This document shows, piece by piece, positions 1-64,000 of a stretch of 64,000 nucleotides of DNA. Positions within the stretch are counted from its first letter, which is position 1; each line of letters begins with the position of its first letter. Source of the DNA: an uncultured Poribacteria bacterium (GTDB taxonomy: Bacteria > Poribacteria > WGA-4E > WGA-3G). The stretch lies in contig OX639992.1 in assembly GCA_951828515.1 (NCBI GenBank), positions 1,602,439 to 1,666,438 of the forward strand. Reading direction: 5' to 3'. The notes beneath the pieces were generated by a model, which saw only the letters and a list, made by a program, of their open reading frames with translations, made no database searches and had not been told where the DNA came from. A program made the translations under genes and the position numbers.

Positions 1-126
1 ACTTTCTAAGTGGAGAAGCAGGTTCATTTTTTTCTTCCTTTCAAAACACGGATATGTTTATGAAAGGATACCTGCTTTTCTGCTTTCCCACACCTTAATT
101 CTTAAAATTGTCCAAACTTTAGGAGG

Positions 127-247
127 TTTATAGTAAAGCCCACAATTAAGTTTACACTTTCTAATGTGGCGAGGTTAGGAAACCTCGCCAGCGAGTGGGG
201 TTTTGTGTTTTCTAAAGTGTCTAAGTATTTTCAGGCTTTACTATAAA
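127..247. repeat. MITE-like element A, copy 1
   Basis: A 121-bp element with perfect 14-bp terminal inverted repeats, TTTATAGTAAAGCC at the left and GGCTTTACTATAAA at the right. In the middle is the hairpin core GAGGTTAGGAAACCTC. It carries no gene and fills the space downstream of the permease gene. The same element recurs near 15083, 33265, 33437 and 42680, so it was mobile, probably moved by a transposase encoded elsewhere (inference). Nothing else was recognised in bases 1-126. Confidence 0.85.
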
Positions 248-267
248 TATTTTTATCGTCCCAAATT

Positions 268-1572
268 CTAACCTTTGCGAAGGGCTTCAATCGGGGTAAG
301 CGACGATGCCTTTAGCGCAGGATACAGCCCAAACGAGATGCCGATTATCGCTGAGACGGATACCGAAATCAGGATCCACTGCAAGGAAATAACGGCGGGC
401 CATTCGGGAACGATTTTGACGATTTTGACGGCGAGCATCGCCATGCCTTCACCCGCGAGAATGCCCAACCCAACGCCGATTGCGCCACCGACAGCACACA
501 TGATTACCGACTCTACTAAAAACTGCAATAGAATATCTAACCGTTTTGCACCGAGTGCCTTCCGCAGTCCAATTTCACGGGTGCGTTCGGTGACAGCGAC
601 TAACATCATGTTCATAATCCCGATCCCGCCGACGAACAACGAGAAACCGGCGATGCTACCTAAGGTGATTTTTATGATTCTGCTGATTTTATCTAACTGC
701 GCCATACCTTTATGCATCTCAAAGATGTAGATGAAGTCATCTTGATTTCTATGCCGTTTTCGGAGAATAGATTTTACCTCTTCAACCGCCTTAGGAACAT
801 CCTTGACGCTATGTGCATGGACCGTGATATTCTGAATCTCATCAGTGCCAATGAAGCGTTTTTGGCTGGTTGATACAGGGATAAAGGCAAGACTGTCAAA
901 ACTGACACCGAACCGGAGATTTGTCCCTCTCGGCACAAATGTTCCAACAACCCTGAAGCGCTCCGTGTATCGCCTTCCGTCTTTTTTTACGCCAAACCGG
1001 TTGTGATAGTCGCTGTCTCGTGCGATTTTAATTTCTTGTCCCAATGGGGATTTATTACCGAACAAGGCGGTTGCGACCTCGTCTCCAAGCACACAAACTT
1101 TCGATGCGTTTCTAACGTCTTCATCTGTAATAAAGCGTCCCTCTTTAACGTCCCAGTCCATTACGGTTGTATAGGTGGCATCTACACCGTTCCAACCTGC
1201 ACGGGTCTCCGTGCCGCCTGAAGCTTGGATGAGCACGCCGCCCCAGTTCCAGATTTGCGGTGTGGCTGCACTAACGGATGGACATTCCGCCTCAATTGCT
1301 AACACATCACTATATTTCAGGTATTCATTGTGTCGAATACGGACCAGCCGGTTGTTTACGCGCTTGTGCCGCGACCGGAGCACAAAGAACTGATTTGCCC
1401 CACCTAACTTCTGTACATCTTGCCGGACAATCTCCTTGGCACCACCACCAATCGCTATCATCGCTAATACCGAAGCGATGCCGATGATAATGCCGAGCAT
1501 CGTCAGCAATGAACGCATTTTGTTGCTACGCATCGCAGAAATTGCGACGGATACTGCTTCGACTATACGCAT
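268..1572 (-). CDS. MacB/FtsX-like ABC transporter permease
   Basis: A 434-residue inner-membrane permease of the MacB/FtsX type. There is an N-terminal membrane segment (about residues 20-45, with the family motif LLTMLGIIIGI), a periplasmic MacB core-like domain (about 50-280), and three C-terminal membrane segments of the FtsX domain with the motif TREIGLRKALGA. ATG 1572 is preferred over the upstream TTG at 1584 because GGAGG sits 5 nt before it. No partner ATPase is adjacent, so it must work with one encoded elsewhere or with an unusual partner. Such permeases export peptides or lipoproteins or act as mechanotransmitters; the substrate is unknown. It is the last gene of the cluster that starts with the DUF5916 gene and may belong to the same sigma-factor regulon. 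Confidence 0.85.
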   Translation of the reverse strand: MRIVEAVSVAISAMRSNKMRSLLTMLGIIIGIASVLAMIAIGGGAKEIVRQDVQKLGGANQFFVLRSRHKRVNNRLVRIRHNEYLKYSDVLAIEAECPSVSAATPQIWNWGGVLIQASGGTETRAGWNGVDATYTTVMDWDVKEGRFITDEDVRNASKVCVLGDEVATALFGNKSPLGQEIKIARDSDYHNRFGVKKDGRRYTERFRVVGTFVPRGTNLRFGVSFDSLAFIPVSTSQKRFIGTDEIQNITVHAHSVKDVPKAVEEVKSILRKRHRNQDDFIYIFEMHKGMAQLDKISRIIKITLGSIAGFSLFVGGIGIMNMMLVAVTERTREIGLRKALGAKRLDILLQFLVESVIMCAVGGAIGVGLGILAGEGMAMLAVKIVKIVPEWPAVISLQWILISVSVSAIIGISFGLYPALKASSLTPIEALRKG

Positions 1573-1704
1573 TTCATCCTCCAAATCACAGTGAAATCTG
1601 TGTTTACCGATTCTCGATTAGATTTTTTAGGTGTTGTATATTCGTAAAAAATGGACTATCCAGCAGCACTCCACACAAGGAAGGCAGTTAGATAGATTCC
1701 ACCA

Positions 1705-2667
1705 TCAATTGGTTTTCTCGGTTGTGAGTTTTTCTGTATTGCCTGCATTCAGGTATCTCAACGGGCTTTCGATGATGTAATCCCCCGATTCCTCAAGAAA
1801 CTGCTGCACCAGATAGACATGCCCAGCACCAATAATCAGCAGGATCCGGTCATCGGTAGATTCGGTGATACGCGTCAAGTTGACATAAATTTTCATATTC
1901 CGATCATACCAATAGTGGGAAAGCCAATTGGCACCCGGGTATTGGTCGCCGAGCCCGACACGTGCGATCCACCGTATATATTGTTGATGGTCCATGCGTA
2001 TGCCTTCTGGTTCGTTATCCTGCCTATACATGTCAATGATTGACACGTATTTCTCAGGTTCAATCCAAGTTACGCCCTTTTCACCTTGCGTCATTTTCCC
2101 TTCATTCGGTGGCGGAGGTAGAAGGTGTTCCAGATTGTGTGCTTTTGCGAATCCACGGTAGTCTACCAAACTAAAATCAAAGTCATCAAAAGGAATGATG
2201 GGGTCATCTTTTCGGTAATCAATTCGGTAATCAACACAGTAGAGCTTCGGATGTCCCATCTGTTTTGCTAATCGGAAGCCTATTTGATCAATTTCGGAGC
2301 GATTGAGTTCATAAGTGCCGTTGAGATACGTTTGATAGTTTGTATGAAATTTAGCCCCATGGGGTTTTTCATCCACCTCAACGGCTATCTTGGTGGGTTG
2401 ATACGCTTTGAGCAATGCGATGAGTTGCTCAATCTCGCGTTGACGTTTCGGAGCGCGGACATCATCCATTTTCGTATTATAAACATCTAATCCATCATTC
2501 GCCAAGTGCGTGCTACCAAGGATCATGATCGTCGGTTTTTTCGCAATCTGACTGGTTATTTCTGTGGATACGTCTGTTTGATCACCAATTGCAGTTGGGC
2601 TGACCGTGAATAACACAGCAGCGAGTAACGTCATGAAATAGAATTCACATTTGAATAAGCGTTGCAT
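1705..2667 (-). CDS. DUF5694 family protein, TraB/Tiki-like, secreted (paralog 1)
   Basis: 320 residues with an N-terminal signal peptide (about 1-28). The conserved core has ILGSTH near 49-54, the block APKRQREIE near 72-80, KIAVE near 93-97, and a C-terminal GAGH followed by YLVQQFLE. The two GX2H motifs plus the Glu are the hallmark of TraB/PrgY/Tiki/GumN-type metal-dependent proteins. I recognise the block pattern as DUF5694, whose function is unknown. It is one of five paralogs in the window. Its leader (AGGAG followed by AAAGTTTT before the ATG) closely matches the leaders of the paralogs at 9769 and 11562, so duplication included the translation start. It lies 75 nt downstream of the DUF5916 gene, probably in the same transcript. 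Confidence 0.75.
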   Translation of the reverse strand: MQRLFKCEFYFMTLLAAVLFTVSPTAIGDQTDVSTEITSQIAKKPTIMILGSTHLANDGLDVYNTKMDDVRAPKRQREIEQLIALLKAYQPTKIAVEVDEKPHGAKFHTNYQTYLNGTYELNRSEIDQIGFRLAKQMGHPKLYCVDYRIDYRKDDPIIPFDDFDFSLVDYRGFAKAHNLEHLLPPPPNEGKMTQGEKGVTWIEPEKYVSIIDMYRQDNEPEGIRMDHQQYIRWIARVGLGDQYPGANWLSHYWYDRNMKIYVNLTRITESTDDRILLIIGAGHVYLVQQFLEESGDYIIESPLRYLNAGNTEKLTTEKTN

Positions 2668-2742
2668 AAAACTTTCTCCTATTTTCTGTTGTGCGGTTGA
2701 TTGGGTTATCTCCTTCGCATCTTCCCAATTTCAGAGTAGACA

Positions 2743-4743
2743 TTACAATGCCCGGATCACCTTAGCAACTAAACGCTGTTTGAATTCTTGGGCATTTGGG
2801 TCGCCGAGGATGACGAAGAAGTCGGTGCCAGCGTACCCGGAGCGGCGCAATGCGAAGTAGACGTTAATGCCTTCTACTTGCCAGATTAACCGACTTCCGA
2901 GGCTTAAGGCAGGTGTGAAATCGTAAGCAAGGGTTAGAATCTGCTGGTATCGCTGCTCGAAATGCCACTGGACTTGTGAAGTCAAACCAGCAGTGAAGCC
3001 GTAAGCACGCACATTCAGGTTTCCACTGATTTGATAAATCGGTTCACCCGCTTGTTCACCCCACTCATAATCGATACTAACGTTGTTGAAGCGGTCCGAA
3101 GCACGGGCTCCCAAGCTGACCCCGAACACAGAGTCCGTGAATTCTTTAAATTGACCACCGTTCCAGAAAGTCGTAACTGAATAGTCACTATGTGTCAAGA
3201 GTTTCGTGGCAAACCTGATATCGCGGCTGAAAACCTGACCCTCATAGGTATTAGTAGCATCGGTATGCGCGAAGAGCATAAGACTCCGGACGATTCCCTC
3301 ACGCCACTCGTTCTTGAATACAGCACCCAGGTTTACACCGCGATAACCTTTGAACGGATGGTAGCCGAGATTATTGACGAAATCCGGATCTACAAAAAAA
3401 ACATTTGAATAGGATTGAATGAGGGGACCGTTGTATCTCAAACCGACAAGTCCTTCTCTTCCATCTGATTCATCCGCCCAACTTTGGGTGAAATCACCGT
3501 GGACTGAAAATCTACCGTGTCGCGCATTACCCGATACATGGCCCACATTGTTCAACGGATCGCCTCGTTTGTGATGTGATAAGAACATAGCACTGATTTT
3601 GGATGTCGCTGTAAGAGGTTGGGAGGCACTCAGGATAAAGTTCTGGTTGTTTCGATGGTAGGTGCCTAAGGTGCCGACTGAGGTATTTTTTCCCAGTTTT
3701 CCAAAGAGTTTAATCCCTCCGTCCATATCCACTATCCGCCGTGAGTGAAAAAGATTGCCAAATGCCCCAGTGTTATAGACATTGCCACCTTCAGAAAAGA
3801 AAGGACGGCGATCTGGAACATAGCGTTCACCGTAAGAGAAATCAATGCCTTCTACCGCTTGTTCAACATTCTCAAAATCCGGGTTGACAGTCCCGATGAG
3901 GCGTAACTGCGGCGTAACTTCATAACGGAGGTCAGCCCCTGCACGGGCAGTAGATTCCCTTAGCGATCCGGGGGTCGCTCCTACAGAGGCATCTGTTTCG
4001 CTAATACCACCAATCAGGTAGGGTAACACCTTTAGTTCGCGTTTTCGAGGCGGTGGTAGGACATCGACCCAGTGGCCATCATTCTCTTTAAATTCGTTTA
4101 CCCCTAAGTTGGACCACCACGATTTTTCTCCCGTCCGCTGCTGTTGTCGATCAATGTTGATCCCCATCCCAATGGGTTCGGTTGTTTCGGGATAATCCAG
4201 CATCTGCCATGGGATTTCCATCTCCACGATCCAGCCGTTTTCCACAATCTGTGCGACGGTTTTCCACAATCCAATCCATTCGCTTTTTTCGGCGCGCCCG
4301 GTAGCGAGATGCGCGTATTTCGTGCCGAGTGGATTTACGATAAAGAAATTTCTGTCCGAAAACTGGTGTGTGTGAAACGGGTCGAGACTGAAGGATACCG
4401 AGTCTTCGCCTTGAAACCGGGTCTGATCTTTGGTTTGACGAGCGACAATTTTATCGGGCATATCATCGTAGAGATGAAGCCCCACATAAATGGCTGTGTC
4501 TGTATAAACCAGATGTCCCACAGATTGATTCTTTGCCGGCTTTTCAGTGCGTTCATCAATGAAGGTATTCGCTTTCGGTGCGTCTTGCCAGCATTTATCA
4601 TCAAGGACTCCGTCAATGGTAGGTGGATGTTCCGTTTTGATTGCGGGAAGTTCTTTTTTTACCGCTGTGTTGTTTGGAGCAGCCCATAGTTGAGAACCTA
4701 TAGTGAGTGTCAGAGTGATAATGATTAACAAATTCGCTTTCAT
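2743..4743 (-). CDS. DUF5916 / CBM9-like outer-membrane-type protein
   Basis: 666 residues with a clear signal peptide (about 1-21, ending LWA-AP). An N-terminal CBM9-like beta-sandwich follows (about 40-225; PTIDGVLDDKCW and LYVGLHLYD-like strands). The long C-terminal DUF5916 region (about 235-666) is rich in alternating aromatic strands and probably forms an outer-membrane beta-barrel (inference). Members occur in Bacteroidetes-like genomes and are usually annotated as carbohydrate-binding; a ligand is not known. This is the first gene of a three-gene minus-strand cluster and the nearest gene downstream of the ECF-type promoter at 4970-4997. The untranslated leader would be about 220 nt. 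Confidence 0.8.
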   Translation of the reverse strand: MKANLLIIITLTLTIGSQLWAAPNNTAVKKELPAIKTEHPPTIDGVLDDKCWQDAPKANTFIDERTEKPAKNQSVGHLVYTDTAIYVGLHLYDDMPDKIVARQTKDQTRFQGEDSVSFSLDPFHTHQFSDRNFFIVNPLGTKYAHLATGRAEKSEWIGLWKTVAQIVENGWIVEMEIPWQMLDYPETTEPIGMGINIDRQQQRTGEKSWWSNLGVNEFKENDGHWVDVLPPPRKRELKVLPYLIGGISETDASVGATPGSLRESTARAGADLRYEVTPQLRLIGTVNPDFENVEQAVEGIDFSYGERYVPDRRPFFSEGGNVYNTGAFGNLFHSRRIVDMDGGIKLFGKLGKNTSVGTLGTYHRNNQNFILSASQPLTATSKISAMFLSHHKRGDPLNNVGHVSGNARHGRFSVHGDFTQSWADESDGREGLVGLRYNGPLIQSYSNVFFVDPDFVNNLGYHPFKGYRGVNLGAVFKNEWREGIVRSLMLFAHTDATNTYEGQVFSRDIRFATKLLTHSDYSVTTFWNGGQFKEFTDSVFGVSLGARASDRFNNVSIDYEWGEQAGEPIYQISGNLNVRAYGFTAGLTSQVQWHFEQRYQQILTLAYDFTPALSLGSRLIWQVEGINVYFALRRSGYAGTDFFVILGDPNAQEFKQRLVAKVIRAL

Positions 4744-4969
4744 GTGTTTACCTCTTATTCCTTTTTGTATTATATTGGATTTATACCCAATTGACCGTAA
4801 CTTGTATAAGAGTAGGTTCCTATGCTTCGGTTTCCCTACCCACCTTTAGCGGAGCATTCCCAAACAAAGATTAAATGTAAAGAAATACTCGGAAGCCTGC
4901 CACGTCAATAGCGAGACAATACCTTGATTGAGTTGACTCACAAAAACACGGCAAGGAACTTATGGTTGG

Positions 4970-4997
4970 TACTACAAATGGGACGGGAAAAAGTTGC
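4970..4997 (-). promoter_or_regulatory. Putative ECF sigma promoter upstream of the DUF5916 gene
   Basis: Read on the minus strand: GCAACTTTTT (4997-4988), a 12-nt gap, then GTAGTA (4975-4970). Exactly the same two blocks with the same gap precede the sigma factor gene at 14972-14999. An AAC-containing -35 block is typical of ECF-dependent promoters. The gap 4744-5204 otherwise holds only the MITE variant at 5079-5194; I saw no gene in it. Confidence 0.6.
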
Positions 4998-5078
4998 ACT
5001 TTTTCCCTCGAATCGGAAAGGCTTGGGGTAGGGATCGTGGATACAGTTTTGGGGATTGCTCGGGTTGGGAAAGTGTTA

Positions 5079-5194
5079 TTATAGTGAATTATAGAATTAC
5101 CTATACACTATAAGGGCGAGGTTAGGAAACCTCGCCAGCGGGGTGGTAGATTTTCGCTTCTATAATGTAAACTTATTCTCATGATTCACCATAA
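5079..5194. repeat. MITE-like element, diverged A-type variant
   Basis: About 116 bp bounded by the inverted ends TTATAGTGAAT and ATTCACCATAA. It contains the same hairpin core as element A (GAGGTTAGGAAACCTCGCC). The end sequences differ from the other A copies, so this is a sub-family or an older copy. It sits just downstream of the ABC exporter pair and could act as a terminator-like hairpin (inference). Confidence 0.7.
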
Positions 5195-5204
5195 ATTGCT
5201 GTGT

Positions 5205-7004
5205 TTAAGCGTACCATGAGGCTTGTGCGTTCCACATCTCGGCGTATAACCCGCCTATGGCGAGTAACTCTTCGTGTGTGCCGTCTTCAACGAGTTGTCC
5301 TTCATCTAAAACGAGGATTCTGTCGCAGAGACGGGCGACTCCAAGTCGGTGAGAGATAACAAGGGTGGTACGCGATGCGTCTTTAGTGAGCAGTTCGCGG
5401 ATCATTTCAACTTCGGCGACCGGATCGATGGCGGCAGTCGGTTCATCAAACACGACGAATTGGCTCTGTCGGAATAGTCCGCGCGCAACGGCGAGACGCA
5501 ACCATTCGCCACCGGACACATCGCGCCCACCGAATTCGTGTCCGAGCCACGTATCGAGTTCTGTGGCAAAAGTAGAACCTGCTCTGTCGAGCGTGTATCG
5601 CATACTGTTGTCGTCTTGCATGCGATTCAGGTCAGCAAAGCCTACATTATCCCTAACAGGCAGTAGGAACTTTGTGAAGTCCTGAAAGACAGCACTTGTT
5701 GTGGGCTTTTCGGACGTTGCAGCATTTTGTGAAAATGTGAGTGTTCCGCTATCTGGAGCGTACAAACCGAGTAATATATTCGCCAGTGTTGTCTTTCCTG
5801 CACCATTTTTCCCGACGAGTGCAACGGTTTCGCCGGGGGCGATTTTTGCGGTAATTTCCTTGAGGGTCTGCGTCGTCGCACTTGGATATTGGAATGAGAG
5901 ATCGTTCATGGAAACCGTCATCTCTCCGACTTCCGCGGCGGGTAGGGGCATCCCTTGTGGTTGTCCCTGGCCCTCCTGATGTTTCTCCGTCGTCTCAGAA
6001 ACGCGGCTCTCTTTGGTGGGTTGCGTCGTGAACAGCATCGCGAGGTCCCGTAAGACACCACTCTGTTCGGCGAGGTTTCCCATAGAGCGCGCCATATATG
6101 AGAGAAACCCTTGTAATCCAGCGGCGGCGGCAATTAAACCTGTGAAGATACCAGCGATCTTTTCAGGGTCGCCGTTATGTGCGACTCGGGCTGCGATGAA
6201 AACGATCACACAATATCCGAAGATAGAACTGAGGTTGGCGAGTGCGTCCCAGATGGTTTTCCTTTTGAGTGATCCTATTTCCACCGCAGCGAGCTGATGA
6301 TACGCATCTTCCCATTTTGACAGTAACCAGTGTTGGAGCGTAAAGAGGCGGACCTCTGGACCGTTGATACGTTCGTAGAGTCGAGCCGCCCACGCTGTCT
6401 GTGTTCGGTTAGGACGTGCCGCCGCTCGGTCTCGTTCGAGTTCAAGCCTTGCAATAGGTTTCCTTGTAAAGAGAATGACGGCAGAACTGACAAACAAAGC
6501 AATCATACACCATATATTACTACTTATAATGAAGACTGCGCCGAGCAGTCCACACACACCCGCGATACTATGGATATTGTCCAGAACACTCCGAAACCAG
6601 CTGACAACGCGATCACTGAAACCTTGCGTTGCCCGACTCAGATTATCGTGAAAGTCAGGGTCCAAAAAATGGAGCAGTGGTGTTTGTCCAGCTTGACGCA
6701 GAAGGTCTTGCTGGAAATGGAGTACAGCCTTATTGGAGAACCACATCTGTGTTACACCGTTGAAAACGTCGGTTAATATCTCCAAGGTCATTAGTACAAG
6801 ATAAAGCCCCATCCATAAAAAGAGTCCTTCAGCGTTTATTAACGCGTTTGTGAATCCGGCGATGATAATCGGCGAAAAACCGCGATTTCCAGCGTTTATT
6901 AAACGGAGCAGAAGGGTGACAGAGAGGGGAAGCGGGGCAATCCGTACAAATTGCCAGATTAGGCGAAGAACTGTGCGTCTCGGTAATGTGTTTGTATTTC
7001 TCAT
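5205..7004 (-). CDS. ABC exporter half-transporter (permease-ATPase fusion), second of a pair
   Basis: 599 residues: an N-terminal exporter-type membrane domain (about 1-330, five to six helices) fused to an ATPase domain. The ATPase has Walker A GKNGAGKTT, signature VSGGEW, Walker B VVFDEPTAAID and the switch histidine in VISHR. A linker rich in E, G and P (about 335-365) joins the two halves. The start is ATG 7004, which forms an ATGA overlap with the stop of the upstream half-transporter; the GTG at 7016 is less likely. Two different half-transporters in a row suggest a heterodimeric exporter. It is the last gene of the run headed by the ECF sigma factor. The substrate is unknown; co-export with the DUF5694 proteins is only a guess. 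Confidence 0.85.
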   Translation of the reverse strand: MRNTNTLPRRTVLRLIWQFVRIAPLPLSVTLLLRLINAGNRGFSPIIIAGFTNALINAEGLFLWMGLYLVLMTLEILTDVFNGVTQMWFSNKAVLHFQQDLLRQAGQTPLLHFLDPDFHDNLSRATQGFSDRVVSWFRSVLDNIHSIAGVCGLLGAVFIISSNIWCMIALFVSSAVILFTRKPIARLELERDRAAARPNRTQTAWAARLYERINGPEVRLFTLQHWLLSKWEDAYHQLAAVEIGSLKRKTIWDALANLSSIFGYCVIVFIAARVAHNGDPEKIAGIFTGLIAAAAGLQGFLSYMARSMGNLAEQSGVLRDLAMLFTTQPTKESRVSETTEKHQEGQGQPQGMPLPAAEVGEMTVSMNDLSFQYPSATTQTLKEITAKIAPGETVALVGKNGAGKTTLANILLGLYAPDSGTLTFSQNAATSEKPTTSAVFQDFTKFLLPVRDNVGFADLNRMQDDNSMRYTLDRAGSTFATELDTWLGHEFGGRDVSGGEWLRLAVARGLFRQSQFVVFDEPTAAIDPVAEVEMIRELLTKDASRTTLVISHRLGVARLCDRILVLDEGQLVEDGTHEELLAIGGLYAEMWNAQASWYA

Positions 7005-8770
7005 GATTGATACCACTCACTTTGTGCCGCGAACATTTCGGCGTATTTTCCATTTCGCTGTAGGAGGTCAGTGGGATTTCCGATTTCCACAATGTGTCCA
7101 TTGTCCAAAACAACAACGCGATCGGCAAGTCGTGTCGGTCCGAGTCGATGGGCGATGAGCAGTGCAGTTTTATCGTCTACCAATTCAACGAACTGCTGAA
7201 AAATTTCCAACTCAGCGAGCGGATCCAGAGCCGCTGTGGGTTCGTCAAAAATAACAAATTCGCCCGCTTCTTTTATCAGACTACGGGCAATAGCGACGCG
7301 TTGCCATTCGCCGCCAGAGAAATCTGCTCCGCCGAATTCGGGACCTAAAAACGTGTTTAGAGGATACTGTTCTGTTGACAACCCGACTTGAGTTAAAGTC
7401 GCCGCAACAGGTGCATCGGAGGCATCAACACTATCCAAAACGAGGTTCTCGCGTAGGGTGGTCGGATAACGTGCCGGATGCTGAAACACTACGGTGCAAG
7501 CACGCCGGCGGTCTTCGGATGAGATTGTGGCGGTATCAATACCGTCTATTGTGGTATGTCCGGCTGTCGGAGAACGCAAGCCTGCTAAGATGTGCGCCAA
7601 AGTCGTTTTTCCTGCGCCGTTTTCACCGACTATAGCGAGAATTTCGCCCGGACGAATGTGAACGTTAATATCGGAGAGTGCGTCTGTATCTGCACCCGGG
7701 TAACGATACGCGACATCATGTAAATGGATACCCTCACGTATCGGGTGTGGATAAGGTGTACGCGTTTCGGAAGAATCTTCATCTTGTTTTTTTTCTAACA
7801 AGCGGCGAAGGTCTTCTCCGTAGCCAGCGTGTTGGACAAAACCGATGACCATATACTGCATGGAGTTCATACCCGCAGCGATATTTCGGAGTGCCTCTAA
7901 CACCAAAGCAGCGAGTCCGGCTTCGACCCTTCCCTGTGAAAACGATGTAACGAGCAGTGCTCCAGCGATGATGGCAACGAAAATAAACACCTGAAAAATA
8001 CCTTGGGAGGCATTTTGAAAATCGATATGCAAGCGTTCTCGAAGATATTTGGTAAGGATCGTCCGCCAGCGTTGGAGAAGGGTTCCGCCGATTCCCCATA
8101 AGCGGATTTCGGCGGCACTGCGTCGTTCCGTTAAAAGTTGGACGTAGTAATCCGTAAGCCGTTTGTTACGTGTATTTTCCACCTCGAAGTGGCGCACTCG
8201 GCTTCCCATCCGAATTTCAAACACGCGCACTAATATTGCACCGCCAATGATAATCAGAGGAATCCAAATTGAAATCAGTCCTAAAACAACGGCACTGGTG
8301 AGTAGAACAGGAACGTATTCAATAAAGTTCAAGCCGTTTTGCATCAATTGGACAACGCTGGAATCCCCGCCAGTAACGACACGATTGATGAGGTTATGCG
8401 ATTCCTCGTCATCGAATGCTTCCAGTGGCAGTTTGCCTGTCTTTTGCAAGGCATCCCGCTGCAAAGCGAAACCGGCTCTAATGCGGAGTTGCTCGCGCAA
8501 AAGTGGGAGGAGTGTTGAGATCGCTTGCTCTACGAAAAAGAGGCAACACAACGCAACCAACCATGGGACAGCACTACTCATAAGGTCTGCATCGACGAGG
8601 GTATTAACGGTTTCTCGGAGCACAAGCAACTGGGCTGCGCCAGCACCGGCGTTGATGAGTACAAGGGTTATCCAGACAGCAGCAATAAAAGGCGATGCTT
8701 TCAACACCCGTGCGAACAACCAGAGTAGGTCTCGAAATGAAGGGCGGGTTAATTTCACTTTATCCCACAT
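7001..8770 (-). CDS. ABC exporter half-transporter (permease-ATPase fusion), first of a pair
   Basis: 589 residues with an N-terminal exporter membrane domain (about 15-310) and a C-terminal ATPase. The ATPase has Walker A GENGAGKTT, signature FSGGEWQR, Walker B VIFDEPTAALD and the H-loop IAHR. It overlaps the next half-transporter by 4 nt, so the two are translationally coupled and probably form a heterodimer. It lies 69 nt downstream of a DUF5694 gene, with no promoter seen between them. Both halves have a full set of ATPase motifs, so neither looks like a degenerate site. Confidence 0.85.
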   Translation of the reverse strand: MWDKVKLTRPSFRDLLWLFARVLKASPFIAAVWITLVLINAGAGAAQLLVLRETVNTLVDADLMSSAVPWLVALCCLFFVEQAISTLLPLLREQLRIRAGFALQRDALQKTGKLPLEAFDDEESHNLINRVVTGGDSSVVQLMQNGLNFIEYVPVLLTSAVVLGLISIWIPLIIIGGAILVRVFEIRMGSRVRHFEVENTRNKRLTDYYVQLLTERRSAAEIRLWGIGGTLLQRWRTILTKYLRERLHIDFQNASQGIFQVFIFVAIIAGALLVTSFSQGRVEAGLAALVLEALRNIAAGMNSMQYMVIGFVQHAGYGEDLRRLLEKKQDEDSSETRTPYPHPIREGIHLHDVAYRYPGADTDALSDINVHIRPGEILAIVGENGAGKTTLAHILAGLRSPTAGHTTIDGIDTATISSEDRRRACTVVFQHPARYPTTLRENLVLDSVDASDAPVAATLTQVGLSTEQYPLNTFLGPEFGGADFSGGEWQRVAIARSLIKEAGEFVIFDEPTAALDPLAELEIFQQFVELVDDKTALLIAHRLGPTRLADRVVVLDNGHIVEIGNPTDLLQRNGKYAEMFAAQSEWYQS

Positions 8771-8839
8771 AGTCTTCTGTTAACCTCGGTTAGTCCTAAA
8801 TTACAATAGAGTATAGGGAAGGCGTTTCAGCCTTCTATC

Positions 8840-9769
8840 TCATTGTGTTTCTTCCGAACTTAAGTAGTTCAACGGGCTCTCTACAATATAATCTCCCGAA
8901 TCCTCAAGAAACTGTTGGACGAGGAAGACATGCCCGGCACCGATAATCAGCAGAATCCGGTCGTCAGCAGATTCGGTGATGCGCGTTATGTTCACAAAAA
9001 TCTTGAGGTTCCGAGCATACCAAATATGGGCAAGCCAGTTGGCACCCGGGTATTGGTCGTCTAACCCTATGCGCGCATCATGTAAGTAGGCACGCTGGCT
9101 CTCACGGCTCCATACAGGCTGGTTAAGCCGTATGTACATGTCGGTTATCGGTTCGTATTCCTCAGGTTCAACCCAGACTGTCCCATCCTCATCCCGTGTA
9201 ACTTTTCCCGGAGATCCAGGATGGGATCCGAAGAGGTGGCTCTGATTGTGAGTTTTCGCAAACGCACCGCGGTCTATCAAATCATCATCAATACCCCCTC
9301 TAAAGATCGGATTTTCTTTACTACTTCGGAAGTAATCCACGCAGTATACCTTTGAATGCCCCAGTTGTTTTGCTAATCGATAACCGATCTGGTTCCCTTC
9401 ACCGCGTGTTAGTTGATATGTTCCTTTCAGATAATCTTGATACTCTGCATTGATTTCAGCATTCCATGAAAAATCTACCTCAAGTGCTATCTTGGTAGGA
9501 TTAAACGCCTTGAGTTGTTCGACCAACTGCTTGATTTCGAGTTGCCGTTTGGGGGCAAGGACATCGTCCATTTTATAATTGCTTCCGTCCATTCCCGGAT
9601 TCGCCAAGTGACCGCTTCCAAGAATCATAATCGTCGGTTTTTGTGGCATCTGCTTAGTTTCTCCTGTAGATACATCTGTCTGATTGTCGCTTTCGACTGC
9701 GCCGACTGTAAACAACAGAGCAACGAGGCACATCATCGAATAGAATTTGCATTTCGCTAAAACTTGCAT
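8840..9769 (-). CDS. DUF5694 family protein, secreted (paralog 2)
   Basis: 309 residues with a signal peptide (about 1-28). It has ILGSGH at 49-54, APKRQLEIK, KIALEVD and the C-terminal GAGHVFLVQQFLE. Both GX2H motifs of the TraB/Tiki-like superfamily are intact. The leader reads ATAGGAG plus AAATTTTT before the ATG, nearly the same as paralogs 1 and 4. It lies between paralog 3 and the ABC exporter pair. Function is unknown; a metal-dependent hydrolase or protease is the inferred activity. Confidence 0.75.
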   Translation of the reverse strand: MQVLAKCKFYSMMCLVALLFTVGAVESDNQTDVSTGETKQMPQKPTIMILGSGHLANPGMDGSNYKMDDVLAPKRQLEIKQLVEQLKAFNPTKIALEVDFSWNAEINAEYQDYLKGTYQLTRGEGNQIGYRLAKQLGHSKVYCVDYFRSSKENPIFRGGIDDDLIDRGAFAKTHNQSHLFGSHPGSPGKVTRDEDGTVWVEPEEYEPITDMYIRLNQPVWSRESQRAYLHDARIGLDDQYPGANWLAHIWYARNLKIFVNITRITESADDRILLIIGAGHVFLVQQFLEDSGDYIVESPLNYLSSEETQ

Positions 9770-9847
9770 AAAAATTTCTCCTATCTGTAGTGTGTCGACC
9801 TCCTCTGCAAAAAGGATTACTAAATCCTCAACAATTCAAACAACAGA

Positions 9848-10648
9848 TTAAGGAGTTGCCACCTCGCTTGCATCCAAGTATTTAAGCGGGCTTTCAACGA
9901 TGTAATCTCCCGAATCCTCAAGAAACTGCTGAATCAGAAAGGTATGGGCGGCACCGATAATCAGCAGGATTCGCTCATCGTCAGATTCGGTAATTCGCGT
10001 CAGATTCACATAAGTCTTAAGATTACGCGGATACCAGAAGTACCCCATCCAATTGGCACCTGGATATTGATCGCCTGACCCAATCCGCGCGCTCCGTAGA
10101 TATTTCTGATGGTCTGAATGTATCCATTCAGGTTGATTGAGCCGTATGTACATGTCAATAATTGGCTCGTACTCAGGTTCAGTCCGAGTTGTACCATCTT
10201 CATCCTGAGCGGTTTTTTCTTTCGTAGAAGGGAGACGCAGGAGATGCTCTTGGCCGTGCACTTTGGCAAACTTATAGTAATCTGTTAAATCGTCATCAGG
10301 ATCCCCTCCAAAGATTGGGTTCTCCTCAGAGCTTCGGAAGTAATCCACGCAATGGATCTTTGGATGTCCCATCATCTTCGCCAATCGAAACCCGACTTGA
10401 TGGACTTCATGGCGTTCAAGTTGAAATTCGTCCTTCAGATAGGCGTTGTATTCCTGCTGAAGATTGGAGTCAAGGTGGTCGACCTCAACAGCTATCTTCG
10501 TCGGCTGAAATTGAGCCAATTGCTCAGCAAGTTGTTGAAGTTCGCGCTGACGTTTAGGCGCGCGCATATCATCTATATTATCACCATCCCAACCTGCCAA
10601 GTGGTGGCTCCCGAGAATCATGATTATAGGTTTTACTGGATGTTTCAT
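9848..10648 (-). CDS. DUF5694 family protein without signal peptide (paralog 3)
   Basis: 266 residues, the shortest paralog. It starts directly at the core (MKHPVKPIIMILGSHH), so it lacks the signal peptide present in the others and should stay in the cytoplasm unless the start is misread. The first GX2H is GSHH (13-16) and the second is GAAH. The start codon overlaps the stop of paralog 4 as TGATG, which fixes the start and implies coupled translation. A truncated duplicate that lost its export signal is the simplest explanation. Confidence 0.72.
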   Translation of the reverse strand: MKHPVKPIIMILGSHHLAGWDGDNIDDMRAPKRQRELQQLAEQLAQFQPTKIAVEVDHLDSNLQQEYNAYLKDEFQLERHEVHQVGFRLAKMMGHPKIHCVDYFRSSEENPIFGGDPDDDLTDYYKFAKVHGQEHLLRLPSTKEKTAQDEDGTTRTEPEYEPIIDMYIRLNQPEWIHSDHQKYLRSARIGSGDQYPGANWMGYFWYPRNLKTYVNLTRITESDDERILLIIGAAHTFLIQQFLEDSGDYIVESPLKYLDASEVATP

Positions 10649-11562
10649 CAGTCAATCTTCTCCGTTTTTAAGTATTGCAATGGGCTCTCTATGTGATAAA
10701 ATTCAGAGTCTTCCGCAATCTGTTTAAGAAATCCCAAGTGTCCAGCCCCAATGATTAGCAAAATACGCTCATCTTCTGATTCCGTAATTCGGGTGAGATT
10801 GACGAAGGTTTTTAGGTTCCTTGGATACCAAAAATGTGAAACCCAATTCGCACCAGGATACTGATCTTGCAACCCAATTCGTGCAATTCTTAAGTAGTCG
10901 CGGAGGTTTGTGCGGATCTTTTCATCTTGGTTGATCCTTACATACATGTCGATTATCGGTTCGTATTTCTCAGGTTCAATCCAGATTTTGCCATCTTCAT
11001 CCTCCGTCATCTTTCCAGTCGGTGGAGACCCCAGAAGGTGTTCCTGATCGTTCGCTTCTGCAAACGTGCCCCAATCTGTCAAATGATCCTCCCTATCTTC
11101 CCGGACGATTGGATCATCGCGAAAATAATCTACACAGTACACCTTTGGATGTCCCATATCTTTCGCCAGTCGGAAGCCAATCTGGTGAATTTCATGAGGC
11201 TCAAGTTGAAAACTATCCTTTAGATAACCGTTGTATTCCTCCTGAAGTTTCGGTGCCCAACGTTCATCAACTTCAACGGCTATCTTCGTCGGTTTAAATT
11301 GGGCGAGTTGATCCGCAAGTGCCTGAAGTTCAACTTGACGTTTAGGAGCAAGCACATCATCCATTCTGTAATTGATTCGGTCTGCCCCCCAATTTGCCAA
11401 ATGTCCGCTTCCAAGAATCATAAGGGTCGGTTTCTTCGTCATTAGTGGAGTATCTCCTGTAGATAAGTCTGTTCGATTATCGCTTGCAGCTGGACCGACT
11501 GTAAATAATACAGCAACGAATAACGTCATCAAATAGAATTGGCATTTCACTAAGGCTTTCAT
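10648..11562 (-). CDS. DUF5694 family protein, secreted (paralog 4)
   Basis: 304 residues with a signal peptide (about 1-27), ILGSGH at 49-54, APKRQVELQ, KIAVEVDE and a C-terminal GAGH. ATG 11562 is chosen over the TTG one codon upstream because the leader then matches paralogs 1 and 2 (AGGAG plus about 8 nt). Its tail differs: GAGH is followed by LGFLKQIAED instead of the usual YLVQQFLED, and the predicted product ends PLQYLKTEKID. The stop overlaps the start of paralog 3. Confidence 0.75.
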   Translation of the reverse strand: MKALVKCQFYLMTLFVAVLFTVGPAASDNRTDLSTGDTPLMTKKPTLMILGSGHLANWGADRINYRMDDVLAPKRQVELQALADQLAQFKPTKIAVEVDERWAPKLQEEYNGYLKDSFQLEPHEIHQIGFRLAKDMGHPKVYCVDYFRDDPIVREDREDHLTDWGTFAEANDQEHLLGSPPTGKMTEDEDGKIWIEPEKYEPIIDMYVRINQDEKIRTNLRDYLRIARIGLQDQYPGANWVSHFWYPRNLKTFVNLTRITESEDERILLIIGAGHLGFLKQIAEDSEFYHIESPLQYLKTEKID

Positions 11563-11619
11563 CAAACTTTCTCCTATCTGTGGTATGGGTAACCCTACCT
11601 TAAAAAATGGAACAACAGA

Positions 11620-13014
11620 TTAAGGTATTTCCGCCTCGTTTGCATTCAAGTATTGCAGCGGACTCTCAACAATGTAATCTCCCGAGTCCTCAAGAAACTG
11701 CTGAATCAGATAAACATGTCCAGCACCGATAATTAGCAGAATGCGATCGTCGGTGGACTCCGTGATGCGCGTCAGGTTCACAAAATTCTTGAGATTATGC
11801 GCATACCACCAATGTGCAACCCAATTCGCACCTGGGTATTGGTCTTTGAGTCCAATGCGTGCAGTGCGCAGATAACTTTGATGGTCGGCGCGCATCTGTT
11901 CAGGATCGTTCATCCGTATATACATGTCAATCAAGGGTTCATATCCTTCACGTTCAACCCAGACCGTGCCATCTACGTCCGCCCGAACTTTCACCCCGCT
12001 TGAGGAAATGCTCCATAAGAGGTGCTCCTGATTATGCGTCTCCGCAAACGTGGCATAGTCCATCAAGTGGTCGTCAATTTTATCACGGATCGGCCGGTGT
12101 TTTGGCCAGTCGGCAACACAGTAAAGCTTCGGATGTCCCATCTGTTTGGCTAACCGAAAGCCGAATTGGTCATGCAGGCTCCGTGTGAGTTCGTAGGTGC
12201 CCTCCAAGTAGCCTTGATAGTTTGCGTTAATCTCCGCATCATCCCTTTCGTCTATATAAACGGCTATCTTGGTGGGACTAAATGCTCTAAGTTGCTGCAC
12301 CAGTTGTTCCATCTCGCGTTGGCGTTTGGGCGCGAGGACGTCATCCATTCTTGTATTGAATACATTGATTCCCGGATTTGTGAAAAATGTACTACCGAGA
12401 ATCATGACTGTCGCTTTGTCTCTCAGATCTTCTCTTTTCCATTGCCCTTTTAATTTGTCGCCAAAATCGATGTCTACCGCACCGAAATTGCTGAGATTCC
12501 CGAGCAATTCCTCAATGCGCTCTGGCGCGATTTCGCCGACGATATTGACAAAGGTGGCTTCTCCAGACCTTTTCGGGATGATGATAGCAAAAATCCCGTA
12601 AACCTTTTCTTCGTCAAACAGTAGATTGATCTCCACCGTTTCACTGCTTTCCTCAATCTTGACGAGGACCTCCCACTCATCCTCTTTGAGCTTTTCCTTG
12701 AAATAGTTAACTAATTTCTTCTCATCAATCGTTGCCCTATCGTAGGTGCGGACATAGATGCCGTCCAACATCTTAATCAGTTCGGCGACTTCGGGTTGAT
12801 TGCTCACCGATTTGGTAACCAGACTGATGAGTTTCGAGGTTAAGTTAACTTCGACTTTCGCCGCAAGCGGCTCCGGGAAATCGAAGAGGATAAGTCCTTT
12901 TCTATCGGTTTTGCCCGATTTGCTCTGTTGCGCGTCTGCTGAGTGCATCAGTGTTAACAATGCGACTAAAAACAGCAGCATGGGCAGTCGTATAAAGTGC
13001 TTTTGCAATTTCAT
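11620..13014 (-). CDS. DUF4252-DUF5694 fusion protein
   Basis: 464 residues. After a signal peptide (about 1-28) comes a DUF4252-like domain (about 50-190). It aligns by eye with the whole mature part of the next upstream protein: VEVNLTSKL, the IYVRTYD strand, YFKEKLKEDEWE and FVNIVGEI. A DUF5694 domain follows (about 200-464). The first GX2H reads GSTF (207-210), so its histidine is lost, while the C-terminal GAGH is kept. The catalytic function may therefore be lost or altered. The fusion ties the two families to one process. RBS GGAG lies before ATG 13014. Confidence 0.75.
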   Translation of the reverse strand: MKLQKHFIRLPMLLFLVALLTLMHSADAQQSKSGKTDRKGLILFDFPEPLAAKVEVNLTSKLISLVTKSVSNQPEVAELIKMLDGIYVRTYDRATIDEKKLVNYFKEKLKEDEWEVLVKIEESSETVEINLLFDEEKVYGIFAIIIPKRSGEATFVNIVGEIAPERIEELLGNLSNFGAVDIDFGDKLKGQWKREDLRDKATVMILGSTFFTNPGINVFNTRMDDVLAPKRQREMEQLVQQLRAFSPTKIAVYIDERDDAEINANYQGYLEGTYELTRSLHDQFGFRLAKQMGHPKLYCVADWPKHRPIRDKIDDHLMDYATFAETHNQEHLLWSISSSGVKVRADVDGTVWVEREGYEPLIDMYIRMNDPEQMRADHQSYLRTARIGLKDQYPGANWVAHWWYAHNLKNFVNLTRITESTDDRILLIIGAGHVYLIQQFLEDSGDYIVESPLQYLNANEAEIP

Positions 13015-13035
13015 GGGTTCTACTCCTTATCTATT

Positions 13036-13722
13036 TTAACGGTTAGTTGCTGTGGTTTCTGATTTCAGGGCATGATCCGGTTTCTCGGCGTTGCGCTTTA
13101 CTTCCCACCGGTGGGGCATCGGGGCCTTTATCCAATTGCGAACTGTTTCGGAGATCGCCTCCTCCGAATTAGATTCCAGAAGTTGTCCAAATAGAGTGCC
13201 GAGTTTCTGAAAGTCAATCTCTCCATAGATGTTCACAAAACCCGAATTGCCATTATCGGTGAACATAACGAAGATACCGTGCACGACACCCGATTTTTCC
13301 GCGTAAAGCAGACTGAGATCGAATTTATCCCTGATTTTGATGAGATGTTCCCACTTTTCGTTTTCAAGGATACCACGATAGTGGCCCACCATCTGGTCGA
13401 GGTCTTTCATCTCTTTATCGTAAGCCCGGATAGAGGCACCTTTTAGCATTTCGGCATAACCGGTATATTCCGACAGATCTATCGATCCATCTCCAGCAAG
13501 TTTCGGGTTACTTGCGATGCCGAAATTGATAAAAAGGCCCAAGAGGCTCTTGTCCAAGTTAATTTCAACTTTCGGGATAGGGGCATCCGGCAGATTCATT
13601 TCTATTTTCCCCCGAACCGTCTCTCCTACGTTACTGTCCTGGGCGTGCCCATTGGTGAAGAAACAGCAAACTGCTAAAAAGGCTATACCTGTTAAAAGGG
13701 CTGTAAGGGTGGATCTTTTCAT
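13036..13722 (-). CDS. DUF4252 family exported protein
   Basis: 228 residues with a signal peptide (about 1-25, ending GHAQ). The rest is a single DUF4252-like domain: VEINLDKSLLGL, ASIRAYDKEM, HYRGILENEKWEHL and FVNIYGEIDF. In other bacteria such proteins are typically encoded next to ECF sigma/anti-sigma pairs, as here. ATG 13722 is chosen because AAGGAG lies just upstream and overlaps the stop of the anti-sigma gene; a longer reading frame to 13908 would run through that gene. Its function is unknown. It may be a periplasmic sensor or effector of the sigma system (inference). Confidence 0.75.
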   Translation of the reverse strand: MKRSTLTALLTGIAFLAVCCFFTNGHAQDSNVGETVRGKIEMNLPDAPIPKVEINLDKSLLGLFINFGIASNPKLAGDGSIDLSEYTGYAEMLKGASIRAYDKEMKDLDQMVGHYRGILENEKWEHLIKIRDKFDLSLLYAEKSGVVHGIFVMFTDNGNSGFVNIYGEIDFQKLGTLFGQLLESNSEEAISETVRNWIKAPMPHRWEVKRNAEKPDHALKSETTATNR

Positions 13723-13735
13723 GGATTTCTTCTCC

Positions 13736-14398
13736 TTAATATGAACGTTTGTTGCTTTTTGTGCCCGGAGTGTTCCGCGGTAACCGGTCAAGGCTATCAA
13801 GACTCCGGTGAATTGCTGATGAAGCACCCTTCGTCTGTTTCGATGCGCGGCGAGAGGCTGTTTCAATCTGAATAAAGGGACGACTTGAGACCTCATCAAT
13901 CCGCACATCCGGGAGTTTCTCGTTAACGACGGTGCCGGTTCGCTCTACCGCGTAATTCAACTTACCGAGTGCATAAGCCAGGTCACGGGAGGCTTGCTGC
14001 ACTTTCAGATGCTGTTGGTACTGATAGGTCCCGAACAGGACGACTCCGATGAGACATGCGAACGCGCCTGCGCGAGCGAGCATCGAAGTTAAATCATCCG
14101 AGAACGTGAACAGTTGGAATATCCTATGTAGCCACCTCGGTCCCTTGCTGGGGTGCGCGCGAACGTAAGCCTCAACGGCGTTGAAGACTTCCGGCGGTGG
14201 CTCTGGTTTGGGAAGTTCGTGCAATGCGCCGCTAATTGCTTGGGCGAAGCGAACTTCATCTTGACACATTGAACAGGATGCAACATGTGTCGCTATTGTC
14301 GCATGAAGGTCCGTATCTAATTCATCGGCGAGATATGCCTCTAAATTGTCCTGAACTTCCATGCAAGATGAATCTTGGTGAAGAGGAAAATTGTTCAT
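13736..14398 (-). CDS. Anti-sigma factor with zinc-finger (zf-HC2) domain
   Basis: 220 residues. The N-terminal zinc-binding anti-sigma domain shows the HX3CX2C signature (H38, C42, C45: THVASCSMC). One membrane segment lies near 105-125 (FACLIGVVLFGTY) and a periplasmic tail of about 95 residues follows. It is expected to hold the neighbouring sigma factor inactive at the inner membrane and release it on an envelope signal. It overlaps the sigma gene by 4 nt (ATGA), so the two are coupled. Confidence 0.88.
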   Translation of the reverse strand: MNNFPLHQDSSCMEVQDNLEAYLADELDTDLHATIATHVASCSMCQDEVRFAQAISGALHELPKPEPPPEVFNAVEAYVRAHPSKGPRWLHRIFQLFTFSDDLTSMLARAGAFACLIGVVLFGTYQYQQHLKVQQASRDLAYALGKLNYAVERTGTVVNEKLPDVRIDEVSSRPFIQIETASRRASKQTKGASSAIHRSLDSLDRLPRNTPGTKSNKRSY

Positions 14399-14940
14399 TC
14401 TTCATTCCTCCAGTAGGGACGTAGTAACTCCCGCAACCTTTTGCGGGCACGGAATGCTGTTGATTTCACAGTTCCCTCGGGTTGTTCTAACACCTCTGCG
14501 ATCTCCTTGAAACTCATGCCGTTCAATTCCCGCATAATTATCACTGACCGCATATCTGGCGGCAATTTCTTAATGGCACACTGGACCGACTCTTTGAGCT
14601 CTTGCTGGATCACAATCTCATCTGGTGATGGATTTGATCGATTAGAATGCGTGTGCATCAAAGTTTCGAGTTCTGTTTCGGGATCCGTATCGTCTCCGCC
14701 TGTTAAAGGCACCTGAAATTTGTTGCGCTTTAGCAGATTGAAACAGAGATTCTGTGCACATTTTAGCAACCATGAGTGTACAGTCTTCGGACGCAATTTG
14801 TTCCGGTGTTTCCACGCCGTGATAAACGTCTCTTGTGTTATATCCTCTGCATCTTCCCGATTTCCGAGTAGATAGAGGGTGTGTTGATAAACCCGAGCCT
14901 TGTGTGTATGGACAAGTTTAAGGAATTTATCTTCTGTCAT
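14395..14940 (-). CDS. ECF-family RNA polymerase sigma factor
   Basis: 181 residues, a normal ECF length. Region 2 is at about 10-75 (NREDAEDITQETFITAWKH). Region 4 is at about 120-175 (LPPDMRSVIIMRELNGMS and EGTVKSTAFRARKRL). There is no region 1.1 or 3. It heads a nearly gap-free minus-strand run of nine genes reaching 5205, and the matched promoter at 14972-14999 is only about 30 nt upstream, so autoregulation is likely. Confidence 0.92.
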   Translation of the reverse strand: MTEDKFLKLVHTHKARVYQHTLYLLGNREDAEDITQETFITAWKHRNKLRPKTVHSWLLKCAQNLCFNLLKRNKFQVPLTGGDDTDPETELETLMHTHSNRSNPSPDEIVIQQELKESVQCAIKKLPPDMRSVIIMRELNGMSFKEIAEVLEQPEGTVKSTAFRARKRLRELLRPYWRNEE

Positions 14941-14971
14941 GTTTCAACTCCGCGCATTTTGAGGTTGACGT

Positions 14972-14999
14972 TACTACAAACGAGTTGCAAAAAAGTTGC
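14972..14999 (-). promoter_or_regulatory. Putative autoregulated ECF promoter of the sigma operon
   Basis: Minus strand: GCAACTTTTT (14999-14990), 12 nt, GTAGTA (14977-14972). The predicted transcript starts about 25 nt before the sigma ATG. Blocks and gap are identical to the site at 4970-4997. The rest of the 14941-15245 gap holds MITE A copy 2. Confidence 0.65.
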
Positions 15000-15082
15000 A
15001 TTTTTTTTAATTTTAATATTTTCGGAGGGATTTTGGCAGGGCTGACTGGATGTGATAGGTGCGGTTTGATGAAGTTTCAGGG

Positions 15083-15203
15083 TTTATAGTAAAACCCATA
15101 ATTAAGTTTACACTCTGTAATGCGGCGAGGTTAGGAAACCTCGCCAGCAATGTGGGTTTTGTGTTTTCAAGAGCGTGCAAGTATTTTCGGGCTTTACTAT
15201 AAA
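15083..15203. repeat. MITE-like element A, copy 2
   Basis: 121 bp, ends TTTATAGTAAAACCC and GGGCTTTACTATAAA, core hairpin GAGGTTAGGAAACCTCGCC. Nearly the same length and sequence as copy 1. It separates the sigma operon promoter from the convergent end of the dehydrogenase gene. Confidence 0.87.
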
Positions 15204-15245
15204 GACGGCACATTTCTGGGCAGGACGGAGAAGCAAAATTTAAGC

Positions 15246-16196
15246 CTATTCCCATTGAAATACGCTACCCAACAAACGCATCGGTTCATCGCGGAGCCAC
15301 CTATAGATTTGCGGTGCTTCGTCAACAGGCACCCGATGTCGAATCAACGGTGCAATTTTGACGGAACCTTGACGGAGCAATCGACAGAGATTTTCCAGAT
15401 CGTCACACGTGAAATGGCTACACTGAAGGATGCTAATCTCCTTATGTTGACCGACGTTAAAGGTGTAATTGACATCGAAGCGTCCGGCAACTAAGAGCAG
15501 TCGTCCTTGAACTTTGCAAGCCTGAATCATCGGTGTCACCATGTCTGGAACACCCGCGAAGTCCATGACGGCATCAAAGGAACCCTCTTGAATTTGAGAA
15601 TCCCAACCCTCACCACTCGTATTGAGAACCGCCTCTGCTACACCGAGTTGACGGCTCTGTTCCAATCGAGTCTCCTCAATGTCGCACACCGTTACTCGGG
15701 CTCCCATAGCGTTGGCGATCTGCGCCGCAAACATACCGATACATCCTTGTCCAACAACCAGTACTTTTTCTCCGATGCGCGGATCAATACGCCTGCAGCA
15801 ATGCATCGCGACACCAGAGATGCCGAAGAGCGCAGCTTCGCCAGGGTCGATGTCCCCTGGCAATTTGAATAGGAGTCCATCTTCCGAAATAGTGAACCGT
15901 TCGACATGATTCACGCTCGCATAGATGAGGTCGCCGACCTGAAGTTGTGTTACGTCCGGTCCCGCTTCAATAACTCTACCGACGTTCTGGTATCCATCGG
16001 TGGTTGGCAGTCGGTTATCGGAGGCTGAATAGTTCCCACCGATCAGTTGATTCCGTTCTGTACCGTTGGTAAGCCCTGTAAAAACAGATTGACACAGCAC
16101 TTCGTTTCCGGTAGGGGGTGCTGGCTCGTCCCAATCGGTGACAACAATTTTTTCGCGTCTTTTATCTGGCAATAATTTAACGACAAGTGCTCTCAC
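15246..16196 (-). CDS. MDR-family (alcohol dehydrogenase-like) oxidoreductase
   Basis: 316 residues. It has a GroES-like N-terminal half and a Rossmann half with the nucleotide motif VVGQGCIGMFAAQ (about 148-160) and the acidic strand end VCDIEE. The usual GHE zinc-site motif reads GYQNVG, so the catalytic zinc ligands of classical alcohol dehydrogenases are not all present; it resembles the zinc-poor or BchC-like MDR group. GTG 16196 is preferred: it gives the common start MRALVV and has AGGAG 11 nt upstream. Substrate unknown. It diverges from the aldolase/RraA genes and may serve the same sugar-acid pathway (inference). Confidence 0.8.
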   Translation of the reverse strand: MRALVVKLLPDKRREKIVVTDWDEPAPPTGNEVLCQSVFTGLTNGTERNQLIGGNYSASDNRLPTTDGYQNVGRVIEAGPDVTQLQVGDLIYASVNHVERFTISEDGLLFKLPGDIDPGEAALFGISGVAMHCCRRIDPRIGEKVLVVGQGCIGMFAAQIANAMGARVTVCDIEETRLEQSRQLGVAEAVLNTSGEGWDSQIQEGSFDAVMDFAGVPDMVTPMIQACKVQGRLLLVAGRFDVNYTFNVGQHKEISILQCSHFTCDDLENLCRLLRQGSVKIAPLIRHRVPVDEAPQIYRWLRDEPMRLLGSVFQWE

Positions 16197-16609
16197 GATA
16201 TTGATCACTCCTTAGAGAAATTTAATGTGTAATTCTTCCTTTAGGTTATTCAAAACTCGCTGATTTGTCAAGGAATTTCAAAAATTCTTTAGAACTATAG
16301 AGTCTCCATTTATCCGTTCTCAGAAAAACTGTTTATTGATAAACAGAAATATTAACAACCTATAATTGTTCAGCATCCACTTTTCTCATATCATCACAAA
16401 AAAAATAGATGCTCTCAGAAGCACATGATGACTAAGTTGCATGCAGATGAGTGAAAATAATGAAAGAAAAACAGGGTATAATTTTGTAACTTTTTCAATG
16501 AAATCAACGATAAAATAAATAAAAAAACAAATAAAATTGAATCCTCCCCAAAATTAAACATTTCTGAAATTTCGGATCCAACCACTCACCGACTCCTTAA
16601 AAAATTGTG

Positions 16610-16638
16610 TTGACAGATTGTCACATTTTCTATAAAAT
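16610..16638 (+). promoter_or_regulatory. Sigma-70-type promoter for the aldolase gene
   Basis: TTGACA (16610-16615), 17 nt, TAAAAT (16633-16638), about 90 nt before the start codon. It lies in a very AT-rich 519-nt divergent intergenic region (16209-16727) that holds no gene I could recognise. Confidence 0.7.
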
Positions 16639-16727
16639 AACTTACATTCCAGAACGGAATCGAAAGTGATCAAAACCATCTTTCATCAAAAATATTGTAA
16701 TATTGCACATTAGTAAGGAGAACCCAA

Positions 16728-17606
16728 ATGCCGAAACGCGTTAATAAAGCGATTGAATTGTTAGCAGACGATCTGCCTGTCTTCTATACCGGCAGTCACA
16801 CGGGCGCGAACCTGAACTATGACGCGGGTCGCGCGATGGCAACAACTTGGGCAGACTACATCAATGTCGGCATGGAGCATGGGAGTTTCGATCTCGCTGG
16901 ATTGGATAGTTTCATGCGTGGGCTCGCTGACGGCGGTCCTACCAATAGCGGACACCAAACCCCGGCTATTATTGTTGAATTGCCAGTAGATGGTATCAGT
17001 GCAGATGTGATTCGCGCCAACGGTTGGCAGATGCGGCAACTCCTCGCACGCGGTGTGCACGGTTTGCTGCTTTGTCACGCCGAATCCCCAGAAGCCGTCA
17101 AAGCGTTTGTTGAAGCGTGCCGTTACCCATTCCAGACCATCGGCGTTGGCACACAATTGGATGTTGGAAGGCGCGGTTCCGCGGGGCAAGGCTCTGCTGC
17201 ACCTATCTGGGGCATTTCCGTTGACAAATACTTGGATGTCGCTGATCCATGGCCCCTGAACCCGAACGGTGAACTTTTATTGGGTCTCAAATTTGAAAAC
17301 AAGCGCGCGTTAGCAAACGTTGAGATCACGGCACAGGTCCCCGGAATAGCCTTCGCTGAATGGGGTCCCGGTGACATGAGCATGTCATTTGGCTACAAAA
17401 ATCCACCGAACCCACGTCCACAAGAATTGGAAGATGCCCGGAATCGCGTCGCTGCGGCGTGCAAAGCTGGCGGTATCGCGTTCTTGGAAAGCACTTCACC
17501 TGATACAATCGAGGCGAGCATCGACGCGGGTGTCCGGATCACTGGTGGCGGCGAAGAAGCGGCACGCATCGGACGGGCGTACGCCGGTAGAACAATGCCT
17601 GTCTAA
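16728..17606 (+). CDS. HpcH/HpaI-type aldolase
   Basis: 292 residues of the pyruvate-dependent class II aldolase/citrate lyase-beta-like family, a TIM barrel that uses a divalent metal. Motifs: IIVELPVDGI in the metal-site strand, GVHGLLLCHAESPEAV, and GPGDMSMSFG, which corresponds to the family GPNDLS-type loop. RBS AGGAG precedes ATG 16728. It lies upstream of an RraA-like gene; both families cleave or handle 2-oxo acid aldols, so a sugar-acid or aromatic-acid degradation step is likely. The exact substrate cannot be told. Confidence 0.85.
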   Translation: MPKRVNKAIELLADDLPVFYTGSHTGANLNYDAGRAMATTWADYINVGMEHGSFDLAGLDSFMRGLADGGPTNSGHQTPAIIVELPVDGISADVIRANGWQMRQLLARGVHGLLLCHAESPEAVKAFVEACRYPFQTIGVGTQLDVGRRGSAGQGSAAPIWGISVDKYLDVADPWPLNPNGELLLGLKFENKRALANVEITAQVPGIAFAEWGPGDMSMSFGYKNPPNPRPQELEDARNRVAAACKAGGIAFLESTSPDTIEASIDAGVRITGGGEEAARIGRAYAGRTMPV

Positions 17607-17745
17607 TTGGCTATCAGCGATCAGTTGTCAGCAATCGGGGCGCGTTACTTCGCGACACGCTTAGCAGTCAATAACCTGAACTCTGAAAACGAACGAAGCG
17701 AGCGACCTGATAACTGACTGGTAATCGCTAACGACTGACCCCCAT
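17607..17745. repeat. TCAGC-type interspersed repeat
   Basis: The gap after the aldolase gene carries repeated units such as TCAGCGATCAG and TTGTCAGCAATC, then TAACTGACTGG and ACGACTGACC in the other sense. This is the repeat family that fills many gaps in the window. No gene. Confidence 0.6.
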
Positions 17746-17801
17746 GCACCAGTTTCACATTTTTTATCGAACTGCAGGTCTGAAAAAAAGGACGAGTTAT
17801 T

Positions 17802-18539
17802 ATGGCATTAACAGAGCAGGAAATGTTGGCAGAACTTCGCAAATATGATACGCCTTCGATCACAAACGTGGTTGCTACGTATCCGGGGAGTCCGCTTTGC
17901 CTTGGACTCTATAATCCATGGACAGAAAATTGGTATACAGATACAACCATCCGCTGTATGTATCCTGAGCTTGGAGCCATTGCCGGTTATGCGGTGACGT
18001 GCGTCTACAGTGTCCCGGATCCGAACTACTCGGAACTCTCCTTTATGGATGTTATTGACGCGATGGGTGCCTCCAAGCAACCGACGATCTTCGCATTTGA
18101 GCAGAAGTTCCCTCCTGAGTTCGCCAATAAAGTCGGTTTAGCAGGCGGCAATATGACAGCAGCAATGAAATCAGTCGGCTGCTTAGGTGCCATTTCAAAC
18201 GGTCCATCACGCGATATTGACGAGATTCGACCGATGGAATTCCAGTATCTGTTAAGCGGCATCACACCCGGGCACGGTGCGATGGCAGTTCAGGCTGTCA
18301 ACGTCCCGGTCTCAATAGGTGGAATGGATGTCGCACCGGGTGAAATTATCCACATGGATGAGAATGGTGCGTGTAAGTTCCCGGCAGACAAATTGGAGGC
18401 GGTCCTGACAAACGTCAAGGCGTTGCTTGAAGAAGAGGGTGATCGGATCGGAAAACTGCTCTCAGGTCCCAAAACAGCGAAGCAGGTCCGTGCAATTTTC
18501 AGCGGACATTCTTATGCAGAAGAGGACGATGAGGAATAA
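17802..18539 (+). CDS. RraA family protein (possible 4-hydroxy-4-methyl-2-oxoglutarate aldolase)
   Basis: 245 residues. The RraA core motif is GGNMTAAMKSVGCLGAISNG followed by PSRDIDEI. The R and D of SRD are the residues that bind the metal and oxo-acid in aldolases of this fold. RNase E inhibition (true RraA) is less likely for this longer, aldolase-adjacent form. The gene follows the HpcH/HpaI aldolase at 195 nt, separated by a repeat, so they may share a pathway. ATG 17802 has AGGA 11 nt upstream. Confidence 0.8.
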   Translation: MALTEQEMLAELRKYDTPSITNVVATYPGSPLCLGLYNPWTENWYTDTTIRCMYPELGAIAGYAVTCVYSVPDPNYSELSFMDVIDAMGASKQPTIFAFEQKFPPEFANKVGLAGGNMTAAMKSVGCLGAISNGPSRDIDEIRPMEFQYLLSGITPGHGAMAVQAVNVPVSIGGMDVAPGEIIHMDENGACKFPADKLEAVLTNVKALLEEEGDRIGKLLSGPKTAKQVRAIFSGHSYAEEDDEE

Positions 18540-18618
18540 ACGCATTTTTCCGTAACGTGCATGACCGGTTTCTCTTTCGGAACCAACACCCTCTGAAGCA
18601 AGAGTTATGGAGGCACAG

Positions 18619-18987
18619 ATGGCATCTGTTGCAGCCCACACTCACCTAACACCTGAAGAATATCTCGCTTTTGAGCGCAAGGCGACGACGAAACACGAAT
18701 ATCTGAATGGGCAGATAGTCGCCATGTCCGGCGCAAGTTTCGCGCATAATTTCATCACGGTGAACATAGCAACTTCTCTTTTTGAGCATTATCAGCAAAT
18801 TGTTTCCTTAAAAGATTACATTCTCATTTCCCAAGACGAGGTCCGAGTTGAACATTACTGTTGTCAAGAATCCAAGTGGCTGCAGACCGAGTTTCAGGGA
18901 CTTGAGGATGTCCTATCGCTTCTCTCTATAGGCTGTGAACTCCGTTTATCGGATATTTATAGACGCGTCAAGGTCGCTTCGGGTTAA
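18619..18987 (+). pseudogene. Internally deleted Uma2 (DUF820) nuclease-like gene
   Basis: 122 residues remain of a family that normally has about 190-200. The N-terminal part (HLTPEEYLAFERKATTKHE, then YLNGQIVAMSGAS) and the C-terminal part (FEHYQQIVSLKDYILISQD, then SIGCELRLSDIY) are both recognisable. The middle, which carries the catalytic Asp and Glu strands, is missing: NIATSL runs straight into FEHYQQ. The frame is kept, so a short product could still be made but should be inactive. ATG 18619 has GGAGG just upstream. Confidence 0.75.
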
Positions 18988-19029
18988 TCCCAAAAGTTTC
19001 AAAAACGTCAAAAACCTCATAGAAATTAT

Positions 19030-19058
19030 TTGTCAGGAATACGAAAACTTTGTATAAT
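19030..19058 (+). promoter_or_regulatory. Sigma-70-type promoter, probably for tyrS
   Basis: TTGTCA (19030-19035), 17 nt, TATAAT (19053-19058). It lies about 375 nt before tyrS; the leader contains a MITE at 19244-19395. I saw no T-box-like antiterminator. No gene was recognised in the gap 18988-19434. Confidence 0.65.
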
Positions 19059-19243
19059 ATAGGAAGGATATTTCGGTAAGAAATCCTTTCTCTAATTTCT
19101 GCATGCGTTAGATTGTAAGCATAAATTTGCGATCAAATTTCCGATTGTGTCCCTTGTGTATTAGGTCTACAAACGGGCGTTGTAAGGTAGAGTTTGTAGA
19201 TTTCCAATACCGCGATACGAAACGCACCAACCGAATGTCTTTC

Positions 19244-19395
19244 AGGACTTACGCAAAATGGGCTTTCATGCCAAAATTGAGCGGATATTCCCGAAGAAAG
19301 CGCAATAATGCACGTCGCATTTGGGCGAGTACGCCGCAAAATTGCGCTACTACGAACCAAAGATCGCACGAAAACGGGTCAACTGCGTAAGTCCT
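19244..19395. repeat. MITE-like element C (AGGACTTACGCA ends), copy 1
   Basis: 152 bp with perfect 12-bp inverted ends, AGGACTTACGCA and TGCGTAAGTCCT. The interior has no gene. A second element with the same ends is at 53421-53519, with a different interior. It has inserted between the promoter at 19030 and tyrS. Confidence 0.75.
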
Positions 19396-19434
19396 AGTCT
19401 TTAATAAAATCACTAAAATCGAACAGGATAAAGA

Positions 19435-20712
19435 ATGGACAACGTCTTTGAAGTCCTAAATGAGCGGGGCTTTATCAAACAGACTACGAATGCTGAACAG
19501 GTCGCGCGCTTGTTAGGTGAAGAACAGGTCGCCTACTACGTCGGCTTTGATCCGACAGCCTCGAGTCTGCATGTCGGCAGTCTTGTTCCCATAATGGCGA
19601 TGGCACACCTGCAACGCGCCGGGCACAAGCCAATCGCAATCATCGGGGGCGGCACGACGATGATTGGTGACCCAACAGACAAGACTGAAATGCGTCCAAT
19701 GTTGTCGCTGGAACAAATCTCAACGAACAGCAAAGGCATCCTCGCGCAGCTGCAACGTTACTTAAATCTCGATAACGGAATCGCAAATAACGAGGAATCC
19801 CAGATTGCATCAAAAGCAGGAAGGTTTCTTAACAACGCCGACTGGTTGCTGTCTGTAAATTACATCGAATTCCTACGCGACATCGGCAAACACTTTCGGG
19901 TGAATGAGATGATTCAGGCGAAAGGCTACCAACAACGTCTTGACCGTGAACTCGGACTTTCATTCCTCGAGTTTAACTATCAACTGCTCCAAGCATACGA
20001 TTATTTATGTCTTTTTCAGAAGTATGCATGTCGTCTCCAACTCGGTGGAGATGACCAGTGGGGCAATATTCTTGCTGGCGTTGATCTCGTCCGTCGCGTC
20101 GAAGGCGAACGTGTTCACGCAGTCACTTTCCCGCTTCTCACGACAGCGAGTGGTGCAAAGATGGGAAAAACCGCAGGCGGTGCAGTGTGGCTTGATGCTG
20201 AACGGACATCACCGTATGAATTTTATCAATACTGGATTAATGTGGACGACCGCGATGTCTCCCGGTTTTTAGCATATTTCACCTTCCTTCCAATGGATGA
20301 GATCCGGCGACTCGGTAATTTGGAAGATGAAGCCATTCGGGAGGCAAAGGAAGTCCTCGCATACCAAGCCACAAAACTTGCTCACGGAAAAGCGGAAGCA
20401 GATAAAGCACAAGCAGCATCGCGCGCTGCGTTTGGTGGTGGAAATCTTGACGAAGCCGAGATGCCAACTACGGTTATCACATCGGAACGACTTGACATCG
20501 GTATTCCAATTATGATGTTGTTCCATGAAGTCGGGTTGGCAAATTCACGTAGCGACGCGCGGCGGCTTATTCAACAAGGGGGTGCCTACATCAACGAAAA
20601 ACAGTGCCGTGCGATAGATATGGTCGTTGATACCGACCTGCTTGAGGAGAATGCTTTGCTTCTCCGTGCCGGTAAGAAACGTTACCACCGAATTATTATC
20701 AAAGAAAATTAA
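19435..20712 (+). CDS. tyrS: Tyrosyl-tRNA synthetase
   Basis: 425 residues, the usual length. It charges tRNA-Tyr in the cytoplasm. Class I signature HVGS (in DPTASSLHVGSL) and KMGKT (in GAKMGKTAGGAVWLD) replace HIGH and KMSKS; the same variants occur together in other bacterial TyrRS, so they do not imply loss of function. A C-terminal S4-like RNA-binding domain is present (about 350-425, SRSDARRLIQQGGAYIN). RBS AGGA before ATG 19435. Confidence 0.95.
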   Translation: MDNVFEVLNERGFIKQTTNAEQVARLLGEEQVAYYVGFDPTASSLHVGSLVPIMAMAHLQRAGHKPIAIIGGGTTMIGDPTDKTEMRPMLSLEQISTNSKGILAQLQRYLNLDNGIANNEESQIASKAGRFLNNADWLLSVNYIEFLRDIGKHFRVNEMIQAKGYQQRLDRELGLSFLEFNYQLLQAYDYLCLFQKYACRLQLGGDDQWGNILAGVDLVRRVEGERVHAVTFPLLTTASGAKMGKTAGGAVWLDAERTSPYEFYQYWINVDDRDVSRFLAYFTFLPMDEIRRLGNLEDEAIREAKEVLAYQATKLAHGKAEADKAQAASRAAFGGGNLDEAEMPTTVITSERLDIGIPIMMLFHEVGLANSRSDARRLIQQGGAYINEKQCRAIDMVVDTDLLEENALLLRAGKKRYHRIIIKEN

Positions 20713-20768
20713 TTATAATTATAGAGATTTTTATACACGCGCTTTCAAGCGCATATTATTATAAAATG

Positions 20769-20799
20769 GTTATCGGTATCTTTTTCTGGGTCCGATAAC
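20769..20799 (+). promoter_or_regulatory. Inverted repeat just upstream of the nrdJ ribosome binding site
   Basis: GTTATCGG (20769-20776) and CCGATAAC (20792-20799) can form an 8-bp stem with a 15-nt loop, ending 4 nt before the AGGAGG of the reductase gene. A smaller perfect hairpin GCGCTTTCAAGCGC lies nearby at about 20740-20753. Either could affect translation; no known riboswitch or NrdR box was recognised. Confidence 0.35.
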
Positions 20800-20814
20800 T
20801 AACAGGAGGTCAAT

Positions 20815-23800
20815 ATGGATGAGGGCGATCGGACAGGACTCACTTTCAGACCCTATTTTACCAAGTCCGGCGTTCATCCCTACGATTTGTTGGAATGGGA
20901 ACGCCGCGACGCGGTTATCTACAATGAAAAGGGTGATGTCATCTTTAAACAGGAGCAGGTTGAAGTACCGGCAGACTGGACGCAGCTCGCGACAGATATT
21001 GCGTCATCGAAATATTTCCGAAAAGCTGGAGTTCCCGGCACAGAATCGGAGGACAGTGTTCGCCAGTTGGTTACCCGTGTGGCGCGCACGCTCCGTCGCG
21101 CAGGCGAAGAATTCGGTGGGTATTTTGCCACCCGTGAAGATGCAGAGACATTTGAGATGGAACTGACGCATATCCTCGTTACACAACGGGGTGCTTTCAA
21201 CTCACCTGTCTGGTTTAACTGTGGCTTGTGGCATGAATATAGTATTGACGGAGGCGGCGGCAACTACTATTGGGACCGAGACGCACAAGAAGTCAAGGTC
21301 ACTACCAATGCATATCAACACCCGCAAAATTCCGCCTGCTTCATTCAAAGCGTTGACGATTCTCTGGACTCTATGTTGGAGCTCCAGAGATCTGAAGTGC
21401 GCCTCTTTAAATATGGCAGTGGCACAGGTTCTAACTTCAGCCAAGTTCGCGCGAAAGGTGAACTTCTCTCCGGCGGTGGTGAGAGTTCAGGGGTACTGTC
21501 ATTCCTCGAAGGCTTCGATCGATGGGCAGGTAGTATCAAATCTGGTGGCACCACAAGACGCGCAGCCAAAATGGTTATCCTCGATATGGATCACCCAGAA
21601 ATTGCTGACTATATCGACTGGAAACTCAGGGAAGAGAATAAAGCAAAGGCACTCATCGCTGCAGGGTACCCATCCGATTTCAACGGCGAGGCATACAGCA
21701 CTGTCAGTGGCCAGAACAGCAACAACTCTGTCCGGATTCCTGATGATTTCATGAATGCCTACTTACAGGGAGATTCATGGAAAACGACGTACCGAACAAG
21801 CGGTGACGTTGCCGACGAATATGATGCCAGAACACTGATGGAGAAGATCGCATACGCCGCGTGGGCATGTGCAGATCCGGGGGTCCAGTTTGACAGCACG
21901 ATTCAGAAATGGCATACATGTAAAAACACGGGCAGGATTAACGCAAGTAATCCGTGTAGTGAATACCTCTTCTTAGACGACTCTGCTTGCAACCTCGCAA
22001 GCATTAACCTCGCGAAATTCTTGAGAGATGACAATACCTTTGATATTGAGGGTTTCCGCGCGACGGTTCGTGTGTTCGCCACTGCGATGGAAATCATCGT
22101 AGATCTCTCTTCATACCCAACTGAAGGTATAGCGCAGCGTTCTCATGAATATCGTCCCCTCGGACTCGGTTATGCTAACTTGGGTGCCCTCTTGATGCGT
22201 TTAGGAATTCCTTACGACAGTGACCAAGCCTGTGCCTACGCAGGTGCCATTACTGCTATCCTGAGTGGTAAGGGGTACCAAACAAGTGCAGAGATTGCCG
22301 GGAGTATTGGTCCTTTTGCTGGGTACGTGAAGAATAGCGACGCTATGTTAGACGTTATGCGGATGCACCGCGATGCCGCTTACAGTATCGACTCGATAGC
22401 ATGCCCACCCGACCTTTTAGACGCTGCAAAAGCGGATTGGGATGTCTGCCTTGAAAAGGGGGAACGTTGGGGGTATCGGAATTCCCAAATTAGTGTTATC
22501 GCTCCGACCGGAACTATCTCTTTCCTGATGGATTGTGATACAACCGGGATTGAACCGGAGTTCGCTCTCGTCAAATTCAAGAAATTGGCAGGCGGCGGGT
22601 ACATGAAAATTGTCAATCAGAGCGTTCGCGATGCCTTGTACAACTTAGATTATACGCTCCAGCAAACTGAGGCTATTATTAAGTTCCTCATCGGAACAGG
22701 CACTTTTGAAGGGACACCCCAGATCAATACGGATACATTGAAGCGGAAAGGCTTTACCCCCGAAGATATCGCCCGCGTCGCGGAGATGTTACCGAGTGCA
22801 TTCGACTTAAATCTCGCTTTTGCCCCGGGCTTTCTCGGAGCAGAGTGTCTTGAGCGGTTAGGTATCACCGAAGAAGAAGCCGCAGATCCCAGTTTTAACC
22901 TCCTCTCTGCAATTGGATTTAGTGAAGACGAAATTAGTATTGCTGAAGAAGTCATCTGCGGTACAGGCACGGTTGAGGGCGCGCCACATCTCTCACCGAC
23001 GCACTACGCCGTTTTCGATTGTGCAGTCCAGTGTGGTAAGCACGGAACCCGCTATATAAATCATACAGGCCCTTTGAAAATGATGGCGGCTGTGCAACCG
23101 TTTATCTCTGGTGCTATCTCCAAGACTGTCAACGTCCCGCACGACGCAACGGTAGATGACATCAAAACGTTATACGTGGAAGCGTGGCGACGCGGTGTCA
23201 AATGTCTCGCCGTTTATCGTGACGGTAGTAAAGGCAGCCAACCGCTTTCAACCCGAAGTCAACAGGATACGGAGAGTGAAACCGATGAGGCTCTTGCTGA
23301 AGCTTCTACTGAACGCCCGATCAGGAAACGTCTCTCTGACACGCGTTCCTCTATGACCCACAAATTTAGCGTGGGTGGTCATGAAGGCTACATCCATGTC
23401 GGGTTTTACGAAGATGGTAGCCCTGGCGAAGTCTTCCTCCGTATGAGCAAAGAAGGGACAGCCGTCTCCGGACTGATGGACTCTGTTGCGGTCCTCACCT
23501 CTATTGCATTGCAGTACGGTGTGCCGTTAGAATCGCTCGTTAATAAGTTCAGCCATGTCCGGTTTGAACCGTCAGGCTTCACATCTAACCCTGACATTCC
23601 GATGGCGAAGTCGATTATAGATTACGTTTTCCGGTGGCTCGGCATACAGTTTCTCGCTCAGGACCCACAAGAAGGGACCAAAATGGTAGAGATGGAGGCG
23701 GAGATGGTGCCTCCTGAGGAACTCCACCCCTATGGGCATGGCAGTAATGGTGAAACAGATTCATGGTCGGCGCATGAGAAACAAATTTCGCTTCAACATG

Positions 23801-23898
23801 CAGATGCCCCTCCATGCCTTGAATGTGGTTCCCTTATGGTAAGGAGTGGTGTCTGTTATCGCTGCACGAATTGTGGTTCAACGAGTGGATGTTCGTAA
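20815..23898 (+). CDS. nrdJ: Adenosylcobalamin-dependent (class II) ribonucleotide reductase
   Basis: 1027 residues. It reduces ribonucleotides to deoxyribonucleotides using adenosylcobalamin as radical source. The active-site region NPCSEYLFLDDSACNLASIN is near residue 380 and the barrel motif PTGTISFLMDCDTTG near 565. A TSCPD-like domain lies towards the C-terminus (about 840-940), and the C-terminal zinc-ribbon-like cysteines (CLECG, CYRCTNCG) probably handle thiol re-reduction. No intein is present. The start is fixed by AGGAGG 6 nt before ATG 20815. It implies that the cell makes or imports B12. Confidence 0.95.
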   Translation: MDEGDRTGLTFRPYFTKSGVHPYDLLEWERRDAVIYNEKGDVIFKQEQVEVPADWTQLATDIASSKYFRKAGVPGTESEDSVRQLVTRVARTLRRAGEEFGGYFATREDAETFEMELTHILVTQRGAFNSPVWFNCGLWHEYSIDGGGGNYYWDRDAQEVKVTTNAYQHPQNSACFIQSVDDSLDSMLELQRSEVRLFKYGSGTGSNFSQVRAKGELLSGGGESSGVLSFLEGFDRWAGSIKSGGTTRRAAKMVILDMDHPEIADYIDWKLREENKAKALIAAGYPSDFNGEAYSTVSGQNSNNSVRIPDDFMNAYLQGDSWKTTYRTSGDVADEYDARTLMEKIAYAAWACADPGVQFDSTIQKWHTCKNTGRINASNPCSEYLFLDDSACNLASINLAKFLRDDNTFDIEGFRATVRVFATAMEIIVDLSSYPTEGIAQRSHEYRPLGLGYANLGALLMRLGIPYDSDQACAYAGAITAILSGKGYQTSAEIAGSIGPFAGYVKNSDAMLDVMRMHRDAAYSIDSIACPPDLLDAAKADWDVCLEKGERWGYRNSQISVIAPTGTISFLMDCDTTGIEPEFALVKFKKLAGGGYMKIVNQSVRDALYNLDYTLQQTEAIIKFLIGTGTFEGTPQINTDTLKRKGFTPEDIARVAEMLPSAFDLNLAFAPGFLGAECLERLGITEEEAADPSFNLLSAIGFSEDEISIAEEVICGTGTVEGAPHLSPTHYAVFDCAVQCGKHGTRYINHTGPLKMMAAVQPFISGAISKTVNVPHDATVDDIKTLYVEAWRRGVKCLAVYRDGSKGSQPLSTRSQQDTESETDEALAEASTERPIRKRLSDTRSSMTHKFSVGGHEGYIHVGFYEDGSPGEVFLRMSKEGTAVSGLMDSVAVLTSIALQYGVPLESLVNKFSHVRFEPSGFTSNPDIPMAKSIIDYVFRWLGIQFLAQDPQEGTKMVEMEAEMVPPEELHPYGHGSNGETDSWSAHEKQISLQHADAPPCLECGSLMVRSGVCYRCTNCGSTSGCS

Positions 23899-23919
23899 TC
23901 TCCTGTATTAACAGATTGT

Positions 23920-23950
23920 AGGCGCGCTTTACAGGCGCGCCTCTTTTTTT
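23920..23950 (+). terminator. Rho-independent terminator of nrdJ
   Basis: Stem AGGCGCGC / GCGCGCCT (8 bp, GC-rich, 7-nt loop) followed by a run of seven T residues. Confidence 0.85.
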
Positions 23951-23976
23951 GTCTTTTCAAGCAATTCTTGATTTCG

Positions 23977-24006
23977 TTGTCATCCGGCCATTAAATAGGG
24001 TATAAT
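23977..24006 (+). promoter_or_regulatory. Sigma-70-type promoter of the RNase P RNA gene
   Basis: TTGTCA (23977-23982), 18 nt, TATAAT (24001-24006). The expected start falls within a base or two of the 5' end of the RNA predicted from its terminal helix. Confidence 0.8.
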
Positions 24007-24011
24007 AGAAA

Positions 24012-24387
24012 GGCTTGAGTTGAGTAGAGGGTCGCGTCCCGATCGTAATTTTACCATTGGGATGAGGAAAGTCCGGACTCCACAGGGCAGGATGCTGGGT
24101 AACACCCAGGAGCGGCGACGCTATGGAAAGTGCAACAGAAAGTAGACTACAACGCCTACTTTTATAGAATAAATTGGGCGTTGTACAGGTGAAACGGTGC
24201 GGTAAAAGCGCACCAGTCCATAAGGTGACTTATGGAGCTTGGTAAACCCCGTCTGGAGCAAGGTAAATGGGGGACATATATAGGTGTGCCCGCCTCGTCC
24301 CCAGGTAACCGCTCGAGGTGGATGGTAACATCCATCCCAGATGAATGACCGTCACATACAGAATCCGGCTTATTCTCAACTCAAGCC
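24012..24387 (+). ncRNA. rnpB: RNase P RNA, bacterial type A-like
   Basis: About 376 nt. It is the catalytic RNA that removes tRNA 5' leaders. Universally conserved pieces are visible: GAGGAAAGTCCGGACTCC, the ACAGAAAGTAGAC stretch, GGTGAAACGGTGCGGTAAA, and near the 3' end GATGAATGACCGTCAC and ACAGAATCCGGCTTA. The ends pair perfectly (P1 helix: GGCTTGAGTTGAG with CTCAACTCAAGCC), which sets both boundaries. A T-rich stretch follows. Confidence 0.97.
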
Positions 24388-24448
24388 TTCATTTTTCTTT
24401 GAGAATATGGCGTTGGAAGCGAAGCGGCCTCTGTAGGAACAGAGTGTT

Positions 24449-26116
24449 TCAAGAGTTCGGTGTTCCTTTCTTTCCGTATCCACCCCCACCGGGTGTCTCT
24501 ATGCGAATGACCTCCCCCTCGCGTGTAGAAATGGATACCTTCCCTGCTAACGGATGTTCTTCTCCATCAGAAATTAGCACGTTCCGTCCCGGTTTTCCCG
24601 GTTCACCGCCTTGCAAGCCGTAAGGACCCCGCGTCCGGCGTTCCGAAAGGAGGGTCACCTCCGCGTCCGTAAGAAGTCGTAATGCCCGAATGACACCATC
24701 ACCACCTCGAAATTTTCCCGGACCGCCTGTCCCACGTCGAATTGCATACGCCGCCACCTGCATCGGATAGTTCGTCTCAATTGCCTCTATAGGTGTGTTC
24801 ATCGTATTGGTCATGTGCGTATGGATGGCATCAATTCCATCTCGGTTCGGGCGTGCTCCCATTCCACCTGCAATAGTTTCATAATAAGTAAACTCCTTCT
24901 GGCGTGAAACATCATAACCCCCTATTGTGAGATTATTCATGGTCCCGGAACTCGCAGCGGGAATCTGATCAGGACAGGCTTGCGCCAATGCCCCGAGCAG
25001 AACATCAACAATACGCTGTGATGTTTCAACATTTCCCCCGGCAACTGCTGCTGGGAACTTTGCGTTCACAACTGTCCCCTCTGGGGCAACGACTCGGATC
25101 GGTTCTAAACACCCAGCATTAGCAGGAACGTCTGTGCCAGCAATACATCGAAAGGCATAAAAAACAGCGGAGAGCGTAATGGCGTAAATCGCATTAACTG
25201 AACCTCGGACCTGCTGAGCCGTGCCAGTGAAGTCAACCAATGCGGTATCATCTTCGATTTCAATCGCGACCCGTATCTCAATAGGTTCATCCGTGATGCC
25301 GTCATTATCAAGCACATCAGTGTATGTGTAACGTCCGTTTGGGATTTCCCGAAGGCGTGCCCTGACCATCCGACTCGCATACGCGCACAGTTCTTGCATG
25401 TATTCCGTAATCTCTGGCGCACCATATTTACCCATCATCTCCCATAGCCGTCGTTCACCAACACGGTTTGCAGCCACCTGCGCTTCCATATCACCGCGGC
25501 GTTCCCCAGGCGTGCGGACATTCGCAAGAATGAATTCCCAAAGGTCGGTGTCCAATTCTCCACCTCGGATGAGTTTAATGGGTGGAATTCGGATGCCTTC
25601 CTGAATGACACTCGTCGCAATTGGCATGGAACCCGGGGACATCCCACCCACGTCGGCGTGATGCGCGCGATTTGCAACAAAGAAGATTGGGCGGATAGAA
25701 GATTGGAAGATTGGAAGATTGGAAGACTGGGACCCTCGTCTATCCTTCCATTCAGATTTCCTTCCATCCTTCCATTTTTCCATATCTCCATTTGAGAAGA
25801 CAGGCGCGACGAGCGTGATATCCGGTAGATGAGTACCACCACGATATGGATCGTTAAGGGCAATCATATCGCCGGGCACCATTTCTGTATGGGCAATAGC
25901 CGCGAGAACCGAAAGTGGCATGGAACCGAGATGCACAGGAATATGAGCGGCTTGTGCAACCATCTTACCGGTATTATCAAACACGGCACATGAAAAATCA
26001 AGCCGTTCTTTGATGTTCGGCGAGAACGCTGTCCGTTGTAGCGTTACCCCCATCTCCTCGGCAACCGAGGTCAGCATATTTTTGTAAAGCTCAAGTTTAA
26101 TAGGATCTGTGTTCAT
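24449..26116 (-). CDS. Hydantoinase B / 5-oxoprolinase-type subunit
   Basis: 555 residues of the HyuB family, one half of an ATP-dependent hydantoinase or oxoprolinase. Motifs: LNDPYRGGTHLPDIT (about 88-102), VANRAHHADVGG (about 147-158), GGYDVSRQKEFTYYET and the C-terminal ETPGGGGYGKK. No hyuA subunit is adjacent, so the partner is elsewhere or lost. An unusual Lys/Trp/Ser-rich insert of about 33 residues (111-143) between two conserved motifs is repeat-derived (see 25688-25786). Frame and flanking motifs are intact, so the protein may still fold. The start overlaps the putative control region of the divergent Gfo/Idh/MocA gene. Confidence 0.85.
   Translation of the reverse strand: MNTDPIKLELYKNMLTSVAEEMGVTLQRTAFSPNIKERLDFSCAVFDNTGKMVAQAAHIPVHLGSMPLSVLAAIAHTEMVPGDMIALNDPYRGGTHLPDITLVAPVFSNGDMEKWKDGRKSEWKDRRGSQSSNLPIFQSSIRPIFFVANRAHHADVGGMSPGSMPIATSVIQEGIRIPPIKLIRGGELDTDLWEFILANVRTPGERRGDMEAQVAANRVGERRLWEMMGKYGAPEITEYMQELCAYASRMVRARLREIPNGRYTYTDVLDNDGITDEPIEIRVAIEIEDDTALVDFTGTAQQVRGSVNAIYAITLSAVFYAFRCIAGTDVPANAGCLEPIRVVAPEGTVVNAKFPAAVAGGNVETSQRIVDVLLGALAQACPDQIPAASSGTMNNLTIGGYDVSRQKEFTYYETIAGGMGARPNRDGIDAIHTHMTNTMNTPIEAIETNYPMQVAAYAIRRGTGGPGKFRGGDGVIRALRLLTDAEVTLLSERRTRGPYGLQGGEPGKPGRNVLISDGEEHPLAGKVSISTREGEVIRIETPGGGGYGKKGTPNS
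25688..25786. repeat. In-frame low-complexity repeat insertion within the hyuB-like gene
   Basis: About 99 bp made of GGAAGATT-type units on one side (three tandem copies of TTGGAAGA) and CTTCCATCC-type units on the other, so the two arms can pair. It codes for residues 111-143 of the hydantoinase B protein, between the conserved VAPVF and FFVANRAHH segments. The family consensus has only a few residues there. Confidence 0.7.
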
Positions 26117-26170
26117 TGTGTTGTCAATATCTGAGTTGGTTGGTAATTAGTGTCAATATTCAGAAGTTAG

Positions 26171-26198
26171 TTGCAATTTTAACACCGCCTCCTATAAT
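26171..26198 (+). promoter_or_regulatory. Sigma-70-type promoter for the Gfo/Idh/MocA gene
   Basis: TTGCAA (26171-26176), 16 nt, TATAAT (26193-26198), about 33 nt before the start codon. Confidence 0.6.
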
Positions 26199-26230
26199 AT
26201 GCAAGGAAAGATTGGTTAGGAGGACTCCAA

Positions 26231-27196
26231 ATGGAAAAAGTCAATATTGCGCTAATCGGCGCGGGTGGGATGGCAAACGGTGTTCATTATCCGTCGCTCA
26301 GAGAGTGCGAAGATGTGAACCTTGTTGGATTGTGTGATATGGTTCCATCGAAACTTCAGGCAACAGCGGAACGCTTTGAGATTGAGGAAACATTCACCGA
26401 CTATAAACAGATGCTTGAGAAGACGAGTCCCGATGCGGTGTATATCCTCATGCCGCCGCAACATCTATTCCCGCTCGTCATCCACTGTCTCTCTCAGCAA
26501 CATCACGTTTTTATTGAGAAACCCCCCGGTGTTACACTTCACCAAACCAAAGAAATGGCACGTACCGCAGAGAAAAACGACTGCAAGTCGATGGTCGGTT
26601 TCAATCGCCGCTTTATCCCACTCTTGCGAGAGGTGAAAACAATAGTCGAAAAGCAAGGTCCGATCATTCAGTGCATGTCAACCTTCCACAAAAACACACC
26701 AGACGCCCGCTATTACGACGGTGTAATCGACGTTTTAACATGTGATGCGATCCACGCCGTGGACGCTCTCCGATGGCTTGGAGGCGGTGAAGTGAAAGCC
26801 GTCGCGAGCGACATCAATAGTTTCTATTCCGAGCGCGAAAACAGCTTCAACGCGCTTGTTAAATTTACCAGCGGTGCCTCAGGTTATCTCTGTACCAACT
26901 GGGCAGTTGGAGGGCGTATCCACACATTTGAGATGCATGCGCGTGAGATTTCCGCCTACATCAACCCCGATCCGGGTGGACGTGCTATCCTTCATACACC
27001 CGAAGGCACAACTGAAATCACCCCTGAAGAAGCCGCGGGATCTGATGCCTCACATAGGGCTTACGGATTTTATGGAGAGAGCCGACATTTTGTCGACGCT
27101 ATTCAGCAGAACCAGCAACCGTTAACCTGCTTCGCGGACGCAGTCAAGACGATGGAACTTGTGACGGCTATCTATCAAAATCGGATAGATGTCTGA
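26231..27196 (+). CDS. Gfo/Idh/MocA family oxidoreductase
   Basis: 321 residues. N-terminal Rossmann fold with GAGGMANGVHYPSL (about 9-22) and the catalytic-region motif EKPPGVT (about 97-103). The C-terminal half is the family's alpha/beta substrate domain. NAD(P)-dependent oxidation or reduction of a sugar or cyclitol is expected; substrate unknown. RBS AGGAGG precedes ATG 26231. It is a single gene just upstream of the dcw cluster, which starts from its own promoter. Confidence 0.85.
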   Translation: MEKVNIALIGAGGMANGVHYPSLRECEDVNLVGLCDMVPSKLQATAERFEIEETFTDYKQMLEKTSPDAVYILMPPQHLFPLVIHCLSQQHHVFIEKPPGVTLHQTKEMARTAEKNDCKSMVGFNRRFIPLLREVKTIVEKQGPIIQCMSTFHKNTPDARYYDGVIDVLTCDAIHAVDALRWLGGGEVKAVASDINSFYSERENSFNALVKFTSGASGYLCTNWAVGGRIHTFEMHAREISAYINPDPGGRAILHTPEGTTEITPEEAAGSDASHRAYGFYGESRHFVDAIQQNQQPLTCFADAVKTMELVTAIYQNRIDV

Positions 27197-27218
27197 ACAT
27201 CCAAGACGTAAAAATAAA

Positions 27219-27247
27219 TTGGCATGTTTCTTGCTAAGAATTATAAT
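27219..27247 (+). promoter_or_regulatory. Sigma-70-type promoter at the head of the dcw cluster
   Basis: TTGGCA (27219-27224), 17 nt, TATAAT (27242-27247). Transcription would begin near 27254, so the in-frame ATG at 27224 cannot be the rsmH start and the ATG at 27269 is preferred. Confidence 0.75.
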
Positions 27248-27268
27248 AGTAGGTCACTTGTGAAAACT

Positions 27269-28372
27269 ATGGATATACAGCATATACCCGTTTTATGTGA
27301 TAAAGTAATTGGCTTTCTCAGACCAAAACCGGAAGGTGTTTACATAGATGGCACTGTCGGATTAGGAGGGCATAGTGCCGCTATTTTAGAGACTTCTGCA
27401 CCGAACGGGCGTGTGATCGGAATTGATTTAGATGTTGAGGCTCTCACTGTCGCAAAAGACAGATTACACGCTTTCGGGGAGCGTTATTCTCTGATTAACG
27501 GTAATTTTGCTGAGATAGATGTCTTATTGGAAACCAGACACTCGGTTCATGCCGTAGACGGCATTCTGCTTGACTTAGGGGTGTCTTCCCTGCAATTGGA
27601 CGCACCACACCGAGGTTTCAGTTTTAACCACACCGGTCCGTTAGATATGCGTATGAATAGCAGTCAGCAGTCAGTATTGTCCCGCAGGTTTCCCACACGC
27701 GGCTTGCGTCGTAGTCAGCAAGAGAGGCTATCGGTTTCCATCAGCGATCAACCGTCAGCGAAAGCCGCAAGCGTAACCGAGCGATCTTCATTACCATCTA
27801 CCTCTTTACTGACGGCTGAAAGCCAACAGCCGAGAGCCTCCCTTACAGCCATGCAGGTAGTCAACAACAGCCCAATGGATACCCTCGTTGATATTTTCAA
27901 ACGGTATGGCGAAGAGCGATTCGCGAAACGGATTGCCCATCGGATTATTCAGGCGAGACGCGAAACACCGATAGAAACCACAACACAGCTCGCAGAGATT
28001 GTCAAGCGAGCCGTCCCGAAGGGCGTATCCAAAATCCATCCTGCGACTCGTGTCTTTCAAGCACTTCGCATTCATATCAACGCCGAATTGGAAAATCTTG
28101 CGATGGGTTTGGACGCTGCGATACAACTTTTGAAACCGAAGGGTTGTCTGTGTGTAATCACATTCCATTCACTTGAAGATAGAATAGTCAAACACTGTTT
28201 CCAAACATGTGCGCGGGCGTGCGTCTGTCCACCAAAAACGCCCATCTGTATTTGTGAACACACGGCATCCGTGGAAATTCTCACGAAGCGTCCTATATTA
28301 CCAGATGCGGCTGAAGTTCAACATAACCCGCGAGCGCGGAGTGCTAAATTGCGCGTTGCTCGCAAATTGTAG
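27269..28372 (+). CDS. rsmH: 16S rRNA m4C1402 methyltransferase RsmH (MraW) with repeat-derived insert
   Basis: 367 residues; the family is about 310. It N4-methylates C1402 of 16S rRNA using SAM. Motifs: HIPVLCDKVI (5-14), the SAM-binding DGTVGLGGHSA (27-37), LDLGVSSLQLD (101-111), GPLDMRM (123-129), YGEERFAKRIA, and near the C-terminus CVITFHSLEDRIVKHCF and NPRARSAKLR. Between LDMRMN and LTAMQVVN sits an extra 61 residues (about 131-191) coded by a TCAGC-type repeat (27659-27841). Without them the length is normal. The insert follows motif residues that pack near the SAM site, so it must be tolerated as a surface loop if the enzyme works. Confidence 0.92.
   Translation: MDIQHIPVLCDKVIGFLRPKPEGVYIDGTVGLGGHSAAILETSAPNGRVIGIDLDVEALTVAKDRLHAFGERYSLINGNFAEIDVLLETRHSVHAVDGILLDLGVSSLQLDAPHRGFSFNHTGPLDMRMNSSQQSVLSRRFPTRGLRRSQQERLSVSISDQPSAKAASVTERSSLPSTSLLTAESQQPRASLTAMQVVNNSPMDTLVDIFKRYGEERFAKRIAHRIIQARRETPIETTTQLAEIVKRAVPKGVSKIHPATRVFQALRIHINAELENLAMGLDAAIQLLKPKGCLCVITFHSLEDRIVKHCFQTCARACVCPPKTPICICEHTASVEILTKRPILPDAAEVQHNPRARSAKLRVARKL
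27659..27841. repeat. TCAGC-type repeat inserted in frame in rsmH
   Basis: About 183 nt (61 codons, no stop). The left end is AGCAGTCAGCAGTCAG. Internal pieces include GTAGTCAGCAAGAGAGGC and CATCAGCGATCAACCGTC. The right end is ACTGACGGCTGAAAGCC and AACAGCCGAGAGCC. These are the same units that fill the gaps between the dcw genes. Confidence 0.8.
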
Positions 28373-28463
28373 GGCAAGATGCCTTTATTCTCCGCCCTAT
28401 GCAAGAAAAACGATTTTCTAACTATTAAATCTGGTCACCGTTCCTATTCAAGCCTATAGAGGT

Positions 28464-28493
28464 TTGCGGGACAATGAATTTTACAATTATAAT
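28464..28493 (+). promoter_or_regulatory. Possible sigma-70-type promoter before ftsL
   Basis: TTGCGG (28464-28469), 18 nt, TATAAT (28488-28493). The -10 is perfect, the -35 is weak. It would give ftsL and ftsI a second transcription start inside the 256-nt rsmH-ftsL gap. Confidence 0.4.
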
Positions 28494-28628
28494 GTATCTT
28501 AAATACAGTATTCAACGTTTAAAAAAATGAACTCTCGCCACCTAATGAATACGCGTGGAAAAGTTGTAAAAGGACGTAGGGTCGAAGCGTAGCGTCCGTC
28601 CTCGAACTCCGTTTAGATAGTTAAATAA

Positions 28629-28955
28629 ATGCAAACATTACATAATAGTCATTCGACACGTATTACGAATACAGAAGCCCCAAAACCGAAAAAGAGATTT
28701 CCGTTAGCGTATATTGTTCTGGTGCTATCTTTCTGTACTTTCGCTGGCAGCATCTGGTTCTCATCTTATGCCAAGAAAGTTGCTTTGCAACGACAACCGA
28801 CTTACGAGAGACAGAAGCGTCAAGTTCAGGACGAAATTCATCGACTTGAATTGAAAGAATCAACCTTAACGGGTGTGCAAAGGATTCGTCAAATCGCGAG
28901 TGAGCTCGGAATGGTTGAACCCACCGAAGCCTCGCAGGTAGTCTGGGACAAATAA
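28629..28955 (+). CDS. ftsL: Cell division protein FtsL-like
   Basis: 108 residues: a basic N-terminal cytoplasmic tail (about 1-26), one membrane helix (about 29-48, YIVLVLSFCTFAGSIWF), then a periplasmic coiled coil (about 55-85). It ends with the FtsL-like signature RIRQIASELGMVEP. It bridges FtsQ and FtsB with the septal synthase. Recognition rests on topology, the C-terminal motif and its place between rsmH and ftsI, because the family is poorly conserved. No FtsB candidate is in the window. Confidence 0.85.
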   Translation: MQTLHNSHSTRITNTEAPKPKKRFPLAYIVLVLSFCTFAGSIWFSSYAKKVALQRQPTYERQKRQVQDEIHRLELKESTLTGVQRIRQIASELGMVEPTEASQVVWDK

Positions 28956-29039
28956 TTGAGTCTTTTAGCGTCAAGGTGCCCTTTTACTCCACTGGAAGGT
29001 AATCAATTTACATTTTTAAATTAATTGGACAGGAAAAAC

Positions 29040-30860
29040 ATGAAAAACAATTCGCATTTATCTATTCGTCGACTGGTTTTCGTGCTTATTATACTACAGG
29101 TGGGTTTCCTGTTATTGGTTGGTAAACTGTTCAAAGTACAGATCTCCAGCGATGTCGCACGTCAGGGACCGACTGGACACCCTTGGAACTCCACGCGCAC
29201 CGCAACGATAAAACGCGGCAAAATTTTGGACAGACACGGGAATGTTTTAGCCCTGAGTCGTCACAGCCTCTCCGTCTACGCTGATCCGATATATATGAAG
29301 ACCGATCCGCGTGAAGTCGCTCGTAGGCTTGCCCCGGTTCTGGATGTTCCAGAATCTGACTTGCTTACCCAACTCCGCCGAAAGGATAAGCGGTTTGTAT
29401 GGCTCAAAAAGGATATAGATTACGAGTTGCTCGACGAGATTCGAGCAATTGAGAAAGACATCCGTGGCATAAAGCACGAAGTTGAACAGCAACGCACCTA
29501 TCCGAAAGGGAAACTTGCGGCTCAAGTCATTGGACATATAAACGATCAGAATATGGGTGAGGGAATTGAGTATCAGTACAACAATTATCTCTTGAGCGCG
29601 AGGCAGCGACAAGCGGCGCGGCGGGCAGAAACCGCCCGTAATGAACCCATAAACTTGTTAACCAACGGGGATTCTACTGACGATTATGGATATAGTGTCG
29701 TCCTAACGCTTGATGAATATATTCAGTACGTCGCCGAGAAAGAGTTAGCAGCAGCATGCCGAAAATGGAACTCACCACGCGGGACAGTCATCGTCTTAGC
29801 ATCAAAAACCGCAGAGGTATTGGCACTTGCAAGCTACCCCTCATACAATTTGAATCATTACACACTCGGAAGCGAACAAGCAAAAAGGAATCTTGGTGTT
29901 TGGTTTGCGTATGAACCGGGTTCAATTTTCAAAATTGTTGCATCTTCCGCTGTCCTGAACGAGGGCATTATGAGCCCTGAGTCAACGGTTTTTTGTGAGA
30001 ATGGACGGTACCGACTCTCAAATGGTAGGATCATCCGCGACGTATCTGGAAAAGGATGGCTCACCTTAGAACAAGTCCTCCACAAATCGAGTAATATCGG
30101 TATGATTAAAGTTGTGAAGGAATTGGGACATAAGAACTTTAGTGCTTACATTGAAAAGTACGGCTTTGGGAGAGCAACAGGCGTAGACTTGCCTTATGAA
30201 CACAGCGGAAGTCTTTATGCCGTAAAGAACTGGGATACTCACTCCCTTGGTGCCGTTCCCTTTGGGCAAGGGATTATGGTGACCCCTCTTCAGATGGTGA
30301 GTGCGTTAAACGTCCTCGCGAACGGCGGGAAACTCCTCCGCCCATTTATGACCCGGGAAATTCGGGATAGTAGTGGAAAGGTTATTGAAAAGAAATATCC
30401 CATTGAAGTTCGACAGGTAATCCGCCCGACAGTAGCGAAACAGATGACAGAGATACTTGTCGGTGTGGTTGAAGGTGGTAGTGGCAGGCGGGCACGAGTT
30501 GAAGGGTATCGCGTGGCAGGAAAAACAGGAACAGCCCAAAAAGCCGAAAAACATGGCAGAGGCTACGCAGGAAAAGAGATCATGTCCTTTATGGGGTTCC
30601 TACCAGCGGAGAATCCTATGGTATCAATAATCGTCATGCTCGATGAACCGAGAGGTGCACGCTTCAGTGGGCAAATCGCCGGACCTCTTTTTCAGCAAGT
30701 CGCCGCCCAAACAATGCAATACTTGAAACAAACTGAGTTTTTCGGACCCCAACTTCAAAAGTCCCCCGAATTTTCGCCTGTTGTGACAAAACAATCACCG
30801 ACGGGTACGACGCAAGCCTATAAACGCTTAGGGGACAATGTGAAAGGAGAGGGGCTGTGA
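29040..30860 (+). CDS. ftsI: Septal peptidoglycan transpeptidase FtsI (PBP3-type)
   Basis: 606 residues. One N-terminal membrane anchor (about 12-32), a pedestal domain, then the transpeptidase domain. Active-site serine motif SIFK (S about 295), SSN near residue 355, KTGT near 495. It crosslinks septal peptidoglycan in the periplasm. ATG 29040 is preferred over TTG 29025 because AGGA lies 5 nt upstream. Its stop overlaps the murE start (GTGA), so the two are coupled. Confidence 0.95.
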   Translation: MKNNSHLSIRRLVFVLIILQVGFLLLVGKLFKVQISSDVARQGPTGHPWNSTRTATIKRGKILDRHGNVLALSRHSLSVYADPIYMKTDPREVARRLAPVLDVPESDLLTQLRRKDKRFVWLKKDIDYELLDEIRAIEKDIRGIKHEVEQQRTYPKGKLAAQVIGHINDQNMGEGIEYQYNNYLLSARQRQAARRAETARNEPINLLTNGDSTDDYGYSVVLTLDEYIQYVAEKELAAACRKWNSPRGTVIVLASKTAEVLALASYPSYNLNHYTLGSEQAKRNLGVWFAYEPGSIFKIVASSAVLNEGIMSPESTVFCENGRYRLSNGRIIRDVSGKGWLTLEQVLHKSSNIGMIKVVKELGHKNFSAYIEKYGFGRATGVDLPYEHSGSLYAVKNWDTHSLGAVPFGQGIMVTPLQMVSALNVLANGGKLLRPFMTREIRDSSGKVIEKKYPIEVRQVIRPTVAKQMTEILVGVVEGGSGRRARVEGYRVAGKTGTAQKAEKHGRGYAGKEIMSFMGFLPAENPMVSIIVMLDEPRGARFSGQIAGPLFQQVAAQTMQYLKQTEFFGPQLQKSPEFSPVVTKQSPTGTTQAYKRLGDNVKGEGL

Positions 30861-32341
30861 AGCTTCATGAACTGCTCCGCGGACTTAACATTACCACAAG
30901 TTCTGGATCACTGGATATTGATATTACTGGTGTTGTCAGCGACAATCGGAAAGTTAAACTCGGTAATGCTTTTGTCTGTTATCAAGGCATCAGTGTGGAT
31001 AGCCACACCTTCATTCCAGATGCACTTCAAAAAGGAGCAGCAGTTGTCATTGGTGAAAAACCGATAACAACTATAGAGACACACGGAAAGCCGATTACCT
31101 ATGTGCAAGTCCCCTGCGGGCGCCGAGCGATCTCCTTAATTGCCGCCAATTGGCACGGAAACCCCGCAAAACGTCTTAAACTCATCGGTATTACAGGCAC
31201 TAACGGTAAAACTTCAACAGCACACCTCATACATGCCATACTCAAGGCAAGCGGACGGAAAACAGCACTTATTGGAACAGTCGGACACCAGTACACAAAC
31301 GCCCAAGGTAAAGATAAAACACTCCCTGCTTCTCTCACAACTCCCGATGCTTTCGCACTCCATTCTCTTTTCCAGCAGTTTACTGAAGACGGCGTAGAAT
31401 ACGTTACGATGGAGACCTCCTCACAAGGGTTAGCACTACAGCGACTCGCAGGGCTGACCTTCGATACCGCTGTTTTTACCAACTTTACCCAGGACCACCT
31501 TGATTACCATCAAACGATGGAAGCATATTTAAAGGCGAAACTGATGTTGTTCGAGCAACTTGATAAGACAGGAGTTGCGATCTTGAACAGCGACTCACCA
31601 GTAGCGGAGCATATTGTTGACGCTTGCAAGGTTTCGGGGTTACAAACCCCTCCTACGATGTACGGACTCGGTGAAAAAGCGGATCTATATGCCGAGGATA
31701 TTAATTTTTCTCATAATCGATTGGCGTTTACAGCGGCTACACCAGGCGGACGAATCCCCGTCAAGTTACGATTACTCGGAGAATATAACCTTTACAACGC
31801 CCTTGCCGCTATTGCTGTTGGGTTTCGTTACGATTGCCCGATCTCAGCAATTCAGGAAGGTCTTGCCACTACCGTCGTTCCCGGTCGGTTTGAACTTATT
31901 GACCAAGGACAGGACTTCGCTGTCATCGTTGACTATGCCCATACACCCGATGGTTTAGAAAATGTACTGACTGCTGCTAAGCGCGTTGCTGAACGTAATT
32001 TGATTTGCGTTTTCGGATGCGGTGGCGATAGGGATAATGGAAAGCGTCCTAAGATGGGGAATATTTCCGCCCAAATTGCGGATTATAGCGTGATTACTTC
32101 CGACAATCCGCGCACCGAAGACCCTGATGACATCATCACGCAAATTGTGTCAAATTTACCACATGACACCAAATATATGTGTATTTCAGAGAGACGCGAC
32201 GCCATCCATCACGCAATCGCGATGGCAAAATCCGGTGATGTTGTTGTAATCGCGGGTAAAGGACATGAGGATTATCAGGAAATTCATGGCAAAAGATTTC
32301 CATTTGATGATAGGGTTATCGCTTCAGATTTTTTAGGGTAG
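30857..32341 (+). CDS. murE: UDP-MurNAc-tripeptide synthetase (meso-DAP type)
   Basis: 494 residues. ATP-dependent addition of the third stem-peptide residue in the cytoplasm. ATP motif GTNGKTSTAH (about 112-121), central TNFTQDHLDYH, and the motif DNPRTEDPD (about 416-424), whose DNPR points to meso-diaminopimelate as substrate. Start GTG 30857 overlaps the ftsI stop. A short hairpin repeat lies inside the gene (31631-31656) and adds about five residues (GLQTPPT) in a loop. Confidence 0.95.
   Translation: MKLHELLRGLNITTSSGSLDIDITGVVSDNRKVKLGNAFVCYQGISVDSHTFIPDALQKGAAVVIGEKPITTIETHGKPITYVQVPCGRRAISLIAANWHGNPAKRLKLIGITGTNGKTSTAHLIHAILKASGRKTALIGTVGHQYTNAQGKDKTLPASLTTPDAFALHSLFQQFTEDGVEYVTMETSSQGLALQRLAGLTFDTAVFTNFTQDHLDYHQTMEAYLKAKLMLFEQLDKTGVAILNSDSPVAEHIVDACKVSGLQTPPTMYGLGEKADLYAEDINFSHNRLAFTAATPGGRIPVKLRLLGEYNLYNALAAIAVGFRYDCPISAIQEGLATTVVPGRFELIDQGQDFAVIVDYAHTPDGLENVLTAAKRVAERNLICVFGCGGDRDNGKRPKMGNISAQIADYSVITSDNPRTEDPDDIITQIVSNLPHDTKYMCISERRDAIHHAIAMAKSGDVVVIAGKGHEDYQEIHGKRFPFDDRVIASDFLG
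31631..31656 (+). repeat. Hairpin repeat inside murE
   Basis: CGGGGTTACAAACCCCTCCT within murE closely matches the unit of the tandem array at 48381-48635 (CGGGGTTAGAAACCCCTCCT). It stays in frame and encodes GLQTPPT between two normal MurE strands. Confidence 0.65.
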
Positions 32342-32412
32342 CCATCAGCCATCAGCAGTCAGCGGTCAGCAAGAAAGCCTCTTTGCTGACCGCTGAAAGC
32401 CGACAGCCATTA
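32342..32412. repeat. TCAGC-type interspersed repeat (murE-hydrolase gap)
   Basis: It begins directly after the murE stop: CATCAGCCATCAGCAGTC. It contains a long perfect stem, CAGCGGTCAGCAAG pairing with TTGCTGACCGCTG, and ends GACAGCCATT 7 nt before the hydrolase start codon. Strong RNA hairpin expected. Confidence 0.8.
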
Positions 32413-32418
32413 AAAAAC

Positions 32419-33174
32419 ATGCAAAATACGGAGATTAACGGTCTGAAGATCGCATATCAGGTTGCTGGAGAGGGCGACGTAGTTCTCCTGCTGCATGGCT
32501 GGGGTGGGGAAGCTGCAAGTTTTCAACCGGTTTTTGAGTGGCTCGCACACTCTCATAAAGTCTACGCACTTGATTTGCCTGGGTTCGGTAAGAGTCAGGT
32601 TCCACCTACCGCGTGGAATACCTCCAACTATGCGCAGTTCGTTATAGCGTTTCTGGAGAAGTTTCGCATTCGGAAGGCTCACTTCATTGGTCACTCCTTT
32701 GGCGGTAGAATTTCTATTATCGTTTCAGCGGAATACCCCGAAAAAGTCGATAAACTTATCTTGGTTGACAGCGCGGGTATCAAACCGCGTCGAACCACAA
32801 AATACTATCTTCGCGTAGGTTTAGCAAAAATCGGTAAATCGCTCCGTCGATGCGGGAAATATGGTACTCTCATCGCAGACGCGGTATCTGTACGCGCCGG
32901 CTCCAAAGACTATCAGAATGCTGGAGATATGCGTGCCACACTGGTCAAAGTCGTGAACCAAGATCTGCGCTCGCTCTTGCCTCGAATAACCGCATCAACA
33001 CTGCTAATCTGGGGGGAAGACGACAAGGATACCCCCGTGTCCTTCGGGCAAATTATGGAGAAAGAAATACCTGACGCAGGATTAGTTGTCCTAAAGGAAG
33101 CGGGGCATTTTTCATACCTCGATCAATTTCCGCAGTTTTGTCGAATTGTCGCAAGTTTTTTAAACATCGGTTAA
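32419..33174 (+). CDS. Alpha/beta hydrolase inserted in the dcw cluster
   Basis: 251 residues with an alpha/beta hydrolase fold. Oxyanion-region motif LLHGWGG (about 25-31), nucleophile elbow GHSFGG (serine near 93), acid in WGEDDKDTP, and the histidine in EAGHFSYLDQFP near the C-terminus. The triad is complete. The start is taken as ATG 32419 because everything upstream is repeat sequence. Substrate unknown. Its position between murE and murF is unusual and may mean a role in envelope lipid or cell-wall metabolism (inference), or simple insertion. Confidence 0.85.
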   Translation: MQNTEINGLKIAYQVAGEGDVVLLLHGWGGEAASFQPVFEWLAHSHKVYALDLPGFGKSQVPPTAWNTSNYAQFVIAFLEKFRIRKAHFIGHSFGGRISIIVSAEYPEKVDKLILVDSAGIKPRRTTKYYLRVGLAKIGKSLRRCGKYGTLIADAVSVRAGSKDYQNAGDMRATLVKVVNQDLRSLLPRITASTLLIWGEDDKDTPVSFGQIMEKEIPDAGLVVLKEAGHFSYLDQFPQFCRIVASFLNIG

Positions 33175-33264
33175 GTCCGACCCACTCTGGATCATGAGAG
33201 GCTTCTTCGTGGAAATCATAGGAGATCGCACCGAGAACTACTGCGGCATGAAATTAGGTTCTCC

Positions 33265-33383
33265 TTATAGTAAAACCCATAATTAAGTTTACACTCTGTA
33301 ATGCGGCGAGGTTAGGAAACCTCGCCAGCAATGTGGGGTTTGTGTTTTCAAGAGCGTGCAAGTATTTTCGGGCTTTACTATAA
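33265..33383. repeat. MITE-like element A, copy 3
   Basis: About 119 bp with ends TTATAGTAAAACCC and GGGCTTTACTATAA and the standard core hairpin. It is followed after 53 bp by copy 4 in the same orientation. Confidence 0.87.
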
Positions 33384-33436
33384 ATGGCATAATTTGTCTT
33401 TGCTTTACATTCGGAGTAGGGACCACAGTGAATAAC

Positions 33437-33554
33437 TATAGTAAAACCCATAATTAAGTTTACACTCTGTAATGCGGCGAGGTTAGGAAACCTCGCCAGC
33501 AATGTGGGGTTTTGTGTTTTCGAGAGTGTGCAAGTATTTTCGGGCTTTACTATA
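33437..33554. repeat. MITE-like element A, copy 4 (abuts murF)
   Basis: Near-identical to copy 3. The right end lies 7 nt before the first murF ATG. The frame of murF is open through the element and would add a peptide ending FSGFTIKK. Confidence 0.87.
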
Positions 33555-33560
33555 AAAAAA

Positions 33561-35216
33561 ATGGAAATGATGAGTATTATATTTTTTTATTTCGCGACGC
33601 TAACCTGTTTAGTCAGAGCTGTTATCAGGACTACGCGCGGACTCCATATCCTCCAACTCGATGGCTATAAGACGGGTCGGTACCTGAAGTGGATGCGTCA
33701 GCACCTGAGGAATTGTTTTGAAACTAAAGAAATCCTCATCATTGGTGGGATTCTCATCCTGACAGCGTTCTACCCACAATATAGCGATACGTGGCTATTT
33801 CCTGTGCTGTGCTTGGCTTGGGGAGGTTTCCAAATCTACATGAGCACGCAAGGGAAAAAAGTTGAAGCAAAAAAGCCGCTCGTTTACACAGCACGCGCGA
33901 AACGGGTGTTTGGACTCTCAATCTGCTTACTCGTTGGCATCGCGACAACACTCGTGTTGATAGCAAAAACGAGTCCGTGGCGAATTGCTATCTTCCTCTT
34001 TAGCGAAATAACCGTCGTTAATTTAACGATTGCTAATCTTCTTATCTACCCTTTGGAACGGACGATAAATGGGGCGTATCTCCTCTCAGCAAAAAAACGA
34101 ATCAAGACGTTCCAGCCCAAAGTTATCGGGATTACAGGAAGTTACGGCAAGACGAGTACCAAGTATATCCTACATCAGATTTTGTCCGAAAAATTTAATA
34201 CCTTGATGACACCCGATAGTTACAATACACCCATGGGTATTTGCAAGGTCATCCGCGGGGAACTTACCGCCGAACATGAGATCTTTATCGTTGAAATGGG
34301 GGCTTACAAACGTGGTGACATTCGAGAGTTGTGTAACTTAGCATCCCCCCAAATCGGCATTCTCACGGCTGTTGGCCCTCAACACTTAGAACGATTCAAA
34401 AGCATAGAGAATATTGCCAAAACGAAATATGAGTTGATTGAGTCCCTCCCATCGGGTGGGCTCGCAATCTTCAATTGCGACAATGAAATCTGTGCTGGAC
34501 TCGCCAATAAACGGGAGAAAGATGGCAATCCAGTGCGTCGGTACGCGACAGAACCCTTTCCTGTCGCCTCAGCTTCGGAGCATGTCGAGCTAACTGCCAC
34601 GAACATTCAACACACCGACGCAGGTCTTACTTTCACAATACACACATCTGTCGGTACCGCAGAAATTCGGACCCCTCTTTTGGGCAGACACAACGTATCT
34701 AACATCCTCGCTGCAACGGCAGTCTCAATAGAGTGTGGAATGACGCTTGAGGAGATTCGGGTAGCAATCGCTAACGTTGTTCCAGTCCCACACCGCTTGC
34801 AATTGACCGCCAGCGAAGGCAGCGTAACCATCATTGACGATAGTTTCAACTCGAATCCGGTCGGTGCGAAAGCGGCACTTGAAGTCCTCACCGAGATCCA
34901 AGGTGGTAAAAAAGTGTTAGTAACACCTGGGATGGTAGAACTCGGCGAAAGGGAATACGAAGAAAATAAGCGTCTCGGAGAACACGCAGCCGATGTCTGT
35001 GATTTGGTCATTTTGGTGGGTCCCAAGCGGACTACCCCGATTTTAGACGGTTTGAAGGCCGTCCAATATCCAAACCAACAAATCATTGTCGCACTCAACC
35101 TCGAAGAAGTTAAACAACATTTAGCAACACAAGTGCAAGCCGGTGATGTTGTCCTTTTTGAAAACGACCTCCCGGACACCTACAACGAGGAACAGCAGTC
35201 GGTTCTCCATCAGTAA
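33561..35216 (+). CDS. murF: MurF-type ligase with N-terminal membrane domain
   Basis: 551 residues. The first about 180 residues hold about five membrane segments and the motif LQLDGYKTGRYLKWM in place of the usual MurF uridine-binding domain. The Mur ligase core follows: ATP motif GSYGKTSTK, HLERF and DDSFNSNPVGA, which is typical of MurF (addition of D-Ala-D-Ala). A membrane-anchored MurF-like architecture is known from several phyla but little studied. The start is uncertain: ATG codons at 33561, 33567 and 33570 are possible, and the MITE immediately upstream is in frame. It is followed by ddl, which makes its dipeptide substrate. Confidence 0.82.
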   Translation: MEMMSIIFFYFATLTCLVRAVIRTTRGLHILQLDGYKTGRYLKWMRQHLRNCFETKEILIIGGILILTAFYPQYSDTWLFPVLCLAWGGFQIYMSTQGKKVEAKKPLVYTARAKRVFGLSICLLVGIATTLVLIAKTSPWRIAIFLFSEITVVNLTIANLLIYPLERTINGAYLLSAKKRIKTFQPKVIGITGSYGKTSTKYILHQILSEKFNTLMTPDSYNTPMGICKVIRGELTAEHEIFIVEMGAYKRGDIRELCNLASPQIGILTAVGPQHLERFKSIENIAKTKYELIESLPSGGLAIFNCDNEICAGLANKREKDGNPVRRYATEPFPVASASEHVELTATNIQHTDAGLTFTIHTSVGTAEIRTPLLGRHNVSNILAATAVSIECGMTLEEIRVAIANVVPVPHRLQLTASEGSVTIIDDSFNSNPVGAKAALEVLTEIQGGKKVLVTPGMVELGEREYEENKRLGEHAADVCDLVILVGPKRTTPILDGLKAVQYPNQQIIVALNLEEVKQHLATQVQAGDVVLFENDLPDTYNEEQQSVLHQ

Positions 35217-35614
35217 TCAGCAGTCAGCAAAGAAGGGGCGGCCACAAGGGCAGCCCCTACGATGGTTTTCGATAAAAAAATGTCAAAACACAATGTAGCC
35301 GTTGTGTAGGACCTATCAAACTCTCAATTTTCGGCAAGTGTGCAAACTGGAAAGTTTGCCCTACAAAAACCTTTTCTTGATGAGTTTGTGCCTGACTTCC
35401 TGCTTCAACGTCCACTGCCTCCAAACGAGGTCTTATCGAAACTCCACAGGCGTTTTACTTCTCCTCGCAACTCGTGGCGAAGTTTAAGGGGGTTGGGTTT
35501 TCTATACAAGTCTTGACTGGGGTCGGGCTTTTGTAAAAGCCACATTGGTAATTCCAAGTCAATTTTCACGTGATATTGTAATCATACAATTTTTGATGAA
35601 AGAAGTCAACAAAA
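35217..35614. repeat. Repeat-filled gap murF-ddl
   Basis: 398 nt without a gene. The first about 55 nt are TCAGC units (TAATCAGCAGTCAGC) joined to the hairpin GGGGCGGCCACAAGGGCAGC plus CCCTACG. At about 35339-35365 another hairpin, GCAAACTGGAAAGTTTGC followed by CCTAC, resembles the other CCTAC-tailed hairpins of the window. No clear promoter was seen; TGATATTGTAATCAT near 35570 is a weak candidate for ddl. Confidence 0.5.
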
Positions 35615-36835
35615 ATGAATAAAAATGTAGCCCTTATATTTGGTGGATGCACACCTGAACATGAAGTCTCAATCGTAACAGCACACCAAGTCTATCTCGC
35701 CCTACAAGACTTCAATGGTGAATCGGGCGGGCATCAGGTTATCCCTATTTATGTCACGAAAAACGGCGAATGGTTAACCGGCGACGCACTTGGCGATTTG
35801 TCCGCCTTTACTGATGGAAATTTGCCGCACCCATCCGACTTCGACAAAGTCAGCGTTGAATTTCATCCGAACCCGCAATTTGTTGTTACCGCTAAACATT
35901 GGCTCGGGCAGAACGTTCGGAGAAGAACTGTTCTTCCGGTAGATGTCGTCTTTCCAGCAATACACGGCATGCATGGTGAAGATGGAACGCTTCAAGGGTT
36001 ACTTGAGCTTATGAATCTGCCTTACGTTGGTGCACGAGTCGTCGGCTCCGCTGTCGGCATGGATAAAATCATGATGAAGGCAATTCTCAACGAAAATGAA
36101 CTTCCAATACTCCCGTATTTATGTTGGACCCATCATGATTGGGAGACGCGCCGTGCCGAACTCATCAAAAAGGTGGAAGCCTCGCTTTCTTATCCACTGT
36201 TTGTCAAGCCTGCCATGAGCGGCTCAAGTATCGGGGTCAGCCACGTTAAAAATCAGGATGAGCTTTGCGTTGCTGCGGAAGTTGCAGGACATTATTCACG
36301 CAGAATCCTCGTCGAAAAAGCGGTCGAAAATCCACTCGAAATCAACTGCGCCGTAATGGGGATGGACGATCCAACAGCCTCTGTTTGTGAGCAACCTGTG
36401 ACGCAGGCAAACTTTCTCAGTTTTGACGATAAATACATCCATCAAGAGGGAGAATCTTCAGGAATGGCAGGTGCAGACAGGAAAATTCCTGCACCCATTT
36501 CAGAAAAATTGACGTTACATATACAAAATCTTGCGCTACAGACCTTTCAGGTTTTAGATTGCGCTGGTGTAGCACGTATCGACTTCCTCGTAGATGCAAA
36601 CGAGAACGTTTACGTAAATGAAATCAACACCATTCCTGGATCGTATAGTTACTATCTGTGGACCCATCAAGGCATTGAGTTTCCGCAACTTGTATCGGAC
36701 CTCATCGATTTAGCACTTACGGCACATGCAGAGAAAAATGCGTTAACCTATACATATACGACGAACCTCCTAAGCCAAGCAGGGGCGAGTCTTGCGAAAT
36801 TGAAGAAAGGCGATAAGTTAGGAGGTACTGCGTAA
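35615..36835 (+). CDS. ddl: D-alanine-D-alanine ligase
   Basis: 406 residues, ATP-grasp fold, somewhat longer than the family norm of about 310-370. N-terminal GGCTPEHEVSIV (about 10-21), AIHGMHGEDGTLQG (about 114-127), PAMSGSSIGVS (about 201-211) and the C-terminal EINTIPGSYSYYLW (about 338-351). It makes the dipeptide used by MurF. The C-terminal extension of about 25 residues is unremarkable. Confidence 0.94.
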   Translation: MNKNVALIFGGCTPEHEVSIVTAHQVYLALQDFNGESGGHQVIPIYVTKNGEWLTGDALGDLSAFTDGNLPHPSDFDKVSVEFHPNPQFVVTAKHWLGQNVRRRTVLPVDVVFPAIHGMHGEDGTLQGLLELMNLPYVGARVVGSAVGMDKIMMKAILNENELPILPYLCWTHHDWETRRAELIKKVEASLSYPLFVKPAMSGSSIGVSHVKNQDELCVAAEVAGHYSRRILVEKAVENPLEINCAVMGMDDPTASVCEQPVTQANFLSFDDKYIHQEGESSGMAGADRKIPAPISEKLTLHIQNLALQTFQVLDCAGVARIDFLVDANENVYVNEINTIPGSYSYYLWTHQGIEFPQLVSDLIDLALTAHAEKNALTYTYTTNLLSQAGASLAKLKKGDKLGGTA

Positions 36836-36837
36836 AA

Positions 36838-36968
36838 TGGCTTTCAGCAGTCGATAAAGAGGTTTTCTGATAAATTAGAGTGTTTTTGCTTGGGTGTTTC
36901 CTGCTAACTGCTGACCGCCTCTTTGCTGACGACTGATGGCTATTTTTGCTCACGACTGACAGTTGACT
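36838..36968. repeat. TCAGC-type interspersed repeat (ddl-mraY gap)
   Basis: It fills the whole gap. It contains TTTCAGCAGTCG at the left, the 18-mer GTGTTTTTGCTTGGGTGT in the middle (related to pieces near 41205 and 50385), then AACTGCTGACCGCC, TTTGCTGACGACTGATGG and GACAGTTGACTGC. It reaches to within 13 nt of the mraY start, and no ribosome binding site is visible there. Confidence 0.7.
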
Positions 36969-36981
36969 GCTAATAAAAAAT

Positions 36982-38085
36982 ATGTTTTATCATCTCCTAT
37001 ATGAGAATCTCGTTGAAGTCTTTTCGCCATTCAACATTTTTCGCTACATCAGTATCCGAGCGATTTATGCAACGGCAACATCGTTGGTTATCGCGCTTGT
37101 CTTGGGACCGTTCATGATAAATCGGCTCAAACAACTTCGGATCGGCGAACACATACGCGAAGAGGGACCAAAAGATTACCAGAGCAAAGCAGGAACTCCA
37201 ACAATGGGAGGCGTGCTTATTATCGTTTCCGTCCTGATATCGGTAGTGTTCTGGTCGCGTTTGGATCAACCGTATATCTACTTGATGATTCTAACAATGC
37301 TCTGGTTCGGTGGACTCGGATTTATAGATGATTACAGCAAATTGGTAAAACAACAATCCTTAGGACTCCGAGGCTGGCATAAGATTGGACTTCAAACAGT
37401 AGGCGCGTTAGTAATCGCTGGCTATCTTTACCAGTGGGGTCCTGCACATACTGGAGATTTAACAACACGAACATCGCTGATCCTTCCGTTTTTTAAAGAG
37501 GTTCAGCCAAATTTAGGTATCCTGTTTATCCCCTTTGCAACGCTGGTCATAGTCGGTGCCTCTAATGCCGTCAATCTTACCGATGGAATGGACGGATTAG
37601 CGATTGGATGCACCCTGTTTGTTGCGGGGACCTTAGGCATAGTCGGGTACATGACAAGCCACAGTGAGATTGCAGCGTACCTGAACATCTTTCACTTGCC
37701 AGTGGGCGGAGAAGTTACAACAGTTTTCTGTGCAGCGTTAGTCGGTGCGGGCTTGGGATTTTTATGGTATAATGGGCATCCGGCGCAAGTCTTTATGGGA
37801 GATACTGGATCGCTGGCACTCGGTGCCACACTTGGAACAGTAGCCGTGCTTATAAAGCAGGAATTTCTACTCGTGATAGTCGGTGCCATTTTCGTCGCTG
37901 AAACATTATCGGTTATCATCCAAGTCTGGTCATTCCGTACATTTGGCAAACGTGTGTTCAAGATGTCTCCTATCCACTACCACTTCCTGCTCTCAGGGTG
38001 GAAAGAATCCAAAGTTGTCATCCGATTTTGGATTGTGGGGCTTATTCTGGTCTTAATAGCCTTAAGCACATTAAAACTTCGGTGA
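36982..38085 (+). CDS. mraY: Phospho-MurNAc-pentapeptide translocase
   Basis: 367 residues, polytopic inner-membrane enzyme that makes lipid I. Family motifs: FIDDYSKLVK (the first aspartate pair), NLTDGMDGLA, NGHPAQVFMGDTGSLALG and, near the C-terminus, SPIHYHFLLSGWKESKVV. The length is normal. The start follows a TCAGC repeat, so its translation signal is either repeat-derived or weak. Confidence 0.96.
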   Translation: MFYHLLYENLVEVFSPFNIFRYISIRAIYATATSLVIALVLGPFMINRLKQLRIGEHIREEGPKDYQSKAGTPTMGGVLIIVSVLISVVFWSRLDQPYIYLMILTMLWFGGLGFIDDYSKLVKQQSLGLRGWHKIGLQTVGALVIAGYLYQWGPAHTGDLTTRTSLILPFFKEVQPNLGILFIPFATLVIVGASNAVNLTDGMDGLAIGCTLFVAGTLGIVGYMTSHSEIAAYLNIFHLPVGGEVTTVFCAALVGAGLGFLWYNGHPAQVFMGDTGSLALGATLGTVAVLIKQEFLLVIVGAIFVAETLSVIIQVWSFRTFGKRVFKMSPIHYHFLLSGWKESKVVIRFWIVGLILVLIALSTLKLR

Positions 38086-38086
38086 G

Positions 38087-38163
38087 GAATGGCTGTCAGC
38101 CGTCAGTAGTTCGCGTAGCAGTTACGGGCGTTTTCACTGCCACAAGCGAGTGGCTAACAGTCA
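38087..38163. repeat. TCAGC-type interspersed repeat (mraY-murD gap)
   Basis: Left part ATGGCTGTCAGCCGTCAG; middle hairpin-like ACTGCCACAAGCGAGTGGC; right end CTAACAGTCA directly touching the murD ATG. Confidence 0.7.
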
Positions 38164-39624
38164 ATGACTATGATGCAATTACAAGGCAAGCGGGTTACAG
38201 TTTTTGGCTTGAATCGAAGCGGGATCGCTGTGGCGAAATTACTATATTCATACGGTGCCGTTGTTACGCTTACAGACACGCGTTCCCGTGAAGCACTCTC
38301 AGCAGAAATTGCCACGCTCAATGCGTCCTCAGAACCAAGCAAAGCGCAGACTGCTAACAACAAGTTTTCGGACACCTACAATCCGTATCGAACATATTTC
38401 AGTGGACATCCTTTGGAATGCCTTACAGACACAGATTTTATAGTGGTTTCCCCGGGTGTACCGCTTGATATTCCCATCCTGTGCGAGGCGCGGTCGAGCA
38501 ACCTCCCAATCCTCGCGGAATTGGAGGTTGCCGCGAGCGTGTGTCCGGCGCCCATTGTCGCCATCACTGGCACGAAAGGTAAATCAACAACGACACTACT
38601 TACAGCTGCCATACTAAAAGCCGGTGGTAGATTCCCAAACGTTCGTGTTGCTGGCAACATCGGGGTTCCATTGGCAGCGGAGGTTCAAAACCTTACAAGT
38701 CGAGATATAGTCGTTGTTGAGGCAAGTAGTTTTCAGTTGGAAAGCACCGTGACCTTTCATCCAAAGGTTAGCGTCGTGCTTAATTTGTCCCGCGACCACT
38801 TGGACAGGCACAAAACAATGTCCGCCTATCGTGAGGCAAAACAGAAAATTTCTGACAACCAGACAACTGCAGACTGGATAGTTCTCAATGATTCAGATGC
38901 ATCTGTCAAGGATTTCGCCGCATCAACATCGGCAGAAGCGATCTATTTTACAGACAAAGGTGCTCCCGAAAATCTGTCGTTCTCAGGAACATTTAAAGAT
39001 GGTTCGGGACTTTTCGTGCAGCAGCATGGCACACGCGAGAAAATATGTGACATCGTGGACATTCCACTTCCAGGATCGCACAATGTCCAGAACGTCCTCG
39101 CCGCTATTGCTGTAGGACGAATTTTTGGTGTAACAGAGACAGAAATCCGAGAAGCACTTCAACGCTTCGATCAGTCGCATCCGGCTTTATCCCATGCTTT
39201 TGAGTTGGTCAGGACTTTAGAAGGTGTCCGATTTATAAATGACTCAAAAGCGACAAACGTGGCGGCGGTTAAAGCCGCTCTTGAATCGTTAGTAGACTCT
39301 CAGGTTTTACTCATAATGGGCGGATACGACAAGGGGAATGATTACACACCTTTGCGTGAAATCGTTCAAACTAAGGTTAAAAGTGCGGTAATGCTCGGCG
39401 AGTATACCGAACAGATTGAAAAAACCCTCGCCGATACCACAAAAATAATGAAAGCGGAAACAATGGCAGCAGCTGTGCAGATGGCACATAAACACGCGGC
39501 ATCGGGCGATGTTGTCTTGTTGTCCCCGGCGAATGCAAGTTTTGACATGTATCCCGATTATAAAGCAAGAGGCACTGATTTTAAAGAAGCAGTTGACGCG
39601 CTCCACCGTAAGGGCATCAGCTGA
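38164..39624 (+). CDS. murD: UDP-MurNAc-L-alanine:D-glutamate ligase
   Basis: 486 residues (family about 450). N-terminal nucleotide-sugar domain GLNRSGIAVAKLL (about 15-27), ATP motif GTKGKSTTT (about 137-145), VVEASSFQLE, LNLSRDHLDRH and NDSKATN. The first domain has an extra polar stretch (about 57-78) between LNASSEP and YRTYFSG. ATG 38164 follows a repeat with no visible ribosome binding site; the ATG codons at residues 3 and 4 are alternatives. Confidence 0.94.
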   Translation: MTMMQLQGKRVTVFGLNRSGIAVAKLLYSYGAVVTLTDTRSREALSAEIATLNASSEPSKAQTANNKFSDTYNPYRTYFSGHPLECLTDTDFIVVSPGVPLDIPILCEARSSNLPILAELEVAASVCPAPIVAITGTKGKSTTTLLTAAILKAGGRFPNVRVAGNIGVPLAAEVQNLTSRDIVVVEASSFQLESTVTFHPKVSVVLNLSRDHLDRHKTMSAYREAKQKISDNQTTADWIVLNDSDASVKDFAASTSAEAIYFTDKGAPENLSFSGTFKDGSGLFVQQHGTREKICDIVDIPLPGSHNVQNVLAAIAVGRIFGVTETEIREALQRFDQSHPALSHAFELVRTLEGVRFINDSKATNVAAVKAALESLVDSQVLLIMGGYDKGNDYTPLREIVQTKVKSAVMLGEYTEQIEKTLADTTKIMKAETMAAAVQMAHKHAASGDVVLLSPANASFDMYPDYKARGTDFKEAVDALHRKGIS

Positions 39625-39700
39625 GATCGAGATCCAAAACACCAAGCCTGAAACGTTTTTCTAACTATGGACTCCTGGGCTGACTCTTACGGAAAGAACA

Positions 39701-39796
39701 TTATAGTAGATTCTGTAATTAATTTTACACCAAACTCGGTGCGGTTAGAAACCGCACCTACCGGGGGTGTGCAGATATTTTCGGGCTTTACTATAA
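39701..39796. repeat. MITE-like element B (murD-ftsW gap)
   Basis: About 96 bp. The left end is TTATAGTAGATTCTGTAA and the right end is GGGCTTTACTATAA, shared with element A. The core hairpin is GCGGTTAGAAACCGC. The left arm recurs inverted at 53369-53417. The ftsW frame is open through it. Confidence 0.75.
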
Positions 39797-39837
39797 AATC
39801 CAATTTATCGTCAGTTAACCGCAAGGAACACAAAAAA

Positions 39838-41112
39838 ATGGCACGCAATTACCAAAACTCTGCCCGTAACAATAAGAATCGTAAATCCAAATCAAAATTT
39901 GGGTTTAAATGGACAAACACGCGCGTCTATTCCGTTGTAGAGGAGCAGCAGAAACAGGCAGTAGAACCCTCCCCTCCGCAAAATTTGGGAGGAATGGATA
40001 AAGGGTTGATCGCTCTCACGCTCTGCCTGATTGCAATAGGTATTCTGATGGTATACAGCGCAAGCCATCTTCTCTCTTCAAGACATTATGATGGCTATAG
40101 TTACCGTTATCTACAGATACATATCATCGCGTGCGCCATTGGTTTAGTTGGCATGTACCTTACTTCCTATCTACCCTATCGGTTCTATGCGAGGTTCGCA
40201 AATCTCTTCCTAATACTCGCCTTTATAGGATTATTATTGGTTTTCGTCCCAGGTTTAGGTGCAAGCGTACAAGGTGCGGAAGGCGGTAGATTTAAACGCT
40301 GGATTAATATAGGATTGCCTATCAATTTTCAACCTGTTGAATTTGCGAAAATAGCGTTGGTTATGCATGTAGCAAATTTCATAAGCCGTAACCCAGAACG
40401 TGTCAAGAGTTTTTTCAACGGTGTACTTCCGAATATCTTAATTGTAGGTGCCGCTTTTGGTCTTGTATACATCCAACCAGATTTTGGTTCGGCGTTCTTA
40501 TTGGTAGTAACCGTCTGTATCGTGCTATTTGTCGGCGGTATGCGTATCTGGCACGTGCTAACACTCGCCGGCGCGGGGGGAGGCGCCCTCACTTTGCTCA
40601 TCGTTCGGGATTCGTATAAACTAAAGCGGCTCATGGATTACATGGCAATGTTGAAATCCCCAGATGCGACGAGCTATCACTTAACACGTTCACTGGATGC
40701 CCTCGAAAGCGGCGGACTCCTCGGTTTAGGAATCGATAGCAGTCTTCAGAAAATATCACGTCTTCCCTATCCACACACAGATTTTATTTTCGCAGTCTTA
40801 GGTGAGGAATTCGGGTTTATCGGGGCAGTGACGGTGACGCTTATTTTCATGCTTTTTGTATGGCGAGGACTCCATATTGCCCGGCACGCGAATGATCTAT
40901 TCGCTTCTTTACTTGCCACCGGAATTACGGCACTCATCGGTCTCCAAGCATTCATTAACATCGGTGTTGTGACAGGCTTGTTGCCAACAAAAGGGATCAC
41001 ATTACCGTTTATTAGCTACGGCGGCTCATCAATCGTTCTAAGTCTGGTCAGCGTCGGGATACTTTTGAATGTATCACGTAGCAGCAGTAAAGCGCAGACT
41101 GATTCCAATTGA
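39838..41112 (+). CDS. ftsW: Septal peptidoglycan glycosyltransferase FtsW
   Basis: 424 residues, SEDS family, about ten membrane segments. A basic N-terminal tail (about 1-55, rich in N, K, R) precedes the first helix. Motifs: GILMVYSASH, NFQPVEFAKIALV, VYIQPDFGSA and the C-terminal GLLPTKGITLPFISYGGSS. ATG 39838 has AAGGA 11 nt upstream and is preferred over the frame-extended ATG 39667, which would read through the MITE. It works with FtsI. Near-identical short blocks (CAAAACxCCAAxCCTGAAAC) flank the gene at 39634 and 41165. Confidence 0.94.
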   Translation: MARNYQNSARNNKNRKSKSKFGFKWTNTRVYSVVEEQQKQAVEPSPPQNLGGMDKGLIALTLCLIAIGILMVYSASHLLSSRHYDGYSYRYLQIHIIACAIGLVGMYLTSYLPYRFYARFANLFLILAFIGLLLVFVPGLGASVQGAEGGRFKRWINIGLPINFQPVEFAKIALVMHVANFISRNPERVKSFFNGVLPNILIVGAAFGLVYIQPDFGSAFLLVVTVCIVLFVGGMRIWHVLTLAGAGGGALTLLIVRDSYKLKRLMDYMAMLKSPDATSYHLTRSLDALESGGLLGLGIDSSLQKISRLPYPHTDFIFAVLGEEFGFIGAVTVTLIFMLFVWRGLHIARHANDLFASLLATGITALIGLQAFINIGVVTGLLPTKGITLPFISYGGSSIVLSLVSVGILLNVSRSSSKAQTDSN

Positions 41113-41256
41113 AATGAGTGTCTCATTTAGTGAGAACGAATAAAAGAAACTGACAAATCGAAAATCAAAACGCCAAACCTGAAACGAAGTGGAAGGGTTT
41201 TTGTTTAAGAAACGCCCAAGCAAAAACGGTGTTTCTTCAACGCTACGGAACGGAAT

Positions 41257-42582
41257 ATGAAACCTCAGATGCATTCTATCGAACCTCAAGGAAAATTAAA
41301 AAATTCTAAGCGTTACGATAGAAATTTATCAAAAACCGACGACCCCAGCTTACTGACACTGCAACAGCGTGCAACAGACAAAAAAATCGTTATCGCTGGT
41401 GGTGGAACAGGCGGGCATATCTATCCCGCGATTGGTATCGCCCAAGCACTGCAACGCTTGGATACTACAGTAGACATTGCATTCATCGGTGGTTCGGACA
41501 AATTGGAATCAACGCTTGTTCCAGAACATGGGTTCCGTTTCTTGCCCATTTCGGTTGCTGGGTTTCCGCGTCGCCTCACTTTACAGTGGTTACCAACCAT
41601 CTGGAAGGCATTTCATGGACTTATCCAGTCATTGCGATATATGAAGGAGTTGAAACCAGACGTTGTTATAGGAACGGGGGGATATGTTTCAGGTCCGGTT
41701 CTGTTAGCCGGTCTTCTGTGCAAAATTCCAATTGCTATCCAAGAACAGAATGCTTCTGTTGGCTTAACGAACGCTATATTGGCACGATGGGCGGATGTCG
41801 CCTACCTTGCCATGGAATCGGTTCGCGAGAACAATTCGTTCCGACGAACCACAAATATAGAGATAACAGGAAATCCTATTCGTCCTGCAATCACCACATT
41901 CCCAAGATGCGAGGAGACCTACAGAAGGTTCGGATTGCACCCAGAACGGAAAACTATTTTTGTGATGGGCGGCAGTCAGGGTGCCCATGCTATCAATGAA
42001 GCGATTGTAGCAGCACTACCACATTTAGTCGAATATGCCGACCAGCTCCAGATCGTCCATCAAACTGGTGCAATGGAAGTAGAAAAGGTTCAAACGGCGT
42101 ATGACCGGATACTCGCTTCGCATCGAACCCTCAACTCGATTCCGACACAAGACAACAAAGCACGAGTTGAAGGTTCGGGATTCCTATATTGTGTCAAACC
42201 TTTCTTTGATACTGTCGAGGAAATCTATAGCATCGCAGACGTCATGGTGTGCAGAGCCGGAGGAATGACGATCGCCGAGGTAACCGCATGTGGTATCCCC
42301 GCAATTTTCATACCCTTACCCTCGCAAACCGGAAACAATCAAGTCTTAAACGCTCACACTGTTGCAGAAGAGGGTGCGGCTGTTGTTCTTGAACAAGATG
42401 ACTTCACAGTAGAGGTATTGGTTAAAAACCTAACGAACATGACCATGGACGGAAATACGCATGAACAGATGGTAACGGCAAGCCGAGCACTCGGTAAACC
42501 GCATGCCAGCGATGACATTGCCGAGTCGATTCTCTCAAGAATGGTAATCAGCAATCAGTTATCGGTTAAAAGAGAGCTGTGA
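41257..42582 (+). CDS. murG: Lipid II synthase MurG
   Basis: 441 residues. It transfers GlcNAc to lipid I on the inner face of the membrane. Motif GGGTGGHIYPAIGIAQAL starts near residue 48, so there is an N-terminal extension of about 45 polar residues. Also GTGGYVSGPVLLAG, QEQNASVGLTN, GGSQGAHAIN and CRAGGMTIAEV. The last residues (about VISNQLSVKREL) are coded by the start of a TCAGC repeat, so the natural C-terminus has been replaced or extended. Confidence 0.93.
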   Translation: MKPQMHSIEPQGKLKNSKRYDRNLSKTDDPSLLTLQQRATDKKIVIAGGGTGGHIYPAIGIAQALQRLDTTVDIAFIGGSDKLESTLVPEHGFRFLPISVAGFPRRLTLQWLPTIWKAFHGLIQSLRYMKELKPDVVIGTGGYVSGPVLLAGLLCKIPIAIQEQNASVGLTNAILARWADVAYLAMESVRENNSFRRTTNIEITGNPIRPAITTFPRCEETYRRFGLHPERKTIFVMGGSQGAHAINEAIVAALPHLVEYADQLQIVHQTGAMEVEKVQTAYDRILASHRTLNSIPTQDNKARVEGSGFLYCVKPFFDTVEEIYSIADVMVCRAGGMTIAEVTACGIPAIFIPLPSQTGNNQVLNAHTVAEEGAAVVLEQDDFTVEVLVKNLTNMTMDGNTHEQMVTASRALGKPHASDDIAESILSRMVISNQLSVKREL

Positions 42583-42660
42583 TTGTAGGACTACCCCTGT
42601 GGCTGCCCAACACCTCTTTCAACTGACTGTTAACAACTGTTCTCACTACGAAGCATGATA
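42544..42660. repeat. TCAGC-type interspersed repeat (murG 3' end and gap)
   Basis: It starts inside murG with GTAATCAGCAATCAGTTATC, then CAACTGACTGTTAACAAC and the motif TTCTCACTACGAAGCATG. A nearly identical TTCTCACTGCGAAG block occurs at about 50511 and 53193 and inverted at about 62900. Confidence 0.65.
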
Positions 42661-42679
42661 ACTATTCTTCTGGCTGCTA

Positions 42680-42817
42680 TTATAGTAAAACCCATAATTA
42701 AGTTTACACTCTGTAATGCGGCGAGGTTAGGGGGAAACGCCCTATCAAAAACACCTCGCCAGCAATGTGGGTTTTGTGTTTTCAAGAGCGTGCAGATATT
42801 TTCGGGCTTTACTATAA
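42680..42817. repeat. MITE-like element A, copy 5, with an internal insertion
   Basis: About 138 bp with the standard ends. The core hairpin is split by about 20 extra bases, GGGAAACGCCCTATCAAAAA. The reverse complement of that block also appears in the repeat at 62788-62998 (GATAGGGCGTTTCCC). It lies upstream of murC in the same orientation as the copies before murF and ftsW. Confidence 0.8.
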
Positions 42818-42901
42818 AACCGTACAAGTTACAGAAAACTATCAACCGGATCGGTAACCCGCCTGTAATGGAAGGCGGTCAGAGGAGCCATAATTAAAAA
42901 G

Positions 42902-44266
42902 ATGTTTGGAAAAACACGACATATTCATATCATCGGTATCGGAGGCGCCGGATTAAGCGGCATCACTGAGATCCTGCTGGATCTCGGATTCCACGTAACA
43001 GGCTCAGATATCCGCAAATCATATACCACGGAACACTTGCGTGGACGAGGAGCAACTATCTATTATGAGCATGCCGCATCACACATACAAGGTGCCGATG
43101 TCGTCGTTTTTTCCCCCGCTATTCCGCCCGAAAATCCAGAACTCCTCGCTGCAGAAAAGCAGAAAATTCCAATTGTTAGAGGCGCGGAGATGTTAAACGA
43201 AATCACTCGAATGCGCTACAGTGTTGCCGTCAGCGGAACACACGGAAAAACAACTACAACAGCTATGACTGCGACAGTCCTTGCCAGTCTTGATCCGACA
43301 GTTGTCGTGGGTGGGAAACTCATGAATGGCAGTCACGCTCGAAGTGGCGAAGGCAATGTTATGGTAATCGAAGCAGATGAGGCGTACGGTTCAATTGAGA
43401 TGTTTTATCCAACTGTTGCTGTTGTTACGTCAGTTGATGCTGACCATCTGGATTATTACAATAGCATTGACGAGATTGGTGAAACCTTTCTCAAATTCAC
43501 CAATAAAGTTCCCTTCTACGGCACGGCAGTTCTCTGCTTGGATGCCGAGAACATTCAAAGTTTTATCCCTCGGGTTAAAAAGCGTTATATTACCTACGGA
43601 CTTGAGACGCGAGCGGATTTGATCGCTGAAGGTATTACCGTGGAAGGTCCCACATCTCGTTACCGAGTTCGCAAAAATGGACACCTATATGGCGAAATTC
43701 ACCTTAAAATGCCGGGTCGCCATAATATTTCTAATTCTTTGGCAGCAATAGCCGTTGGACTTGAACTTGATATTCCTTTCGATCAAATTCGGGAGAGTCT
43801 TGAGTCATTTCAGGGTGTACATCGTCGCTTTGAAATACTTGGTGAAGTTAACAACATCATTGTCGTTGACGATTATGCACACAATCCAGCAAAGTTGAAA
43901 GCCGCATTGAGCGGTGCGCGCGACGGATATAAGCGTCGTATTGTCGCCGTTTTTCAACCGCATCGATACCAACGCGTCAGAGATTTAGCAGATGAGTTCT
44001 CTCGCTCTTTTTATCAAGCAGATGTCCTCATTGTCACCTCAATCTACAGTGCGGGTGAGGCACCTATTGAAAACGTCACGGCTGAAAAATTGGCAGCAGC
44101 GATACAATCACACGGACATCGCCACGTTTACTATGTGCCAGACACAGATGAAATTCCGGACGTTCTGATGAAAATAACACAACCAGAAGACATTGTCATT
44201 ACGTTGGGGGCAGGGGACATCAGTAAAGTAGGACACGAGTTCTTAAATAGACTTCAGGCAGAATAG
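42902..44266 (+). CDS. murC: UDP-MurNAc-L-alanine ligase
   Basis: 454 residues, normal length. N-terminal nucleotide-binding GIGGAGLSGITEILLD (about 11-26), ATP motif SGTHGKTTTTAM (about 106-117), TSVDADHLDYY, GVHRRFEILG and DDYAHNPAK (about 322-330). It adds L-Ala to UDP-MurNAc. AGAGGAG lies about 18 nt upstream of the ATG, farther than usual. In many genomes murB follows murC; here ftsQ follows and murB is absent. Confidence 0.95.
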   Translation: MFGKTRHIHIIGIGGAGLSGITEILLDLGFHVTGSDIRKSYTTEHLRGRGATIYYEHAASHIQGADVVVFSPAIPPENPELLAAEKQKIPIVRGAEMLNEITRMRYSVAVSGTHGKTTTTAMTATVLASLDPTVVVGGKLMNGSHARSGEGNVMVIEADEAYGSIEMFYPTVAVVTSVDADHLDYYNSIDEIGETFLKFTNKVPFYGTAVLCLDAENIQSFIPRVKKRYITYGLETRADLIAEGITVEGPTSRYRVRKNGHLYGEIHLKMPGRHNISNSLAAIAVGLELDIPFDQIRESLESFQGVHRRFEILGEVNNIIVVDDYAHNPAKLKAALSGARDGYKRRIVAVFQPHRYQRVRDLADEFSRSFYQADVLIVTSIYSAGEAPIENVTAEKLAAAIQSHGHRHVYYVPDTDEIPDVLMKITQPEDIVITLGAGDISKVGHEFLNRLQAE

Positions 44267-44370
44267 CCATTAGCAGTCAGCAGTCAGAAAGAGAACCTTG
44301 TGGCAGGCATCAAAAGTATTACTGCCACAAATCCCTGAAAGCCGAAGGAAACCGACAGCCGACAGCCATT
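44266..44370. repeat. TCAGC-type interspersed repeat (murC-ftsQ gap)
   Basis: AGCCATTAGCAGTCAGCAG at the left, an internal hairpin TTGTGGCAG / CTGCCACAA (about 44298-44330), and CCGACAGCCGACAGCCATT touching the ftsQ start. The internal hairpin recurs in inverted orientation at about 50461-50495. Confidence 0.75.
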
Positions 44371-45408
44371 ATGATGTGGATTCAATTGACTTCAAATCAA
44401 CAACTCACCCTTACAGGTCCAAGGGAAGCCGGAAAAAGGTCTTCATTCTTTGGTAAAAAGCGGAATAGATATACACGGCAGACTTCAATGCCTGCGCGAC
44501 GGCTTGGCAAACACCCGAACGCCAAAATATACATCTGGCGGCGTATCATTCTCGCCATTGCGGTTATAGTTACATTATCGTTTGCAGGAAAAATCGTCCT
44601 CAGTTTTTTTAGTGCTGAGTATGTTTCACTTGAACTTTCAGGAAATATACACTATACTGATGTACAAATCTATGATGTATTAGGTGAAAAGTTAGAAAAT
44701 ATCGTCACTGATTCCGAAAAACAAACAGCTGACTATCTAAAGGAAAACTTGAGCTACATTAAAGAGGTACATGTCGTTAAACATGTGATGAAGCGGATAC
44801 TCACTATTGAAGTCACTGAACGCGAACCTTTTGCTCTCCTGGGGTTTGGTAATGTCTCGCAAACTTCTCAAGCGCACATGTTCAGCGTACAAACGTTAGG
44901 TAATAAATCATCCACTATAAGTGCGCTACTCGATAGTGATGTTTCATTTTTTCTGGTAGATAGCGAAGGACATGTGTTAAAAAATATAGAGGTTGAGGAA
45001 ACAGGTCAATGGAGATCTGAAGGGATACCTGAAGCAATGGCGATACTTCTGGTAATGAGCAATGAACTCCCGAGAATTGGTACTACTGTTGAGAGAAGTG
45101 AGGTCAAATTGGGATTAGAGGTTTTAAAGACCGCCATACTTCAGGAACCAGCACTTGCAGCAAAAATACGGATTATTGACGCGAGTGACTCCCAAAAAAC
45201 TAAGATACAGATTGATGCGCTGCCTGTACCAGTATGGTTTGCTGGAGACGCCATCGAATCTGGGCTTTATCATATTGCCCTGCTTCTAAAACAGCACAAA
45301 ACTCGGATCCTTGAACTTATTAATGAGATCCCGAGTGCAAGAAAGCCATATCTTGACGTAAGGTACCAAGATGCACTCTACTTGGGGGGTTATACCAAAA
45401 GCGAGTAA
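44371..45408 (+). CDS. ftsQ: Cell division protein FtsQ/DivIB-like
   Basis: 345 residues: a basic cytoplasmic tail (about 1-50), one membrane helix (about 52-74, IILAIAVIVTLSFAGKIVL), and a POTRA domain (about 80-155: VSLELSGNIHYTDVQIYDV to LTIEVTEREPFALLG). A periplasmic beta domain follows. It recruits FtsL/FtsB to the septum. Two ATG codons in a row (44371, 44374) are preceded by repeat sequence without a ribosome binding site. Confidence 0.87.
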   Translation: MMWIQLTSNQQLTLTGPREAGKRSSFFGKKRNRYTRQTSMPARRLGKHPNAKIYIWRRIILAIAVIVTLSFAGKIVLSFFSAEYVSLELSGNIHYTDVQIYDVLGEKLENIVTDSEKQTADYLKENLSYIKEVHVVKHVMKRILTIEVTEREPFALLGFGNVSQTSQAHMFSVQTLGNKSSTISALLDSDVSFFLVDSEGHVLKNIEVEETGQWRSEGIPEAMAILLVMSNELPRIGTTVERSEVKLGLEVLKTAILQEPALAAKIRIIDASDSQKTKIQIDALPVPVWFAGDAIESGLYHIALLLKQHKTRILELINEIPSARKPYLDVRYQDALYLGGYTKSE

Positions 45409-45494
45409 CCTTATCTATAAGGACCTACAGAATGCTCCACACCTGTTTACGGTTTCCTTTGATATCTAAAGAAGAAGGAGGTGAAAATATTTAA

Positions 45495-46721
45495 ATGCCA
45501 AAACAAAATATTATCGCAGGACTTGATATCGGTTCGAGCAAAATTTCGGTAGTTGTTGGGAATACGCTGCACGGGGGTACCCAAAAAATAGGAATTATCG
45601 GTGTTGGTCACGCGCCTTCCGAAGGACTCCGCAGGGGAGTCGTCGTTGACATCAACCAAACAGCCGAGGCCATCCGTAAAGCCATCTCCAGTGCTGAATT
45701 GATGGCAGGCGTAAAAATAGACTCCGTCTGCGTCGGTATTTCCGGTGAACATGTTACTGGGCAAACGTCCCATGGGGTTGTTTCCGTCGCAAATACTGAG
45801 ATTTCAGAGGAGGATGTTGACCGAGCGATGATAGCGGCGAAGGCAATCTCGATTCCCGCGGACAGGGAGATACTGCATGTAATCCAACAGAATTTCGTCG
45901 TTGATGCCCAGAGTCGTATTAGAGAACCTATCGGTATGTCTGGCGCGCGTCTTGAAGCTTACGCCTATATCATTACAGGTGGCACAACGGCTATTCAAAA
46001 TTTGCTTAACAGTATCGAAAAAGCAGGCGTACCTATAGTTGAAACACTTGTCGCTGCCCCTCTCGCAGCCACACAAGCTACCATCTCAAAGGATGAGCGT
46101 GAAGTTGGGATCGCACTTGTTGACATTGGTGATGGAACAACTGAAATTATCGTTTACAAAGAGGACTCGATCGAACATACAGCAGTAATTCCTGTCGGAG
46201 GACAGCACGTTACCAACGATATCGCGCAATACTTAAAAGTCACACTTCCAGAAGCGGAGGAACTTAAACTTCACCGCGGCTGTGCTTGGACAGAATTAGT
46301 GGATCCCGATGAGGTTAGATCTATTCCAGTCGCGAGTGATTCAACGCCACCGCGTTTCATCGACCGGATTGAACTTGCTCAAATTATCGAGTACCGTATG
46401 GCTGAAATTTTGGATGCAATCGGTGACGAATTAGGTGATATTCCGCTTCCAGGCGGACTCGTGCTCACTGGTGGTACCGCACTCATGGACGGTTTGCAAG
46501 AACTCGCTGAAGCGATGCTTCAGTTGCGCGTCCAGATCGGATACCCGCGTGGCTTGCAAGGCTTGACCGACCGAGTGAACCATCCAATGTACTCCACAGG
46601 AATCGGGCTCGCTCTTTACGGCGAGACTTTGCGGCAGTTAGAACGTGAACACGACGCACGCCACGGAGGGAATGCATTTGGATCACTCCTGCAACGCGTC
46701 AAAGAATGGTTCGGATATTAA
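45495..46721 (+). CDS. ftsA: Cell division protein FtsA
   Basis: 408 residues, actin-like ATPase that tethers FtsZ to the membrane. Phosphate-1 loop GLDIGSSKISVVVG (about 9-22), the SHS2/1C domain (about 85-165), phosphate-2 region LVDIGDGTTEI (about 206-216), and the adenosine motif GLVLTGGTALMDGL. The C-terminal amphipathic helix LLQRVKEWFGY is the membrane anchor. Very strong ribosome binding site AAGGAGGTGA at 45474-45483. Confidence 0.96.
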   Translation: MPKQNIIAGLDIGSSKISVVVGNTLHGGTQKIGIIGVGHAPSEGLRRGVVVDINQTAEAIRKAISSAELMAGVKIDSVCVGISGEHVTGQTSHGVVSVANTEISEEDVDRAMIAAKAISIPADREILHVIQQNFVVDAQSRIREPIGMSGARLEAYAYIITGGTTAIQNLLNSIEKAGVPIVETLVAAPLAATQATISKDEREVGIALVDIGDGTTEIIVYKEDSIEHTAVIPVGGQHVTNDIAQYLKVTLPEAEELKLHRGCAWTELVDPDEVRSIPVASDSTPPRFIDRIELAQIIEYRMAEILDAIGDELGDIPLPGGLVLTGGTALMDGLQELAEAMLQLRVQIGYPRGLQGLTDRVNHPMYSTGIGLALYGETLRQLEREHDARHGGNAFGSLLQRVKEWFGY

Positions 46722-46779
46722 GCGTCTTGTGCCCTATTGAATAGGACGAACCCCACTCATGCCAAACTTGCCGCAACGC

Positions 46780-46808
46780 TTGACTTAACTTGGCTAATAG
46801 CGTATAAT
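46780..46808 (+). promoter_or_regulatory. Sigma-70-type promoter for ftsZ
   Basis: TTGACT (46780-46785), 17 nt, TATAAT (46803-46808). It gives ftsZ its own transcript with a leader of about 230 nt that contains a TCAGC repeat. No gene other than a possible mini-ORF was seen in the gap 46722-47044. Confidence 0.72.
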
Positions 46809-46879
46809 TTAATGTAAAAAAGCGAATTCATGAAAGTTATTAAGGAACCTCGGTCCGGAGATAGAGGCTGAAAAGAAGC

Positions 46880-46995
46880 AATCAACAGTCAGCAATCAGC
46901 AAAAAGGCCTTCGTTAAACGAAAACCTCTTCTACTGACGGAGAACCGAAAGGATTTTTGAAAAAAAAATCCGACCTGACCGCTGACGGCTAATAT
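46880..46995. repeat. TCAGC-type interspersed repeat (ftsZ leader)
   Basis: CAATCAACAGTCAGCAATC at the left, TACTGACGGAGAACCG in the middle and CTGACCGCTGACGGCTAAT at the right, ending next to the AAGGAGG at 46996. Confidence 0.7.
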
Positions 46996-47036
46996 AAGGA
47001 GGAATTAGGTTGCTGTGTCCTTGTTATAGTAACTGA
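46996..47036 (+). promoter_or_regulatory. Strong ribosome binding site with mini-ORF ahead of ftsZ
   Basis: AAGGAGG (46996-47002) is 7 nt from a TTG that opens a reading frame of 8 codons ending in TGA at 47034-47036, 8 nt before the ftsZ ATG. It is out of frame with ftsZ. The ftsZ ATG itself has no good ribosome binding site of its own, so coupling through this leader is possible. Confidence 0.4.
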
Positions 47037-47044
47037 AATCCAAG

Positions 47045-48313
47045 ATGATAGAATTTGAACAGGAAGAATTTGAAAGTCTACGCGCAAAAATTAAAGTTAT
47101 TGGGATCGGTGGAGCAGGTGGAAACGCTGTGAAACGTATGATTGAAGCAGGACTTACCGGCATAGAATTTTACGCCGTCAATACTGACCAACAAGCACTT
47201 GTGACCTGCCGCGGTGCCACCCAAATCCAGATTGGTGTCAACACAACCGAGGGCTTAGGTTCCGGTGCAAATCCCGATATTGGTAGAAAAGCCGCCGAAG
47301 AAGACAGAGAACATCTTCAAACTATCGTAGAGAACGCAAATATGGTCTTCATCACCGCAGGTATGGGGGGTGGGACTGGTACCGGTGCGGCACCACTCAT
47401 TGCTACACAAGCAAAAGAACGTGGTGCACTTACTATCGGAGTCGTGACACGTCCGTTCAACTTTGAGGGGCAACGTCGCGCAGCTACCGCCGAAGAAGGA
47501 CTTGATGAACTCCGAGCCGCCGCTGACTCCGTAATTGTTGTACCAAACCAGCGTCTCATTGACACCATGGACAGGAAACTTCCAATCCGAGAAGCATTTC
47601 GTATGGGAGACCAGATTCTTTTACATGGTGTTAAAAGCATATCCGACATCGTTACTGAATCCGGCGAAATTAACGTTGACTTTGCCGACGTTGAATCCAT
47701 CATGCGAAACGCAGGGAGCGCATTGATGGGCATGGGGCACGCGACAGGAGACAACCGCGCTCAAATTGCCGCAGAACAAGCGATTAGCTCACCTCTCCTT
47801 GAGCAAACTAATATTGCCGGTGCCGTCGGTATGATTGTGAACATCACCGCACCGCCCGATTTCATGATGCACGAACTCGATGATGCTATGGGTGTCATTC
47901 AGGATACCGCCCCTGAGGCACAAATTATCTTTGGACTTGTTTATAAAGATGAATTGGAACTTGGAGATGAAGTCCTTGTCACCGTCATTGCAACAGGGTT
48001 TGATAGTGTTATGGAGCAAGCTCACCAGATCGATGATGACACAGATACCTATCAAAGGCAGCCACAAGGTCTTCCACCAAGTTCCAGCAGGGCGAGACAG
48101 AGTACCCCCAGAACGCCGCCATCCGATAGCCCGAGGATCCCGGGTCGTGGACGAAGGGCAAATGTCGAACCCCCCGTAGAGGAGGATAAGGCTCCCCAAA
48201 ACAATCAGCAAAAACCTGCCCGAGGAAGAGATCAAGGCTCACAGCAGCGTGAAACAGATTGGGAAATTCCTGCTTTTCTGCGCGTTCAAAAAAGACGGGG
48301 GAATGATAAATAG
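47045..48313 (+). CDS. ftsZ: Cell division GTPase FtsZ
   Basis: 422 residues, tubulin-like. It forms the cytokinetic ring. GTP motif GMGGGTGTGAAP (about 107-118), NVDFADV with the synergy-loop residues, an unstructured linker rich in P, R, Q and S (about 330-400), and the C-terminal peptide DWEIPAFLRVQ that binds FtsA. It has its own promoter and an odd leader. Confidence 0.97.
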   Translation: MIEFEQEEFESLRAKIKVIGIGGAGGNAVKRMIEAGLTGIEFYAVNTDQQALVTCRGATQIQIGVNTTEGLGSGANPDIGRKAAEEDREHLQTIVENANMVFITAGMGGGTGTGAAPLIATQAKERGALTIGVVTRPFNFEGQRRAATAEEGLDELRAAADSVIVVPNQRLIDTMDRKLPIREAFRMGDQILLHGVKSISDIVTESGEINVDFADVESIMRNAGSALMGMGHATGDNRAQIAAEQAISSPLLEQTNIAGAVGMIVNITAPPDFMMHELDDAMGVIQDTAPEAQIIFGLVYKDELELGDEVLVTVIATGFDSVMEQAHQIDDDTDTYQRQPQGLPPSSSRARQSTPRTPPSDSPRIPGRGRRANVEPPVEEDKAPQNNQQKPARGRDQGSQQRETDWEIPAFLRVQKRRGNDK

Positions 48314-48380
48314 GAACTACCTCTACACCGACTCCTATCGCTTCTGATTTTTTGACTGTAACTTCTGATTCCCTGATTGA

Positions 48381-48635
48381 GTAAGGAATCGGGGTTAGAA
48401 ACCCCTCCTACAAAACCTGAGTAAGGAATCGGGGTTAGAAACCCCTCCTACAAAACCTGAGCAACAGTAAAGGAATCGGGGTTAGAAACCCCTCCTACAA
48501 AACCTGAGTAAGGAATCGGGGTTAGAAACCCCTCCTACAAAACCTGAGTAAAGGAATCGGGGTTAGAAACCCCTCCTACAAAACCTGAGCAACAGTAAAG
48601 GAATCGGGGTTAGAAACCCCTCCTACAAAACCTGA
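48381..48635 (+). repeat. Six-unit tandem hairpin array upstream of the radical SAM gene
   Basis: Six near-identical units of 40, 40, 47, 40, 41 and 47 nt, each carrying the hairpin GGGGTTAGAAACCCC followed by TCCTACAAAACCTGA. The longer units have an extra GCAACAGTA-type block. The order short-short-long occurs twice, so a 127-nt block was itself duplicated. The array ends 7 nt before the GTG start of the next gene. There are no unique spacers, so it is not a CRISPR. The remainder of the 48314-48642 gap shows nothing else. Confidence 0.9.
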
Positions 48636-48642
48636 GGCAACA

Positions 48643-50367
48643 GTGAATCTATATCAACATTATCAGCATTTGCGCAGTGAAGAGCACGGCGCACCTAACA
48701 ACTTTAGAAAACCTAACAAATTCGCGCTCGTCTATCCGAGCACGTATGCTCTTGGTATGTCAAGTCTCGGTGTCCAAGTTATGTACGCGACACTCAACAA
48801 CCGACCAGATACCGCTTGCGAACGTGTTTTTATTCCTGAGCCTGACTATCTTCGGAAACTTTCTTCTCAAAAAAAGGCTCTCTTCTCGTTTGAAACACAG
48901 ACCCCGTTGAACCAATTTGACATCATCGGGTTTTCAGTCTCCTTTGAATCAGATTATGTGAACATTCCTCGCACGTTAGAGTTGGCGAACATACCACCGC
49001 TTGCTGAAGCACGAACAGAATGGGATCCGCTCGTTATTGCTGGTGGCATTAATATCTCCTACAACCCAGAACCGATTGCCGACTTTGTTGATGTTTTTGT
49101 CGTCGGTGAAGCCGAACTCGTTATCCATCAACTCATGGCACATTTCGACGAGTGGAAAAAATCCGGCGCACCCAAGAGTGAATTGCTCGAAACACTTGCC
49201 ACTGTTCCAGGGCTTTACGTGCCACATTTTTACGATGTAACCTATCGCGACGATGGTACGATTGATGCCGTCTCACCAAAGCCCGGTATATCGCCTCAGA
49301 TTCGTGCAGGAGCTGTCCCAAAACTTGATGACGTCGAAACCTGCACGCACATCCACACACCTAACACCGAATTCGCAAATGCGCACCTCATTGAAATTGT
49401 ACGTGGGTGCGGTAGGCAATGCCGTTTCTGTGTCGCAGACTATGCCCGTCGATGGCCAAGACATCGCTCTGTAGAGAGCACGCTTGCGTTGGCGGAACGC
49501 GCACGCGGCATTACAGATAGAATCGGACTCGTCGGAGCCTCCATCTCTGACCATCCGCAAATTGATGAGATCGCTACAGGTCTCGTCGAACGTGGATTTC
49601 GAATTTCCTGCGCCTCACTCCGCGCCGAAACTGTTCGCGCCCCGCTGCTCGACGCACTCGCAGACAGTGAACAGGGAACCATCACCATTGCTCCAGAAGT
49701 TGCGACTGAAGAGCTTCAAAAGGTCGTCAATAAAGCCATTCCACGTGAACGCCTCTATTATATTTTTGAGGAAGCATTGAAACGTGATATCCTTAACCTT
49801 CGCCTATATTTTCTCATCGGTGTCCCACATGAAACACCAGCGGATGTAGAAGCCATCGTTGATATGGCAAAGGAGATGCGAACCATACTTCTCCCGCATG
49901 CGAAGCGAACAGGGAAAATAGCACGTATCAGCTTCACCATTTCACCCATGGTGCCAAAACCACACACGCCTTTCCAGTGGGTAGCGATGGAACCTCCGAA
50001 AACCATTGCCCGGAAACTTGATTTTCTGAAACGTGAAATTAACCAACTTGGTAGCATCAAAGTCGGCTCCGCAAGTGCCAGACTCGCACACCAAGAAGCT
50101 GCATTCGCTCGTGGCGATCGGCGACTTGGGAAAGTTATCCTTGAGCTTGCGCACGGTGTCCCATGGAACCAAGCCTTCCGTAAACACGATTTAACTCCAG
50201 ATTTTTATGCCATACGTCAACGTCCACTGCATGAGGTCAATCCGTGGGACCATTTCGATCTTAACGTCAAACCGCAATTTCTACAACTTGAGTTCCACAA
50301 GCACGAAAAAGGGTTCACAACGAGTGAATGCGATACGACTGTTTGTAAGAAGTGTGGTGCCTGCTAA
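48643..50367 (+). CDS. Radical SAM protein, TIGR03960-like B12-binding type
   Basis: 574 residues. N-terminal B12-binding-like region (about 20-180), then the radical SAM domain with CGRQCRFC (CX3CX2C, near residue 258) for the 4Fe-4S cluster. The C-terminal cysteine-rich end CDTTVCKKCGAC is typical of the TIGR03960 group. Its reaction is not known to me. It starts with GTG, with TGAGG (48633-48637) contributed partly by the last repeat unit. In many bacteria this family lies near rod-shape or RNase E/G genes; here it follows ftsZ. Confidence 0.82.
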   Translation: MNLYQHYQHLRSEEHGAPNNFRKPNKFALVYPSTYALGMSSLGVQVMYATLNNRPDTACERVFIPEPDYLRKLSSQKKALFSFETQTPLNQFDIIGFSVSFESDYVNIPRTLELANIPPLAEARTEWDPLVIAGGINISYNPEPIADFVDVFVVGEAELVIHQLMAHFDEWKKSGAPKSELLETLATVPGLYVPHFYDVTYRDDGTIDAVSPKPGISPQIRAGAVPKLDDVETCTHIHTPNTEFANAHLIEIVRGCGRQCRFCVADYARRWPRHRSVESTLALAERARGITDRIGLVGASISDHPQIDEIATGLVERGFRISCASLRAETVRAPLLDALADSEQGTITIAPEVATEELQKVVNKAIPRERLYYIFEEALKRDILNLRLYFLIGVPHETPADVEAIVDMAKEMRTILLPHAKRTGKIARISFTISPMVPKPHTPFQWVAMEPPKTIARKLDFLKREINQLGSIKVGSASARLAHQEAAFARGDRRLGKVILELAHGVPWNQAFRKHDLTPDFYAIRQRPLHEVNPWDHFDLNVKPQFLQLEFHKHEKGFTTSECDTTVCKKCGAC

Positions 50368-50403
50368 AAAGAAACCGTTGGGGAACGCCCAAGCAAAAAC
50401 ACC

Positions 50404-50542
50404 ATTGGCTATCGGCTATCAGCACATTAGTTATCAGCCTTCAGCCCTTCAGTAACGCCATCTGTGGTAGTAATAACAAAGATACCTGCCACAAATTCAA
50501 CAACTGACAATTCTCACTGCGAAGTATGCTGACCACTGACAA
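50404..50542. repeat. TCAGC-type interspersed repeat (radical SAM-LamG gap)
   Basis: GGCTATCGGCTATCAGC and TTATCAGCCTTCAGCC at the left, an internal hairpin TGTGGTAG / CTGCCACA, the block TTCTCACTGCGAAGTATGC, and GACCACTGACAACTC at the right. Confidence 0.7.
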
Positions 50543-50565
50543 CTCTTAAGAAGGAGGAATTTACA

Positions 50566-51342
50566 GTGATCAAATTTGAACAATTTATAGGTGGACTTGT
50601 CGCAATAGGCATCCTATTCACCTTTACGACCTGTCTACACGCAGGGTTGGACGACAAATCCCTTGTTTTATATCTCTCCTTTGACGAAGGAAAGGGAGGG
50701 AAGGTCGCAGATGGCTCTGTACATGGTCATGATGGTGAATTTGTCCAAAATCCCACATGGGTAGATGGACAATTTGGTAAAGCATTGGAATTCGATGGGA
50801 CCAAGGGAGAGCATGTGATGGTCCCTATCAACGATACCTTACAGTTGAGAGAACAATTCTCCATTGCTTTCTGGGTTAAACGTGGCAAAGCCCAAATTCG
50901 GGAGTGGAACTACATGGTGACAGCCGGTTCCTTGAAATGGGCATCAATTTTTAGAAATAGTGACAGTAAAACCTATTTCTGGTCGACATCCGGTGGGGGT
51001 TGGGCGCAAAAAGCCCTCACTGATGATATTCAACCCGAAGACTGGGTACACCTCGTAGTCACACATGATACCAAATCAAAAGTAGCCATCTATAATGACG
51101 GGAAAGAAGCCGGTGGTGGTGCTAAACCGCCAGTCGTTGATTTGATTGATGGCTCCGTCATGGTTGGAGCACGTCACCCCGGCGAAGAATTTTTCACGGG
51201 TACTATCGACGAAGTGTTTCTCTTTAACCGAATCATCACTCAGGCGGAAATCGACGACATTATGAATGGCGACTTTTTGCCAGTAGAACCCGCAGAGAAA
51301 CTCGCGACGACATGGAGTAGTATCAAAGCCGATCTCGATTAG
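50566..51342 (+). CDS. LamG-domain (concanavalin A-like) exported protein
   Basis: 258 residues with a signal peptide (about 1-27, ending LHAG) and one LamG/jelly-roll domain (about 30-225: LVLYLSFDEG, FGKALEFDG, FSIAFWVKRG, FFTGTIDEVFLFNR). Such domains bind glycans or proteins outside the cytoplasm. GTG start with AAGGAGGAA upstream. The C-terminal tail VEPAEKLATTWSSIK is shared with two other exported proteins in the window. Confidence 0.85.
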   Translation: MIKFEQFIGGLVAIGILFTFTTCLHAGLDDKSLVLYLSFDEGKGGKVADGSVHGHDGEFVQNPTWVDGQFGKALEFDGTKGEHVMVPINDTLQLREQFSIAFWVKRGKAQIREWNYMVTAGSLKWASIFRNSDSKTYFWSTSGGGWAQKALTDDIQPEDWVHLVVTHDTKSKVAIYNDGKEAGGGAKPPVVDLIDGSVMVGARHPGEEFFTGTIDEVFLFNRIITQAEIDDIMNGDFLPVEPAEKLATTWSSIKADLD

Positions 51343-51396
51343 AAATACGCTTGATAAGGGCGGTGTAAATGCTGCCCTTACACCAGAGGGAAGCGT

Positions 51397-52518
51397 ATGC
51401 TAAAATACTTCGCCATATTCATCCTTTGCAATGCTTTTATAAATATCGCTTTATCCGATTCCTCATCCGTTGAAAAGCATTATAAAGATGCCACTGCCTA
51501 CCACGATGTCGGAGAATTTGAACAAGCTATCTCCGAATACAGAAAAGCCATCGCGCTTAATCCAAATTCCCCTATCATCTACAACAGACTCGGTGTCGTT
51601 TATGCTGAACTGAAGCAATACGATGCCGCACTTGATGCCTACCAGAGAGCACTTGCGTTGTCTCCCATGACGACTGAACTGCACTACAATGTGGGATTGG
51701 TTCATCTCAAGCAAGGCGATCTCCCGCGTGCCCTTGAGGCGTTCAAACGTGCGATCACTCTCGACGCGGAGTGGGGAGACGCCTATACCGGACTCGGCGA
51801 GGTCTACTTGAAGCAAGGTGATTTCGGACAGGCTGCTCACGCCTATAAACAAGCCACACGTCTCAATCCAAACGGAAATCCGAACGCCTTTTTGGGATTA
51901 GGCAAGGTCTATACGAAGCAGAGACGCTTGGATGACGCAACCACCGTTGTTGAGAAGGCAATTGAAATTCAGGTGGACAATACAGAGGCATATTATCAAC
52001 TCGCCCAAATCTATATCAAACGCGGCGAAAAGAAAAAAGCAGCCTCGGCAATGGCGTTCTTCAAAGTCCTCCGTCAAACAGATCCGCTCCTTGAGGAAGC
52101 CAAGACATGGGTGAACAGACATCCCAATGACGCGAGAGGTTATAACAATCTGGGCATTGTTTACCTTGCACGTCGTCGCCCTGAAGACGCGATTGACAAC
52201 TATAAACGCGCCATTTCTCTTGCCCCTGATTTAGCCACTGCACATTACAATTTAGGGCATGTCTACCATAGGCAAGGAAAAATGAACCCCGCGATCGCGG
52301 CTTACCAACAAGCACTTACTATCGACACCACACTCGCGATTGCCCATAATAACATCGCTGTTTGTTATATGGAATCAGGAATAGACTTGGATAAAGCACT
52401 CTTCCATGCCCGAACCGCTGTTCGTCTTGTCTCGACTGAGGCGAATTATTGGGATACGCTGGAAATGGCTGTCGGCTGTTGGCTATCGGAGACCATCGGT
52501 AAAGAGGTTTCCTGGTGA
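51397..52518 (+). CDS. Exported tetratricopeptide-repeat protein
   Basis: 373 residues with a signal peptide (about 1-21) followed by about eight to nine TPR units from residue 25 to 355 (for example YHDVGEFEQAISEYRKAIAL and YNLGHVYHRQGKMNPAIAAY). It is a scaffold for protein-protein contacts; the partner is unknown. The last about 18 residues (MAVGCWLSETIGKEVSW) are coded by TCAGC-type repeat sequence (ATGGCTGTCGGCTGTTGGC), so the original C-terminus was overrun. It follows the LamG gene at 54 nt and is probably co-transcribed. Confidence 0.85.
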   Translation: MLKYFAIFILCNAFINIALSDSSSVEKHYKDATAYHDVGEFEQAISEYRKAIALNPNSPIIYNRLGVVYAELKQYDAALDAYQRALALSPMTTELHYNVGLVHLKQGDLPRALEAFKRAITLDAEWGDAYTGLGEVYLKQGDFGQAAHAYKQATRLNPNGNPNAFLGLGKVYTKQRRLDDATTVVEKAIEIQVDNTEAYYQLAQIYIKRGEKKKAASAMAFFKVLRQTDPLLEEAKTWVNRHPNDARGYNNLGIVYLARRRPEDAIDNYKRAISLAPDLATAHYNLGHVYHRQGKMNPAIAAYQQALTIDTTLAIAHNNIAVCYMESGIDLDKALFHARTAVRLVSTEANYWDTLEMAVGCWLSETIGKEVSW

Positions 52519-52541
52519 AGTGACGGGGGCGATTAGGAAGC

Positions 52542-53302
52542 TGCACCATAGGTGTCAATTTAGCGGTTTCGGGTCCCGTAGGTTGGGTAGAGCGGAACGC
52601 AAAAAGAAGACGTAGGGGTGCCAAATACGCCTGAAATACGACATGCCGGCATACCCACTCAATACCCCAGCGAAACCCAACGTCATACCCGCAGAGGTGC
52701 CGGCACTTGACGCCGAAAGCGTTGGGTTTCTCTCGGTTTCTGATCAATGGGGCGTGTATGGACCGACCTTCGCTTTCTATGATATTTACGGGTTTGGTGG
52801 CATCCGTTCTACCCAACCTACGAGACTCAAGAGGCGAGGTGAGAAACATCGTCAGCGGCGGGGTGGGTTTTGAAGCCATAGGGGCCAATTTTAGAAAAAG
52901 ATGACTTGGTTATGGAGACATGTAGGTGTTCATCGTCTGAATCAGGATTGACAGGATTCAAGGATTTACAAGATGATGGAGTCTTCTTGATGCGTTTTCT
53001 ATAGACATAGCACTCCTAATGAGGATTAACAAATAAATTGGGTAATCTTGGACCACACGACGTGCGATGAATCGCACGACTACGAACCTTCCTGATTGTC
53101 GTTGTCCTATTGATAAACCGTTCAGAAATTACCCGATTAAATTCTTAAACTTCATACGGGGTGCGGTTGCTGGCATACGCCGCTTTCTATTCTCACTGCG
53201 AAGCAATAGCACCCCTACGGGGTTTGGTGGCATCCGTTCTACCCAGCCTACGAGACGACGACCAAGGGCTGTAAAATATCCCTAAATTGACACCTATGGT
53301 GC
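52542..53302. repeat. Gene-free block bounded by a 21-bp inverted repeat
   Basis: GCACCATAGGTGTCAATTTA (52542 on) reappears inverted as TAAATTGACACCTATGGTGC (to 53302). Inside are pieces of a GTAGGTTGGGTAG / CTACCCAACCTAC palindrome family (52575, 52810, 53240), the direct repeat GTTTGGTGGCATCCGTTCTA at about 52792 and 53222, and two CATAGG/CCTATG-linked arms. No convincing gene is present; the longest frame (52319-52888, minus) runs over repeats. It reads as a composite of mobile repeats. Confidence 0.6.
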
Positions 53303-53417
53303 GGTTGCAAACCGCACCTACCGGGTCTGGGGGAACATAGAATTACCGCAATATTTATTTAAACTTCATCTAACCGCACCGAGTTTGGTGTAAAAGTAAT
53401 TACAGAATCCACTATAA
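53297..53417. repeat. Rearranged MITE-like element B
   Basis: Forward core GGTGCGGTTGCAAACCGCAC with CTACCGGG (53297-53325), then the inverted left arm CTAACCGCACCGAGTTTGG to CCACTATAA (53369-53417). Compared with the intact copy at 39701 the two parts are in opposite orientation, so the element has been rearranged. Confidence 0.65.
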
Positions 53418-53420
53418 AGT

Positions 53421-53519
53421 AGGACTTACGCACTCCCTCTTAAAGTCCCCCTGATAAGGGGGATTTAGCGGGTTAAAAGTAGCAAATTCTCGAGTCATAT
53501 ACTAAATTGCGTAAGTCCT
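53421..53519. repeat. MITE-like element C (AGGACTTACGCA ends), copy 2
   Basis: 99 bp, ends AGGACTTACGCA and TGCGTAAGTCCT, directly adjacent to element B and 24 nt before the next gene. The interior (CTTAAAGTCCCCCTGATAAG and following) is unlike copy 1. Confidence 0.78.
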
Positions 53520-53543
53520 GTAAAGGAAATACGCCAACGAATA

Positions 53544-55247
53544 ATGAGATGCCTCTGTTATATTATCCTCTCTTTGATTTTGAGCATGTCCGCCTCCGCA
53601 GAAGTCCAATTCGTTGACGCAACCGCCGCTGCAGGAATCACGTTTCGGCATGTTGATGGCAGAACTGGTGAGAAATATCTCATTGAAACGCTCGGTTCCG
53701 GCGCACTCTTTTCCGATTTCGATGTTGATGGCGCATTGGATCTTTATGTAGTCAACGCTACACACATCGCGCCACCAACGAGCGAAAAAACCTTGCAAAT
53801 ACATTCCACACTTCCAGAAAACAAACTCTACCGAAACAACGGTGATGGAACTTTTACTGATATTACAGACAGGGCAGGGGTTGGAGATACCGGTTATGGG
53901 GTCGGATGTGCAGCTGCCGATGTCAATAATGATGGTTATCCCGAAATTTATGTAACTAACTACGGACGCAACCGCCTCTATTACAACAACGGTGACGGAA
54001 CTTTTGCCGATGTGACGCAAAAAGCCGGAGTCGGCGATGAACGCTGGGGAACAAGTTGTGCCTTTCTGGATTACGATTTAGATGGGGATGTTGACTTATA
54101 CGTTGTCAATTACATGAAATTTTCTGTCGCGGAAAACGAATGGTGGGAAACTCAGGGTATCAGAACATATTGCAGTCCAACAGATCAGATCGCTGGCAGC
54201 CATTTTGTAAGCGAGCCTGATATCCTCTATCGCAACAATGGCGATGGAACCTTCACAGATGTCACCGAAACTGCGGGGATTTCACACCGTGCCCTCGGTC
54301 TCGCTGTCGCAGTCGGAGATTACGATAACAATGGTTATCCAGACCTGCACATCGCCAATGATATGGAAGCAGACCTCTTTTACCACAACAACGGTGATGG
54401 CACCTTTACCGAAACCGCCGACCTTACCGGAACAGGATATGATGAAAACGGCTTCCCCGGAAGTGGTATGGGAAACGCATTCGGTGATTACAATAACGAT
54501 GGTTATTTGGATCTCGTTGTCAGCAACGCTTCTGGACTGCCTGCACTTCTCTATCAAAATGAAAACGCCGCGTTTTTTACCGATGTCTCTTTTGTCTCAG
54601 GAATTGGAGCGGGGACGCTCCTCTACTTTAAATGGGCGGTCGAATTCTTAGACTACGACAACGACGGTCTCCTTGACCTCTTCGTTGCGAATGGTCATCT
54701 TCAGGAAAACATCTCGCTCTTTTCAGAGAGCACTTATCCACAGATGGACTTGATTTTCCACAACGTGCGTAGGCAGGATGGCACATATCGTTTTATTGAC
54801 ACGTCTACCGAGATTGGGTTGACAAAACTCCCCAAAAAAGTCAGTCGCGCTGCGGCTTTCGGGGACTATGACAATGACGGAGACATCGATATTTTTCTTA
54901 ACAACTCCAACCAACACGCAACGCTTCTCCGAAACGAGGGTGGTAATAGCAATCATTGGCTGACAATCCAGCCCATCGGTACCCAAAGCAACACATCAGG
55001 TATCGGCACAAAAATAGTTGTGAAAGCGGGGAATTTGTCTCTTACCAAAGAAGTCCGGAGCGGTGCGAGTTACCTTTCACAAAGCGACCTGCGTGTCCAT
55101 TTTGGATTGGGAAAGAATTCGGTCGTTGAAAGTCTCGAAATTCACTGGCAGGGTGGGCTTACAGAGCGATTTTCTAACCTAAAGTCGAACCAAATTTTGT
55201 ATATTAAAGAGGGTCATGGGATTATAAACGGACAGGAAACAAGATAA
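53544..55247 (+). CDS. CRTAC1-type FG-GAP/VCBS repeat protein with UnbV/ASPIC domain
   Basis: 567 residues with a signal peptide (about 1-19). Calcium-binding FG-GAP-like blades run from about 35 to 450, with repeated signatures such as DFDVDGALDLYV, DVNNDGYPEIYVTN and DYDNDGDIDIFLNN. The C-terminal ASPIC/UnbV domain is at about 475-550 (SYLSQSDLRVHFGLG, EIHWQGG). Predicted secreted beta-propeller for adhesion or ligand binding; the family is very common in sponge symbionts and Planctomycetes-like bacteria. AAAGGAA lies 14 nt upstream of the ATG. Confidence 0.9.
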   Translation: MRCLCYIILSLILSMSASAEVQFVDATAAAGITFRHVDGRTGEKYLIETLGSGALFSDFDVDGALDLYVVNATHIAPPTSEKTLQIHSTLPENKLYRNNGDGTFTDITDRAGVGDTGYGVGCAAADVNNDGYPEIYVTNYGRNRLYYNNGDGTFADVTQKAGVGDERWGTSCAFLDYDLDGDVDLYVVNYMKFSVAENEWWETQGIRTYCSPTDQIAGSHFVSEPDILYRNNGDGTFTDVTETAGISHRALGLAVAVGDYDNNGYPDLHIANDMEADLFYHNNGDGTFTETADLTGTGYDENGFPGSGMGNAFGDYNNDGYLDLVVSNASGLPALLYQNENAAFFTDVSFVSGIGAGTLLYFKWAVEFLDYDNDGLLDLFVANGHLQENISLFSESTYPQMDLIFHNVRRQDGTYRFIDTSTEIGLTKLPKKVSRAAAFGDYDNDGDIDIFLNNSNQHATLLRNEGGNSNHWLTIQPIGTQSNTSGIGTKIVVKAGNLSLTKEVRSGASYLSQSDLRVHFGLGKNSVVESLEIHWQGGLTERFSNLKSNQILYIKEGHGIINGQETR

Positions 55248-55256
55248 GTGGCATGG

Positions 55257-56204
55257 TTACAAGTTAACGATCCAATTAGATAAAGATGCCACTTGATTTG
55301 GGTTTGTCAAGTTCGCGGCATTTTTTAGTGTTCCATCCTCAAGTTGATTCCAGATTTCTTGTGCCATACTATCGGCAATGACAGCTCCAATAAAAAAAAG
55401 ATATGGCGATAGGTGTTGATTCACAAAAGCGGTTCTGACGCGCGCTAACGCGGTTTGCGCAGTTTTCCAATGTTCATCCGCCCCCGCGGGATCTATTCCG
55501 CTTTTCAATTCACCAAAGGCGATAAATTCCTCAGGGGCTCCGTGAATTGCCTGTTCCACCTCATCTGGCGTACAGCAGAGCAGGCAGAAATCTATATTTT
55601 TCCCCACCAGTGGTATTGTACGGTTATAAATCAGCGTTCGTATTTCGCTATTTTTTTCCCAGCTTAATGCCTTGAGACTCATTTCTATATCAGCATCATC
55701 CCCTGTTCCAGTAATCCATGTGTTGCTTTTTGTGTTGAACCATTGGTAAGTCGTCTCGTGTAGTGTTAGCGTAGCAATGAGTGATCGGGTGAATTTTCTT
55801 TCTCCTAATTTACCAGCAGCGTTACGCATTGAACCGCCTAAGGAATCCCCGCGTGTTAACAGAAATCGATAAACCAATTCCTCAACAAAATCCCTGCCTG
55901 CTGGTTCTAAAAATTTCTCTATGAAATCTTGAATCGCGCTTGTTTGATCTTTCTCTTTTGTCTGCTTAGTTGCTTTCTCAGAAAATCCTGCTGCGGTTAG
56001 TAAAGCGGGTCGTATGCATTCTATCTCAACGAGTTCGTTAGGGTATTTAACAGGCATTGCCGAGACCTTCAAGGCGCGTGCCTGCTCAACAAATGGAGTC
56101 GCTTGACGGCTTCTTTCTAAAGCTAATGCCACAAAACCAGCCCGAATATCTTCAGGAGCAGTTACGAGGTCAGCACTGGTGGATAGATGTCGGAGATATG
56201 GCAT
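55257..56204 (-). CDS. AvaI/BsoBI-family type II restriction endonuclease
   Basis: 315 residues (BsoBI is 323). Blocks recalled from BsoBI are visible: QARALKVSA, FLEPAGRDFVEELVYRFLL, GDSLGGSMRN, NIDFCLL, GELKSGIDPAGADEHWKTA and IWNQLEDGTLKNAANLT. The catalytic D-E-K residues correspond to D205, E232 and K234. The expected target is CYCGRG. ATG 56204 overlaps the methyltransferase stop as TAATG and has GGAG 9 nt upstream; the ATG at 56231 is rejected. Enzyme and methylase form a complete pair. Confidence 0.9.
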   Translation of the reverse strand: MPYLRHLSTSADLVTAPEDIRAGFVALALERSRQATPFVEQARALKVSAMPVKYPNELVEIECIRPALLTAAGFSEKATKQTKEKDQTSAIQDFIEKFLEPAGRDFVEELVYRFLLTRGDSLGGSMRNAAGKLGERKFTRSLIATLTLHETTYQWFNTKSNTWITGTGDDADIEMSLKALSWEKNSEIRTLIYNRTIPLVGKNIDFCLLCCTPDEVEQAIHGAPEEFIAFGELKSGIDPAGADEHWKTAQTALARVRTAFVNQHLSPYLFFIGAVIADSMAQEIWNQLEDGTLKNAANLTNPNQVASLSNWIVNL

Positions 56205-57634
56205 TATCTTTTTCTCCAGACATACACGCATTTCCGAAGCGGCACGCGCCCATACGTTCCCATTTGTTGACTACTATTTCCCTTTTTCCCTGGCACCACA
56301 AGAATTTTTTCTATCTCAAAACCGAGAGATTGCGCGATGTCGGATAAAATCATATCTACGGAAATGCTTACGCCTGCATATCGGACATTGTCATTTACCA
56401 TAAAGAGGTAGGCATTTGGCTTTAAGACGCGAGCACACTCACCAATCACACACGCCATCTCAGAAAAATATCCACGAACCATTCGTGGAATGCCGTTGTT
56501 GTTTAATGTACCGGAGTCTTTTTCGTGTTGGAGATAAGTATTTATTGCTGCAAGCAATTTCTGCTGGTTAGCGACTTGTATAAAAGGCATCCACTGCGGA
56601 CAGATTTTCAGCAAATCCTTTTCCCTGTTTTCCACAGTGCAGCTCAGCATCTCTTGCCGCAGATGAGAAACCTCCGCGTGTGTCAATTCCAACATAGCGA
56701 GTTCAAGTGCATAAGTCCGAGTGTAATCGTAACGGTTGCAATAAGGCGGCGAAGTCATAACTGCACCGTAAGTAGATGTCTCAAGAGTTGGAAGAACTTC
56801 AAGACACGAACCTTCAAATAACCGGATATCCTCCAGAGCCTGCTTAGCAGGGAAAAGCGTTACAGGCATCTGAACATCGCGGATATCCGATAAAATTTCT
56901 CTGAGTTTTGCCGTTATAGCAGTATCAAAAGCGAGAATTTCACCCTTATCAAAAGCCTTTGTCCCTGCTCGTCGCCTACCCGAACGATCATCCCAGCGGA
57001 GGTATTGACCATCTTTTCGGGTGTAACTCACGTTCTCTAAAATGCACAGAAGGGCAAGTCTCAAGACCGTTTGAATCTTCTCATTTTCCTGTTGAAGTGC
57101 ACCCCTGTACCTTTCAATTGATTCTATCGTGTCTGGGGGATACGCGTTCTCCGTAATCCGAATGGTGCTAAACGGAACTCGTTCCGCGAATTTTTTCCAA
57201 GGTAAAAATTCTATCCAGCGTTCAAGCGTAGCGATGTCATTTGATGTCAGTTCTCTTTCTGACAAGAGGCGCGCCCGGATAATTTCCTGACCTACAGGCA
57301 ACAATTCTATACCATCAGCAGGGATTCCCTGGGAACTTGCAGCGAACAAAGTCGTCCCTATCCCCGCAAACGGGTCGAGCACCTTTCCCGACATCTGCCC
57401 AACATAATTACCAAGGAAATACTCAACAAGCCCTGCTGAAAAGGCTTCTTTGTATTTGTACCAACTATAAGCAGGCTTGCCTTTGTTTCCCTGAAAACTG
57501 ACAATTTTCCGAGATAAAAACGGGGCTACCGAGAATTGCGCTCTAAAGTCCTCGGCAAGTTCAGCATCCAATGCAACAATTTCGTCCCGCAGTTCGGCAG
57601 TTTTTGACCGAATTTCGTTTTTTTCAGAGGTCAT
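56204..57634 (-). CDS. DNA methyltransferase of the AvaI/BsoBI-type system
   Basis: 476 residues. SAM-binding motif X region (KPAYSWYKYKEAFS, about 53-66) and motif I DPFAGIGTT (87-95). A long middle region (about 110-280) could be target recognition. Motif IV is TSPPY (294-298). The SPPY form points to cytosine-N4 methylation, and the order X-I-middle-IV is that of alpha-type amino-methyltransferases. It should protect the target of the adjacent nuclease. It is translated first and coupled to the nuclease through TAATG, an order that favours protection before cutting. Confidence 0.88.
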   Translation of the reverse strand: MTSEKNEIRSKTAELRDEIVALDAELAEDFRAQFSVAPFLSRKIVSFQGNKGKPAYSWYKYKEAFSAGLVEYFLGNYVGQMSGKVLDPFAGIGTTLFAASSQGIPADGIELLPVGQEIIRARLLSERELTSNDIATLERWIEFLPWKKFAERVPFSTIRITENAYPPDTIESIERYRGALQQENEKIQTVLRLALLCILENVSYTRKDGQYLRWDDRSGRRRAGTKAFDKGEILAFDTAITAKLREILSDIRDVQMPVTLFPAKQALEDIRLFEGSCLEVLPTLETSTYGAVMTSPPYCNRYDYTRTYALELAMLELTHAEVSHLRQEMLSCTVENREKDLLKICPQWMPFIQVANQQKLLAAINTYLQHEKDSGTLNNNGIPRMVRGYFSEMACVIGECARVLKPNAYLFMVNDNVRYAGVSISVDMILSDIAQSLGFEIEKILVVPGKKGNSSQQMGTYGRVPLRKCVYVWRKR

Positions 57635-57642
57635 AAAGATCT

Positions 57643-58434
57643 TTACGTATCACCACCAGGGATCTCTGGCCAATTGTGCTCGGGTGAATATCCTAAATCC
57701 GCTTCTGCCGGTTTCCACGCGAAACGGGAATCCGCACGACCCGCGACAGCATTATAAGCACCATACTTCACCGTCTCTGTTTTAATCGCGCGTGTAACAC
57801 ACTGCGCGACATCCCTCGGATCTACGTAAACGAACCAAGGATCCGTCACAACATCGGGAGTTGCCGGACCAGGATTTTGTCCGTCTCCATCTATGACCCC
57901 CGGACGGACATGGATCACGTCCAACCCATGCGCTTGATGATACGCTGCACCGATCCGCTCACCGAGGTACTTCGCCAACGCGTAGTAAATATCTCCCGGA
58001 CCGAACTGGAAGTCATCATCCACCTCGTAAGGGAATTTAGCACTTGGGGCAGGAGGACACGCCGAAATACTTGAGATGTTAACTAATTTCTGAACACCTT
58101 GCTTTACACAGGCTTCAGCGACGTTCCATGTCCCTTTCACCATGACATCCGCAAACAACGAGGCGGGCTTATCAGACCGTCCCCGTACCAAAGCAACAAG
58201 GTGGATAACAGCATCCTGATCTGCACACGCGGCTTCGATTTCGGCAGCATTTGTCACATCTGCCTTGATAAAAGTCGCATCTGCAACCACCCGATCCAAT
58301 TCAACAATATCAGTTAGCGTCAGCTCATACTCGGCACGCAACCGATCAATGATAAATTGTGCCAGATACCCATTCGCGCCGGTGATCAAAATATTTTTAA
58401 TTTTCCTTGCGGTTCGGTCAAGTGAATTCAGCAT
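57643..58434 (-). CDS. NAD-dependent epimerase/dehydratase family protein
   Basis: 263 residues, extended short-chain dehydrogenase. Cofactor motif TGANGYLAQF (about 18-27) and the YxxxK catalytic pair in YYALAKYLGE (about 149-158). The substrate is probably a nucleotide sugar or related polyol, not determined. The start at ATG 58434 has GAGGAA upstream. Its N-terminal codons share an 18-nt stretch (CCGCAAGGAAAATTAAAA) with the leader of the selenoprotein gene upstream, which may mark a small duplication. Confidence 0.82.
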   Translation of the reverse strand: MLNSLDRTARKIKNILITGANGYLAQFIIDRLRAEYELTLTDIVELDRVVADATFIKADVTNAAEIEAACADQDAVIHLVALVRGRSDKPASLFADVMVKGTWNVAEACVKQGVQKLVNISSISACPPAPSAKFPYEVDDDFQFGPGDIYYALAKYLGERIGAAYHQAHGLDVIHVRPGVIDGDGQNPGPATPDVVTDPWFVYVDPRDVAQCVTRAIKTETVKYGAYNAVAGRADSRFAWKPAEADLGYSPEHNWPEIPGGDT

Positions 58435-58511
58435 TTGAAGGGTTTCCTCGTATATCCGCCTGCGCCGTTGTTGCAGGCTACAATCACCAAAAAAACACGC
58501 CTCTACGCGTT

Positions 58512-58856
58512 TTAGCGCGCAGATGGTATCATCTGCTCATAGAGCGCGTTGTTAAATCCGACAAAGAAACTATCTCCACTTCGCACTGTAGGCGCGCGCA
58601 GGCTACCGCTCCGTCCCATTACCACTTTTAGGATCGATTCCTGTGCGTCTTCGGTTGGCACAAATGTCTCCACGCGCCTCCCTTTTGCAACAACGATTTG
58701 CTCCGCACTGCCCATTAACTCCCATACCGCTGTCGCATCCATTTTCTCTTTTCGGGCATCCGTCCGGCTCTCCGGTTGTAATTCGTGTTCGTCAAGAAAC
58801 TCTTGAACTTTTTTACAGGAGTTTCAGCTATTCCGAAAATAAATCCAATCTATCAT
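58512..58856 (-). CDS. ArsC/Spx-like protein, probable selenoprotein (in-frame TGA)
   Basis: A downstream frame of 76 residues from ATG 58742 is open and clearly ArsC/Spx-like (IVVAKGRRVETF, GSLRAPTVRSGDSFFVGFN). Reading upstream in the same frame continues the family: an ATG at 58856 with AAGGA 11 nt before it, then MIDWIYFRNS, a TGA at 58824-58826, then NSCKKVQEFLDEHELQ. With TGA as selenocysteine the product has 114 residues, the normal length, and the TGA falls exactly on the first position of the family CxxC redox motif, giving U11-N-S-C14. A hairpin follows the TGA at once. I recall that selenoprotein members of this ArsC-like group have been annotated elsewhere. TGA is a normal stop in other genes here, so general TGA recoding is excluded. 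The alternative is a nonsense mutation or a truncated protein from 58742. A thiol/selenol redox role is inferred. Confidence 0.8.
58796..58825 (-). promoter_or_regulatory. Candidate bacterial SECIS hairpin
   Basis: Read on the minus strand from the G of the TGA: GAAACTC (58825-58819), a 16-nt loop, GAGTTTC (58802-58796), a perfect 7-bp stem. Two more pairs (TG with CA) can form inside, leaving a 10-nt loop with AAGTT. The G of that loop is the 16th base after the TGA, within the spacing reported for bacterial SECIS elements. Confidence 0.55.
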
Positions 58857-58902
58857 TTTTTTAATTTTCCTTGCGGTAGTGTTTTTCCGTCCATCCGCTT
58901 TT

Positions 58903-59913
58903 CTAATTTAATTCTTCCACGTTAATAAATCTGCCGGTGTCTCGGCTCCGGACAGCGGCATCAATTAGGGCGAGTGTTTCAATTGCATCGGCGAACGGCG
59001 AGCGAATCAGCGTCCTGTCGCCTGTTTCAATAGCACGCAACCATGCCCCGGATTTGTCTAAACCGAGACTGTTTTCGGAAACCCCCGGTTCATTAACGAC
59101 TTCACCGTTAAGGTATCCACGGATAACGTTATCCGTCATATTCGCGTGTAGCCGCAAATGTGGTCCAACGACTTCAACCTCAAAACTAAATTTTTCGGTG
59201 CCGCAGTGATTCATGTGTGTTCCGAAAACGCCGTTGTCCAGTTGATAGGTCATCTGGATGGCGTTTTCGGCATCGAATTCGGTTCGTTCCAACGCCATGT
59301 TTTTAACAGCGAGCGCGTGCGCTTGCAGAGGTTTCGGGTTTCCCATAACGAACCTTGCACAATCCAACACGTGCACCGCCTGTTCCGGTAAGGGACCCCC
59401 GCTTATCTCATATTGCAGGAACCAAGGTGACATACGGAAACTCAAAAAATAATCAACGGTACATACTGTCCGCACGAGGTGTACGGTTTCCGAAGCGATT
59501 AACGCTTTCAACTGTTCATAGAGCGGATGATAGCGGAGTTGGAACCCAACAGCAGCAATGACATCCGCTTCCTCAATGCATGCAAGGCATTTCCTGCCTT
59601 CAGCCATGTTCAAGGCAGGCGGTTTTTCAACCATCACAGGAATACCGCGGTCGCACGCCATCTGGATCGGTTCAAGACGAACAGGGGGTGGTGTCGTGAT
59701 AACCACCCCGTCCATGTCTACATCGAAAAAGGCATCCAACGCGGTAGTGGCAAGTGCGGACTCAGCATGCTTTGCGAGTTCGCGTGCCGCTTCAAGACGC
59801 ACATCATGGACGGCGACGACGCGTGCGCCGTAATTGGTTATCGCGCCTTGATGATGTCTTCCCATACTGCCAGCACCGATGATGCCTATTGCTAACGGTT
59901 TTTGAGGGTTCAC
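58903..59913 (-). CDS. Gfo/Idh/MocA family oxidoreductase
   Basis: 336 residues. Rossmann motif GIIGAGSMGRHH (about 9-20), catalytic-region EKPPALN (about 95-101), HPLYEQLK and a C-terminal substrate domain. NAD(P)-dependent sugar or inositol-type oxidoreductase; substrate unknown. GTG 59913 overlaps the stop of the upstream exported protein gene (GTGA), so they are co-translated. It differs clearly from the other family member at 26231. Confidence 0.85.
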   Translation of the reverse strand: MNPQKPLAIGIIGAGSMGRHHQGAITNYGARVVAVHDVRLEAARELAKHAESALATTALDAFFDVDMDGVVITTPPPVRLEPIQMACDRGIPVMVEKPPALNMAEGRKCLACIEEADVIAAVGFQLRYHPLYEQLKALIASETVHLVRTVCTVDYFLSFRMSPWFLQYEISGGPLPEQAVHVLDCARFVMGNPKPLQAHALAVKNMALERTEFDAENAIQMTYQLDNGVFGTHMNHCGTEKFSFEVEVVGPHLRLHANMTDNVIRGYLNGEVVNEPGVSENSLGLDKSGAWLRAIETGDRTLIRSPFADAIETLALIDAAVRSRDTGRFINVEELN

Positions 59914-60623
59914 TCTGTTTTAACCTCTGCCCATGTTGTCGTCAACTTTCCCTGCGGCTCAACGTCCATGGGGTCCTTGCCGCCGTAAATTTCGATTTCG
60001 TCAACGCGAGCCCCACCATTGGTGCGAATATGAAGACGCAACCACCGTGCCTCTACATCTTTGAAGGTAAACTCAGTCGTTTCACTAATCGGATCTCCCT
60101 TGTGAGTATAAACCTTCTTCCATGTATTCGCATCAGAGTCTGGATCCGCTTTCGAGGTTGCAACAAGGATATCAAAATCAGCAGTTGTCCTGTCGAGAAA
60201 CCCCTGCGAATGATCGCTACCGAAATAGATGCGGTTCACATTGGCAACATCACCCATATCGATCTGCGCCCAACCGGGTAGTGCACCGATGATCCAACTC
60301 CGACAGTTGTTATAAAAACCGTCATTGAGATATTCGGTACAGTGTCTGCGAGGACACCATCCCTCCAACTGCGAAGAGGCTTCCGCTGTTGCATCTTTGA
60401 GTAATGCCAAGTTGGGTTCTTTGTCCCGAACTGTCGGCACAAATTCAGGTCCCGGTTTGCCTCCGGCATCACACTCATCTGTTGCTGCTTTTTTGTCTTG
60501 CGCCTTAAACTCGTAACGCCCGAACTTTTCAGGTCCCTGAGCTTCATCATGGACCGCAAAGACAACAGGCATACTTACCAGCATCGCTACTATCACAAGC
60601 CACCAATACTTTGTCCATCTCAT
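59910..60623 (-). CDS. Exported discoidin (F5/8 type C)-like protein
   Basis: 237 residues. Signal peptide (about 1-24, ending VFAVH), a polar spacer, and an F5/8 type C-like galactose-binding domain (about 80-225: NLALLKDATAEASSQ, GWAQIDMGDVANVNRIYF, VEARWLRLHIRTNGG). ATG 60623 is preferred over 60638 because GGAGGA sits 8 nt before it. The C-terminus ends VEPQGKLTTTWAEVK, the same tail motif as the two LamG proteins. It is encoded just before a Gfo/Idh/MocA enzyme; a sugar-binding and sugar-processing pair is possible. Confidence 0.8.
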   Translation of the reverse strand: MRWTKYWWLVIVAMLVSMPVVFAVHDEAQGPEKFGRYEFKAQDKKAATDECDAGGKPGPEFVPTVRDKEPNLALLKDATAEASSQLEGWCPRRHCTEYLNDGFYNNCRSWIIGALPGWAQIDMGDVANVNRIYFGSDHSQGFLDRTTADFDILVATSKADPDSDANTWKKVYTHKGDPISETTEFTFKDVEARWLRLHIRTNGGARVDEIEIYGGKDPMDVEPQGKLTTTWAEVKTE

Positions 60624-60715
60624 TGGCTGTTCCTCCATCTTTGAAGTAATACTTACTATCGTATATTAGCACAAGTGAAAAATTGTTTCAAGAAAACGGT
60701 TATTCGCTGAAACCC

Positions 60716-60744
60716 TTGACTTTTTTTTTCATCATTGCTATCTT
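60716..60744 (+). promoter_or_regulatory. Upstream sigma-70-type promoter of the LamG gene
   Basis: TTGACT (60716-60721), 17 nt, TATCTT (60739-60744). It lies 66 bp upstream of a second, perfect promoter. Confidence 0.5.
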
Positions 60745-60781
60745 AAAATTGTATTAACCGTTTAGAAATTTTCAATTTTGG

Positions 60782-60810
60782 TTGACACTTGAAGAAATGT
60801 CCCTTATAAT
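60782..60810 (+). promoter_or_regulatory. Perfect-consensus sigma-70 promoter of the LamG gene
   Basis: TTGACA (60782-60787), exactly 17 nt, TATAAT (60805-60810). Transcription should start near 60817, only about 15 nt before the TTG start codon and just in front of the ribosome binding site AGGAG (60819-60823). Confidence 0.85.
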
Positions 60811-60831
60811 TCTACTTTAGGAGTCAGAAGT

Positions 60832-61581
60832 TTGAAACAGCGTGCTAGTTTCTGGTTACTCTCTCTCATTTTGATAAGCGTTTCGGCGGTTTGCGAGGCA
60901 CAAAAGTTAGTGCTGCATCTCTCCTTTGACGCGTTGGATGGAAAGGTCGCAAAGGACAGGTCGGAATTCGGTAACGATGCAACCTTCAAGGGTTCGCCAA
61001 AACTTGTTGAAGGCGTTTTCGGAAAAGCATTGGAGTTCGACGGAAAAACCTCCGGGCAAATTCCCGACCATGCGAGCCTTGATATAGTCGATGGTATTAC
61101 CATCGAATTTTGGGCGACTCTCGAAGGCGGAGAAGCACTCCAGAGCGGCGTTGAAAAAGGCGTAGCTTGGGTTTCAGGTCTGTATAATCTCGCCGCACTT
61201 TATAACGGAGGCACAATTCTTCAGTTCTTCGACTTACCCGAGGTGTGTAACGACGATAATATTGGTCCCAGTATCCAAGACGGCGAATGGCATTTTCTCG
61301 CAGGAACGTGGGACGGAAAAACAATACTGCTCTACATCGACGGCGAACTGGAAGCAGAGATGCCGTGCAAGGGTGAGCTGAAACCGAACGACGATCCCCT
61401 TTTTATCGGTGCCCGCGGCGGAGGTGAACGTTTTCTCACCGGAGCCATGGATGAAATCAAAATGTATAATTACGCCCTAACCAAAGAGGAACTGCTCGAG
61501 GACATGGAAGAGCCTGTCGCCTTGCATGTCGACGCACAGGACAAATTGGCAACCGTCTGGGCACGTCTCAAAACCGACTAA
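60832..61581 (+). CDS. LamG-domain exported protein
   Basis: 249 residues starting at TTG (AGGAG 8 nt upstream). Signal peptide (about 1-22, ending CEAQ), then one LamG domain (about 23-220: LVLHLSFDALDGKVAKDRS, FGKALEFDG, ITIEFWATLEG, FLTGAMDEIKMYNYAL). Related to the LamG protein at 50566 but with its own very strong promoter. It ends with the shared tail VDAQDKLATVWARLK. Secreted or surface location expected; ligand unknown. Confidence 0.85.
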   Translation: MKQRASFWLLSLILISVSAVCEAQKLVLHLSFDALDGKVAKDRSEFGNDATFKGSPKLVEGVFGKALEFDGKTSGQIPDHASLDIVDGITIEFWATLEGGEALQSGVEKGVAWVSGLYNLAALYNGGTILQFFDLPEVCNDDNIGPSIQDGEWHFLAGTWDGKTILLYIDGELEAEMPCKGELKPNDDPLFIGARGGGERFLTGAMDEIKMYNYALTKEELLEDMEEPVALHVDAQDKLATVWARLKTD

Positions 61582-61603
61582 TCAGCACAGCAAAGGAGGG
61601 TTA

Positions 61604-62209
61604 ATGAAAACAACATGCTATCTTTTGGCGAAGTCTGCAAGCCAAAATTTGTTTTATATAAGCCTAACGTTTCTTCTTTTACCACTGATCCTAACCGGCT
61701 GCGCGCTCCCCTTCAGTCAGAACCTAACCCCTGAAGAACAAGTCGCGGTCGTCACAACCGACAAAGGCACTTTTGTGCTTGAGTTCTATCCTGATGCTGC
61801 CCCTGTAGCAGTGGATAACTTCATCAAGTTAATTAACCAGAAGTTTTACGATGGCTTAACATTTCATCGGAAAGTTGATGGACGCGGTTTGAACATCATC
61901 CAGGGCGGGTGTCCAAAAGGCGATGGAACAGGGGGTCCCGGTTGGACCATTGCTGACGAGTACACAAATCCGAACCAACGCCCACATGTCAGAGGTACAT
62001 TGGCAATGGCTCGGACCTCTGCACCGAACTCATCCGGGAGTCAATTCTATATCTGCTTGAAACCCCAACCCCATCTCGACGGAGACTACACTACCTTCGG
62101 TGGTGTAATTCAAGGGATGGATGTCGTCGATCAGTTATCAATGGGCGACATTATGACTAAAATCCGATTGGAGGCAAAGTCAAAATATGTTAAGGCAACA
62201 GCAGAGTAA
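61604..62209 (+). CDS. Cyclophilin-type peptidyl-prolyl isomerase, lipoprotein
   Basis: 201 residues. Lipoprotein signal with lipobox LTGC (about 26-29), then a cyclophilin fold: FVLEFYPDAAPVAVDNFIKL, FHRKVDGRGLNIIQGGCPKG, GSQFYICLKPQPHLDGDYTTF and FGGVIQGMDVV. The catalytic arginine (in FHR) and the glutamine (in IIQGG) are kept. It should assist folding in the periplasm. ATG 61604 has AAAGGAGGG just upstream; the longer frame to 61526 overlaps the LamG gene. It is 22 nt after the LamG gene and probably co-transcribed. Confidence 0.9.
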   Translation: MKTTCYLLAKSASQNLFYISLTFLLLPLILTGCALPFSQNLTPEEQVAVVTTDKGTFVLEFYPDAAPVAVDNFIKLINQKFYDGLTFHRKVDGRGLNIIQGGCPKGDGTGGPGWTIADEYTNPNQRPHVRGTLAMARTSAPNSSGSQFYICLKPQPHLDGDYTTFGGVIQGMDVVDQLSMGDIMTKIRLEAKSKYVKATAE

Positions 62210-62786
62210 GCAACATCGGCAATTCGCATCCGCAGCACTCTTCGTTTTAGCGACTTTCTTCGCTACTTTCGTGCTGAGTTGCGCACAAGAAGATAAGCCA
62301 GCCCCCGTACCACGTGCGCGTCGCGCTGGCACAGGCACCGCAACAACCGCGGCAAAACCGCAGATCGATCCGGCAACGGTCGTCGCGGTCGTTGAAACGG
62401 CAAAGGGGACTATTGAATTTGAATTCCTTGCAGCCGAAGCACCGGAAACTTCCAAGAACTTCATCAAAAACGCGCAGGTGATGTATTACAAAGGTGAGAA
62501 GTTTAATCGCGCAGAAGAACTCCTCATCCAAGCAGGTTCAAAACTTGCCGCTGGAGATACCCTCCCCATTGAAAACGGTTCGCAAGAGATGTCGCGAGGC
62601 GTTGTCGCTATGGCAAAAGAGGAGGGCGCAAGCGTTTCGTACGCATCCGAATTTTTCATCTGTCGAGGGGACGCCATCCTTGACAGTGATTACACCATTT
62701 TCGGAAAAGTCATCAGTGGGATGGACGTGGTTGATAGCATCGCAGTTGATGACGCAATTACGAACATCACCATCCGAGACAAGTAA
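62187..62786 (+). CDS. Cyclophilin-like lipoprotein, degenerate
   Basis: 199 residues. Lipobox LSCA near residue 31, an Ala/Thr/Pro-rich spacer (about 36-62), then a cyclophilin-like fold (VVETAKGTIEFEF, EAPETSKNFIKNA, YASEFFICRGDAILDSDYTIF). Compared with the preceding gene, FHR is FNR, the glycine-rich loop after IIQGG is missing, and the GSQF motif is ASEF. Isomerase activity is doubtful and a chaperone-like role is possible. The gene overlaps the preceding one by 23 nt and has GGAGG 12 nt upstream, so the two are a tandem, coupled pair. Confidence 0.82.
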   Translation: MLRQQQSKQHRQFASAALFVLATFFATFVLSCAQEDKPAPVPRARRAGTGTATTAAKPQIDPATVVAVVETAKGTIEFEFLAAEAPETSKNFIKNAQVMYYKGEKFNRAEELLIQAGSKLAAGDTLPIENGSQEMSRGVVAMAKEEGASVSYASEFFICRGDAILDSDYTIFGKVISGMDVVDSIAVDDAITNITIRDK

Positions 62787-62787
62787 T

Positions 62788-62998
62788 AGTAATTAGCAGT
62801 TAGCGGTCAGCAGAGTAGCAATCAGCAGTCAGGTGTCTTTGATAGGGGTTTTTGATAGGGCGTTTCCCTTTCCCCAGTTTTTTCTGCGAAAAACCTTTCA
62901 GCATGCTTCGCAGTGAGAATAAAGAGGTTTTCGTTTAACGATACCCTCTTACCGACAGCCGACAGCCATTTTGCTGGCAGCTGACTGCCGACAGCCAA
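62788..62998. repeat. TCAGC-type interspersed repeat (large composite)
   Basis: AGCGGTCAGCAGAGTAGC and CAATCAGCAGTCAGG at the left, the block GATAGGGCGTTTCCC (inverted match to the insertion in MITE copy 5), CAGCATGCTTCGCAGTGAG in the middle, and CCGACAGCCGACAGCCATT and GCTGACTGCCGACAGCCAAT at the right. It fills the entire gap before the next gene. Confidence 0.72.
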
Positions 62999-63011
62999 TA
63001 TGGAGGTACGT

Positions 63012-63383
63012 ATGGCATTAACAGTTATCCGCACAGCTCGTCCAAGTTCCGCTTGGCAGGAAAGTTACGTGCGTGTAGAAAAAGGGCAACGACTCATTAT
63101 TGATGCGGAAGGCGCATGGTCACCGGATTTGCAAAATCGGACTGGATGGTGCGGCGCGGACGGTGTTCCCAAGACCCCGGGTTCCAGCGACTACCTGCTT
63201 CCCGGTACAAACATCGGCGCACTCATCGCTAAGATCGGAGATGTCGTCTTCGCCGTTGGCTCACGCTACGACAATCCGGCTCCCGCTGACGGTGTTATTT
63301 TCCTCGCAATGAACGAAAGCCCAAACAACAATAACCAAGCAGGAAGCTTACTCGCACAAATCATCATCTTTGATGACGAATAG
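63012..63383 (+). CDS. PA-IL (LecA)-like small lectin-fold protein
   Basis: 123 residues with no signal peptide. It shows the pattern of the PA-IL galactose-binding family: VEKGQRLIIDAEGAWSPD near the N-terminus, then GALIAKIGDVVFAVG, and a C-terminal DGVIFLAMNESPNNN that matches the calcium-site loop of LecA-like proteins. A sugar-binding role is likely but I am not sure of the family. ATG 63012 has GGAGG 5 nt upstream; the ATG at 63000 is part of that signal. Confidence 0.65.
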   Translation: MALTVIRTARPSSAWQESYVRVEKGQRLIIDAEGAWSPDLQNRTGWCGADGVPKTPGSSDYLLPGTNIGALIAKIGDVVFAVGSRYDNPAPADGVIFLAMNESPNNNNQAGSLLAQIIIFDDE

Positions 63384-63448
63384 GAGAATCTCTCCTACAA
63401 ATACTTACTGCCTATATTAGGCGGATCGGAATCAGGAGCAATAAATAT

Positions 63449-63814
63449 ATGGAAGACACTACAGCTCAGGAGGAAACTCAACAACTTCCGCCTGTCGATT
63501 TTATTAGTTATCTTACCAATCTTATAGAAACGGGACGGCTCTACTTAGAGGGATTCCCTAATCCTGAAACAGGCGAGGTAGTTACAAACCTCCCGCTCGT
63601 GAAACATATCATTGATACCATTGAGATGCTTGAGGAAAAGACGAACGGAAATCTCACCGCTCCAGAAACCAACTTCTTGGCAAATACCCTCTATGAACTC
63701 AGAATGGGTTACGTCCGTGCCATTAATAGCCAGGAAACAAGCGCGCAAGAAGAAACATCAGCTGAGAAAATCGAAGAAGAGGCTTCCACTGAAAATACTG
63801 AAAATCCCTCTTAA
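63449..63814 (+). CDS. DUF1844 family protein
   Basis: 121 residues. The DUF1844 core (about 14-92) reads VDFISYLTNLIETGRLYLEG, then LVKHIIDTIEMLEEKTNGNL and FLANTLYELRMGYV, which fits the family pattern (ID-x-L-x-ML-x-EKT-x-GNL). A glutamate-rich, low-complexity tail follows (about 95-121). Function unknown, presumably cytoplasmic. Confidence 0.8.
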   Translation: MEDTTAQEETQQLPPVDFISYLTNLIETGRLYLEGFPNPETGEVVTNLPLVKHIIDTIEMLEEKTNGNLTAPETNFLANTLYELRMGYVRAINSQETSAQEETSAEKIEEEASTENTENPS

Positions 63815-63837
63815 TTGAAGGCAATGACACTATTGCA

Positions 63838-64000
63838 GTGAGTATACTGGACCCAGATACGCAAGAAAAACCGGTCCAGCCGTTGAAAGTTGATGCACAC
63901 TACACCAAAGCAATAATTGACATTTCTGATCAGAATCCGAAACGACGGGTTCGCGGACTTCAAGTTCTCGAAAAAATTGGCACTGAGGACTTATTTGATT
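63838..64000 (+). CDS. Partial open frame at the window end, unknown
   Basis: From GTG 63838 the frame stays open to the last base (54 codons). It starts MSILDPDTQEKPVQPLKVD and reads RRVRGLQVLEKIG near the end. GAAGG lies about 18 nt upstream. I do not recognise it. The start and function are uncertain because most of the gene is outside the window. Confidence 0.45.
   Translation, partial: MSILDPDTQEKPVQPLKVDAHYTKAIIDISDQNPKRRVRGLQVLEKIGTEDLFD

What the first reader, a model, noticed from the sequence alone, without database searches (positions are those of the whole stretch)
58512..58856. ArsC/Spx-like gene with in-frame TGA in the redox motif: probable selenoprotein missed by ordinary gene calling
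The frame upstream of the called ATG continues the family alignment through a single TGA that falls on the first Cys of CxxC (U-N-S-C). The extended gene has a start codon with ribosome binding site and the normal length of 114 residues. Gene callers would start at 58742 and lose the catalytic end.
Basis: partly seen in the sequence, partly recalled or inferred. Interest (0 to 1): 0.86.

Follow-up and report, generated by a model that had tools for sequence, protein, structure and literature searches.

The report
ArsC/Spx-like selenoprotein of a poribacterium
A small redox protein in a sponge-type bacterium (Poribacteria) contains the rare amino acid selenocysteine at its active site, so ordinary gene finders cut off its working end; the prediction holds up, but the protein belongs to a selenoprotein family that is already catalogued.

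Summary
The observation and the interpretation both hold. On the minus strand, 58856-58512 reads ATG to TAA as 114 residues with one in-frame TGA (58826-58824) at residue 11, in the motif U-N-S-C. The protein matches NCBIfam NF041106, 'ArsC family (seleno)protein', at 124 bits (cut-off 85). All 71 copies found in 85 genomes of the phylum carry one TGA; the 70 I read have it at the same codon, as do all 73 loci of a wider scan (Poribacteria, Anaerolineales, Desulfobulbaceae and relatives, Gemmatimonadales). Five genomes carry natural Cys versions. The window's own genome has selC next to selB, plus selA and a selD with its own in-frame TGA. A covarying hairpin about 22 nt after the TGA, with nearly frozen synonymous codons, fits the published bacterial SECIS model, although the window's own copy is weak. 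TGA is an ordinary stop elsewhere in the window. The predicted fold is Spx/ArsC/glutaredoxin-like, but the arginine before the cis-proline of Spx/ArsC is an invariant alanine here, so 'arsenate reductase' is not supported as a function. The family has been known since 2008: a new member of a known kind. Incorporation of Sec was not tested by experiment.

The parts
58512..58856 (-). Full selenoprotein gene, 114 aa, ATG to TAA, ArsC_rel_Se_1 (NF041106) family
58824..58826 (-). In-frame TGA, Sec codon, residue U11 of U-N-S-C
58815..58817 (-). TGT codon of C14, putative resolving cysteine
   Evidence: nearly invariant in alignment A5; replaced by T in L156 and S in L177
58789..58808 (-). Putative SECIS hairpin GUUCAAGAGUUUCUUGACGA; apical loop (A)GUU(U) at 58797-58801, about 22 nt after the TGA
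   Evidence: model in PMC13188914
58868..58872 (-). AAGGA ribosome-binding-like sequence, 11 nt before the ATG
58858..58877 (-). ACCGCAAGGAAAATTAAAAA leader, a dispersed repeat of this genome
58512..58742 (-). Truncated 76-aa ORF that ordinary table-11 gene calling would report
58903..59913 (-). Upstream same-strand neighbour, Gfo/Idh/MocA oxidoreductase; its family is present beside the gene in 45 of the 74 loci compared
57643..58434 (-). Downstream same-strand neighbour, NAD-dependent epimerase/dehydratase; its family is present beside the gene in 44 of the 74 loci compared

Best explanation
The gene encodes a UxxC selenoprotein of the ArsC_rel_Se_1 family. The ribosome reads UGA 11 as selenocysteine with tRNA-Sec (selC), SelB and a SECIS hairpin just downstream. 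The product is a small Spx/ArsC/glutaredoxin-fold oxidoreductase. The likely chemistry is that the Sec11 selenolate at the N-terminus of helix 1 attacks an oxidised substrate, Cys14 resolves the intermediate as a selenenylsulfide, and a cellular thiol or thioredoxin system recycles it. Shown here by sequence: reading frame, conservation of the TGA, Cys replacement in relatives, Sec machinery, hairpin and predicted fold. Inferred: Sec insertion in the cell, the catalytic cycle and the substrate. The confidence given is for the selenoprotein call; for the two-residue thiol-oxidoreductase mechanism it is about 0.7, and the substrate is not known.
For: NF041106 match at 124.1 bits against a cut-off of 85. 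71 of 85 phylum genomes carry the gene, every match with exactly one TGA; the 70 copies read all have U at position 11. 73 of 73 loci of a collection-wide scan have U at 11, including Anaerolineales, Desulfobulbaceae and relatives and Gemmatimonadales. Cys versions CASC, CISC and CASS in five genomes, next to a relative from the same search with UASC. selA, selB, selC and selD in the same genome. The hairpin shows compensatory changes in non-Poribacteria (covariation score 0.349 against 0.183 in shuffles, 0 of 500 reaching it) and in Poribacteria (0.169 against 0.085, 0 of 500), and RNAalifold finds the same stem unaided. Codons 12-23 show excess synonymous conservation against the rest of the gene (p = 3e-4; Q18 CAA and L21 CTT in 70/70, E19 GAG and D22 GAC in 68/68). 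Loop pattern and spacing fit the published bacterial SECIS model. AF2 model pLDDT 92.8, best structural matches Spx and YffB/ArsC-like chains.
Against: The window's own hairpin is weak (local MFE -4.2 kcal/mol, against -7.5 in the published model; phylum median -7.0), and a competing fold of -8.1 kcal/mol exists in this copy, though its pairs are not kept across the phylum. Parts of the hairpin conservation could reflect protein constraint. The shuffle control does not remove relatedness. The resolving cysteine is missing in L156 (UVST) and L177 (CASS), so the two-residue mechanism is not universal. No expression data.
Confidence: 0.96

Rival explanations
1. The TGA is a sequencing error or a recent nonsense mutation, and the gene is a pseudogene or a shorter protein that starts at 58742.
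For: Table 11 gives a 76-aa ORF from an internal ATG.
Against: The same TGA is at the same codon in 70 separate Poribacteria copies and in other phyla; residues upstream of it are conserved; several genomes are single-contig assemblies.
Confidence: 0.01
2. TGA is reassigned to an amino acid throughout this genome.
For: None found.
Against: 13 of 43 long non-overlapping ORFs of the window end at TGA, mostly with short run-on to the next TAA/TAG; the one 501-codon run-on is the next cell-wall gene after further TGAs, not a fusion. A tRNA-Sec with anticodon TCA is present.
Confidence: 0.005
3. TGA is read, but as cysteine or another residue, by an unusual tRNA with anticodon UCA rather than as Sec.
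For: Natural variants have Cys at this position. From general knowledge, rare bacterial tRNAs that read UGA as Cys exist.
Against: selA, selB, selC and selD are complete; selD itself has the usual in-frame TGA; the hairpin fits SelB-dependent reading.
Confidence: 0.02
4. It is a selenocysteine arsenate reductase of the ArsC type.
For: Family name; Pfam ArsC hits, sub-threshold for the window protein (E = 0.024); Vibrio and Yersinia arsenate-reductase folds among the matches.
Against: Below Pfam's ArsC cut-off (15.4 against 24 bits). The Arg before the cis-Pro of Spx (and, from general knowledge, R94 of ArsC) is an invariant Ala here (L-R-A-P-T). No arsenic genes among the neighbours examined.
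Confidence: 0.06
5. It is an Spx-like redox-controlled partner of RNA polymerase rather than an enzyme.
For: Best PDB sequence and structure matches are Spx; profile comparison probability 96.7%.
Against: Score far below the Spx models' cut-offs (22 against 75 bits for TIGR01617; 18.6-19.3 against 123-152 for Spx). The Spx Arg before the cis-Pro is Ala here. In the model the insert holds a beta hairpin at 53-65.
Confidence: 0.05

Closest known systems
NF041106 ArsC_rel_Se_1, 'ArsC family (seleno)protein' (NCBIfam); 'Arsenate reductase-like protein, NF041106, UxxC' in PMC13188914, cited there to Zhang and Gladyshev 2008 (PMC2398784, which lists 'Arsenate reductase 2, cd03032, UxxC')
   Same: Whole-length match over the curated cut-off, UxxC at the N-terminus, size of about 110 aa
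   Different: Nothing of substance; I found no paper that names Poribacteria as a host of it
Spx / MgsR (TIGR01617) and YffB-like proteins
   Same: Fold and CxxC position; best PDB matches (3ihq Z 9.0, 1rw1 Z 8.1)
   Different: About 20% identity, far below cut-offs; Arg before the cis-Pro is Ala; part of the insert is a beta hairpin in the model
ArsC arsenate reductases (PF03960)
   Same: Distant sequence and fold relation
   Different: Below the gathering score; UxxC; Arg before the cis-Pro missing
Glutaredoxin / NrdH / methanoredoxin
   Same: N-terminal dithiol-type motif, cis-Pro loop, thioredoxin fold
   Different: Extra helix and beta hairpin between residues 41 and 79; no match over the curated cut-off

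Membership tests
Bacterial selenoprotein | In-frame TGA at a redox position, conserved as Sec or Cys in homologs | tested here: met
   Sec; Cys
Bacterial selenoprotein | selA, selB, selC and selD in the genome | tested here: met
Bacterial selenoprotein | SECIS hairpin with G in the first two loop positions, 16-37 nt after UGA | tested here: met
   loop (A)G[GU]U(U), about 22 nt spacing
Bacterial selenoprotein | SECIS MFE of -7.5 kcal/mol or lower | tested here: inconclusive
   own hairpin -4.2, phylum median -7.0, best -10.3
Bacterial selenoprotein | Selenium present in the protein | not testable with these tools
   needs mass spectrometry or selenium labelling
NF041106 ArsC_rel_Se_1 | Score over the curated cut-off over the full profile | tested here: met
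   124.1 bits against 85, profile positions 1-107 of 107
ArsC arsenate reductase (PF03960) | Score over Pfam's gathering score | tested here: not met
   15.4 against 24 bits
ArsC arsenate reductase (PF03960) | Catalytic arginine before the cis-proline | tested here: not met
   invariant Ala88 at that position
Spx/MgsR (TIGR01617) | Score over the curated cut-off | tested here: not met
   22 against 75.05 bits
Spx/MgsR (TIGR01617) | Binding to the RNA polymerase alpha C-terminal domain | not testable with these tools
   needs an interaction assay

The most novel reading that the evidence does not exclude
NF041106 proteins are a Sec-preferring oxidoreductase line separate from both ArsC and Spx, kept nearly always as Sec across Poribacteria, Anaerolineales and Desulfobulbia-like bacteria. 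In the latter the gene overlaps a rhodanese-rubrerythrin fusion gene, which would point to peroxide or persulfide (sulfane sulfur) handling as its role.
Probability: 0.25. Interest if true: 0.5.

Novelty: new member of a known kind. Interest (0 to 1): 0.33.

Why it matters
It shows that a selenoprotein can be recovered from raw sequence where gene calling drops the catalytic third of the protein, and it places an almost always Sec-bearing family throughout most of the Poribacteria, where I found no published selenoprotein list (a search for 'Poribacteria' with 'selenocysteine' gave two papers; one notes SelA and SelB in sponge symbionts, PMC5649159). The chemistry of the family is unassigned, so the overlap with rhodanese-rubrerythrin genes gives a testable lead.

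Tried and rejected
A competing hairpin directly after the TGA (GAAACUC/GAGUUUC) is the most stable fold in the window copy, but its pairs break in many relatives (one pair is kept in only 29 of 53 distinct sequences), so it was set aside in favour of the second hairpin. Viral contigs held no relative. Pfam at the default threshold gave no family. A UXX-star family (NF041114) is not in the genome. Cys-bearing genomes were tested for loss of tRNA-Sec: all keep it, so Cys use is not due to loss of the tRNA. One Sec-bearing genome outside the phylum (L145, an Anaerolineales) gave no selB over the cut-off; its assembly may be incomplete.

Full report
Observation. The feature is on the minus strand. 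Reading TGA as U, 58856-58512 gives 114 residues with one TGA at residue 11 in U-N-S-C. Ordinary table-11 calling gives a 76-aa ORF from 58742. AAGGA stands 11 nt before the ATG. The whole protein matches NCBIfam NF041106, 'ArsC family (seleno)protein', at 124.1 bits over profile positions 1-107 of 107, cut-off 85; Pfam ArsC and glutaredoxin hits are weak and below cut-off.

Genome and machinery. The window lies in a single-contig genome of 5.85 Mb. Its close relatives in the named collection are all Candidatus Poribacteria, so the organism is inferred to be one. The genome holds tRNA-Sec (78.1 bits; ARAGORN tRNA-SeC, anticodon TCA), selB 183 bp upstream of it (347.5 bits), selA (518.4 bits) and selD (359.4 bits). 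selD itself carries an in-frame TGA in the sequence CAGUASK. Across 85 genomes of the phylum, 71 have the NF041106 gene and 73 have tRNA-Sec; by comparing the two lists, 64 of the 71 gene-bearing genomes have a detected tRNA-Sec, the rest being draft assemblies.

Conservation. Every one of the 71 phylum matches has exactly one TGA. Of the 70 copies read, all have U at position 11, 50 as UNSC and 20 as UTSC. A scan of genome contigs gave 73 loci, all with U at 11, including Anaerolineales, Desulfobulbaceae and relatives and one Gemmatimonadales; many of these are the same Poribacteria genomes as, so the two counts are not independent. A search of 258 genomes of the class of one Desulfobulbaceae genome gave 169 with the gene; the printed list shows one TGA in nearly all and none in five. 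Those five carry TGT or TGC at codon 11: CASC in three, CISC in one, CASS in one; a further genome of the same search, G329, has UASC. Cys in place of U is thus observed directly. The Cys genomes keep tRNA-Sec.

SECIS. About 22 nt after the TGA a hairpin recurs: in Poribacteria G-Y-K-CAAG, loop AGKUN, CUUG-A-C-R-C; in the others stems such as CGCGAG/CUCGCG, CUCAAG/CUUGAG and CGCAAG/CUUGCG. Pair counts show compensatory changes above shuffles in both sets, sliding the partner lowers the signal (same calls), and RNAalifold finds the same stem without being told. In 70 Poribacteria copies codons 12-23 are synonymously frozen: CAA 70/70, CTT 70/70, GAG 68/68, GAC 68/68; excess codon homozygosity 0.39 against 0.15 elsewhere, Mann-Whitney p = 3e-4. 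Loop pattern and spacing fit the published bacterial SECIS model (PMC13188914). The window's own hairpin is weak at -4.2 kcal/mol and competes with another fold of -8.1, which is the main soft point.

TGA as stop. 13 of 43 long ORFs of the window end with TGA and the run-on is mostly short; the one long run-on passes through further TGAs into the next gene of a cell-wall cluster. A genome-wide code change is excluded.

Fold and function. AlphaFold2 on a 20-sequence alignment gives pLDDT 92.8. The best PDB matches are Spx (3ihq Z 9.0, rmsd 2.5 over 88), YffB and ArsC-like chains, then NrdH and glutaredoxins; these Z values are modest. Residues invariant across phyla in the alignment are W4, R8, U/C11, K36, G59, G81, R82, G84, L86, R87, A88, P89, G100 and N102. 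The position of the Spx arginine before the cis-proline is Ala88 here, so the arsenate-reductase and Spx roles are not supported. The most likely mechanism is a selenol-based thiol oxidoreductase with Sec11 attacking and Cys14 resolving. This is inferred from the motif and fold; loss of the second Cys in L156 and L177 shows that it is not obligatory in all members.

Neighbours. Members of the Gfo/Idh/MocA oxidoreductase and NAD-epimerase families that flank the gene in the window are present in 45 and 44 of 74 loci compared. In Desulfobulbaceae the gene overlaps by a few bases a gene for a rhodanese-rubrerythrin protein, whose family is present in nine loci. No partner common to all phyla was seen.

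Literature. 'Arsenate reductase-like protein, NF041106, UxxC' is in the 2026 catalogue of prokaryotic selenoproteins (PMC13188914), cited to Zhang and Gladyshev 2008 (PMC2398784). The finding is therefore correct, and it is a new member of a known kind.

Noticed in passing
58858-58877 (-), 58394-58413 (-), 41283-41302 (+), 39818-39837 (+): The 20-mer ACCGCAAGGAAAATTAAAAA, usually preceded by ...CCTGACCGA, is a dispersed repeat: 145 copies with up to 2 mismatches in the genome against 0 for the reversed pattern. Six of the 12 exact copies read end 0-1 nt before an ATG, so it may be a repeated ribosome-binding leader or mini-element.
   Followed up: partly
57643-58434 (-): The called start of the epimerase gene (58434) lies upstream of the repeated leader at 58394-58413; homologs begin a few residues before KILITGA, so the true start may be downstream (for instance TTG at 58389).
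   Followed up: partly
L020 (own genome C1:4977731-4978654): selD is itself a predicted selenoprotein with an in-frame TGA (CAGUASK).
   Followed up: partly
L146 3326-4136, L147 3324-4151 and seven further loci: A rhodanese-rubrerythrin fusion gene overlaps the stop of the NF041106 gene in Desulfobulbaceae, which suggests a shared peroxide or sulfur function.
   Followed up: partly
L156 and L177: Two family members lack the second cysteine of the motif (UVST, CASS), a natural test of whether a resolving cysteine is needed.
   Followed up: no
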